Source: Sphagnum magellanicum (taxonomy: Eukaryota > Streptophyta > Sphagnopsida > Sphagnales > Sphagnaceae). From it: a stretch of 64,000 bases of DNA. Location of the stretch: assembly GCA_021904315.1 (NCBI GenBank), contig CM038908.1:30742001-30806000 (forward strand). The letters run 5' to 3'. The position numbers and the translations under genes are program-made. Positions 1-64,000 of the stretch are shown in pieces. The notes under the pieces were generated by a model, which searched no databases, was not told the origin of the DNA, and worked only from the letters and a program-made list of their open reading frames with translations. Numbering within the stretch: the first letter of the stretch is position 1; each line of letters starts with the position of its first letter.

Positions 1-1689
1 TTCCATCGCAAGTTACTACACTTTTAAAATGTGATTTTTAATGCAAGTGGAAAAAATTGTGATCATATAAATTTTGAATATGCATAACCATTATATGTAT
101 TTGTAATTATTTGAATTTTAACAATCAACAACTTCATATCCATTGACATATAAAACTTACACTTATATCCATTTCTATAATTACAAATAAATTGTTCAAA
201 TTTTTCAATGCATATCCGTTTGTGGAAAATTTTATAAGAAATGCTTTATTGGTATACTAAAGTTTATCAAGCCAACATTAGTATGTGTCCACCTAATAGC
301 CACCAAGTGCCTTATGTACTCACCTACAACATTTTCCCAATTACAAAAGTAGTTTACCCAAGTATTGTGAAGGAACATATGAGGGTTTTAGATAGGTTAT
401 TAAGGTGGTAACTCATTTGTGGTTCATCCACAACTAAGTCGTAAGTCATAAGAGATTTCCAATGGATGGTGCACTAGTGGGTGTTGGGTCACATAATCCA
501 TATTACCAATCTTGACTCTTGGCTTGTTGACATGGGATTTCTTGACTCTAAGCAAGGCACACCATAACAATTTTTTAGTAGGTTGCTTCACTTGGTCAAA
601 ATTCCTTATCTTTTTCACACATCATAACTAATGCACCTTTGTCATTAGCCGATTTTTGTCAGATGACAACTCTTTTGTTTTAGGTTTCATTTGTTATCAT
701 TGATTGTCATTTCATAGCCTTGATTCCTCTTTGCATAGGGTCTTTACCTGATTTTTGTTGATTGTTTGCTTTTGTTTTTCTTTGGGTTGTGTCTATTTGT
801 GTTCTTATTTGCCTTGTACTTTTGATGAATAGGTTCCCATCCTTGATTTTTATTTACATGCTTTTTTTTTCTTAGATAATGCCTTAACTATTCCTATTGA
901 TTTGATAAAATAAGCAAGTCATAAAATAGTTATATCATTATTTTAAGATATCTAAATAGGTTGGTAGCAAGTTGACTACCCTAGTACCTAGGCCGGCTTG
1001 GCAGCAAGATGCTTAATAATGATGTTTTTTGTCATTTACTTTCACCAGTAAAAATGATAATAATTTACAATTAGGCACAACCATACTGAATAATGAACGT
1101 ACAGTGCTCAAAAGTTTCTTTCAGATTTTAACCATGCCAGGTTGGGAATGTTTTGCAAATCCAAAATAATTAGTTAGTGCGTAACCAGCCTAAGTACTAG
1201 GGTATGCATGGTATGTGTCACCAACACTGACCGATACCTTCACCTTCTTCACACTTCTTGCTTTATATCTGCTAAACTTGACCTGCCTTCATCACATATC
1301 ATCCACACCTTGAATGGGTTATATCAGGGTGAATTTGAAACAAGGTGCTCTGCCATGAGAATCTCTCTCGTAAAATAATGTTTTACATGAAATCTTTCAA
1401 GAAGATGGAAATGTAAATGTTTTCAATATTATGAACTCAAATTAAATTTGGGTTGAGACTTTGTTCACTTCATGAGGAGGGGTTTGAAGTCTGTCCAAAA
1501 TCTCTTTCTTTCACTTTTAGTGCAAAATCATTTTTACTTGCCTAAAAACTCTAGAAAATATTTGATTCTGATTGGAAATTGGCTTAAGGATGTTCAACCT
1601 AAATAAAAGAGGGAATTTGTGACAATATTATGAACAGTAGTAGAACTTTTGCTTCTCTCCTGGGATGCTGTGGGTTTGAATTTGCTGTG
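1..1689. other. AT-rich flank, no gene seen
   Basis: No reading frame here resembles a known protein and no splice-linked exons could be assembled. The sequence is AT-rich and low in complexity. Nothing further is supported. Confidence 0.6.
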
Positions 1690-1886
1690 GGATTGCAGAA
1701 CATGCAGGAAAAAAATTAAGTTTTTTTGTTCTGCTCACACATTGCAGAACATGCAGGAAAAAAACTTTTTTTTTGGTTCTACCCACACATTGCAGAACAT
1801 GCAGGAAACAAACTAAGTTTTTTGTTCTGCTCACACATTGCAGAACATGCAGGGAAAAAATTGAGTTTTTTTGTTCTGCTCGCACA
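1690..1886. repeat. Minisatellite, about 4 copies of a ~54-bp hairpin unit
   Basis: Four head-to-tail units each begin near ATTGCAGAACATGCAGG, run through an A-rich then T-rich stretch, and close with GTTCTGCTCACAC. GCAGAAC at one end of a unit is the reverse complement of GTTCTGC at the other, and the A-run pairs with the T-run, so each unit can fold as a hairpin. Short open frames across it on both strands are by-products of the repeat. Confidence 0.85.
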
Positions 1887-2487
1887 ACCGTGCGGCTCTG
1901 TCAGGGCATGAAAAGACAAACTCATGCAGAACCACACAGGGCACAAAAGACAAGCCCAGAAGGAGCTCATTAGGTTGTGTTTGGGATCTTGCTGTAGTGA
2001 TCAAGTTTTATGTCAATCCCTGTTTTTCACTTCCTTCTCTTGGGAAGGCAGGTTGTTGGTTCTCTTGGGGGTGGTTTTCCCACCCTGCAGCCATGTTCTT
2101 TCCATTGACCCCTCACATTGTGTCATTCAAATGGAAAGGGGTGAGAAATAGGCAATGTAAAGCTCTATGATCAGTCTAGTTCCTTTGTCTTGTACACTGT
2201 ATGGAACCATGAGTCTCTCTCTGCGACAGAATCTCCAGACTCTACATGAACAATGTGAGCCCAAAGACTGCACTTTACATGAACTGAAAAATGGCACAAA
2301 AACAATGTCCTCTGCAAAACATTCACACCCAGGAGAAGAATAATGAACAAATAATTTTCAAAATAGGAGCCAGGCCATTCAGCTCTGCTTGGAAGAAAAA
2401 TGGTTGTGTCCTGAAAGGAAAAAAGCAATGCCAGAGAACATATACAACTGCTCTGAAAATCAATGGGACCTAAATCAACAAAGGCTT

Positions 2488-5400
2488 CTAAATCACAGTT
2501 CCAGATTTGATGATACTATTCTTGCAAATAACAGTAACACCTGTTCTGATGTAGAATCCCTCCTCTGGTCTTGCTGCCTCTTGCACATTCTGGGTAAGAA
2601 AATCACCCCAAATGTTGTGTTCAACAACCTCCAGAGTCCACTAGAAAAGTATAGAAACCTACCTTGTTTCTCACTATTTCAAATTCCTTACATGGACAAA
2701 AAAATTTGAGAAATGAAGGACAACAAAACACAAAGTTGAATGTAGAGAAAAACATACATCAACGTTCAAAATCAAAACATCATCACCAACTCTCGCATTT
2801 TTGTCAACTATGCAATTGCTGTCCGCCATGCACACACACATCCGCCCACATCCAACATGACCCAATGCTAAAAACAGTCCCACATGTTAATGCCCTTATA
2901 TACTGAAACAAAAACATTACTAGCCTGTTTCAGATTAAACTTACCGCCAAGAAAATTTCTAGTCTTGGTGATGCCAAGTGGCCTTTACCAAAATTTCACC
3001 AAATTACTGTTCACCAACACAAGGATGCACAAAAGGCATACCTGATCTTGGAGTTCCTTCCAATTCCCATTGGCACCTTCCCTTCTGCAAGGAGAGTGGC
3101 AATCTCTACGTCCGTTTCATAATAGTCAGCCCCCATCATCATTGTATCCTAGAAAAACCATACGATTAGCTAGCTCAGATCATCCAACACAATCAGCAAA
3201 GCTTTTCAGGGTATCTTCTAAAACATGCAACTATGGAAATGTCATGAGTTCAAGCTCCATTGTTTTTCTCTGGAAGATCATATGGATCCAGAAATTACTA
3301 TGTTCCCCATATGAAAGCTTTTGTCCAGAATGCATGTGTCCTTGACACTGCATAATACTGAGAGCTTCGTTATTGGATATGTTTGTGCACAATACAGGAC
3401 TGATATGAGCAGTCCAAAACCCCCAAACTTGAGGACTGAAGGCATTTTCACCCTATAGACATTACACACCTTCAATGTGGAACCATCCTCAATTCGAGAC
3501 CGAATTCCAACAATTGAATGTTCCACGCTGCAACTCCTCAGAAAGCAACCATGGGAAATGATTGAGTCTCTCACCTGAAGTCCAGCACCCAATGGTTTTT
3601 GGCTTTCTCAAAACCTATCAATATTACTTCCCAAGAAAGTAAAGCTAAGAGAAGACAAGTACCCTCAGGAAAAATGCCTTTGATATTGACAAAATAAATA
3701 CCTGGCATTTTTCTATTTTTGTAGGGGGTAATAATCGAGGGGATGTGAAGATCGGCTTTCTCGCATCATAAAAACTGAAGTTGGCAGGCTGCCAATCCAA
3801 TACAGAAAACTTCATGAGTATTGAACGATGTGCTAATATGCAGCCAAACTACCAGGGAGCACAAAATTGATGAACTCAATAGAATGGAGTACCTGTGCTG
3901 TAAGAGCCAAATTGGCATCAAAGAAGGATTTGATTGTCCCAATATCTTCCCAATAGTCATCAAACAAATAAGCCTGCAAGCATGCAGTGTCAGGAGTTTA
4001 ACAGCAGAGATGCGCACAAATTCAGTTTCCTGTCTCCTTGACATTTGGCAGTTCACTTACTTCTCACGCTGTACATGGACAACTCACAACAAAATGAAGC
4101 AAGAGACAAGAATTCATTTGGTTGCTACAGCATTATCTTTGTCTCATACCTGCATGTTCAATTCTTTGGCTGATTCAGGAATTATCTCAGAACCAAAGTC
4201 ATTGGCTGTAGGGTAGTGCCGTCTGTGTTAGCAAGATAACAACAATTGATCAAGATACCCATCCAGTCCTCTTCTCTATTTGTACTTCACTAACCAAGAT
4301 TACAGTTAGCATGAAGGCTCATAGAAACATGTGCATAGCAGGAACAACAGGGATCATGGTTTTGAACTTCCATAAACTATTCATGTCCTCCATGACAATT
4401 ACATTACCTAGATCCAATAAACAACAAGAGCAACAAACTATATGAGGAACACATAAGTGCAATATCTGCAGTAAGAAAGACGCATGGGAGTAGGATACCT
4501 CAGTAACTTAAGGAGGACATCTTTTTTGAAGACGTAAATACCCATGGATGCAATGTAAGGCTTCATCACTGCCTCCTCTGCTGACAAGCCTAACACTGTA
4601 GTGTCCACTTGCTGTCCCCAACCCCCCAATATCATGTTTGAAAGTCCAACACTATGATCAAGCCTCAGATCTACAGCTCAATTTCTTGAACCATGAATGA
4701 GCAAAAAAAAGACACCCATACCATCGCCTGCAATTCAGCTCCTTTGGGCTTCTCCTTGAAGTATAGTACTCGACCATCCTTATCAATTTTCATCAATCCA
4801 TAGTCTGATGCACGGCTGCCAATCAGTTCATAAGCATCCTGTCATTTGCTTGATGATGGTACTCAGCAATTGCGATAAATTAGAGCTGCTGGGCTATGTG
4901 CTGCAGGGGGCCAGCTGTGAACCATCAAATGGATAGATGATGAAGTCACAGGGACCATGAAGTATGAGAACACTCATCTAGTTTTCTCTTCATCTTCTTA
5001 GTTTTCCTCTTCAGGACTAGAATGGAAGCATTGCTAAGTGGGTGAAGGAACAACACCTATCATCCATGCCCACACATGAAATTGTTACATCGGCATCACT
5101 GTCCTTGTGCTTCTGCACAGACCCAAGTGAGCTCAATGACACCTGATTCCTATTGCTGCATATTGGTTCCTGGTAATAGCTACAAGAAATTGTACCTATA
5201 GATGATGTCTACATCTAGTACAATCTAGCATATAAAATCATAACAAGCTTTATATCAGCAGGTTCTGACTGCTCTGATAGTTCAGCAACACAAGGTAGAT
5301 TTCTCAACAGAAATAGAGTGAAGGAGATATTAGAGGACTTTGGGAGACCTGCACAAAGTCCATGTAGTCCATACGATACAGATGATCCCCGGATAAAATC

Positions 5401-7154
5401 AGCACATTCTCCACATCCTGATTTTTGGCATCCTGAGATGACAATGTTGAGGCTAAGTGAAGCTTTCTCAAATCCAAGCCTACAGACTCTGTAATCAAAA
5501 GGCTGAATTGTCAAATCGCAAAGAGCACAAAATTGAAGAAGCTAAACAATGGATACACATCTTAAGTGAAGTGAACAGGGCTTGCACCTCAAACAACCAC
5601 AGGTATTGCCTCACTGCGTCTGCAGTTCCCTGGAACCACTCGTTACCACCTTCTCCAGGTGTCTGGGTGGCTGCCAACACCTGTGAAAGACACCAATGCC
5701 AGAGAATCCAGAATCGACAGAGAGTAAGCACACCTCTGAAACTGTTTGGATGATGAAAGACTTCTCTTTCTTGAACATCAGATCCTATGACCCTTGAACT
5801 TGATCAAAAATTAAGAATGAGGGTACTGAACCTTAATGGTCCTCTGTGTCAATGTCCTTTCTTCTTATGCTTTCCATTTCAAAATGCAAAATGTCCATAC
5901 CTCAACAAAACCATCACGTAAGTTGACGCCATTTCCAAAGCTGTATGTACGAGCAAGGTGACGATTGAGGGAAGTCGAGTTGAATTGGGTAAGAATGAAT
6001 ACTTTGTTAATACCACTGTTGATACAATTGCTCATTGGCACATCGATCAGCCTATATGCCCCACCGATTGGCACCTTCTCATACAAGTCATGCAAGCATG
6101 AGTGTCATGATTAATTTCCTTTCTTCATATGAAGTACCTCACAAACACCCCCCCTTTTGTCCCCCCTAGCTGGAAGAGCAACAGATTGGGACATGGATGT
6201 GCATAAGTGTGCTTGCTAATGATCAGAACATGCATCCACATGAATTTCAGAAAGAATTGGGAAGGACTCTGGAAATTCATTGGCACCAAAAATGATCAAT
6301 TGAGACAAACACACACAACATAGATTTGGTAAAGACGGTGGCACTTCAAAACACAATAGCAAGATGCAGATTCTTACTGCAGGTTTAGCCCGTCTCTTCG
6401 TGAGAGGAAAGAGTCGGGTCCCAGCACCACCACCCAAAATGATGGAAACTACTTTCCTTGGATCTGCCCTACGATTTTGCATTGCTGGGGCCTACATCAT
6501 GAGCCCAAATCTCAGTGCAACGAGCTTTATGAAGACCATTTTTTCACTGAACAAATTAGCATGAAAGCTTCAAACAATCTATTCTCAATCCACAAGGAGG
6601 TAATCACAGGAAGAGGTTTTAATGCTTTCATTGAAGGCACAAATCATGGTGGCGGAAGAGACATTGGCAATTGCACAGGATGCAAAGGTTTCACATTTGC
6701 AAATTCAAAGCAATTTGCAAAAGACCCACCAGGATTGCTGCATTCATGACCCATTTCGGAAAGATATATTCTGCCACAATTCCAGATCTTGAGCTCTTGA
6801 GAAAGACATAAAAGATAAGCCAGACAGGAGAGCAACAACGCAGAGGTATATACTCCAGGACATACATCAAGACCTTGAATTGGGTGTTGTATTGAGATGT
6901 TCACTAACCACAGTCTGGCTGGAGATTTCAGCAAGCAATGATGATGATGTGACAATGAGGGATCTCTTGGAGCTTTTGGAAACTGCGTGTGCAGTCGATA
7001 GCCATTGTTGAGCTCCCTGAAGAGACCCCGTGACAGAGACTCTTTTCCCATAGAAGAAGACAGAGCGCCCCAATGGCTGTCGTCCATATATTAAGCTTTT
7101 CCTTGCTCCTGACACAGAACTACAACTCGTTGAGACACACGTCGATGCTGCCAT
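2488..7154 (-). CDS. ADP-glucose pyrophosphorylase large subunit, plastid
   Basis: Glucose-1-phosphate adenylyltransferase makes ADP-glucose and PPi from glucose-1-phosphate and ATP, the committed step of starch synthesis; the plant enzyme is a heterotetramer in plastids. Fifteen exons (minus strand, coding order): 7154-6874, 6468-6378, 6074-5901, 5680-5588, 5432-5349, 5112-5057, 4815-4722, 4611-4499, 4222-4150, 3973-3893, 3788-3702, 3574-3470, 3148-3042, 2818-2758, 2589-2488. All phases agree, giving 533 aa. Residues 1 to ~93 are Ser/Thr-rich, like a transit peptide. Visible motifs are [41 protein letters not shown] and YWEDIGT, and the protein ends SGTVI as in the family. [13 protein letters not shown] and the [21 protein letters not shown] stretch favour the large (APL) subunit. 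The start is the first ATG before the transit peptide. The junction of exons 1 and 2 is least sure: the pair AAG/GTCTTG and GTAG/G was chosen because its phase fits. Confidence 0.93.
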
Positions 7155-7649
7155 CTCTCTCTCTCTCTCCCCCTCGTTCCACACCTCGCCCCAAAACAGT
7201 TTCCCTTAATTCGTAAGTATTTTCCTCTCAGATGCCCTTGAGATCTCTTCCTTCCACGAGCTAAAATTCCCGTCTTGACAAAAGAAAAAACCCACCAACT
7301 CGTTCCACTTCCGCGTCCTCACAACACACTGGAAAGAATTGCCAGAGTGAGAGATCAAAAGGAGAAGAAGCTCCAAATGTATAGAAGTACCAGAAGCACC
7401 GACTACTAGTGATCTCACTCACAAACACAACGAGAATCAAAGTCGAGAGAATTCCCAGATGAGCACATGCAAGGATCGTTGTTGTTGTTGTTGTTTGCGA
7501 TAAATGGGAGACGTGAGGGAGTCTAGTACCATACTTAAGAAGAAGTAACTAGTACACTGCAAAGTAAGTAGCCTCCCTCAAGTGGCCGTATAATAAGGCT
7601 GCTTCATGTCATTGTCGTCTGCTGCTGTTTATGTTGTGATTCATTATTA
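7155..7649. other. AGPase upstream region with a (GTT)6 run
   Basis: This is the 5' flank of the AGPase gene. A CT-rich run (GAGA on the gene strand) lies just upstream of its start codon, typical of plant 5' leaders. A (GTT)6 microsatellite lies at 7478-7495. No TATA box could be assigned with confidence. Confidence 0.5.
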
Positions 7650-8011
7650 GCGTCTTCAGCGGTGCTCAGTATGTCACCCTGCAAAAATATTTTTCACATC
7701 CAAGTTTAGTTATCTACTTTTTTCAACTCCACCCATAAAACTGAAACGGGTACATCAAATAGGTGTGGGGGACTACTAATAGCAAACCACCTGGACCAAT
7801 CATTATGATGGGCTAGCCCACCAGTAACATTGAGCAGCAAGATCGTATTTATTACACTCTTTTCTGCATCTTCACAGTGTTCCTTGCTGAACATTTACCA
7901 GCAATTATGCTGAGCCACAACTAGTTTCCTGAGCCAAACCTGGATATTTTGACTTTTCTTCATCCAATTTTACTGTGGAGGATTATATACCGAGCACTGC
8001 TGGAGATGCTC
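7650..8011. mobile_element. PIF/Harbinger-type MITE, copy 1
   Basis: A 362-bp element is bounded by TTA on each side (7647-7649 and 8012-8014), the target duplication typical of PIF/Harbinger (Tourist) elements. Its ends are inverted: GCGTCTTCAGCGGTGCTCA on the left against GAGCATCTCCAGCAGTGCTC read from the right. It has no transposase frame, so it is non-autonomous. A related copy at 43890-44258 shares interior stretches such as GACTACTAATAGCAAACCAC and TTCTTCATCCAATTTTA. Confidence 0.8.
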
Positions 8012-9849
8012 TTAGATCCAAAATTTTGTGTGGATGTGAGAGATCAAAAAGGAAGGAAAGGGTGTGTGTGGGGGCCCATCTTTCATCTTACCGCCCACGA
8101 CCCTATAATCTTCATTGCTTAAGTACTTTACCTCGCACAATCATGTGATGTCTTGGCCTCGCGCAAGTAGCACAAATGGCGTACTCTGATCGTCCTCGTT
8201 TAATAAGTGAGGATTGTTTTTCGTTGCACAATCATCGATGGCTTCACAAGCAGCGCAAATGGTGTATGGATTGGGGTAAGGAGATTCCTATAGGAGAACT
8301 GCGATTGGTAGATCAGCTTTTGCCTACAGCTTCCTACTTCAGTTGTTCAGAATTGCTGTAATACAAAATTTAGCCTTGGAAGTTGGGGAGAATAAGAAAA
8401 TAGTGGGAAAATTGAGGGATGCAGTAAGCCGCCTCGGCACCTACACTTATTCCTTCACCTTCTTGACCTTCACCTTCTTGAGTGAGGCTGTTTGGTTAAA
8501 TTTGGACTCAAAACACTCTCAATTACCTGGTCTTAGGACCACATATTCACCATGGTTAGAAGCAACCTTAAAAAAAAAATTGGAGGTTTTCCCAGTGTTC
8601 TGAGAGCCAGCCAGTAAGCAGGGTAAAAACTGGGGTACACGTTCTTCTGACCTGGTCCCTAGTTGACAGACACTTTTTTGATGGAACTGGCACAAGAATC
8701 AAACCGTGGAACTAGTCTTTTGCTAGATTTTAGATTCAAACCAGAATAGTGCCAAAAAAAATTTGAATTTAAAAAAAAAGATTAAAAAGTTGATTTTTAA
8801 AAAAATTAACAAGTATGCTGAACTCTATAATTAAACATTAATTTTAATTAGTTGTTGGATTTTGTACTCATACAACAGGTAACATTGGGGAGTGTATAAT
8901 GTCTATATGAAATTGGGCCTGGTTTTTGGTTCACCAAAATTGAGCCTGATAATTCTTGAATTTGAAAAAAATGGTGCTAAAACCAAAATCAAAAAGTTTA
9001 GAATTCAGAAGAATTAGGCTTAAACCTCTCTCAAAAGAACCTTCAAATAAGTTTTATAATCTCAAATCAAGACCAAAGATTCTCTTAAAAAAGAAGAATT
9101 GCATAACATTGGGTTTTGCCATGGTACAAATCTAGGTGTTGGATCACCCAAGGCCCTTGAACTAGATATGGAGCACCAAACATATCAAGCTTGTGCAAAG
9201 GCCTAGCCCATTCATGTTCATCCAATAACAATTTAATATCCATGACAAATCTTGAAAGTTTTGGATATTCACAAGAAAACCAATTTTTAAGCCCGAAAAC
9301 ATGTTATGGGAGCCTATATGTACTTGTATTTAAATATAGGTGTTAACACACATACAGTTTACAGATTGCCCCAGTTGACCCATGTACAATTATCCGTAAC
9401 TATCTAGCCTTGGTCATTCACAAGTTTGTATGTTGTATTTTTGTCATTAAATATATATTTTATATGTTTCATCCGTATTTCAGGGTATTTTATCCCTCTC
9501 TTTGGTTTTTGGTTATTGAGCTTTGGCTTAGCTTAACCCTATGTCTAAGATCCTTAGGTGTAGTCCGAGTCTAAAAAGCCCAACCCAAACCTACCTATTC
9601 AAGAGACTCTGGCTCGTGTCCAAGATGCTAGGGTTGATATGGCCCATGACTTTATGAAACAAACCTAAACTAGCCCAATCCCATTGTCCAAGAAACTCAA
9701 GCCCAATCGCAAGAGGCTCTAACACATTTATTAGAACAGCCCGGCCCAAGATAAGAGCCCCAACCTGACATAGCCTCTTAGAGGGAACCCATGGCTTAAC
9801 TCAAGAGGCTCAATATGGCCCATCCCCCTGTGTAAGAGGCCCGAGTCAA
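8012..9849. other. Intergenic, unassigned
   Basis: AT-rich sequence with no credible coding region. Several A-runs and repeated short phrases (for example CAAGAGGCTC around 9700-9810) suggest decayed repeats, but no family could be named. Confidence 0.45.
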
Positions 9850-10212
9850 TAGAGTTATCCGTAAAGTCACCCTGTCTTTGGGGGCGCTTTTCATCCCCAA
9901 ACCCCTCTTTCAGTGGTATCCGCAAAGTAAGGAAATTTTATTAAATCCCAGTAAGAAATGCACAATGTTCGAGAGTAATTATAGGAGTTGTACAGGTAGG
10001 AGCAGTGAAAATATATGTAGCAGCAGTGAAGGCGCTTAGGAAAAAGGAAAGACAGGATGAAACTCAATTTATCACAAAAATGGGTGTTTTATGGGTTTCA
10101 CCCCCCTTGAATGCTAATGTACTTTTTTGCAGATTTATTCTTAATCTTACCCCGTTCATGACCAAACTCAGGGTTTTGGTGCTGTGTTTTCCTTACTTTA
10201 CGGATAACTCTA
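9850..10212. mobile_element. Small inverted-repeat DNA element, copy A
   Basis: The left end reads AGAGTTATCCGTAAAGT (from 9851) and the right end ACTTTACGGATAACTCT (to 10211), a perfect 17-bp terminal inverted repeat about 360 bp apart. The interior shares long near-identical stretches with 18440-18840, for example GTTGTACAGGTAGGAGCAGT. It has no coding capacity. The superfamily is uncertain: flanking AAT on each side could be a 3-bp target duplication. Confidence 0.7.
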
Positions 10213-10739
10213 ATGTGTCCTCGTGTCAAAGAAACCCAAAGCCAAGAGTCTTCAACGTGTGATGACCCAAGGCTAGTGTGACCCAACACCCATGAACACA
10301 CCACCCTTGTTTTGCCTTTTTGAGGGCATCCTGTTTGATGAACCCCAATTTCAGAACCCAATGAAAAAAAGTGTCCTTGTCCATGCACCATCAATGTAAA
10401 GAAGGGAACGTAAGTCATGAAAAGGGTTTGCTAGGTAGGCAAGAAGACAATAGATAGCCATGAGAAAGCTATAAAAATCTGCAAATGCAAATTGATGGGT
10501 ACATACCAGTGTTGTCCAGTTATACAGAAAAATTTGGATATACATCCGGCTATTGGCCAGAAATGTATAAATGCATATCTGGATTTTTGGTTCATTTTGA
10601 TATCTGGCTGTATACATAATCGTGTTGGACTCCAATTAGTCTAACCCAATTTTGATTAGGAAGGGTAGGACAGCTAAAAAAGTTTTGAGGTTAATTTTAA
10701 GTCTAAGTGGGTGGGTTAAAGCATCTAACCTTATCCCAA

Positions 10740-11617
10740 TCTTATATATAAATTCACTTGTCTGTCTGTGACACGACAATTCTGCTGCAAAAGCATTCTA
10801 TGGCAGAACCGGCCTCTGCATTTTCTATGGCAGAATCGGCCTCTGTATAATTTTGGCGTTGCGGGTCGTGGTGGCGGAGAGACACACGCCAGCCATCGAT
10901 CGCGTCATCACTATCGTCTATTAATTCCCTCAGTCCGTCCATCTTTATCTTACTTTAACTTACTTTAAGTTACCCTGGGGGGGAGAGGAATAAAGATGTG
11001 ATAAAGTGAGTTAAGAGCGTTGGATCGGGAATCGGATGGGTGGAATGATGTTTTTCAAGGGTAAGTATCATGTTGGGGTAAAAGTGGTGAGCTGGGAAGT
11101 TACACATGGGGTGGGATGGACCGTTGGGGGGGGGAAGTGGTGGGTGAGGAGACGAGAGACCATTGGACAGAGAATAAACAATACTGCCGTGTGCTCGATG
11201 CCGAGCCTGTCTGACTCTAAAGGACGTTGCTTTGGGGGGGAGCGGACGGGGAGGGGTCCGTTGGGTGGAGACATATTTTTTCACATTGAGAAATGGGGCC
11301 CTCCGGCTACTCTGAGCGCCCTTCTTTTTCTTTTGGGGGTTTTCTTTCTCCGGCAAATATTTGGAGATAAGGCACACTAACAAGGGAGGGTTTGGGTTTG
11401 TAAGGTTTCTTATAAGGTTTATAGGGTCCCTCAACCTTGGGATGAATGGATGAATGAGTGGATGGATGGATGGATGCCTCCTTCCTCCATATTTTAGCCA
11501 GGCTTTTATTTTAGCTCCGACTTAGTGGGTGTTCCAAGTTTGAAGTAACCTTACGACCACTTGAAATGTGCCACACTTGAAAATCGTCTGTGCTTTGCAG
11601 GCAAGGGTTACCACTAG
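10740..11617 (+). mobile_element. Non-autonomous Helitron, copy 1
   Basis: It begins TCTTATATATAAATTC after an A and ends ACCACTAG before a T, so it sits between A and T as Helitrons do, with a TC 5' end and a CTAG (CTRR) 3' end. A short GC hairpin region (TGCTTTGCAGGCA) lies about 10 bp before the CTAG. It has no inverted ends, no target duplication and no Rep/helicase frame. Most of its first half is closely matched by 63056-63700. It is more GC-rich than its surroundings, which creates spurious open frames on both strands. Confidence 0.8.
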
Positions 11618-13492
11618 TATGACTTAAGGGGTGAGTGGCTTGGTTAAGATAAGGGGAGGAATAGGTTGGCTAGATTATGATAAAGTTGGGTTACCTTGTT
11701 CTTGTTTGAAATTGATCAGACCGCTCTATAAGAGGGTATGGACAAGGAGTAATGCTTCCCAGAAGCTTTAAGCAATTAAGGTTAGGGAAAGACATTACTA
11801 TTGGATCTCCATGAAGTTGAGAGGAAGAATTTTTGACCTTATTTTTTTCTTCATGAGTGATGAATGGGGGGCTCAAAGAGGTGTTAAAATAGTGGAGTGG
11901 TGATGATGGTTGTAAGGATCGAAAGTGGGTCTTAGCACATCAAGAGAAGGCGAGTTGGTGAAGGGGTGAGGAGGTTACAACATCATAAAGGAGCAAGCTT
12001 CTCAAGGGGCAATTAAATCAACAATCATTCTAGAGAATGGAGGCAAAATCATCAAGTAAAGGTGTCGATAGCTGTTCAAGTGGGGGAGCTTCATGAACAT
12101 GGTGACTGGAGGCAAATGAAAAGGAATCAAGAAAAGGTACCTTGACTTGGCTAATGCAAGAAAAGAGGAATAGAAAGGAAGAAAGAGGAAGGGAGTGTTA
12201 GTTGTTGGGCCTAAGAACAAACAAGTTATGGTTTGCCTTCTTAGGGAAATAAGAAAACAAAGAATTTAAAAGGAAGCAAGGTTGTGAAAAGTAGAGGTAA
12301 AAGTCAAGGGGGCTAGTTTAGGGTTATGGCAAAGGGCTCTAGAATTGTAAATAGTGGGAGATAGGATTGTAGTGAAGGAAATAGTATAGGGAGTAGGTTA
12401 AGAATTAATTAAAGAAGGGAGTGGAAGGATTCAAGGTTGGAACAAATACATTGTAACCTTTCCTTGAAGAATGTGAGATTTTTTGATGTGTAATGACTTG
12501 CTAAAGTTCTTGTGAAATTATACTTGCATGAATAGTTTTTGGTGTAGGGTTGTGATTGGTTAAAGGAGGGTAAAAAAGAGTAGTGAAAAAAAATAGGATT
12601 GTTGTTTATAGCAAGTAGGAAAAGAATTATAAAATAAACAAGGGAAAAATTGTTAAAGAGGAGAATTCTACTTAAGTTTGAACACAATTAGGCCATGCCC
12701 TTTTGAATGGTTGCTAGATGAAGGAATAGGTAGGGAAATCTATACATTTATTCAACTAGAAATCAAAAGGTAAAGATGGTGGAAATTGGTAAACAATTTT
12801 TTATTACCCCCTTTGATGATCTCCAAGGGGATTAGGGGGAGTGGCCCAAGACAAGGTGTTAAGGGTGCGCTAAAAATTGCACATAACAAATCGTCAAATG
12901 TCAAGTGTAATATTTGCATTATGTATAACCTTATTTAGACTAGCACATCAAGATAGAATAGATATCTATGGAGGTGGCATTTTGACAATATGGATATGCA
13001 TTATGTTGAAGGTTTAGGTCATTTAAGAATTAGGGTTTTGCAAAAATGGGAGTGCAATTAAGTGTTTATGCTTTGCAACAATTCTCTGCTTTCTTTAAGT
13101 GCATTATGTATGCGCACAGATGGAATCCAACTTGTTTTATTTTTTTGGAATGAATATGAATACCACTTGGAGCTTGACATTTTCATCACTCTTATTTATT
13201 TGAGTGTGCAAATGACACTTTATAGCTTTGCAAATCTTTTATATGTCATGTGTGAATTCAACATTGGTGTTGCACACATGCTCATTACTTGGCATCAACA
13301 TTGTGCATAATTTGCATGTTTGGTGAGTTTGGTGTTGAACATATATTTTTGGCAAGTTTTGTGTCAGCATGCATCTATTCAATGAGTTTAATGAATCAAA
13401 AGAAATAAGCTCCAAATTATTATTTTTGTGTTTGGGAATTTGACTATTGGTATTTTGTGTCTTAATGTGTTTGGTTTTTTTTTAAAAAGTTT
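11618..13492. other. Intergenic, unassigned
   Basis: Purine-rich on the plus strand from about 11880 to 12700 and AT-rich after that. Open frames are short and not recognisable. It may be decayed transposon sequence belonging to the hAT remnant that follows, but that is inference. Confidence 0.4.
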
Positions 13493-13640
13493 TTATCTTC
13501 AATGGTTGAAAAACTTTAACAACCCTACTTTGTGTAGAATGTGGGTTTAAGGTTTAATGTCTTTGTTTTTTGGTTTATGTTTCTATTTTCAATGGTTGAA
13601 GAGTTTCAACAACCTTATTTTGTTGAAAATGTGGGTGGAG
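13493..13640. repeat. Imperfect tandem duplication, ~88-bp spacing
   Basis: The stretch starting TTCAATGGTTGAAAAACTTT near 13500 recurs about 88 bp later as TTCAATGGTTGAAGAGTTTC, and both run on to a block ending AATGTGGGT. It lies just upstream of the dead hAT transposase and may belong to its 5' part. Confidence 0.65.
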
Positions 13641-13879
13641 TTCATGAAAATGTTGCATCAATTGCTTTTACTCAGATGTTGAAAATGTGTTTTTGGAATT
13701 TGGCACCACATTGTTAGATGTTGAAATTTCACAACCTGCAACTATAAACTACAAGTTGTGGCTTGGACACTTCACACTTGCATGTTTATATGTTGGTGAA
13801 TTTTTTGTTGTCAATAACAGCTTACTTGTGGATTTGGTGAATACACAAATGTTGTGATGCATAGTATGTGGATTTGTGC

Positions 13880-15775
13880 AAACATTTAATGATGTTTTGA
13901 TTCAAAAATCTATTATGCTCAAAGGTTTAATTAAATATAACAACATTAATGGGATGACACCCATGACTATTCATGTGCAAACTACACATCGAAAATTATT
14001 TGCTCTTAAGAAACAATTATTCAATGAAGTGGTATAACATGTTGTTATTCATGCTCAACAATCAAGGAAGAAAGGACAAGTCCTAGCCATGCCATTATTG
14101 CATTTTTTGACGCCACAAACCTTTTTAAAAAGTTGATGAGCAACAACAATAATTTTTGAAGGATTTAATGTTTTATATTTGCAAGGGTTACGTGCATTTG
14201 TCTAGTTGTGAAAACCTTTTGCTTCAAAGGTTAGTTTTATGCCATTGCCCCTGTGTTCAATTTCCATCTTGATATTCTGTTGTGAAAAAAATGTTATTTA
14301 CCATGGTCAAGAAGACCATGGACCAACATGTTTTTGTTGAGTTTTGCATATGTAGCAATAATGTCTACTAGTTTTGATCTGTGGATGTCCTATGGCAATG
14401 TGGACACTTTTGCTTTGGTTATCAATTTTCTAATTGACACTTGGGTCACCATGCATATCATTATGGGGATGTTTGAAGTGATGATCGGACAAACCATGCC
14501 TGCACAACTTCAATATTTGTTGAAGTTTGGTTTGTTGCATTAGGCAATCACCTTTGTAAAAGAAAAGGGTATTAATTTGGCAACTATGGAGTAACTTTAC
14601 ATCTTTATCATCAATTGTGAACTTTTAAAGATTTTTAGGGAACTTTATGAGGACACATGCTTTGGGCATGTGATGTGAAGGATGCCCATGCTAGTTTATA
14701 AAAAATCATTATTTGGACCAAAAAGTTTGGGAAAGGTAAGTAGGGATGGGGAGGGGCTTGTATTGAACATGGGATGTGAGACTGAAAATCAAAAATTCCT
14801 ATCAAAACAAAATTCACCAATAAGGTCATTATGTTTGAAGAGAGTTTTGAGTTTAAGAATGTCATTATTCTTTGTTATGGTAGGCAAAAATATGTGGTTT
14901 TGTAAAAGAAAATACCTAAAGTCCAAATGTGGGTTATTGTAAGGCAAATACAAATGCCTTTAATCTTGTTGTTTCAACATGTGCATTGAACCACTCCAAG
15001 GGTCGTTGGTTGTTGTTAAACACCTTAACAACAATTATCACATGGACTATGAACATGGAAGTTGAATTATTGTAACTTTTTAGTCTGTATGAAATTTTTG
15101 ACCTTTTTGAAATTGAGATTTTGCTTTTGCATAAAAATATGCAACTTGAGGTTATAAAGGTGACCAAGTATTTTTTTGGATTTCTTGAAGTCTTTTGTTG
15201 CATAGCAAGTTCACAACATGATGGCTATTGTGTTGGATTGACATTTAAAGCTTTGTGCACTATGAAATGTTTGGTGGGATGCAAGAATACAATCTAATTG
15301 GCATATGAATATGATGCCAAAGTTATGATTCCTCTTCTAATGGTGTGTTTTGAATGACTAAACCCCAATACCATCGCATTTGCTACAACAACTAATGATG
15401 TGGAATTGGAGTTTGATGAAAATATGTTTGGAATGGGGGCTTTAATCAAGAAATCTTCTTGAACATTAGTCATTAAAGAGTTGTTTATGTAGAGGAGGTT
15501 ATTTATTTCCTCATTTGCATGTGCAAATCCACTTACTTGGTGGCATAAGCATGAAGGCCAATTTTCAAATGTAAGTTTTCTTGCAAAACAAATTCTTGAA
15601 ATCCCAAGGTCACAAATGGAAATTGAATTGAGTTTTTAATCTTGTTGGGGTATTGACAACTTTAAAACATTGCCACTTTGCAAGTGGACAACATGGACCA
15701 GATTATTAATATCATAAAGAATTGGCCTGATGATCCACTCGCTAATTGCAAGCCTAATTCAGATTTCATTTTTCC
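13880..15775 (+). pseudogene. Dead hAT-family transposase
   Basis: Translated pieces in changing plus-strand frames follow the order of a plant hAT transposase. A BED-like start reads NGMTPMTIHVQTTHRK (~13945). The core continues with SFDLWMSYGNVDTFALVINF (~14360), then TCFGHVM, WTKKFGKG, and FEFKNVIILCYGRQK (~14850). The C-terminal dimerisation segment reads NPLTWWHKHEGQFSNVSFLA then KQILEIPRSQMEIE (~15525-15630), followed out of frame by NMDQIINIIKNWPDDP. Many stops and frameshifts make it non-functional. The N-terminal limit is approximate and the terminal inverted repeats were not found. Confidence 0.78.
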
Positions 15776-16605
15776 CTGGTTCCCAATGTCTTCACATTAT
15801 GTTCCCTTCAAGTTCCCAATATGTTCCCCAAAATGTTCTCCATAGCACCTCACTTTTATCCCATATGCTTTGGCAAGTGTTGTCGTCCTTTCACCTATAT
15901 AGGTGGGCCAAGGGGGAGGAACTCTGTACTTTAAAATAGAACCATCTACCCCTATAGTTTCATTTTTTTTTGAGTGATGGGCCAATCAAATTGGCTTGCT
16001 GCAAAAAAAAAATGAAACTCAAGAGGCACCTCATCTAATTAATACGAGAGGTGAATAGGTAGGGTGAAAATGGTGGCCAACAGTTTTGGAAACAAAAGTT
16101 GCATGCATCCAATGAAAGGCTCAGCATGCACTAATGAAGGGTTCGATTTTTTTCTTTTCTTTTATGGGGGTGTTGCCATGCTATTAAGCCCAGGCCAAAA
16201 ATGGTGACAAACAGGTTTGGAAATAAAACTTCCATGCAGCCAATGAAAGGCTCAGCATGGACTTATGAGGGGTCCAGTTTTTTTCTTTTTGTGAAAGAGG
16301 GAAGGGGGGGGGGGGGGTGGGGGGGAGAAGATTTTTTTTCTTTTTTCCCTTGTTCCCATCATGTTCCTTATGGTTCCCATGGGATTCCCAAATTCCCAAG
16401 GTTGTGCCTCAAAATGTTCCCAATAACACTTACTTTTATCCAATATGGTTTGCCTAAGGTTCATCTCTGGCATATATAAACTGAAAAGGTGGGCGATAGG
16501 GAGTACATTTGCTTCTATTTTGCAACTTGCGGTCCAAAGAGGTACTTCTAGTGGGGAATGCCCAATGACCATTGGTGATAGGCCAATCAATATGGCCCCT
16601 TTAAA
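15776..16605. repeat. Diverged local duplications with poly-G tract
   Basis: Two blocks are duplicated. The first lies near 16070-16165 and again at 16193-16290, sharing CCAATGAAAGGCTCAGCATG. The second lies near 15776-15990 and again at 16345-16605, sharing TGTTCCCAATA-like phrases, CTTTTATCC.ATATG, AGGTGGGC and TGATGGGCCAATCAA/TGATAGGCCAATCAA. Order is A-B-B'-A', all in direct orientation. A run of 14 G lies at 16304-16317. No coding function is seen. Confidence 0.65.
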
Positions 16606-18439
16606 AAAAAAGAGAGAAAAAGTGTGAGCACACCCATGAAATAATTCATATGAATCACAATAGGTACCCACTTGTCCCACTTGTCAAATCTTCACAAGCT
16701 TGGGACAAATGAGAATAGATGTAGCGTTCCCAATTTTTTATGTTGTATGTGAAGAACATTTATTATGAAAGGTGGAGAAGTTTCTATTCAATGGCAATCA
16801 TATTATGAACAACCTTTTCAACAACTTTAGGTAAGATCCGTAGCCTATTTGAGAGTTCTGTAAATGATTTTTGTGGATTAGATCAAGATAGGAATTTGGA
16901 TGATTTTTTTAGTTGTGAATACTTGAAGTCCCACATATGTGTAACCTAATCACAAATTAATGTAATGGCATGCTCCATACAAAAGTTATGATTATGAATC
17001 AGTTTTTGGATTCATTACCTTAGAATAATATTCTACAACAATTCATATGAATCCAAACGTGTCAAACTTTGGGGGTCACTTTGTTTTTCTTTTCTTTTTT
17101 TCCAAGTAGATCTCCCTAGTTTTCATTGAAAACATTTTTTAGATCTACAACTTCATTATTTTATTTTATTTAGTTTAATTAAATCTAATCAATATGATAA
17201 AACCTGAAAAACCCCACATGAATCATGTGGTCTCAATATTGATTAATTGTCAATTGTCTTGGTCATGTAGTCCCAATGATGATTAAAGAGTCCCTAACTA
17301 TGCATAATAAAATGGTGCACATGATTAATTTTACAACATAGTTGCAAATGTCCTTTGTCATGGATGCCAAGTCTTGATGTAATGTAGCACAAAGAATTGG
17401 TCCATTTTGACCAAAGCCAATAGTGTTTAGTGTCCAATATGATTGAATTTCCAATCAAGAAAATCAACGTCAAAATGTAGAATTCATGATTGAAGCTTAT
17501 TTACCTTTCTTCCTTAAGTCTTAAATGTAATTAGATCTATTAGCCTTGCTCTTGCTTACACATACCAAGGATAGATTATCTTTGATTACCTCTATTCAAT
17601 CAATTCTTTCCTCTTGAAGCATTTCTCTAGCAACTTGAAATGGTATTTTTGGCTTGTAAAATGTGCCTACATCCATTAGGCCTTGCCAATTTTATAGAAT
17701 TGCATGGCTAGGACTTTACGATTGCTACAAGTTTCATCACCTTCATTTTTTGAAATGAGTAAGTCATTTGATTGCAACAACATCTCCATTTTGTCAAAAC
17801 CAAGGTTGGGGGATCATCTTCAATTTTTCATCTTCAATATTTTTACTACTATTATTGTAGGACGTATGTTGATTATTGTAATGCTAGTGCTAGAAGTGTT
17901 TTTGCAAACTAAATGGACATTTCAACTTCTAGTGATGGGGGAAGAAGAAGATACGGTCCTTCATTCCCCTTAGATATTTTTGTTTCCAAAGCCTAATGCA
18001 AGTGCAAACACAAGCCTTCACATTTCCTTCATAATTTGAAGCATCAACAATTCAATTCTCTATTGTTCAACATCCTTTATCATCTTCAGATTGATTTCAA
18101 CAACCTTAGAGAACCAAAGGAGGAAGTCAAAGCCTTTTACACATGATGGGTCAAATTGAGAAACAAACAATGTTTGTGGTTGCATCATGGCCTCCTGACC
18201 TACCTTAAGATATTGTCATTTTATCTCAATATTGTAGAAGGTAGTTCACAAAGCAACAACACACAACACCTTCTGCCTGAGTCATGAACATTCCTCATAA
18301 GACCTATGAGGACACCAAATGAAAACAACTACATTGAAACGTAGTCTGACTTTCCCTTTAGATGAAGGGCCTTAAATAAAAGCCTTTCTTTTTTTTCCTT
18401 CTAAACCCCAACATCATGACTCATCCTCCAACGTTACGT
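16606..18439. other. Intergenic, unassigned
   Basis: AT-rich sequence without a supported gene. The longest open frame on the plus strand (17704-17973) has no recognisable domain and no splice partners. Confidence 0.45.
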
Positions 18440-18840
18440 GATAAAGTTACCCTTAAAGTCACCTTCTCTTTCACCCCCTGTCCCCTTCGCTTTCACCCCT
18501 TATCCCCTCTTTCAGTGGTATCTGCAAAGTAAGGAAATTTTATTATATCTCAGTATGAAATGTTGAAACTCAGCATTTAATGCACGGGGTTTGAAAGTAA
18601 TTATAGTAGTTGTACAGGTAGGAGCAGTGAAAATATATGTAGCAGCAGTGGAGGCGCTCAGGAAAAAGGAAAGAGGGGATGAAACTCAGTTTACCACCAA
18701 AATTGATGGAAAAAAACTAGTTTGGGTCCTAGTTATTTTGTTTTTTAAAAATTTCATTCCCAGTTACGCATTTTATGCCTTATTATGCCGAAACTGGCCG
18801 TTCTCGCCCCCTAATCGCCTGGCTTTACGGAGAATTTTCA
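18440..18840. mobile_element. Small inverted-repeat DNA element, copy B, beside Cnx1
   Basis: This diverged relative of the element at 9850-10212 has a left end GATAAAGTTACCCTTAAAGT and a right end GGCTTTACGGAGAATTTTCA. The core at about 18508-18705 is nearly the same as copy A, with extra bases in this copy. It ends less than 200 bp before the Cnx1 start codon, so it may form part of that gene's promoter or leader. Confidence 0.6.
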
Positions 18841-19026
18841 TAGGTACTCCCTTGAAAACAAGGCCTTTCAAATACCGTATATTGTGAACTCCCAAATACC
18901 CATGTCTTCAGGGACCTACCCACAAAGACATAAGTATTTGCTTTTGTGAAGGCCAAAACACCAGCTTGTGCTCAGCTAAGCTAAGCTTTGGTTTCGAGGG
19001 CGCACTAGCGAGCGAAGGAACCAACC

Positions 19027-22000
19027 ATGTCCGCTCTCGCAGCTCCTCCTCTCCAGGGAGCTTCGTCTTCCTTGATGGTCACAGTGGCAGATGCAACGAA
19101 GATCGTGCTCGCAACTGCTGGTCGTTTGTCTTCCATCACGGTTCCTTTACAACAAGCTTTAGGTTCAATTCTAGCGGAGGATCTGTGCGCTTCAGACCCG
19201 TTGCCTCCTTACCCTGCTTCTATCAAGGTTTGTGTGTCTCGCTTGATTCTTCACTGCCTTAGTCGCTTCTATGAAGGTCACTCTTCACTTTGTTTTTTCC
19301 TCTTCGAAATTTTTCTTAGTCACGTGGATTTGTGGGGCTTTTAGAACTAGCTCTCAAGTCGCTCTCGTCAGCTCAATTCTACTTGATGATGATGCATATA
19401 TGGGCGTCAGAAATTGGCCGGTGATGGTGAAGCTGAAATTCGTGGTTTCTGTAGGATGGGTATGCCGTTGTTGCTGCAGATGGGGAAGGGGAGTATCCAG
19501 TGGTGGCAGAGGCGAGAGCTGGAGACGATGCTGCTGCTTTGCACCTTCAACCTGGCACTGTTGCTTATATCACAACAGGGGGTGCGTGACAGCCGTCCCT
19601 TCTCTTTGCTCTTCATCTGCTCCAAGTGTTCCGAGTGATCAGGGTTTCTTATGGGCCATGGAAAGCCTGTTCAATTCAGGAAAAAATTCTTCTATTTTCT
19701 CTAGGTTGTCATTGCCTGGATTGATTGCTTCTTTCCTCTTAGGCTACGGGGATTCTTGTCCATGTCAAAAGGAATGGCACCAGAAAGGAATTCTACCAAT
19801 TGCTCTCTGTCAGTTGGATTCATTGGAAAGACATACACATCACTGCAGATGTCATGTATAAGAATATGCTGAGGGTTGGCTTCCTCTTCAAGCAGGGCCA
19901 GTGCCCAAGGGTGCGGATGCAGTGGTGCAAGTGGAGAACACTGAGGTGGTGGGAAATGATGATGGTTTGAAGAGGATTCGCATTCTGAAAGCAGCAAAGG
20001 AAGGGCAGGACATTCGGCCTGTGGTATTATTTCCAATACCATCTCCATAGCATTCTTCTCCACTAATGCAACTTTAGCACCATTTCACTAATTTACTGTT
20101 GGACCAATGGTTTCTGATTTCTTCATCTGTGGAGAACAGTCCACATGATGATGGCATAGCTTTTTGAACCCTGGCAAACAGCAAAAGGCCTGTTTATCAC
20201 CTGTATTTAAAATGGGTGGATGTGTGCAGGGATTTGACATAGCACAGGGCACCACAGTCTTGAAGGCAGGAGAGAGGGTGGGTGCACCAGAAATTGGGCT
20301 ACTTGCCTCCATTGGAGTTGTGTATGTGAAGGTAGACAAGATCAAGCTGACCTTGGTTTGCAAACACATGATGAAAGCATGGGTCATTCAACACATAATT
20401 CTTCCCTCTTGAGATTTCCTCTGCAGGGGCACAAGTCCTTTGGTGACACATTGCACAGTGGAGAGATGGTTTACATCTTCAGCTTCAAGCTACTAAATAT
20501 TTCTTCACCAGAATGCACGACAAATGAGATCTGTAGACATTCTTTCTAAAGGGGACATTTTGCTTCATTTGGATATGGTACAGGTTTTTCGGAGACCAAA
20601 AGTGGCCATTGCTTCAACAGGTGATGAGCTTGTAGATCCAGTGGAAGGCTCAGTCCTTGGGAGAGGTCAGGTGAGGGGTCTATTACTTTCTCTGCCCAGA
20701 CATTATTTGGCATGGTAGGCTCTCATAAGGTCTACCAAGCTGCATTAACCTGCAGAGTGTATCCATGTGATCTTCTTGAGAAGGAACAGAGCAATCCTCA
20801 TATCTACTCTGGGCTCAGATGCTGTGCTTGCATAGTTGAGTCTTCCAACTGGTAAACTGAAGAGAGCATTGGTAGCGGATTGCAGATCAGGGACTCAAAT
20901 CGTGCTATGCTTCTAGCTGCAGCAGCACAGCAGCAGTGTGAGGTGGTTGATCTGGGCATTACCCGTGATGTGGAAGCTGATGTTGCACAAATGCTGGACG
21001 CTGCCCTGGCTTCACATGCTGACATTCTGATAACTTCCGGTGGTGTGTCCATGGGTGATAAAGACTTTGTAAAGCCATTACTGGAACAACGTGGCAAGGT
21101 CTATTTTGGTAAGGTAATTTCATAAGAAAATTTGGAAGAGATTGATCAATATATCTGACTCTCTTCTGTTGAAGGTTTGTGGGTAGTCTTGTTCATTCAA
21201 GATGCTATGCAATGATATTCACAAAGGGTTTAGTTTATTCCAGAAATCCTGATGTAAGGAATCATAAGATACACATAGCCACTAGTTGTAGTTAGCAAAA
21301 TTTGAAATTACATAGATAGGTACATCAGGTTTATACTGTGAATCTCTATGAGCAGGAGGCATTATATATTTGTGAATCAAAATTGGGCTGGGCTGATAGA
21401 GATGCAAATAGCAGGTGCTGATGAAGCCTGGCAAGCCCTTGACCTTTGCAACTCTTGAAGCTCGTGTGCGAGGTTCAATAGACACAAGACAAATGCTAGT
21501 TTTTGGGCTGCCAGGTAACCCAGTGAGCAGTGCAGTGACCTTTAATCTTGTTGCAGTCCCCGCTATCCGCCAGCTTGCTGGCTGGCCCAACCCAAACCTT
21601 CGGAGGTCTGTCACACTTGACCAAGCACAGTTAGATTCATCATGTTGGTTGGTGTAAGTGAATCTTGAGTGTGCTGCACTGCAATTTGACCTTATGGAAG
21701 TTGCTGAACTGTTTTTCCTGAAGTTAGTTTCTTTCACCCTTCTCAGCCTTGTGGGTTGCATGAGGTTAGATGTTTGCTATTACAGTTACCGGAATGTTGA
21801 TGGCGCTGTTGTTCCAATGTGCAGAGTTCAAGCCAGGATTTTGCAACCATTAAGATTGGATCCAGACAGACCAGAGTACCATCGAGCTACAGTTTGGTGG
21901 GCAGTTAATGATGGATCAGGCAATCCTGGGTATTGTTTCTCCCATTGCCTAGTTTGATGCAAAATTCAATACCTGGCTTCCATCTGTTCTGAAAACTTTC

Positions 22001-23976
22001 AACCATGTGTGATATGAATGCTTGTCCAGATAAACCTTGATCATAGAACAGTTGTGTCATGGTGTGTCAGGTTTGTGGCAGAGAGCACTGGCCATCAAAT
22101 CAGTAGTCGACTCTTAAGTATGAGATCTGCAAATGCGTTGCTTGAGTTTCCACAACGAACTGGAACCCTGCCGAGTGGCACAATGTTACCAGCACTTCTC
22201 ATCTCAGATCTTACAGGCATGCCTTTCAATGATATGCCTATATCCTCCCATGAATCCTTGTCAGGAGAAAAAACGCAAGCAGACAAAGAGCACCATAAGC
22301 ATAGTGGACATCATGGACATCATGGGCATCATGGACATCATGGACATAACCCTTCTGTAAGAGAGGGAAGTACTGAAGGTTTGACAAAAGATGAGGTCAA
22401 AGTAGCAATTCTGACTGTCAGTGACACGGTATCGTCAGGTGCTGGCCCTGATCGCAGGTGAGCTATTGACCTTAAGTCTGAAATTTCAAAGTGCCCCAAA
22501 GAGTGTGAAATGCCAAGAGGTTGCAAACACTTGATTCTGTAGTATATCTGGAGTGCCTGTGGTTGTTGGGTACTAAAGAATATGACATTAACCTACATAT
22601 ATGGGGTGTTTATGGTTTTTACTCTGGTCCTAGGTTCATTTGTTTTTGCAACTAGTGGTGTGATCATTCATGTTTTTGAGAAGCTCAAACTCCAAATGAT
22701 AAGTTTCAGGTTGTAAACCAGGAGGTGTATACTACAAAAGGCTAGCTTAATTTTGAATACAGAAGAAGAGTCTTCAACAGGCAAAGAATTCTCATCTATG
22801 TAGTTGGAACATTAACAGAAACCAGGTTGGGTTTGTTGGTGGTTGACAGTGGGCCCAGGGCAGTGGAAGTTGTGAACAGCGTGTCTGATCGCCTAGGAGG
22901 GGCCACAGTAGTGGCAACCGCGGTTGTTCCCGACAGTGTGCCTGCTATTCAGGAAAAGCTTCTTCAGTGGAGTGATAGTGATCATTTGCATCTCATCCTC
23001 ACTACTGGTCTTGCTCCCTCTCCCTCCTCCTCCTCCCTCACTAATTCCTCTCTTAATTTTGCCTCAAGGTCAAGTTTCAAAAGGCTGTGCCTATGAGAAT
23101 GAGTGGTATGTTGTCTTCTAATATCTGAGGAAAACATCATAGACTCTCACAATTGTCCTCTGTGATTTTTTGATTGAGCATTGACCATTTTGTTTTGCTT
23201 TCCTGTAGTGGGTTTTTTTTCACTTTCCTGTAGGTGCTTTCGAAGTTGATAACTAATCTGCATCGTGATGGCAGGTGGGACGGGCTTCACTCCCAGAGAT
23301 GTCACCCCTGAGGCAACCAGACCATTGATACAGCGAGAAACACCAGGTCTTGTGCAAGTCATGCTACAAGAGAGCCTAAAGGTTAGAGATTGTCCTTCAA
23401 TTCATGGTGTCCCTTTTCACAGGGCCCAATATAAGCTCCTTAAAAGCATAGACACAGTTCTTACCATAATCTAGACAGAATTGTGAGGAATTTGAGAATC
23501 AATTCATGCCATAGCTTGATATGATCAGTTTGATTATGCAGGTTACACCTACAGCTATGCTTTCGCGGGCTGCAGCTGGGATTCGAGGTTCTACTCTGGT
23601 AAGGAAATTTCAGAATGCTCTTGATGCATCTCTGCACCTCACACATCCTAAAGCAATTAAGTTCAATTTTCCTTATCAATTGTTAATGGATATGCAGTTG
23701 ATCAAATAATGCACTGTAATTGTGATGCAGATTATAAACATGCCAGGGAATCCCAATGCAGTGGCTGAATGTGTTGCAGCATTAATGCCAGCTCTACCAC
23801 ATGCTTTGAAGCAATTACGGGGTGACAAACGTGAAAAACATCCACGTCATGTTCCTCATGCTGCAACTCCCCCTGACGTGTGGACCTCCAGTTACCACTC
23901 ATCTTTGCAACAACCTCAAAATCCTGCAGCTCCCTTAATAGACAAGCCTTGCAATTGCTCCATCCAGGATCCATGA
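19027..23976 (+). CDS. CNX1: Cnx1 molybdopterin adenylyl- and molybdenumtransferase
   Basis: Cnx1 does the last two steps of molybdenum-cofactor synthesis in the cytosol: the G domain (MogA-like) adenylylates molybdopterin and the E domain (MoeA-like) inserts molybdate. Thirteen exons: 19027-19227, 19455-19581, 19896-20023, 20230-20331, 20584-20670, 20886-21113, 21415-21605, 21825-21929, 22071-22457, 22850-23007, 23275-23381, 23542-23598, 23731-23976. All phases agree, giving 707 aa (Arabidopsis Cnx1 is about 670). The E domain, residues ~10-440, shows [44 protein letters not shown] and GLPGNPVSS. The G domain, from ~497, shows [49 protein letters not shown] and [14 protein letters not shown]-before-G order is the plant order. 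Odd: a His-rich linker at residues 464-482. The start ATG is well placed relative to the family N-terminus. Confidence 0.95.
22291..22350 (+). repeat. His-rich linker of Cnx1 (9-bp repeats)
   Basis: GGACATCAT-type units repeat in frame inside exon 9 and encode a run of Gly-His-His triplets at about residues 464-482, with twelve His in twenty residues. It falls in the linker between E and G domains, which is not conserved in the family. Replication slippage could have made it; metal binding is possible but unproven. Confidence 0.85.
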
Positions 23977-26900
23977 GGCCACTCACTTCATTAAGGCATG
24001 ATCCCTGTGTTTGAAATAATATCCTCTGTCAACTAATCCAGGAGTGAATCCAGTGAAATTGTGAAATGTGCCTGACACCAGTGCAACCATGAAAAGGTAC
24101 ATTCATGATCCAGTTTTGCTAAAGAGGTGTGATTATCCGCTTCAACTGTGTGGATGTTGCATTCATGGTTATTATGTACTTATCTACCCCCACTGTCCAG
24201 AGCTGATGAAGCTGTTTAGGCGATGGCTTCTCACTGCTATTTGTGATGAAGGTAACAACTTGATACTTTGTAAGTGACTCTTATAAGGTTATGACCCATT
24301 GTTGTGTTGTCTTTGAATTGTTGTTGTGGAGACCTCTCTGCAACTTCATAAATATATTGTGCATGCATGGTGTTCCTTTGCTGGCCATGATGGCAGTTTC
24401 TAGGATGAGGGTGGAATCCCTTTTCTAAATGATTGTAGACAACCATGACTGCTTGCCCACCTATACAGAACAAAGTTATGTTCCAGTCTTGAAGACAGTA
24501 CAGAACAGTGGATCCACGTATTGAGCTTTTGCTTACAATGAGACTTATTTAATTAAGGCAGCTTTTATGTGGGTCTTGTGCATTATGGATTTGAGCACAT
24601 GCTTCATATTAGCAAACTGTTTGTGCTCAGCAAGGAAATAGCTTGGCTGGCAAAATATTGTCATGGCTATCATGATGCATAACAAGATGCTGGTATTTGC
24701 TGCATTTGCTTCATGAATAGCATTTGCAAAGTGTAACATGATTGTGAATTTGGAAGTTGGTCATGTGCCTATGCTGTGACTGAGCTAAAGGGTCTGTTTC
24801 ATTGCATCATGTTTGAAAGAAATCATGTTTCATTGAAAATCAGCAACTTGTGCTTCACAATTGGAAACTATTCTCAGGCCTCAATCTTTGTGTCTCTTGG
24901 AGTAGACATGAGTGAGTAGTAGTATCACAATGACACAAATCAATGAACAATGCAAAGTGTTTGGCATTGAACTAACAACATGGGTAGTGGTGCCACCTGA
25001 CACTCTTCTGAAAACTCTCCTTGAATTCCATATTCGGCAGATTCTTATGTCTTCACATTCATGATTTATCTTCTTGATCATGAATTTGTCTGTGTAACCT
25101 TGTCATCAGTTTTGTAAGTTATTTCCAACCCCTTCCCACATTTGATGGGAGGTTTTTCAATTATGTGACCATTGCAATCTGGCTGTTACTAGAAACTATG
25201 TTGTACAATTCTGTCCCATGTTTCAAATTAAAATCTTATGCATTGTTGTACATACTCTGGGTTTATCCAAAGTCTACGGATGCAAGTTGTTCACATAATT
25301 CATGTCATCATGTATGTAAGTCTGTGCCATCTACTAAAATAACTACCTCTTCGGAGCTTTAGTTATCTGGCTCCTCTCCCCTACCTCACTACATCAAAAG
25401 GCAAAATGGTTATTAAATCGATAAACTTCCATCTCCTTTACCTCCATTATTCTTCCCTCTTTCTCACATTTTCAAAGTGAAGCTTCAAATTAAAATTCAA
25501 GAATTATTTACAAATTAGAGTACATTCCATAGATCCAGACCTTTTTCCCCAGCCACAGGGTTCTAGTGTATGTAGGCCCATTGCTTGGGATAATTTATGT
25601 TGCATAAGATTTCACTGGTATGTTGCATTGCCATGTGAGGTCACGTATTCAACTGCATACCATGGCATTCATAATTCGGTTATAATGAGGGACAATGGAT
25701 TGATATGTAAATAATGCAAGTGATGTTATAGGGTCAAAGGTATAGGAGAAGGGTTTGAGTACAGGCCCTTCTGTTATTTGAGATCTGTGCCCGAGGCTGG
25801 CAGGTTTAAGGAACAGGTTGAAAGTCAGGGAAGGGCCTCTACTCATGTCCTTTTCTTAGGTGAAGCAGAGCTGGGACTTTTTCACTTTTTAGAAAAAGTG
25901 ACAGGCTGGCTGGTACCTTCTGCTGGTCAGAAGGTCCCAGTACAGCCTGGTACCTTCCATTGTAGAAGATCTGGGACTTCACCCAAGAGAAAAGCCCCTC
26001 TTAGTTACGGAGGTAACTATACATGATGCTTTTGAGCGCATCATGTCAACGATAATAAATAAATTAGATTTGCTTTTGATAATGTAAAGCAATGCACACC
26101 AATAATTGAAGACCTCCCAACACTCGATAGCTCAACCATGCTATGGTTACATAGGTAAGGGATCACCCTAATAGACCCCCACAAGGGGACATTGTCGTTC
26201 ATAAAGCAAAGAATGCTGAAAAGAGGTAAGGGAGCTGAAAATACAAAGGAAAAATCCAGGCAGTGCATTTCTAACAGCGCCCATTTTTGGCAAATCACCA
26301 ATCATAACATGGTTGTGTATTTCTAACACACACCTGCAATTTAGTATTGCCCAACATTATTACCTCATTTCAAGGTGAACCTATGTGTATCTGCTCAGTT
26401 AAGAGGCCTTCAATCCTTAGTCATAGGTTGAATTTTTTAACCTCTCATGCAATATGTGTAAATTACTAAATTACATATGCCTACAGTTTTAACCACTAAT
26501 TTCCCAAGATGATATGCATAAACCTTTGTCACCTATGGTGCAAAGGCAATAATGCGATACATAGAGTTTGCAAAAGGAGGTAATGCACACAACATAGGGA
26601 CACTAATGACATTGTGCAAGGATATGTGAATCCATCTCAAAAGGGACCAACTACATTCAACACAAAGAAGGTAAAATAATGCTACAAAGACACAAAGGAT
26701 AACCCCATTTATGCAAACAGAGACATTCTCCACAACAAAGGGAAGATGGCATTCCTGAATGGTAGGTAGGCAACATGCCTATCACCACCAATCCACTACC
26801 CATACCACATAAGAAAAATCTTCAAAAATACTAAAATAATATTCAAACTGGAATATGATCAAGTAGTTCACACTTCACACCAGCTGCATGTGTATAAAAA

Positions 26901-28127
26901 AATTAGGTCTCTCTTCACACATACATGAGAAAAGAAAAGAGTAACAATAATAACAAGGGGTGTGTCACACTGTGACCTTGCCATTTACATTAAAAAGTAT
27001 CTTAAGCCAAAAAGAAGAATTATGAAAATTCAAATATTTCCCCATACAAAAATATAATCTTCAAAAAAATCCTCTAAAAGAAACCAAAATCCTTAAAGAT
27101 ATCATAACTCTATAACTAATGTCAAGTTTCAACACAAGCCAAAAAATTATCATCTTTCAAAAATCCTCATATAAAAATAGACCTAGGGTCCAAAATCCAA
27201 AATGTATTTCATATCTAGGTTATAGCCAGAATTGGCTAAATCTTCCTAGGCATGATAAGCATGTTTTTTATATCTTCCTATGGATGATCACCACTTAGGC
27301 TACATTATTAAAAAAAATTCCTAAAAACAAAGAGTGATTAGCACTATATAGCTTTTGGAAATTACACTTTAAGCCACTCAATTGGGACCTTAACTTAGGC
27401 ACTTTCCTTTTTTTCTTTTCATTTCTTCTTCAAGTTTACATCCAAAAAACTACCCACATCCTTCCATAGTCTGTCCCCCCCCCTTACAGGCCTTCCCAAC
27501 AGAGTGCAAATCTATTTTCCGGGCTGATGACCAAAAAAAAAACTTCAGACCGTAAAAATAATTTCTGTCTCTAGGGTTTTCAGCAGCTACCCGCTTGCCG
27601 CCCGCTCACCTTCCCGGGTTGTAAACATGCTTCACGCGAGCACGATGAGTATGTCTGCAGAGGCGGCGACGGAGTGCGAGACGATCGATGGCCGCGAGAA
27701 TATGCACGACAATCTTTCATGAGCAACCGTAATTGGCGTCCGCACACCGAGCAGTGAAAGGTCAGGAGCATTTCAATTCTTGCAACATGAGATCTGAATG
27801 AAACCGATGGATTCTTCAATTTTCCATGCACGTTCTCTGGTGTAGCCTGTTTTTCTTTGTTTTCTTCTTTCTTTTTTCTTTCCCCTCCATCGCTACGCAT
27901 ATTTTCTCTTCAAGCTTGAGCCGCTGCTGGTCTTCGCCTTCCACATTTAAAGAAGCCGTGTTGAGAAGTGTCCACAAGCGGAGGCAGTAGCTGATTTTAC
28001 GACCTTAGAGACAAAATGCATCACGATGATGCATTCACTGGCATAATTTCTTCTGCAATCTTTACGTCATTTTGTGATCTCTAATCGCTTGTGGAGGTTG
28101 CGTTTTTCGTGGCAGAATTGAGACAGG
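23977..28127. other. Intergenic region between Cnx1 and CFAP58
   Basis: No gene was found. About 24150-24360 resembles the repeat in CFAP58 intron 3 (shared TTGTTGTTGTGGAGA and CTCTGCAACTTCAT). Strong hairpins lie at 25882-25901, 25910-25940 and 26022-26045. From about 27470 to 28127 the sequence becomes richer in GC and CpG, as expected for the CFAP58 promoter and leader. Confidence 0.5.
25882..26045. repeat. Cluster of three short hairpins
   Basis: TCACTTTTT-AG-AAAAAGTGA is a perfect 9-bp stem at 25882-25901. CTGGTACCTTCTG (25910-25922) pairs with CAGAAGGTCCCAG (25928-25940) with one mismatch. CATGATGC (26022-26029) pairs with GCATCATG (26038-26045). Such clustering is typical of a foldback or MITE remnant; no transcript signal is seen. 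Confidence 0.6.
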
Positions 28128-31100
28128 ATGGAGGATCCTGAGAAGAATGTTGTAGACCCGACGGTCAGACCAACTATGGAGTCCCGGATGTTCGACGCGC
28201 TTGAACGGGACTTCCAACAGGTCTCTCTTTAGCACAAATAGAAATTAGAAATCGGAGAAAGAATGAAAGAAGTACGATAAAGAGTGCTTGACAAGAGTGC
28301 TTGACGTTCACTTAAGAAAAAGAATAAGCAAAAGGAAGAGGAATGCTTCAAGCACGTCTGACCTAAATTCCCGGACAAGAACTGTTCAAACATTTTGAGG
28401 TTTTTCCAAAGGAGCTAGGAAATGTCTCATGGAAAAGGAATGATACAGAGATAATCGTCCAGTCTTGTGGGCATAGTCTTTCTTTCACCTAAACAGATTG
28501 ATTTGTAATGGAGATTAGGCTTAGGGTCACTGGAGATGTTGCCTGTTTCAACAGTTGGTCTCAATGTCTCTTTGTAATAGTAAGGATTGCAGGAACAAAG
28601 TAATCCACTTTCCTGTGTTACACTTGCAGCACCTTGAAAGTGTGCATTTGTACACCCATATACTCATTGCAGAACAAACTGAGCGTTTGGTGAGGATTGA
28701 GGGATAGCACTAAGTGCTATAACAATATAGTCTTCCCCTCCAGATTCTGGTATGTTTTTCTTTAGTCATTGCTCTGTCTAGTAATGATCTGGGGCATATT
28801 GGTTACAGGTGTTGTCGGAACTCGAAGGAGACATAACCCTAAATCGATTCCGTGAAGAGTATGAGAAGCTGCACCGTGCACTCAAAAAATCTCATGGTGA
28901 AGAAGATTCCCAACTTTTCTTCTGTGATTCGGAATTATTGTCATTTCAGGATTACAGTTCATCTTCTCTTCTGCCCAAAATCCATGGTGTCTATAAGCTT
29001 TTTCCTGGCATAATAATTGCATGGACAAACATTTGGAAATCATTGTGTTAACATCTTTTGAACTGCTTCTCCGGTTTTCCCATGCTCTCTGAAAAAACCT
29101 TCTGTTTCGTTTATGCTAGACCCATTGGTAGGAGAAGAAGTGAAATTGCATGTTTATTTTAATGAAAACTCAGCTTCTGGCTGCTGCGGACCAAAAGTGT
29201 GGAATGAATTGAGGATCAGGCTCTGATGTATGCAGAGAGTGAGAAAAGGCTGATAAAAAAATGTCGAGAACTCAATGGAGAGATTCAAAAGAATGTAAAG
29301 AAGGTCACAAGTACCATGAAAATGAACCAAGACGATGCAAACACCATTGCTGCTTTAAAACTGGAACTCGACAAAGCCTGGCGGATGGTGGATGCATCTC
29401 AAGAAAAAGAGGCCAAAGCCAAAGACAACATTCAGTCAGTTACTTCACAAGCAAGCTAACTCATGTCAACTCACATTTGCATTATTGTCATACCCCTTCA
29501 CTATATTTGTGTCACCAGTGGTGTGCTTAAAGGATATGTTCAGGGTGCAGGAGGCCCAACCACTACCCTATATATAGGCCTCTATGTCTTTTAGGCATAG
29601 ATGCTTGCATATACAGGGACATTCTAAAATGAAATAAAAGCTCTTTCCTTCAGAAGCTTGTTGCAGCTTGAATGAGGATACTGTTGACTTTTTTGATTAG
29701 CAATGTCTCTTGAGTGCTAGCCAACATCATGTCTGAGTCTTCCCATTGCTTCTGGAAAGGCAACAGAAACTCAGGACACAGATTGTGTATAATGGTTTGC
29801 CCAAGTTTTTGGGAAGATTATTATATGCTTATCTACACCCACTGTTGGGAGGTGATGAACTCAGTGGGTAGTCATGGCAGGTTGTCACTGCCGTTCGTGA
29901 TGAAGGTGATGGTCTGTCACTTTGTGAGTGACTCTCATGAGGACTGCACTCATTGTCGTGTTACCTTTAATTGTTGTTGTGGAGATTTCTCTGCAACTTC
30001 ATCGATCTTCACTATATTTGTGTCAAAAAAGTTCAAGTGCCACTTTGAGGACAGTGGACACCTAATTCATTTGGAAGTTGGTCTTGTGAGTTGTGATTTG
30101 CTCTCTGTTACAGGAAATCCATGGAACTTCATGTATGGTGTACACAAGCAATTAAGCCAATTCATGATATGATGGGTTGGTGCAGGGCTCTGAAGCTAGA
30201 AATTGCAGAATTGGGTGGTGTTGTGGACCAAAGTGCTGCAATTACAGCAGTCCAAGATGCACAGGTAGTTTATTCACCATGCTCTTCTTTGTGTAGTGAC
30301 AGAAACTTCTTCACAGACCAAAGAAACAGAAATGTCAAAATCGTAGTCCTACTCTTGATGTGCAAAAGATAAGTGTGGACACAGTTTTTGTGTGCTTCAA
30401 ACTTGTAATTCCAGCTTGAAGCTTTAAGGATGTGCTCAATTGCATTGAGAGTGCATCAACTGCATGATCCAAACCATGTTATTCCAGTTTATGTTTGAGA
30501 GCTTCATCCATCATCTTTGCATATGAAATCTTTCTAATATTTTGCAGTGAGTTCTTTCAGGTGGAAAACTTGGAGAAAGATAAGGAAAAGACTGCGCATC
30601 TGTTGGATGGACAGAAGGCCCAAATTGAAACCCTGAAGAAAGAGCTTGAGGAATGGGCAGAGAAATGGAGGCAATATGAGCAGAAGGAATTTGACATGGA
30701 GAGAGAACTCAGTGCTACAAAAGACCAGCTTGCTTCAAAGCGCTCTGAATGCGACCGGTACATATTTTGTCCGTTTGATACCATCTTCTTCTTGATGATT
30801 GCAGAATGCATTCAGATCATGGGAAACTATGGCCCAGAAGAATTAGAGAGTCTGGAATGTTAAAACTGGATCATTCCACAGAACTTGATTAATCACAAGT
30901 CATAGTCGGGTTGAAATTTGAAGTGGGCAGTCTTTTGATATGGATGCATGAAGTACATGAAGCCTTTTCCTTACTTCATCAGATGATGGAATTTGGGGCA
31001 GGGAGGCAAAGAGAAAAGATCGCCTGGACCGGGAATTGAGAGCCCTGAAAAATGAGTCAGTGGCACGGGATATTGAGATACAGAACCACCAAGTCCAGAT

Positions 31101-34100
31101 TGGAACAGCCCATGCTCAAATCTCCCAGTTGAATGAGGTTGTGAAAGAGGCAAAACTGGCAGCAGAAAAAGCTGCAAAGGAGCTTCAATTGACACACTTC
31201 CGGGTACCATGGTCCTTTGTAACAACTATTTCTCTTTTTGGTATATATGTCAGTCCATCACATGGCATATCATAGAGATCCAAATTGGAGGAGAGTGGAA
31301 TGTGTAGGTATGTCTGTTTCTAAGTCTCAATAATCAGAGCTTGTATCAAAATTACTGTCTCTTAAATGTTGCAGTGATGACTGAGAGTCCTCACTTTTTT
31401 GAGCTAGCAATCTAGACTTGCTTTTGATAGGGTCAAAATAAGGGGACAAGGTCTGAGAGGGAACAAGGTCTAGTTTTAGAGTTACAACCTGGTAATGGCC
31501 TTTGGTTCTCTATCAGATAAACTGATGGAGGAGAGAAATGCAGATGGAGAAGCTGAATGCGGATATGGAGGAGCAAATTAGTAACAATACACAGCTATTG
31601 GCAGAAAATAGCCAAAAGCAAGTGGAGCTAAAAATGAAAGATGATGAGATAGAGGTCCAAAAGCAGGAAACCATGCGCATCAACAAGGTAAGAAATGCAT
31701 GAATTGGCTTCTGTAAAGACCTAGGGATGACATCATTCAGATTTTCATCATACTCAGGGCCTAAATGTCCTTTTCCTTGACTTAAATTTCTCAAGCCAGA
31801 AGAATAAGTGATAAAGGTTTTTAGTGACATTGACGTACAAAATTTATGAAGAATATGTGCACTATTCTATTTTCACTTCTAGTTCTACTCTGTTGGTCAA
31901 TTAAGCTAGTGGAGAAGGGTCAGAAACCATGCACCCTTCTCCATGAGGAGTAGACTCCATTGGCAGAGGTTATAAGCAATTGTCCTTCATGAACAAAGGT
32001 TTGTTAAATGTCATGCAGTTTTTTCAATAGATTCAATTGCCCTTCTAGACATTATTGTACCAACATCAATAAGATGGTGGAGCCAGTTTTTTTTTAAAGT
32101 AAAAAAGTCTTGGTACTTAAAAAAGAGACATAGACATCCCCCACAATCCCATATCATAGATAATGGTGCATTCACACTTGATGTTAAGTCAGTGTTAAAT
32201 GAAAATCTAGGTGGCATCCTAGGTGGTACCCAATATTAAATGGGCCATAGCTCAATGTTAAGTGAATCCTAGATTAACATAAAATTTTCATGGCAACTAG
32301 GTTTAAGTCGTAAATAGCTAGCATGGTGTTAGGGAACTCTACCCTAGAGTCCCTAACACCAAGTGTAAACGCACCTTAAGTCTCTTTCTTCTTCTTTGTA
32401 CGAGTCAGATTTAATAGAGTTTAATTTACAATTTTCAGAGCTAAGGTGTGAAAGATACTGATTTTTGAGTGGATTTTATTGCTGGAAATTTAAACAAATT
32501 GGCAAAATTAGGTTTGGAAGGAAAAAAAATCTGTTGAGTTCTCAATGTGTTCACACTTGAGCTAACGGCACATGCTACACTCCTAGATATTATAGTATAA
32601 GTCTCTTTCTTCTTCTTCTTTGTATTGCATTGGCCCAATGCTCTGATGGGGGCGAAATCAGGCACAAAAACCATGAGCACCTAAATCAAGGTGCCTGACA
32701 ATGGTGCCCATGAATTCAGCCCTGGTGTTAAATTCTTTTCAGTCTTTCATTGAAGCTTAAACCTCTGAGGTGCAGATTTCAAAGTTGTATTGGATTGGCT
32801 GTACTGGTCTTGTTTTGGTCTTTTCCCACACATTGACTGAAGATTGTGATGTTTACTAGTTGCGAGAATCAACACTGCATAAACTGAAGGCAGCAAATTT
32901 TCTGGCGGAGGATCTTGAGAAAGAGCGTGACCTCAAGATAGAGCAATGCATGAAGGTTGAAAGGGAACTTGAAGAGCAGAAAAGATTGGTGGACCAACAA
33001 AGACGGCGAGTGGAGGAGGTAGTTCGAGAAAAAGACATGTTGAACAAAGTCAAGACTGTGGTAAGATACATTGCTGGCCCATTTCCTGCGCTTTAAAGCC
33101 AGGGACTAGTGGATACACCTGGAGCAGGTGAAAACTATAAAGACAAGCTAGGAGAATTAGGAATCTCATGTGCAAAGATCTTGAACCTTTAGTACAGGAG
33201 GTCTGGAAGATTCTGTTGTATCATAGGAAGGATCCACAATTGAATAAGATATAGGTGAAGCAATTTCAGGCAGAGCTAGACTGACAATGAACTGTGCACC
33301 AAAGTTCAGTAACGATGCAGATATCATCCTATTTCTTTTCTGTGGTGTGCTCAAAGGGTATGTTCAGGGTGCAAGAGCCCCGACCATTAAGCTATATGGG
33401 CCTCTCTATGCCTTAGGCTTAGATGCTTGTTTCACTAACGATGTCTCTTGAGTGCTAGTCAACATCATCACTGAGTTGTCCTGTTACTTCCAAAATTATG
33501 ACAAACTCAGGATCAAGATTTTCATACAATTTGTTTGCCTGAAAGTTTGAGTGGATTGTTAGATATATGTGACACCATCAGGAGCTGATCCTAGATGTTA
33601 GAGAAGTTAAGGAGTAGTTGTGGCAGCTAGTCATGACCATTCAAAATGTAGGTGATGATCTGCTATGTTGTGACTGGTATGAGGGTATAACTGAATTCTT
33701 CCTCAATCTCTGTTATCTGCATCACCTTTCCCAGAATGCTATTGTTGACTACAAAACATGTTTTTCAACCTTGATGCACTGAAAGTTGGGTGTTGCTTGG
33801 AATAAGGCGGAAGCAGAGACAAAGCGGCAAATGGAATCTGTGAAGACTGGACTTGTGTTGATAAAAAATCTGGAGGTGGAACTTAATCTATACAAGGAGG
33901 CGGCAGTAAAGCAGGATAAAGCCCTTCTTTCCATAGAGAAGCAAAGTCAGAAATATGGAGCAGAGGCAGCAGCATATGCAACAAAACTCACACATGTAAG
34001 TTCAGTCTTATGCGCAACTGTGTTTTGATTTGCTTTTAAATTGAGAAGTGTGACAACAAATATATGATGATGTACTTAGCTGATCAACAGAGGTGACTGA

Positions 34101-37100
34101 AAACCCCAGGAAACTTCACCAGCTTGACAGATTAATAGCTGGTGCTTTTCTGAGATTACTGAGATTTTCAGTGCAAAAATGGGGAACTCTTTTCAGTTGT
34201 CAAATATAGTAATTGCACCACACAAATTGGGACTGGTGAATTTTTTTAATCAGTTGGTGGACTCACTTTCTGGAAAGCCCAACTACTAAACTCTAAGCTC
34301 CGGCTTTGATATGGTCGTTTTCTGACATCATTTTCCTTTACTCATTTCATACATTGTCTTGACAGTCCCTAAACCTGCAGAGTAGTTTCCATGAGTTGAA
34401 TGTGCCAATGGCATAAGTAACTGAAACATATGAAGCAGGAGCATGAGAACTTGAAGATATTCTCAATTGAAATTGCTGGGATGACTGACCTATAATTTTT
34501 TTCTGGCAGGCTTATGATGAGGTTCGGAACCGGGAAATTGAACTCTCAGAACAGCAAAGGAAGATTGAGGAAGGTGAGGCCAAAATGAGACACCACCTTA
34601 ATCTCTACGAGGCTGTTCGCACAGAACGCAATCTCTACAGTAAAAATTTGGTGGAAGCTCAAGATGAAACTGATGAAATGAAGCGAAAGTTCAAAGTAAT
34701 GAATCATTTAGTGGAGCAGTTGAAGGAGGAGCTTATCTCTAAAGACAATGCCCTCATCAAAGAGCATTTTGACTACCTCAAGGTTCTTCCTGTGTTTCCC
34801 AATTCTGTAAAACTGCTGGCAACTTTGGTACTTTCAGGCATTCAGAACATCTTGTGAAAACAGAGAAAGCACCAAGGTTTTCATGTTGGAAGCTGGGATG
34901 AACATGGAAATGTTTTCCAGTATTTGTGAAGTTGCATGGAGTGGGTGATGGGTGCAGTTGGAGAAAGAGAGGGAGCAACTGAAGATGGAGGTTAGCAAGG
35001 GGGTGGTGAAAATAAAAAACACAGATATGGCCGTAGCAGAACACTTGACAAATATAGTGAATTTAAATCGTATAATAGGTGAGGCGGATGCTGAGAAGAT
35101 GCAACTCAAGAAAGACCTTGAAACCACGAAGAGTGAGCGGGATGTACTCGGTATACAAGTAAAGCTATTTCTTCTATTCACACTATGAAGTCTCCAGCAC
35201 TCATTTGCAGATGCAAACTTTGGAGTTTGACAAATGGAACTGTGACAATTGATAGTTGTGAGAATACTGTTAAATGTGCAGGTTGTACGAAGGAACCAAG
35301 AGGTAAAGTTATTATATGAGAAAATGAGGATTCAAGCCTCCACGCTTGTGAAGGGGCAAGCACAGTACAAAGACAGATTAAATGAAGTGCGTATATTGAA
35401 GGTCAAGATAGCTGATATCAAGCGCGAGCATGCTATTCTTTCATACAATGCCAAAGACATCAGTGTATTGAAATGTGAAATCCACAGTCTGAACAAAGAA
35501 CTCATTCAGGAGAAAACAAAGGTACAAAATCTCAGCTTGTTTGATTTAACTTATAATTATTTTGTTGAGTTTACGATGGAGACAGAAATGATGGTGCCAT
35601 TACAGTGCATGTTTGGCAAGTCATGGGAGGTGACTATGGAGTCATAAGCATTGTTCCCAATATTCTTTCAGCAAATCTTGTTGGCTAACTGGGGAATCAT
35701 TTGGTGAGAGAAATGGACATGCTCATTTGATAATGATTTGTTGTGTTTGCATGAGTCTAATACCCATGGTTTACTCTAGACCTGTGTTCATTGGGGTAAG
35801 TATTTTAGCAGCATATACCTGTGGCCAAATACCATGGTATATGTATAGGGTTACCCAGATTGTAAATGGTTCCTTCCACCCATTGAAAATCATACCCAGT
35901 TGATAAATATTTTTCTGTTAGCTGATTGGTATATTTTTTAGATTCACCTTTACTCCAGGATGGATGATTGTGTTGAAATGGGTAAAACAAGGGTATGCAC
36001 AAAAATAATTGGATACTTTATATTCATTTCATATTTTGTAATGCACTTAGTTATGATGGCTTCGGTTGAATTATGGTAATTGATCAGTGAATTTGCTTCG
36101 CTTTTTTCATTTCATTTCATTTCTCTTCTTTGCATTAATTGCCTTCATCAAGAGGAAAAACTTAGATTGTGGTACTATTTGCTATCATAAGAATTCATCA
36201 AATGTATTACTAAAAAATGCCAAAACCATTTCTTCCAATCTTTGTTAATTTTTCCCTTAGGATGTTTTTAACGTTGTGTGCTCATGGTTGCTACAGTAGT
36301 TCCACAACTAATTGTTTGTCTGCACTTTGCCAGTATGTGATACTTGTATACTTGTATAGATATTCAATTAAACTCTACCTCTTATCTTGCATTTACCCAT
36401 TTAATGCATGTCTCATAAATTCTGGGTAAATGGTAAATTTTTACCCTTGCCCTTGCCTTGTGGTTAGGGTAAATGTTGGTCATTGACCTAACACTTACTC
36501 AGATTGATAATTTTGCTGTGGTTATACACCTTTAGAACTTGCTAGGCCAAAGTGTCGGCCTCAGTACAAGAGGAAGTGTTATGTGGAAACTAACAATGCA
36601 AATAAAGGTAAGTAGTGTGCAGCCACTTGACATTCAAATTTCTTGAAGTAAGAAACCTTGTCAAGAAAACTGACCAATCCCAAAAAGCAAGTTTGTAGAT
36701 AATCCTCTGTAGGTACTAGAAAGTTAATGTAGTAGTTTCCAACTTTGAATGTGGTTGGTAAATAACAGAGGTTGCTACTTATCAATCCAGAATCCATGCT
36801 TTGTTTGTACCCTGTTGAGAAAGTGTGCTCAAGAAGTGATCTACCTACCCATTCCCTAGCTTCACACAATTGATTTGAAAATTAGGTGCTTAAGATGCCA
36901 GTTGGGTTATTTGATGATCCAGTTTTTTGGATATTTTGTGGTTAGATTGACACTAAAATGATCAATCATTGGTTGAGGAATTAGTGGATCATGGAAATGA
37001 TGGAGACTGCAATGGCATTCATAATGAAAGATGTTGAGATAAATGCAGGTCAGAGCACTTTCAGAGGAGCTTGAAAACCCACTCAATGTGCACAGATGGC

Positions 37101-39632
37101 GCAAACTTGAGGGATCTGATCCAGTTGCATATGACATGATCCTCAAAATCCAAATACTTCAAAAGCGACTTATTCTCAAAACAGAGCAAGTAAATTATCT
37201 CCTTGCCACAGTCCCAAACCCTTTTCATTTTCACCTGCACTTTGCCCAAAATTCAAGCTCATTTTGGTAAAAAATTTACAAATTCACTAAATTTACGGAA
37301 TATGTTGCATATTTTTCTTTGTTTAATGACTGTAGTGGTCACAATAGGAACTAGACATTGGGTTCTGGCAAGTGAGCAATGGATTGATACATACTGTAGC
37401 AAACTAAAGGAGTCATACCTTTAATTATACTACTATTTTCCAACTTTGTCCTAAATGTTTTAGCCTATTTTTTGAAAATAACTTGGAAAATAGGTTGAAA
37501 TGCACCAAAATATTGGCAACATTTCAAAGTTTGGAATTCAAAAGGCTGGAATTTCAACAAGTTAAGATGATGCATGAAATGGACCATGTGTGGGTGCAAT
37601 TTTGAGCAGGTGATGGAAAAGGATATGATGATACAAGAGAAGGAGAAGTTGTATGTGGAGTTACGCAATATATTGAAAGGGCAACCAGGCCCAGAGGTGG
37701 CAGAGCAACTCACAACCCATGTTCGCCTTCTCAATGAGAAGACTCGCCAACTCAAAGCCATGGCCTCTGAACTCAACATGTTCCAAGTCATATTTCTAAT
37801 CTGCACTCATAACTTATTTTATATATATGCCCTTGAAACGTTCCCCAATTATTGTACCGTTTTGCAACCTGCCATCCAGATTTTTTTCATACTTGTACTT
37901 TTCCATCCTATTCGGTAGCACAATCTTAGTGAAACCTTGATTAACTTAGCTTCAATGCTTTTGTGGTGTGAACTAGCATTGGGGCAGTTATTCTTCCTGA
38001 TTTTTGTGGATTGAAAACTTGTGAACCATGAATTTCAACAGAAATTTTGCAGTAGAGGTGGAGTCTTGTTTATAAACCTTAGACTTGCCAATCCTGAAAA
38101 CACATGAATATTTTTGGGTATAGTTAGTTAGTTTGTGTGTCAAAAGGCATGGAATGGAACATTGGGATTGAGAAGCAAACCAAAGCAACGTGGAGTTGGT
38201 TTGCAAAATTCACAATCATTCTTGGTGCTTGTTGTGGCACAATCTGCACCTTCGGTGGCAGGCAAAAGCAAAGGCCCCATATATGCTTAAAACATTTGTT
38301 AGATTTGAGAGTATATAACTAGGGTCAAAATTGAAAACCAGGGGCAAAATGGACATCCTTTTATTAACAAGTTTTGTGGGTCAGTCTTATCCTTCTTTGT
38401 AACCATCAAAATGCACCCATCAAACTATATGTGGACAGGGGTGGGGGGAGGTTGAAAATCTTCAATTCTCTTATTACTTTTGTATCTTGGATTTTGTATT
38501 TTTGGAGTTGATCCTTTTAGTATTCATATTTATATACACTTGAGATAGTTAAAGTGTAATGTGTGGTTAGATATGGTTGCGATGCTTGTTATAATGGTTA
38601 GACAAACTCATTTTCTGCGTAAATTGCATACATAATTATGAAGTCCCTTTGGACATCATTCATCATTTTAGTTACGAAAATATCATCACAAGGTGAGCTA
38701 AACTTGAACTCCTTGAAGCCTTACAATTCATGGAAAAACCAATAAAACAAGTGTTCAATGGTCGCAATTGATTTTCTCAATGCAATTGAATCAAGGAGTG
38801 GTCATTTCAGAGGGTGAAACATGAAATTAGTGAGGATTTTTAAAGATTCAATAGATTATGGGAAAACCACTAAAATTACAATTTGACTCCAATGGCTACT
38901 GTAAGCACCCACCAAGTTCAACAAAACTTGATTGTGAGTTTTGGTTCAAAGAGAACTATGGTTTTTTTTTGCTTGAACTACATATTTTGAAACCTTGAAG
39001 TCATGAAGACAACTTGATGGCCTTACCATATGGGACACAACACCATACTTGGTGCCAAACCCTATGTTTGATTTTATATGTTTGTAATTAATATAATATC
39101 CAAATTATAAACTTAGATCTCCAAAAAAAATTGTTATAACATATATATGCATTGAATTGGATAAGGTTACAATTGTAATTGGGAAAATGACACAACTAAA
39201 TGGCCTCAGAGTAAAACCTAATTAAGTTATAGTACAACCTCAAATGTTATGTCAATGGAGAGATAAATGCTCCAATCTTGCAACTATTGGGATCATCTCA
39301 TCTAGATGTAATAGCTAGATAAAATACTAGGACAACATTACAAAACATGTCCTTTTAAAAAAAAATGTAGATCTTAACGTTTTAATATCAAAAGACATTG
39401 ACTTGAATGATTGATGTTTGGAATGCAGATACAACTCAAAGAGTACAAAGCTGAAAATGATCGTTTATTGGAAGAACTAGATATGAACAAAACAAAATAC
39501 TTTGATTTAAAACGGCAAGAGCAAATGAGGAACATGAATGAAACCGAAAATTTATCTCATGAACAAACTCAAGGACCACATTCCCTACCAAATAGGAAAC
39601 TAGGTGGTGGATTCAATGCAACTACACATTGA
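28128..39632 (+). CDS. CFAP58: CFAP58, cilia- and flagella-associated coiled-coil protein
   Basis: CFAP58 (CCDC147) is a conserved coiled-coil protein of motile cilia, needed for sperm flagella in animals. Fifteen exons: 28128-28220, 28809-28896, 29236-29434, 30186-30264, 30561-30757, 31002-31203, 31544-31687, 32860-33060, 33786-33995, 34510-34782, 34958-35158, 35282-35521, 37049-37189, 37610-37786, 39429-39632. All phases agree, giving 882 aa (human about 870). Conserved blocks in order: VLSELEGD...FREEYEKLHRALKKSH, EKRLIKKCRELNGEI, LYEAVRTERNLYSKNLVEAQ, RRNQEVKLLYEKMRIQ, LENPLNVHRWRKLEGSDP, LQKRLILKT and EKEKLYVELRNILKGQPGPE. Almost the whole protein is predicted coiled coil. The first exon codes for only 31 residues; its ATG is supported by phase and by the VLSELEGD block directly after. 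In a plant it should act in the axoneme of motile sperm. No internal stops or broken splice sites were seen, so it looks functional. Confidence 0.93.
29515..30115. repeat. Interspersed repeat in CFAP58 intron 3
   Basis: This stretch shares AAAGGATATGTTCAGGGTGC-like sequence, a 'GGCCTCTATG...TTAGGCATAGATGCTTG' region and ATGTCTCTTGAGTGCTAG with 33343-33720 in intron 8. Its second half resembles about 24150-24360. It looks like a decayed dispersed repeat; the family is unknown and no clear ends were found. Confidence 0.6.
32165..32375. mobile_element. Foldback MITE in CFAP58 intron 7
   Basis: Ends GGTGCATTCACACTTG on the left and GGTGCGTTTACACTTG read from the right form a 16-bp inverted repeat with two mismatches, about 211 bp apart. 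Inside, 32325-32360 is a near-perfect hairpin: GGTGTTAGGGAACTCTA, loop CC, TAGAGTCCCTAACACC. No coding capacity. Target duplication is unclear. Confidence 0.65.
33343..33720. repeat. Interspersed repeat in CFAP58 intron 8
   Basis: Second copy of the intron 3 repeat, in the same orientation and more diverged. It keeps GGTATGTTCAGGGTGCA, the TATATGGGCCTCTCTATGCC region and GATGTCTCTTGAGTGCTAG. That two introns of one gene carry it suggests either a common genomic family or a duplication within the gene. Confidence 0.6.
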
Positions 39633-42600
39633 TGAATTGCTCTTGACATCAAGAACACCTTCACAATATTGCCTTTAAAGCCACAAAATGAATCAAGGAG
39701 TGAAGTTATTCCATTTTCATTGCTACAATGGGTAAGGATTCAAAGGGGGTATGTGCTTTAAAGAGCATGAAAATGCCACAAATCAAGATGTGAATGATTA
39801 TATCAATATGTTGTCAACCTTGAAACTTCCAAGCTTGCATGGGTTGTTACCATATGGTTTATGTTAGATCAAAAGATGAATGAAACAAAGATAAGTAAGT
39901 ACAATTATTTTTCAAACACGTAATGTTTTGAGGAAAATGCAAATTGTGCTAACACCTATCGCATGAAAAGAAACAAGGCATGAACAAAATGCATTCACAT
40001 ATAACGAAATTGTAACTACACAACAACTAGGATGACATACTTTGTAATTTACTACAAAACACACACAAAAAAAAATTAAAGTTCATAACATTGGAATCAA
40101 ATATGGAAGAACATTAGTAAGGTATTTGTTTGACATCAACACAATAACTTTCAATACTAACATTCGATACTCGTAATGAATCATATGTGATCATAACACA
40201 ATTAAATTAAATTAGTTTGTGTGGTTCACAATGAACACTATCCAACAATAATTAAAATTTTAAAAATACTATAACAACATAATTGAATAACAACTATATT
40301 TACAACAAAAGAAAGTTATAGCAGGTCCATCCAAATGTTAAGTTTGAAATGTAATCAACATTTTATTTCAACCTCAAGTTTAACTTTTATATACCAAGAA
40401 TCTTTCTATATTTGTATAATATTTCTATATCAATGTATGGGCAAAGATATTAACTGTCTATTTTTTTGTATTAACATACATTAGGTCAATTTCACTTGCA
40501 AGGACCTTGTTTCTTGCAAAGTGGAAATGCACCTTAATGTGTTTTATCTTGGTTTATTAGTAAGTCATATGCATTTCACTACCTTCATACAAAGCCTTTA
40601 AACATGACAGAAATTTGTTTCAAGTTTTAGTTTTGTGTAACATGTGAAATGTGAAAACAATTATACAATTAGACAAAAAAATTCAAGCCCATGTTTGTCA
40701 AAGTAATTTTCCATCCATTTTGTTGTTTAGATTACTTAGCTTGGTCACCTTCCTATGATCTCCAAGGCCACACATTAGAGTTCTATAATTCAAAACTCCA
40801 CCTCCTCCCATGATTTAGGAATGAATAAATTTTAATGATTTAACATAAATTATCAATACTTTCATCTTATGAAAATGTTTACAAAGTTGTAGAATCTTAT
40901 TCCTTCTTTCATGATTCTTTAAACAAAGATTTGTGTTTAAGTTATGAAACAAAAAACATGGAACCAAAGTGCATTAACCAAATTGAGATTGGGTTGTTAA
41001 TTACACGCTCATGAATACTTATGTTTTATATGAAGACAAAAAAAATTTATCAGACCTATGCAAGAAACAATCACTCATATAAAAAAAATAATTGTTGCAA
41101 CATCATCTTGTGTGAAAATTTCTGATTTCAAATAATGACAACATGCACATAATTTTTAAAATAATGTTTAAGAATGTGTAAATGAAAATTTTTAAGTCAA
41201 TTATCAAGATTAGAGTCAATTTTATCATTTCAAACTTTCAAGGATCCTTTAATTTAATTTGTATGTTAATTTGTCAATCTTAAGTGTTGGTCATCTTTAT
41301 TTTTATAATAAGATGTAGTTTGTTTACCCTTTTTGGACTTATAGGGAAAACCATCAAAACCTTCAAGAATAGGAGGGATAATATGAATAATACAAAACAA
41401 AAAATTGAATGAAAGGTTTTGAAAATTGCTCATTCAAAACTATATACTAAAATGAACTTTCATGATCTAAATTTGAAATTTTAGTTAGATGTAACTTGAG
41501 ACATGACACTTCGTTGAAATTGAAATTTATTAATTTTATAGCTAAGGTGAAAAGCTAATGTAGCTTGGAATGGAAGGGGATTTACTGCTGTTCAGAACAG
41601 CGATCAATTTACAACTCTAATTTCAAAGTCATATTGCCATTGATATTTAATAAAGTTCTTTTTGAAATGTCACATGTGAATAAAATTTAATGTTATGGTT
41701 AGAATGAGTATAACCTTGTACCAATTAGAACCTTGGATAAAAGCATAACACTTTTGAAAGCAAAGAGGGGTTTGTTGCTATTTTTTTTGGGTCTCTAGTT
41801 GGAAAAAGATCATTCAAAATCATTGTAGTGATATAAAATATGATGTTTTATTAAGAACATTGTGCAATCCTACATGTTTTATTAATTTTTGTAGAAGGTT
41901 AATGACATTTATAATAACCATGATGTTGAATGTGTTAAGTTAGTGTGATCAAATGTGTTTTAGTTTGGAACTAGTTTAAGTTGAATGTGGTTTTAGCTAT
42001 TTCATGTCTGGGGATAATTACCCTTTGTATATCTTTTCAAGAGATTCCAAAACACACTTTGTTGTTTGTTTGGAACTTTTTTATATTTGTGCAAATTGGA
42101 TTTTGGACATTGTTTTCTATAGGTGTTTTTTTTTTGGATTTTGGGCTTGCATTCTTGTAGGTTTGTAGGTGAGTTATTTTTTGAGATGGGTTCAATTCCC
42201 AAAAGACTTTTGAACCAAATTTGATGTTGAAAACACCAACTTTGCAAGGGAAGAATATTATAGATTCATAATTTAATTTTTTTCCAATGGACCAATAATA
42301 TGGGTATGTTTATCAAAAAAATTAGGATGTTAATTGAAACACCTTTTGTATAATGAAAAATGCGTTTTAATTTTTGAAATGCTTTATTACAGTGGGAGGG
42401 CTTATTATACAACCCTTTCAATTATCATGTTTTTCCTTCAATTATTACATGTTGTAATGACTTGATAATATGACATTACACCACATGATTAATTCATATC
42501 CAAGAAGGTAGTGTCAAATGTTTTTGATAACAATTTTTAATTTGTTCATGAAACAATGTTTTCGCAAAATGAAGAAAAATCCATTTTCTATTCAAAAGAA

Positions 42601-43889
42601 TTATTTACTTATTTTCCCCCTTTTTTTTCATACTCTGTTAGCAAGTCTTGAAACTAACAAGTTATGATTTTTGCAACTCCAAAGTTTCATTACTTTTTCA
42701 TTTCACATACAATTGAAAAACTTTGAAAATATAACTTTTGAAAAGAGAATTTTCCAAAGATGGTTCAATGATCAAAGTTGATTTGATGTTTTAAAACATC
42801 ATTTAAATGAACAAGAATCACACAATTTTGGCTCTTGACCACATTTATTATTATAAACTTTTGTTTTGAAATGTGAATATCTTTTTATTGTAATATTATT
42901 CAACATATTTTCCAATGCATTAAAAACAACACAATTTGAATAAATTTTGTAAAAATGCTTTCCTTGGACACACACATTGTCAAAACCTTAATTTGGGTGC
43001 ATAATTAACTTTTGGGATGATAGAAAAATGTCCTTGTGAAGAAAAAAAGGTTTAGGGTTTTAAAGTTGGAATCAAATCAAACAAGGGGTTGAAACTCAAA
43101 TGAGTGCAAAGAGTGAGAACACATTCTTACATGAATTCAAAATGTGTAAGATTTGAAGGGAAACATTCTTGATTCCTATATTGAATGTTGATTTTGAAAA
43201 TAAAAAGTCTTGATGTATTTAAAACATTTGAAACAAGGTTTAAAGCAATAAAAAATTGTCCAAATTGGACTACTTTTAAATTGTTGGAAAGGTCTTGAAA
43301 AGCACATGTACAAAGCAAACTCATATTGTTGATTTGAAAACATGCAACACACAAAATTTCAGTATCACACTCTTCTAATATTAATTCACACTAAAGTCCA
43401 TACTCAAACTAGTCTATTTATGGTCTATCAAATGATGGATGATGGGAACTCTCATTCCTTTGAGGACAAAACTGAACAAGATTTAGGTCCAAGAAACACT
43501 TGTCAATCTACTCACAAAAGACAGCAACAATTTCCATTAGCATTTTCATTAATTTGCTCCAGACATATGACTAATAATAACCTGGAGACTAAACATGGCA
43601 GAATTCAAAGCCAAATCCCACCATCCAAAAACAGGAGTGAAATTTGATATTCATATTGCATAGTTAGGACAACTAAGTTTGAAGATAGTCTATCAAGTTC
43701 CAAAGCTAAGCATAATGGAATGATGGAGGGCTATTGCAAGTAATGCCATTTGCAAAGGAAACTTCATTTCACATGGACTATCTGATAGAAAGCAACCTGG
43801 TGGAATTGTAGGCAGTTGATGACTTGGATGCAGATCCTGCAAGTTAAACCCATCACTGGATTATGAAACAACACCATTGCTGATGCTTA
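39633..43889. other. Intergenic, very AT-rich, no gene seen
   Basis: Downstream of CFAP58 the sequence is strongly AT-rich with no open frame that resembles a protein. No clear repeats with definable ends were found. Confidence 0.55.
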
Positions 43890-44258
43890 GAGCATCCCCA
43901 AGGGTACTCATTCAGTATGTGACCCTGCAAAACAATTTCTCACATCCTAGTTAGTTCTATACTTTTTCGCAACCCCACCCATAAAACTAAATCTGGGACT
44001 GCAAATAGGTGGGAGACTACTAATAGCAAACCACTGGGACCAATCATTGTGATTGGCCAATCAGAAACAACCAGCAGTGATCATATCATATCTATCATAC
44101 TCTTCTCTAGCAGGTGCACGCCTTTGCTGTGCCCTTTACAAGCCTCAAACAAAATTGCTAGGTCAAAACCATTTTCCTGAGCGAAACCAACATATTTTGA
44201 CTCTTCTTCATCCAATTTTAATGTGCAGGGTCACATATGAGCACTGCTGCAGAAATTC
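43890..44258. mobile_element. PIF/Harbinger-type MITE, copy 2
   Basis: A 369-bp element with TTA on both sides (43887-43889 and 44259-44261). The left end is GAGCATCCCCAAGGGTACTCA; the right end read inward is GAATTTCTGCAGCAGTGCTCA. The interior matches 7650-8011 over most of its length in the same orientation (CACCCATAAAACT, ACTACTAATAGCAAACCAC, TGGACC/GGGACCAATCATT). It sits just downstream of the FabG gene. Confidence 0.8.
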
Positions 44259-44753
44259 TTAGATGAACAGGAAAGCTGTTTAGCAAAATATATCACTCCT
44301 GTAGACCATGGAGAACAAGTGCACAGTGGCATGTTCCCATTAGTGCAAAAATAGGAATAAGATAATTCTGTTCAGTTAAAACTAACAGTGAACTTATCCA
44401 GCAGCTTGACTAAGACACATGAACCCAGCACTGGTTAATGAAAACAAATCTATCAAACAGCTCCAGCCTACAAACAGTGTGATTTATTCATGAGACTGCT
44501 GGTCAATTGTAACTCACTATCATGTGAGACATAATAGAAGACACAGATGACTAAGTAAGTCTGAGCACTTATTCTATCATCTCCTGAGATTACAAAATTT
44601 GAGGATTGGGGTACCAATGATCTGAGGACAAAACCAATGATGATGGTTGCAGCCTCCTCTGAATGTTCCAAAACTGGTGAAGTTCTTCAATAAACATCAC
44701 TGGGCTCAAGAGACTTCATAGGTTTAAGCAGTTCAGCAAAGAAGTGAAAATCT

Positions 44754-48391
<3,638 letters not shown>

Positions 48392-48920
48392 AAAACCCCG
48401 CCTTCTTTTCCGACTCTCGTTCTCACAACAGATTACCGCTACTAAACCAAAACCCTTCCAAAAAAACGAACCTCTCAACTGAAAACCTGGAACACAGAAC
48501 AAAAACTCCAACAAACACACACAAGAAAACACCAAAAATGAAGAGCAAAACAGCAGGACAAAAAAAGCAGAGTGTACGAGAGCGCTCGCTCACTCACGTT
48601 AGAGAAGAGATCGACGAAATGCGGAGAAAACACTCGACGAAAAGCTCGGCAAGCGCACAGTCTACCACCAAACACAGACGCACACGCAGAGGCACACACA
48701 AAAAACACACAAGCTTAAGTGCTAATCAAACCACCATTAATTGTATTAGCAATGCACTAAACAAGGAGCAAACTTAATTAGCACCTAATCTCTCTGCACA
48801 TGAAATCTGCAGAAAATCAATTAATGTGTCTTTGTGGTGCTTTGTTGTTGCTCGTCTTTAGCAGCTTGGCTGAAAGAAAATTTTCATTGTAATTTTGGGT
48901 ACTTATATGATGGCATAGGA

Positions 48921-49105
48921 GTTGGAAGCTGGTAAGCTCAATTGACAAACATGGAAGAAGATGACAGATACAGTAATTGAAGCTGAAAAACTCTGTTGGA
49001 AAACATGGAAGAAGATGATGATATAGCAATTGGAAGTTGGAAACTCAATTGACAAACATTGAAGAAGATGATGATACAGCAGTTGGAAGCTGGAAAGCTC
49101 AATAG
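48921..49105. repeat. Minisatellite, ~54-bp unit, about 3.4 copies
   Basis: Units of the form TTGGAAGCTGGAAAGCTCAA followed by TTGACAAACATGGAAGAAGA and TGATGATACAGCAG repeat head to tail with base changes. It lies roughly 530 bp upstream of the FabG start codon on that gene's 5' side. The frame is open in part but unlike any protein I know. Confidence 0.8.
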
Positions 49106-49382
49106 TCGCATTACTAGATTCTTGGTACTGCTAAGCTTTCACAGAATCATATTTTTCTGGGAGGAACTGCAGAATTCTCCAAGTCTTATTTTGTGGGTTG
49201 AAGGACTACAAGAACTTAATCACAAAATCATATTGTTATAGAGGTGGTGGTCTTGCAACTGAATTATGTTAGACCTAAATTAATACACAAAGCTAATCCT
49301 TTTGAATGAATTTGTAGAATTGAATTTTGTTTTACAGCCTTGAGGTGCAGGCAAAATGCTCAGATTTGGTCTGCACATGGGA

Positions 49383-49923
49383 GCAGGTGATGTTCTTGAC
49401 CTTGGCTATTGACCTTGCAGTCAGCCAATGCCATGGCCAATTAAAATTTGTCCCTTAGCATTTGCAGGACCTTCTTCAAGCCAGCCTCTCCATCACCGGC
49501 TAGTGCAAAAACTATGGGCCTCCCAATCTGTGTCCGAGCAGTGTCTCTCACATGTTGTCATGGATAATTTCTAACTCAATCTATTCAGTAGACATGAGAG
49601 CTCCCAAACAATCATCGGTTTCTGAGTGCTGATAATGCCCTATGCCAGAGAACTAGGCTTACTTCCACATCCAGTTCAACAAGAAGATAACAAACCTCAG
49701 CTCGCTGATCAGACTGATAGGCAGCAAACATTGACAGACAATATTTTAAGCCTACAGCTACTGTTCAGGGCCCCAAAAATCAGAAGACAACAAGAGATGG
49801 GTCAAATGATGAAATCAAGGCTACAAACATATGAACACTTACAAAAATGCCAGATGCTCTGAGCGCCAAGGCATTTAGAACATCAGTCCCAAGGCATACA
49901 CCTCCATCAAGGAACACTGGCAC
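49383..49923 (-). pseudogene. Glycolate oxidase (2-hydroxy-acid oxidase) C-terminal fragment
   Basis: Two exons of an FMN-dependent glycolate oxidase survive. Exon 49923-49843 encodes VPVFLDGGVCLGTDVLNALA then LRASGIF and ends at a good GTAAGTG donor. Exon 49527 to about 49383 starts after CAG and encodes [20 protein letters not shown] then LQMLRDKF, a stop codon (TAA) where the family has Glu, then LAMALADCKV. The intron lies at the family's usual site between GIF and IGRP, so this came from genomic duplication, not a retrocopy. The FMN-contacting Arg after DGGV is changed (VCLG in place of VRRG). No upstream exons could be found, so it is a truncated, dead copy. Confidence 0.85.
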
Positions 49924-52794
49924 TCAACCATAACCCAAGCATAAGTGAGGGAGCCATGTGAATTTCAATATGCCCATGCTTGTAACATCAGTAGTAAAAG
50001 GATCGTGGGAAATGGGTAATGCTATGGAATTTGTTATCTCCCTGGAGTTGCTGGTAGAAGTAGTATGATTGATCAAGTTACATGAATGCTCTGAAGGTGG
50101 AAATCTCCCTCCATGCATTGTGGTGTTTCTGATGCTGGAGTGTCATCTATACCAGGAAGATTTACAGTGATGAATGTGCAGAAGATGATACTATGACAGA
50201 CATAGTCATGTAAAGAGCTTCCAACTGCTCTCTTTCAATGCTAGTGAAGTGCTCCCAAGCACCAGCCACACCAAGTGCCAAATTACTTAGTGTGGTGAGA
50301 AACATCAGTGGGGAAGAAGCTTTGAAGGCGATTCATCAAAACAGTCAAGTAGCAGCACTGGTAACTCTATCAAATTTGGTCACCTGCAAATGATTGTTCA
50401 ATTCAGAGATTGCAGTAGCCGAAAGTGTTGGATCCTAGCAAGATTGAGCACAAAAACTAATCTTAATCAAGCCTGGATTAACTAGAGACTCCAGTAAACC
50501 ACTAAAACCCTTTGGGCACAAGAGCTATGTACCTTGGCAGCCAGGCTACCACAGTAGAGAACTCTTGTGTATTCCTAGCATCAAGATTATTCAAAATGGC
50601 TGGCAAGAAAAAGAAAAATTATGAGTGAAGAACCTGTGGTTAAGGAGCAACAAAATTGAAGAAAAGAGCAAGGTGAAAAACCAGACCTGGAGCTTCATGT
50701 GATGGGGTTTCTTCATAGTGTCTATCATCCGGCCTGAAATTTCACACAATAGTGTGAGATGAATCATTCAATCACTTCCTAGACCACACATGTACACTAC
50801 TTCAAAGGAAAACTGTTTCTTGGGATCCAAATCCTTCAATTTGTGCTCCAGAAATTTGCGGCCATACTGTTGTTGATTTCAAGACTGCTCTGGAAGACTG
50901 GATAGATGGATAATTATTATATGGACAAACAAGAGATTGAAAGGCTCTGGACTGAGCATTTGCAAAAAGGGTTAGCCTGATTCATCATCCTTGGGGGTTT
51001 GTACTATCTAAACCATTGCTAAATTGCATCATTCCAAACTGATCACAAACAGATCTTGCATTCACCTTCTTGCCATGGATTCAAGACCTAGTATCACTCC
51101 TGATGAAACCCATACTTCTACCTTACTGAAGTGAGTTATATTCAATGTGAAAGAAAGGGATACACCAAATTGTGGATTGAGAACAAGATAAAGTATACAT
51201 TTATGGTTGCACAGCGTGTGTGCTTCCAAAATTTCCACTTTGAATCTGATTGAATTCTTTCAACAAGATGCTGGTGCAATCTGCAAGTATCAGAAAGCTT
51301 GAAAAAGAAAGTCATGTACAATTAGCAGTCTCAAGCTAAAATGACCTGAAGTTGCTGAACGGCTTGCTGGAATTGGCAATAACATGACCCCAAGGCACCT
51401 CTGTGTTCTTACAATACACTTTGCCAGGTTGAACTTCACCAGGTTCAGCTCTGCCGCTGTTGGAAGGAAGCAAGCAAACCTGGTACATTTTAGTTTCACC
51501 TCTGCTGCAGTCGGAGAAGAAGCAAACCAGATTGCATTGGATATGCATTGCCCTGTGAACAACAACATCCAGCTGAAAATTTCTCTTGGCAGCCACTTTT
51601 GCAGTTCCTCTCACCTTTGCATGGACTGCATCCACAAACAGAAGAATCCATCCCAGGAGTCATACATGCATGCTCATTCTTTCCAAGCAGGCAGCCCCCC
51701 GGCTCTCACAGATGAAGCTATGTGTAGTAGCCATGCGAGCCGTGATCTTTCCACAACTGGAAAGCTACTTGTGCTCCCTTTTTCCAACAATTCGACAGTT
51801 AGTCCTCCCAAACATCATTGTGATGAAGAGGCCAAACGCTCCACGATGTTATCGTCTTTTCCTGAGCTACACGGCGTCCAAGAGATCGAGCTCGCGATTG
51901 TTTCTTCAACTCATCACTCGATCCAGTCTCTCAGATGAAGCATCAGTAGAGGTTTGGTTGAAGCTGGCTCATGGTTCAGAACTAAGTCGAGGAATATTCC
52001 GAGCGAAAGCGGCTCCCGGAGTTCGTCAACAAGAAACCCCAAAGGTCACAACGACGACCCGGCAACGGGGGTTTGTTTCTTGGATAGTGTGCAGCAGCAA
52101 ATTGGCGGTTTTGAGTGTGGTAATGGTTTGTGCCGTATGGAGCTTGGTCGAAGCAGGTTTAGGTGGTCGATCGTACAATATTAATTCACAGCAGCCATTC
52201 ATTGCAGGAGCTACTTTCACAAGCGGCTTTCTTGCGACAAAAAAACTCGAAGATCGCTTGCACAGATAGGAAATCTGCAGGACTACTGTAGCTCCTCTAA
52301 TGCGCTTGGATAGGTTTCTTGTCTATTGTTTGTTTTTCCTGCTCCTCGAGCTTCGTGAGCGCCTCCTCACATGTAAGTTTGTCGACTCCTCGCACTTCGT
52401 GTCCAAGGTTTGTTCTTTCTTCATGGTTGTAGCTTCCAGAGGTATCATCAACACTAGTTGCAGCTTACGTAGTGCAGCAATCGGTGGTCGATTTGAAGAT
52501 TGCTGTTTTGGTTTGCAGATTGTTTATTGATCTGCTGTCTTCCTGGTGTTCCGGAGTCCAGATTGTTCATCTGTTTTTCTGTGGCTTCCTTCTGCCATGT
52601 GCAGAATCTTGTAGAGTTTGATAGTACTCGTTGTTGTTGGTCTGTTGCTGCAGATTTTCCATTGGCAAGCTGTAGAGCGTTGTTTGTGATAGCTAGCTAT
52701 AGTAACCAATGCTCAGAGCAATTCCCATGTTGTTCCTTGAGAAGCTTTCTGTTGTTCATTGCTTCACAGTGTAAGCTGTTTGTGATGTGTTTCT
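49924..52794. other. Intergenic, unassigned, with weakly coding-like patches
   Basis: No gene could be built. Minus-strand patches look partly coding, for example 50230-50330 (LALGVAGAWEHFTSIEREQL) and 51336-51635, but they lack clear splice partners or a family match. A plus-strand open frame (51586-52269) begins at TTG rather than ATG and resembles nothing known. The last few hundred bases are probably the leader and promoter of the gene at 52889. Confidence 0.4.
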
Positions 52795-52822
52795 GAGGAG
52801 GAGGAGGAGGAGGAGGAGGAGG
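52795..52822. repeat. (GAG)n / GGA microsatellite in the 5' leader
   Basis: A pure GAG/GGA run of about 28 bases lies 67 bases before the start codon of the XRCC4/DUF3444 gene. GA-rich tracts near transcription starts can bind GAGA factors in plants; here its role is unknown. Confidence 0.8.
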
Positions 52823-52888
52823 TTGTTGCGGTGGGGAGCGCAGTAAGGGGGGGAAAGTGCTTGTGTTTTGAGCCATTTTGTTCAGAGG

Positions 52889-53776
52889 ATGGTGACTCAG
52901 GGGAATGAAACATTTGTACAGCTTCACGGTGTGCAGCAATCTGGTTTCTCCTCTGAGAGAAGCAACACGATTTGTGTGAAAGGAACATGGTATCCCATGC
53001 ATTTTGTCCTCGTCATCACTGATGGTATCGATGCTTGGAGGACAGATGCAACAGAGAAAACTGTGATATTGCGATCAAGAAGCTTGCGACTCACAGAAAC
53101 CGAGTATGTGGATAAGGTGCAATTGCACCTTGGCCAACAGCACTCGAGCTCTGTGTATTCGTTGTGTCGCATTGACTCAGAGAAGGTGCGATTTACGTGC
53201 ACTCCCATGGACAAGGATTACTCTCTTGGTTTCACCTTAGATCTGGTCCTGAATAAGGTGCCAGGCATGAGCATCACCTTTGATATGTTGCAATTTGTAA
53301 TGCGGGCGCACACGGAGCTTCTGGAGCAGATGGAAAGTAAGACGCGAATGTTTGAACGCACAAAAGCTGCTGCAGAAAAAAGTTTCAGAGAGCTCCAGAA
53401 GGAGAAAAATGAGGTGGAATTAAAGTTTCTGCAGCTGAAGACACGGGCGGATGATGGTGCTTTGAGTGCCTTGTCACCAGCTGGGAAGAGGAAGGCTGAC
53501 CATGTGGTGGAGAAAGGATCTGTGAGGCAAAAGCCACTACGGACTTTGCCTACCAGCCCACCACCCTCGCCTCCTTCAGCCTCAAAGACGCCACTGTATT
53601 CCAATGGCAACAAAGAGCTTTCAAAATCTAGGAGTAAAGCAAGACGAGGAGTGGTGACACCAACGAAGATAAGTGTGAAGCACTCCATGTCTGAACCCAA
53701 GTATAGCGGCTGGGGAGCACAAGCAAAATTCTTTCTTGGAGTTGCTGGTCCACGGGAGGAGCAGCAGACTGCTGAA

Positions 53777-53808
<32 letters not shown>

Positions 53809-55147
53809 TACTGACAGAGCAAGAGAGAAAGAGATGCTCATGGCTGCTGCCAATGTAGATGGATGCTTGGAGAGATCTCAATTTCCTGTTGGAGACTTGG
53901 CGTTTACTGAAAGGCACTATCGCTTGGTGACAGCACAAAAGGGAAGAAGAACAACTGGCTCGATGAAGAAAGGCAGGTCGAATGTTAACAAAGGTTCTGG
54001 CAGTAAGAGAAAGAAAGGAGGTCAAAGATCTGTTGCAAAGAAAGGTGCAGTAATCTGTGCAGACCAGATAGAAGATCAAGTGGCAAAGGGCATCAAACTG
54101 TTGGAGCCATTTACAAACTCTGGCTTGTGTGCTGGTCGGGATGGAGAAGAGAGGAGTCAGCTAACACTCCCCACCAAGAAAAGGGGCAGACCATTTGGGT
54201 CCGGAAAGGGCTGCAAACCATCACCTGAGAAGAAAGCAACAAGTTTGCAGTTGAACAGCCAAACATACAGTGACGAAGTTTCACACTGGCCCGGTGTGTC
54301 TCTCCAGGGAACTGATGCACAACAGTTTGGGGTTCTGGACAATCTAGGTGTTGCTCCAGTTCCTGATGAACAGAAAGAGTTCAATGTCATCAGTGCAGAC
54401 TTCCATGATTTTGATGGCGATCGCACAGAGAATGCAATGGCCTTGAATCAATTCTGGGCTCTCTATGATGACAAAGATGGGATGCCCCGATTCTATGGCC
54501 GCATTTCAAAGTTGATTCACACACCTTTTGAGGTCAGTGTTGAATGGCTGGAACCTTATCGTCCAGTAGTTCAACCCGATGGCCTCATTAAGTTAGCAGA
54601 TCTCTCTGCATCATGTGGGGAGTTTAAGCTTGGAATTGAGTGTGCACAGACATTGGCTGCTTTCTCCCACAGGGTGGAGATAGATATAATAGAGGGATCA
54701 AAATCCATTTTTCGATTATATCCCAAAAAGGGTGAGGTCTGGGCACTTTACAGAAGTTGGTGGCAGCACAAGCCTGTCCAATCTGATGCTGGGGAGGAAG
54801 ACAACGTGAAGTTTGAGTATGATTTAATGCAAGTATTGAGTGACTATTCAAAAGAAAAGGGTGTGAAAGTAGCACCACTTTATAAAATTCCAGGCTTTAC
54901 AGCAGTCTTTCAGTCAATTCAAGAAAGCAGTATGATTCCAGCTAGGGATGTATTGTCCAGATTCTCTCATCGAATCTTTACATATCAGATGAGAGGAGAT
55001 GAGAGGCCTGGAGTGCCCGAGGACTCCTTGGAGCTTGACCCTGCGGCTACTCCTGTGGAATTCCTAAAAGAGTCTCCAAATGGGTATGGTGTTGATCATC
55101 CACCTCCTGCAATGGAGTCACTCCAGACAGTTTCTGAGTCTGGTTGA
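52889..55147 (+). CDS. XRCC4-like head fused to AT-hook and DUF3444 domain
   Basis: A single intronless frame of 752 aa. An in-frame TAA at 52844-52846 precedes the ATG at 52889, so this is the first Met. Residues ~28-190 resemble plant XRCC4, the DNA ligase IV partner in non-homologous end joining: VKGTW (30-34), VITDGIDAW (42-50), EYVDKVQLHLGQQ (72-84), SVYS (88-91), then a helix MLQFVMRAHTELLEQMESKT, FERTKAAAEK (155-164). The coiled coil ends early, about residue 187, where XRCC4 would go on to bind ligase IV. Residues ~195-495 are disordered and charged: Pro-rich (TSPPPSPP), Glu-11 (296-306), Lys/Arg clusters (likely nuclear signal), and an AT-hook KKRGRPFGSGKG (430-441). Residues ~498-725 are a DUF3444 domain: FHDFDGDR, WALYDDKDGMPRFYGRI, VEWLEP, SCGEFKLG, FSHRVE, YPKKGEVWALYRSW, VLSDYSKEKGVKV, FSHRI and ELDPAATPVEF. 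DUF3444 usually follows a DnaJ domain in plants. Likely nuclear; actual role unknown. Confidence 0.88.
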
Positions 55148-58100
55148 ATGGCTGGGGGTTTTTAGCTCATCTTGAATCCTCAGGAGCCTTGATGCTACTT
55201 TCTTACCCACCTTGACAGATGGTAGTAACAGCTGGCCTAAGATGCTCATGTTTGGTGCCTTGAGAGAGTTCAATCTGCTGATGGTTTATGGGTTGAGCCA
55301 AGTATTTCAGCCTTCTATGCTGGAAGAGTGTGTGCAGAGAAAGTGGGTTAAGAATGCTGGGAAAAACATTGGTTGTGACAGTGCCCATCCTTGGAAAGCA
55401 GGAGTGGCACTCAAGTCTCAGTGCAGACTTGGCAAGAAACCTGTGTGGCATATTGCTGGATTGTTGGGAGGCCCATTGAGGTGGACATAGTCTTTCATAG
55501 AGTAGGTGTTTCAGTTTGCTGGATTAATATTGTATGAAGTTTTGAGACATATTACTCTTAAAATTCTATGCGTATTCTTGGATTCTCTGATTTTGTTGGT
55601 TGTGTCCACTGGGAAGAGCTGTGTGACCACATCCTCTAAAATATTAAAATGATGACATCTATTGGGCAGGCAGGTACTATGTTCATAATCTTGCAAGATG
55701 TACTGCTTTATGTGTCATCGATCTTCATTTGTAAAGTTTAGGGTTTGCTCAGGGGCAGCTCAGCAGATTGGTAGCTTTCTTACCTCTCACTAGATCAAGT
55801 GGTTCAGAAGCATTGCTGTGTCTGGAATCTCATGACACAGTTATAAGGATTATGAGAGGAATTTTATGACAAGCCTTTAGAAGCATTTGTTGTGGTGGAA
55901 CTCTCTGTGATGGTATTCACTGTGCACAGTATTTGCACCTTAAGTTTGTGTTGTCTTAGGTGGCTTTCCCCAAATTTCTTTCTTCCTGCTGTTGGAGGTT
56001 TGAATTTGTCAAAGGAAAACAGATGTGAGAGCATGATGTCTAGCTATGTTCCTTGCACAGGAACTGTCCTCGTTAGAGGGCCTCGCATCTAAGCTTGTAT
56101 TTCAATCTTTCTGAGCTTTATTGTGTTGATGTATCCTGTTGAAGTGTTCTTTGAACCATTCGTTTTGTAGTGCTGGAGTGGGGAGATGTGGTTGTCCCAC
56201 TTCTTAACAACACATGTTTTTAGTGGTGATGAGGTAGAAACTGTGGAAGAGATGGGGTGGCCAATGAGAGTGCTGACAATTGAGCTTGAAGATGGCCAAC
56301 AGTGAGGAAGGACAACAGCTGAGAAGCTTTCAATCCCCGTACTATGTCCATGTCAAGAACATAATTGTGATCTCTTTGAATATGTTTCTTTAGAAAGGCT
56401 TTCAATCCCTGTACTTGTTCACATCAATGGGTCTTCCAACAATACCATTCTTGGGGTGGATCATGGCTTGAATTTAGTCTTAATTTCACCAGAAAGAAAA
56501 TCAATTCATGAGTTGTTTTGCTACTTTTGAAAGCTTGCTTATTTGCGATTGTGTCCATTGTTGTGGAGATTTTTTAAATCATGAACTCGTGTTTGCAATT
56601 GGTGACTTGTTACTTCTTTTCCTGCTAAAGAAACTACATAAGTAAACTTTCAATTTGAAACTCGATGCCACAACAAGGACTAAGGATCTCTTTCTGATGA
56701 GGGGGCCTATGACTAGTAATAAAAAAACTTATGACGCACACAAAAAATGCTGGATGTGGGTGAGGCCACGTGGCTTGTTTGTATTTGAGATCTCAAACCA
56801 GATCCTGAGATCTGGACTCTTGCCCTGTTTGTTTCTTGTGTTGCAAAATCAATGAATTCTTGCTGGATGTGTAATTTTGCAGCCTTGCATATCTATATGA
56901 CAACAATGTGCTTACATATGTTGAAGCTGTCAACAAAGAAAAGGCCAAGAGCAATATGGAATGCTATCTATAAGTGACAATGTGTGCCTTTGTTGTCTCT
57001 TTTGCAACTGCTTGACCTCAACTCCGTTGATTATAGTTTTGCAAGAATGATGATTTGATTGGGGATTTGCAGATTTTCTAGGGTTTTCTTTTTTCCATGT
57101 TATCATGGTTTCAACATTCTTCCAATTTTCTCTTGTAAGGTTTTCAGGACTAGTTAGGAGGGATAGACTCACAATGAAGATGGACAAGTTGGTTGGTAAC
57201 TTTCACTCGATGGAAGTTAGGAAGTTACTCTGATAGGTTGGAGAGTACCTTTCAGATTGTGTAAGTTATTATTCTTGCAACATCATTGCATGTTAACGAA
57301 CATGATTTTTTCAGTCCAATGAGGGATCAAAATATACAAAGGATAAAATGCGATGATGCTTTACGATCATGCAAGAATTTGAAGCAAAATTTAGGGTGAA
57401 AGACAATGGCAAGAAATGCATGACTATTTGAAGTCTTTGTGTGGGGATGTGCACATCACACGAGGAGAATATGATGACAACATCTATTTTCGAAATTGTT
57501 GCTGCCTACTAGTCCTTGTGTATCTACCATTTAACAACAAGGAAAGCAGATTGTAAAGTGGCCTAATATGAAGTTGAAGGGTTTTAACCAAGCAAAATGT
57601 AATACATATGTTGATTTCAGGGTTCATTATTTGGAACTTAATAGCATCTTCATTTTGAGGGGGATTGTAATCATGTTTTTTACATGAAGTTCTAATAGGC
57701 ATGTTAATTTTTTCCATGAGAAAACAAATGGAAAACACTTGTTCATATTGTTAGGAGTGTATGCACCATCATCAAAGGGGAGAACCTGCGCCTTAAAAGT
57801 TGTTAAAAAGGGTAATTTAAGCACATAATTTTTTAATTGCCCAAGCAAGAAAACAACAACCACAGCTAGACTCTTGAATTTTTGGTGCTTCCTATGATTA
57901 ATGTCCTTGAAAGCAATGTTGACCTCTGATTTGGTGTGCATGCAAAAACTAACCCAAGCTTTTAGAAAACATTAACATGTTGCAGCATGAAGACACATTG
58001 ATGAATTGGTTATTAGTGTGCAAATGCTAGTGCACTCCTAACATTTGGTTGAGTATTTTATGGTCCATTGAACTATCTTTGTTATGCCTTATTCTTGGAA

Positions 58101-58547
58101 TTGATTCTTGATGTCTTTTCCATAGATGAAGATGTTGTGCATAGAAACAAATTGTGAATATAATCAAAAGGGTGGTAATTAGTAATAAAAAAATAGAAGT
58201 CCATAAGGAAATAATGTGTTTCATTACTTGCAATTTTTTAATTAGGTACTTAAAATATGAAGGACATGGAACAACATTTTCAATAACGTTTCGAGCATAT
58301 TGACATTGTTTAACTTAATAAATATTTGTTATTGGAAAGGAGGTAAACAAATTTAATTTGGGTTGTAATGTTAACCATAACTACTTAATAAGTAGTTTTC
58401 ATGTAAATTTTAAGAAGGCTAAATGTGTGGGCTTGCTTTAGATTATGAGTGTAGTAAAAGTAGCACAAATGATGAGATGAGTCCTTATCATGTAACAATG
58501 TTGGGAGGATTTACTATTTCAATACAATAATATTAGGGCACATTTTG
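55148..58547. other. Downstream of the fusion gene, no gene seen
   Basis: The first few hundred bases are probably 3' untranslated sequence of the gene ending at 55147. An open frame at 55212-55490 starts at TTG and matches nothing. From about 57,000 the sequence is AT-rich and may hold decayed retroelement pieces, but no motif was clear enough to name. Confidence 0.45.
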
Positions 58548-59462
58548 TGACACGCCCCCAAGCTCTTTGATAGACTCAAAGCTGAGTCTGAAGTGAAAAC
58601 AATGGAAAAACAAGAAGTTGGGGCACATTCCTTGGCTCGTAGCACTTTGGGGGTGGAAGGGCGTGCTAGAGCTTTGGGATGGGACTAAGAAGAATGACAA
58701 GTAACTAATTATTCGCACAGACCTGCACAAAACCAAACAACAAGTTGGTTAATGCATAGTTGGAACACTTTTGGTGTTAGGATGAGCCACGAACAAACTT
58801 GGATTCACAAGACTCACCACGATTCGAACTTGGGGAAGCCACCACCTTCCCCTTTATAGTATACTTTATGCTTCTCCACGAGGCCCACATCCAAATGGCA
58901 TTTTGTCTCGGGATTCGCAAATGGGAGTTCTGAAATTCCCAAAGTTAGGACTCTTGTAACTTTGGGGGCCCATAACTTTGTGTGCAAACCTTTGATTGAA
59001 ATGAGATTTAAAGAAAAGTTATAGCCCTCGTTGAGAACTTTTCAACGATATGTGGCATGTCACCTGCACACAAGGAAATCGGGTCGATTCTTGATTTTTA
59101 ATAGTCAAAAGTCAAATTGCCAATTTGACTCCCAACCTTTCTTTTGGTCATAATTTGTGTTTCAAATGTCCAAATGGGTCATGCGAACCCATTTTAAACA
59201 TTTACGTTTCAATAGCTTTCCAATGATATAAAGAACTCTTTAATCCAATGGGTTTTGACCCTTGCAATCGCTCCTTGAAGATTCGGGAGTCCATCAAGAC
59301 TCCAACTCCCCAAGTGGGAGTTCATTTGGGAGTGTGAAGGTTCATTCTCTCACACTCTCCTGCACTCCTGGGAATATAAGATGTGCCTTTTGGGCCTCCT
59401 TCTTGTCCCGCACTCTTGCAAGCCTTTGCTTTGGTCGCGAGCCCAAGGCTAGGGTTGTGACA
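58548..59462 (-). mobile_element. Probable solo LTR (retrotransposon remnant)
   Basis: Read on the minus strand it starts TGTCACAACCCTAGCC and ends GGGGGCGTGTCA, the TG...CA form of LTR ends. The flanks are TTTTG and CTTTG, a 5-bp duplication with one mismatch. A TATA-like CTATAAAGGGGAAGG lies about two thirds along on the minus strand. No gag or pol and no second LTR were found nearby, so recombination between LTRs probably removed the body. The superfamily is not certain. Confidence 0.6.
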
Positions 59463-61259
59463 CTTTGTGTATTATAGATTTTGCATATGTGTATCTGTCG
59501 TGGTAATCAATTTGACCAACTTGGAGTTGGTGGAGATAATGTTGAAGTTTACATTTCCTCCTAACATACCAGATAATGTGTTGTTATACGTTGTTCCAAG
59601 TTCAAATGCATTTTGGAATGCAGTATTATTGTTGACCATGATAGTAGTTGGGTTATGTTTATTGAAGGCATGGATTTGGGCTATTATTGGCTATTAGGCT
59701 TAACATGCTAGCAACTTGTAGATTATTGTCTTCAAAGTGGACATACTAGCTCTTTTTCCTCTTACCTACAAATTTCCTACAACTCTACAATGCAAATGTT
59801 TCTAAGACTCATTGAGTGACCAATATTAGAGGATGAAACAATGAAAATTAGTTGCATTCGGAACGAGTCATAATGCCCATACTCACATGTTTCTCATGAT
59901 GTGGTTCAAATTATATGACAATGCATCACATTTGTTCACCTTGGAAAAACAAGTCAATGCCATGACTGATATCCATCATTTTTGTGAATTTTGTTAGGGT
60001 GTCTAGACAAAAACAAGAAAGATGTTTTCCTAGGGATGGAATAAGTATGGGAAGGTAAGAAAGATGTGGAGTATTCTTTATTTTGGGTAGTTGAAATTGA
60101 TTGGCTATTTATTCAAATCAAACTTGTTTACATTTCTTAGCTTGGTGTAATTAACAAAGTTTTCATAGATTTTCTTTTTTTAAATATTGGATGATTTTAG
60201 AATTGAGAATGTTTGAAGTGAACAATCAATATTTTCCTACTTTGGTGAATTACTAAAAAGGGTTTGCCTTGAGGAAAGCCAAACAAGGATGATGTAGTTC
60301 CTCATAGCAGTTAAGAAAAATTCATTGAATTGACTTGCATTATCAAGGAATGTTATTAAAAGCATGGCAAAGAAGTTCTTTATAAAACTATTCAATCTCT
60401 GGATGTTGTAGTTGGTGGTAAAACCAAACTTTGTTTGGTTAGGGACTCATGTGCAGCTGATTTCCAATGTCAAGGTAGTGATGGACAAGAATTCAGCTTC
60501 CAGAAAGTTAAGTTCTGTACAGACAAACCTATTCTTACTTTTCCTTCAAGATGCCTTGACTGCAACAATCACTTGTAAACCCATGCGCAGCATATCATCT
60601 TTGATCAAAATGACTAGGTCCAACTATGGAGGCCACCTTTGCGGACCCTCATTTTTCAAGGTTACTATGAACAGGCTACGTGGAGGTCTTCATCTATACT
60701 CAGCTGGCCCCAACTTTAAAAGCTTTCTTCTAAGTCTCTCAACCAAAAGTTGTCAACTCCCAGTTGTAGTTCAAATAGTGGAAAATTGTGAAGCTTTAAA
60801 AATGAAATTGTTGTGAGTACCACTTTCATTAATAAACATGGAAAACTGGTAACTAAAACCTCTGCATATATTCATTTGAGCAACAAGCTACAAAATTGAT
60901 TTCATTGTGACAGCAAAACAAAATTTTCACCATATCCAATTGAGTTCATTGAAGATGTATCCCTTGCAAACTATCAATCACTATCTTCTTCACCATGTCC
61001 ATTACATTTCGTTGCAACTAGTACCTAGTATGTTTTCATTCTTTTGCACACACAATGTTTGACCCGAGCCACCTACATCACTATTTCTACAATTCCCAAT
61101 CCCAGGTCTCTTCACAGTTTCCAACTGTTGTCCTTTATAAAGACCTTTTCCATGACATGGAACGTCAAGCCCATTCTATTCAATACATTGTCCTACAACA
61201 CCCCATCCAGTGGATGAAGTTTCCTTCCCATCCTTGCTCCAGCTTGACAAGCTCCATAC
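59463..61259. other. Intergenic, unassigned
   Basis: AT-rich with short open frames only. The longest plus-strand frame (60412-60816) has low-complexity composition and no recognisable domain. Nothing is supported. Confidence 0.45.
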
Positions 61260-61972
61260 CAGTGTTGGGTGGTTCTCATTTTTTTTGGGAGAATCGTGAG
61301 TTTTGTTAAGGGAACAAAATTAAGAGTCAACCTGATTTTTTAGATTTTTTTTTTCATTTTAGAGAATTGGACCAGGTTTCAATTTTTTCTTAATATATAA
61401 ATTTATCCGGTTCTCATAAAAATGGTTTTCAGAAATTTGAGAATTGTTGGTTTTCTGATGGTGATTCTTTATCAAATTTTTTTTGTTTTTTCTTTAAATG
61501 TGAAAGATTCTCGTTCATGGACAAAATTACATGAAACACAAAGTGGGGTCATGCTTGAACTTGGATCCCTTTATTTTCATTGAAAAAGGGTGAGACAGGT
61601 TGTTGAAAGTTGAAACCCTAGCTACCTTAAACCTTAACTTCTAGAAGGTTTGTTTAGAAATTCATGGGATACCCTACGTCCCTGCAAAAAGATTTTTAAG
61701 AAAATAATCACTTGACACCTAACATGTATTTTTTAATTTTCTTTTATTATATAAAGGGTGAGAACTGGAATTGAGTTTAAACCCAATACCTTACTTGGGC
61801 ATCAAGTTTTTTTTAACAAAGAGAAATGCCCAGTTCTCAGCTTAGTGAGAACTGGGAAACTCGATTTTCAGCCCTTGTGTGAAAAAAGTGATAATCGATG
61901 GGATTCAGTGTGAGAATCGGCCTGAAAATTGAGCCAGTTCTCATCCAATTCCCAAAGAACCACCCAACCTTG
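61260..61972. mobile_element. Non-autonomous hAT element with intact 8-bp target duplication
   Basis: The element starts CAGTGTTGGGTGGTTCT and ends so that the reverse complement reads CAAGGTTGGGTGGTTCT, a 17-bp inverted repeat with two mismatches. It is flanked by CTCCATAC at 61252-61259 and 61973-61980, an exact 8-bp target duplication as hAT transposases make. It has no transposase frame. The intact duplication and ends suggest fairly recent insertion. A likely relative begins near 63735. Confidence 0.85.
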
Positions 61973-61980
61973 CTCCATAC

Positions 61981-63055
61981 TGCCCCATCCACAGACCCAT
62001 ATTGTGCCTCATCCCACCAAAAGGGGCCCCTGGGCCACTAGCGGCTCATTTTTTGTGTGTTCTATTCACTTTCCTTTGCAGGACAAGACTTGGCATCCAT
62101 GTAAGATTCCAGATAGAATTTTTGCTTCAATTGAGAACCAAATTGTGGGTGAGAGTATAGAATTGGAGAAGTGCAGTATAGAATTATGGATTGGATTGGG
62201 AACCAATTTGAGACCAATAGTGGGAGACTTGGTTGTACTTTCTAGGCTATGTTTTTTGGAGTTAAAGATGTAAGGCTACTAGAACAAGAATGAAGATAAT
62301 CCTTCTTCGGATGGCATGGTTGGCCATGAATACCTACTATCGATAGATAACATTGGATCTTGATTGATAGGAAAATTGACATTATTTGAGTGGCATCTTT
62401 TGAATGTGCCCATGATGGTTGAGGTGTTGGGAAGTTGGCCGTACATGTTGAAGCATGCTGACACTGCATGTGGCAAGACGAGTAGCAGGGTATGCATGCC
62501 CTGTCAAAACATGGGGTCAAAACATGTTGATTGCAAAAACATGTGATGTGATGCTGACATGTTTCAGCATGTATGAATGGGCCCCCAAGCACCTTGCATG
62601 TTGCGTATGCCACTAAACTTTAAAGAGAGGTCATTCAAATAATGTTGAGTAGCAATTCACATCATCATACTTTACAAAAGCAGCCCCCCCTCCATCTTTA
62701 TCTTTGAAAACTCTTTTATCAACACTTCACAAACTAGTATCAGATTCACCCAAAAATTCCAACTTAAATTTGTCAACAAACTAAATTGAAATTTCATCAA
62801 AGTATGACAATTTATGATTCATCATTTGATCACATATGGTTAAATTTATTTTTTTGAATGATGCAAATTAAAGTGAACTAAAGCTTTTTACACAAATGAT
62901 ATTGGACTTAAACCTTGTGATATTGTTCCATCGTCCCTTGTGATCTTTTTAAATATGGCATAAGCGGCAAAGCCATCGTATGATAAACGACTTCTTTTAT
63001 AATGTCTTGCTACAATTGTAGAATACAACATGTAATTGTCAACTATATTATTACA
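61981..63055. other. Intergenic, unassigned
   Basis: Mixed sequence between two transposons. Short frames on both strands around 62240-62610 overlap and none is recognisable. Nothing is supported. Confidence 0.45.
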
Positions 63056-63700
63056 TCCTATATATTAATTCACTACGTCTGTCAGTGTGTCTGTCTATCT
63101 TTATCTTTGTCCTAACTAACTAACTACCTAAACTCACTTAACCTAGCCGTTGGCGGCAAACGTGGAGGAAGCCGGACGGGCGAGCGGGCGGCCAGGCCGG
63201 GGTTGGGGGAAGTACGAAAGCGGGTTTATCCCGCCAGCAGGGCTAGCTAGGTAATTAACTTACTTTAAGTTACCCTGGGTGGGGGAGAGGAATAAAGATG
63301 TGATAAATTGAGTTAGGAGCATTGGATCGGGAATTGGACAGGTGGAATGATGTTTTTCAGGGGTAAGTATTGTGTTGGGGTAAAAGTGGTGAGCTGGGAA
63401 GTTACACATGGGGTGGGATGGACCGTTGGGGGGGGGGGGGGGGGGGGGGGGAACCGGTGGGTGAGGAGGCGAGAGACCATTGGACAGAGAATAAACAATA
63501 TTGTCGTGTGCTCGGTGTCGAGCCCGTCCGACTCTAAAGGACGCTGCTTGGGGGGGGGGGCGGACGAGGAGGGGTCCGTTGGTTATAAGACTGGATTATT
63601 TTTTCCTATAAGAAGAAAGGATATTTTAAACCATTAATTTTTAGAAAATTTTAAAATCATCTAAAATCGTCTGTGCCTTGCAGGCACGGGTTACCACTAG
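63056..63700 (+). mobile_element. Non-autonomous Helitron, copy 2
   Basis: It starts TCCTATATATTAATTC after an A and ends ACCACTAG before a T. A perfect hairpin GTGCC-TTGCA-GGCAC stands 10 bases before the CTAG end, the classic Helitron 3' structure. From about 63258 to 63582 it is nearly the same as 10958-11265. A pure run of 24 G lies at 63428-63451 where copy 1 has a shorter G run. No Rep/helicase gene. Confidence 0.85.
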
Positions 63701-63734
63701 TATCAATTGTGGATGATATTGGGAAGTTCGATGC

Positions 63735-63975
63735 TAGTGTTGGGTGGTTCTTTGTTTTTGTTATAACCTCTGGTTCCAGATTTTGAAAATTAAAGAATTC
63801 CCAATTCTGGATTTAAGAAAAGGATTCAGAATAAAATAACCAAAAAAAAAAAATTCAGAATCAAGGGTCAAAACCACATCTTTGATTTTTGAGAATTGCC
63901 AATCAAGGGTCCGTAGACCCAACCCTTACCCACCAATTCTTTATTAAAAAACAGAGAACCACACCACAAATTGTT
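63735..63975. mobile_element. Degenerate relative of the hAT element at 61260
   Basis: It starts TAGTGTTGGGTGGTTCT, 16 of 17 bases like the left end at 61260. The right side carries AGAGAACCACACCACAAATT, a weakened version of the other end. The interior is A-rich and shortened. No target duplication was seen, so the right limit is approximate. Confidence 0.55.
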
Positions 63976-64000
63976 AAGATGTATTAGGCCCGTTTTGCAC

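Follow-up and report, generated by a model that had tools for sequence, protein, structure and literature searches.

The window that we analyzed is a stretch of 64,000 nucleotides from Sphagnum magellanicum (C2:30742001-30806000), and the searches were made in a genome of 438,994,042 bases on 31 contigs. On the forward strand, positions 52889-55147 hold a single open frame of 752 codons, an intronless gene whose 752 amino acid product consists of an XRCC4 head, a helix, a linker and a DUF3444 domain. The ATG at 52889 is matched by the starts of the copies on contigs C1 (MVTQRNET) and C5 (MVTQGNET), and the DNA similarity between the window gene and the C1 copy spans 52877-55152, from the start codon to the stop codon, in two overlapping pieces. 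The remaining five frames of the gene contain 22-46 stops each. An artefact of the gene model or the assembly, in which two adjacent genes are read as one, was already disfavoured and is very improbable, since the chance of 752 codons without a stop in one frame is about 3e-20 at the local base composition and the same order is repeated at four loci on other contigs, three of which are also stop-free. An earlier note on this DNA had reported the frame, and its coordinates and length are right.

The N-terminal head domain occupies amino acids 1-128 (52889-53272, forward strand) and is recognized by Pfam, with a PF06632 (XRCC4) match at amino acids 28-93 (E 3.6e-10, 40.2 bits against a cut-off of 26.2), as well as by a profile search of the PDB. 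It is followed by a probable coiled-coil helix of 57 residues (amino acids 129-185; 53273-53443, forward strand), which contains no proline and after which the motif scan finds no XRCC4 ligase IV-binding motif. A long polar linker (amino acids 186-494; 53444-54370, forward strand), with 17% K+R, 13% D+E and an acidic run, separates the helix from the DUF3444 domain (PF11926; amino acids 495-705; 54371-55003, forward strand), which matches positions 2-211 of the 211 profile positions (E 4.1e-55, 187.1 bits against a cut-off of 26.1). Both Pfam matches are above their cut-offs, in agreement with the claim of the earlier note that an XRCC4-like N-terminus and a clear C-terminal DUF3444 are joined in one intronless gene, and the motifs that it had listed (VKGTW, ITDGIDAW, LGQQHSSSVYS and KTRMFERTKAAAEK) are present in the translation. 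With E values up to 10 allowed, Pfam found one further family in the window protein, below its cut-off (E 0.11), and no J domain.

The linker also contains an AT-hook-like KKRGRP (amino acids 430-435; 54176-54193, forward strand), which was found by motif scan. Among the five full-length fusions its core (KKRGRP or RGRP) is shared by the C2 and C1 copies and is absent from the C5, C6 and C18 copies. The AT-hook that had been noticed in the linker is therefore present but not conserved; we rejected it as a core feature, and with it AT-rich DNA binding as a core property of the protein.

The XRCC4 head and the helix behind it

The window protein alone gives weak matches in the PDB, the best being XRCC4-myosin chimeras (E 0.0053, or 0.0088 when 300 residues are used). 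A profile built from the five fused heads matches 17 distinct XRCC4 sequences, chimeras included, with E values from 1.1e-8 to 9e-5; of its 25 matches the remaining 8 comprise four bZIP sequences and four chains of unrelated proteins with E 0.12 or worse. Chains of XLF, PAXX or SAS6 are absent from the PDB matches of this profile up to E 10. PF06632 is above its cut-off in all five full-length fusions, and in the C18 copy an XLF match (E 0.025, below cut-off) stands behind the XRCC4 match (E 1.5e-10), as would be expected from the shared XRCC4 superfamily. Judged by these sequence matches, the head is a member of the XRCC4 branch of the XRCC4 superfamily.

The canonical XRCC4 of this moss (class a) is encoded separately at C5:8.932 Mb by five predicted exons with GT-AG borders, and its 345 amino acid product matches PF06632 with E 1.8e-11. 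On the same contig a fusion gene lies at 8.957 Mb, about 22 kb from the canonical gene and in the opposite orientation.

The helix of the window protein shows a heptad pattern, with a fraction of core residues at the a and d positions of 0.69 as compared with 0.47 in shuffled sequences (P 0.005). All five fusions have such a pattern in their helices of 50-58 residues (shuffle P 0.002-0.026), in a test that is weak, since the helix of the canonical moss XRCC4 gives P 0.40. The ligase IV binding site is described as residues 173-195 of human XRCC4 (PMC8224183). The canonical moss XRCC4 aligns with human XRCC4 over 19-199 and places VLNSKKGMLRKLRDQL opposite human VLNEKKTKIRSLHNKL, whereas native human XRCC4 chains (1ik9, 3ii6 and 7lsy) align with the profile of the fusions over about 30-151 only. 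The input sequences of this profile and of the alignment of fused and canonical heads had been trimmed at residues 184-196, and the trimming creates part of the gap that this alignment shows at the ligase motif. The evidence on the ligase stretch accordingly comes from a shuffle test on full-length proteins and from Pfam scans of the full frames. Along the full length of the five fusions, a 30-residue canonical stretch around the ligase motif does not outscore its shuffles (P 0.45-0.87), and the same holds within their residues 150-260 (P 0.16-0.80); an LN.KK-like motif is absent from all five. The Pfam family XRCC4_CC is matched by none of the five fusions (the C18 copy being scanned up to its predicted intron) and weakly by the canonical moss protein (E 0.0011, below cut-off). 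A full-length MAFFT alignment scatters the canonical stretch over gaps without placing it and is uninformative alone. Based on these scans the fusions appear to carry no trace of a ligase IV-binding stretch, and a diverged contact is possible. The lack of such a stretch in the fusions, while the moss XRCC4 keeps one, speaks against a canonical XRCC4 role for them, and is compatible with either a repair factor or a competitor of XRCC4.

A family of fusion loci and its age

A genome search with the head (E up to 10) found eight matches, and one with DUF3444 found 16. At five loci the head and DUF3444 are found together in one gene of the kind seen in the window (class b): C2 (the window), C1:29.56, C5:8.96, C6:14.20 and C18:4.41 Mb. 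Four of them are single frames of 752, 827, 839 and 735 amino acids, and the fifth, on C18, has a predicted GT-AG intron of 198 bases in its linker and encodes 624 amino acids once this is taken out. In a genome search with the PF06632 profile (E up to 1), 11 matches were obtained, of which these five and one at C1:10.776 Mb are above the cut-off, with those at C13:19.217, C3:15.057, C18:3.954, C14:8.577 and C5:8.932 Mb below it. The PF11926 search (E up to 0.01) gave 20 matches: five from the fusions, one each from two genes that have no match to XRCC4, six from exons of three genes of a second class (class c), and seven from five loci with in-frame stops. Both of the genes that lack a match to XRCC4, at C1:19.32 and C1:0.99 Mb, have a zinc ribbon. 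An XRCC4 head thus lies upstream in 8 of the 10 loci with an intact-looking DUF3444. The earlier note had described the architecture in this one gene; the architecture stands, and the gene belongs to a family with eight loci or more that fall into two classes of gene structure.

The class c genes are rich in introns, and their models are predictions drawn by eye. At two of the loci, C1:10.776-10.770 and C13:19.217-19.222 Mb, a pair of DUF3444 exons lies about 4.5 kb downstream of an XRCC4 exon on the same strand and covers most of the domain, about positions 25-211 of the 211 in the profile. One stop is listed for the first DUF3444 exon match on C1, and reading of the frame places it at the edge of the match. 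The third locus was found through its DUF3444 at C2:13.81 Mb, and its XRCC4 exons were recognized from their similarity to the C1 exons (73%, 68% and 84% identity). When the C13 locus is compared with the C1 exons, the second exon matches (51%) and the first was not located. Pfam gave nothing above cut-off on four long linker frames of class c and one tail stretch of class d. All three class c loci have linker runs such as DDAIVVSDSD, DDVIVVSDSD and REDIIILSDSE, in which the IVVSDSD and IIILSDSE parts presumably resemble SUMO-interaction motifs, and the C1 copy (C1:10.77 Mb) has an AT-hook-like KKRGRP too. The genes of a further group (class d; C3:15.057, C18:3.953 and C14:8.578 Mb) contain introns and encode an XRCC4-like head ahead of a very long tail made of SRRNS-type repeats; the PF11926 search found no DUF3444 match near these loci. 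Two of the five loci with in-frame stops in DUF3444, C3:14.338 and C13:14.819 Mb, look like decayed fusions of the C18 type, and head remnants are still found at C3. The existence of two apparently decayed copies means that no single fusion copy need be essential.

Selection was estimated by the Nei-Gojobori method for pairs of the C1, C2 and C5 copies, which have whole-gene dS values of 0.68-0.84; in pairs with the C6 and C18 copies dS is mostly saturated and the ratios were left out. The dN/dS ratio is 0.16-0.23 in the head, 0.10-0.18 in the helix, 0.13-0.21 in DUF3444 and 0.50-0.56 in the linker. The head and DUF3444 are both under purifying selection and the linker is less so, and the low ratios in the head and in DUF3444 indicate that the two domains are kept together.

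The tree of DUF3444 domains, which cannot be rooted, groups the class b fusions with support of 99/97 and separates C1, C2 and C5 from C6 and C18 with 100/99. The tree of heads, which joins long branches, groups them with 89/90, leaves the canonical XRCC4 outside and makes the same separation with 98/99. Within C1, C2 and C5 the order differs, C1 pairing with C5 in the DUF3444 tree (49/16) and C2 with C5 in the head tree (93/94). It was reported that Sphagnum chromosomes 1, 2, 5 and 8 form one ancestral set and that there were two whole-genome duplications, with dS peaks of 0.406 and 0.643 and dates of 102-122 and 189-247 million years (PMC9946827). The C1, C2 and C5 copies fit this chromosome set, if contig numbers are taken as chromosome numbers, and their dS is nearest to the older peak, although the dS methods differ. 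A whole-genome-duplication origin of these copies is thus based on the chromosome sets of that source together with dS and, if it is right, the join is more than 100 million years old in this lineage. Local synteny was examined with one neighbour, a short-chain dehydrogenase exon at 47942-48535, for which the only other match is at C1:0.455 Mb, away from the C1 fusion at 29.56 Mb, so that this neighbour gives no local synteny. The exon is part of a set on the reverse strand (47293-48535) that perhaps encodes a 3-oxoacyl-ACP reductase; one of the frames matches PF00106 with E 3.5e-6.

Possible functions of the fused protein

The two domains are each known and the head is of the XRCC4 branch; what is notable is the copy number, the retention of the copies and the absent ligase site. 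No paper that names XRCC4 and DUF3444 together was found in the open-licence PMC literature, in agreement with the earlier note, which knew of no such protein, and no mention of PF06632 was found there; PF11926 is mentioned in one paper, and three papers name XRCC4 along with Sphagnum. The domain order may already be on record in protein databases. The recurrence of the join within one genome points to a second protein of XRCC4 type in this plant, a ligase-free one.

The function that we favour, and to which we give about an even chance as a whole, is that of a dimer of XRCC4 type without the ligase, in which DUF3444 serves as a module for chromatin or a partner and which may thereby tune end joining. 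The single frame with both domains, the family, the selection on both halves, the lack of a detectable ligase motif and the separate canonical XRCC4 were all observed, and from this basis we infer the dimer, its nuclear site, the chromatin module and the link to repair, as a helper or as a brake of end joining. The head and the short coiled coil would form a homodimer, as their sequences suggest, in which the part of the helix that binds ligase IV is missing, and the head would supply the usual head-to-head contacts. The long polar linker would then carry two DUF3444 domains per dimer, each of which may act, by analogy with its place in DNMT3, as a nuclear module that binds chromatin or a partner. 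Such a dimer would be a bivalent scaffold tethered to chromatin, tuning end joining instead of carrying the ligase.

Another option is that the protein has nothing to do with repair and that the XRCC4 fold is a mere dimer handle on a DUF3444 protein of chromatin or chaperone type, where it takes the position that other N-terminal domains have in other DUF3444 proteins. This fits the conservation among distant copies, in which DUF3444 is the more conserved part (55% identity between C2 and C6 as compared with 33% for the head), and the fact that DUF3444 has other partners, namely DNMT3 (PMC6453930) and the zinc ribbon of the two genes on C1. Yet a mere handle would not be expected to be constrained about as strongly as DUF3444, as the head is in the C1, C2 and C5 copies, nor to keep the KGTW, DG and AW positions that it has in common with the moss XRCC4, and we regard this option as rather unlikely.

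The fused protein could also be a brake on canonical end joining, if its head pairs or stacks with canonical XRCC4 to give ligase-free complexes, with less end joining and more homologous recombination as the outcome. The retained head without a ligase motif and the canonical XRCC4 in the same genome are in line with such a brake, as is the description of homologous recombination as the main mechanism of break repair in Physcomitrella (PMC8803787). However, the fused and canonical heads are only 28% identical, which makes mixed dimers doubtful, and we consider the brake unlikely.

The tuning dimer can be taken further, to a moss branch of its own within the XRCC4 superfamily, whose ligase-free dimers carry DUF3444 as a chromatin reader and whose genes form an intronless and an intron-rich class, the join having perhaps arisen twice independently. 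Such dimers might position end joining in certain chromatin or hold it back there, and might help to explain the preference of mosses for homologous recombination; in this full form the proposal is speculative and quite improbable. A plant branch with an XRCC4 head, no ligase site, a DUF3444 domain and several retained copies would represent a scaffold of a new type, and would open a new way to approach the function of DUF3444. In Physcomitrella, where homologous recombination dominates, genes are routinely removed, and a role in repair choice would be directly testable there if an orthologue exists. In that moss, XRCC4 (Pp3c1_38430) was reported to rise 149-fold after bleomycin (PMC4990234), and a second XRCC4-like gene, PP3c14_21160, is given as not detected as differentially expressed in PMC8803787.

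Comparison with known systems

XRCC4, XLF and PAXX are the known end-joining scaffolds of the XRCC4 superfamily, and canonical XRCC4 stabilizes DNA ligase IV in this pathway. With canonical XRCC4 (human, PDB 1ik9 and 3ii6, and the moss gene at C5:8.93 Mb) the fusions share the PF06632 head and the helix that follows it. The positions KGTW, DG and AW of the moss XRCC4 are kept in the fused heads, in the alignment cut at residues 184-196, and its L.EQ...KTR.FER run recurs in the C2 and C1 fusions. The canonical protein differs in carrying the ligase IV-binding stretch that was not found in the fusions and in its gene, which has four predicted introns and encodes 345 amino acids, while the fusions add a linker of 158-378 residues and DUF3444. 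XLF and PAXX belong to the same superfamily as the fusions, yet chains of neither are hit by the five-head profile, which picks out XRCC4; to our knowledge neither occurs in combination with DUF3444. Proteins of this superfamily are described as dimerizing through the helical tail (PMC8224183).

From the DUF3444 side the closest setting is plant DNMT3. DUF3444 is given as the C-terminal domain of both Physcomitrella DNMT3 proteins, in an order said to be conserved in DNMT3s of non-flowering streptophytes (PMC6453930). As DNA methyltransferases these proteins imply a nuclear setting, and they end in DUF3444 like the fusion, with a methyltransferase domain where the fusion has its XRCC4 head. 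The occurrence of DUF3444 in DNMT3 suggests a link of the domain to chromatin. Among the matches to the methyltransferase family PF00145 that were listed (124; 123 of 387 candidates were scored), none lies within 20 kb of a DUF3444 match, and no DNMT3 gene with DUF3444 was found among them. Some PF00145 matches are in open frames of 1000-2379 amino acids, as if retroelements carried a methyltransferase. The earlier note had plant DUF3444 usually behind a J domain; the domain is not confined to such proteins, since DNMT3 carries it as well (PMC6453930).

The zinc-ribbon genes (L006 and L007) differ from the fusion in having PF23551 ahead of DUF3444 and no XRCC4 match. They nevertheless resemble it in their build, with DUF3444 behind a long linker and, in L006, a single frame. 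J-domain proteins, in which DUF3444 also occurs, likewise carry it behind a long linker, as the fusion does.
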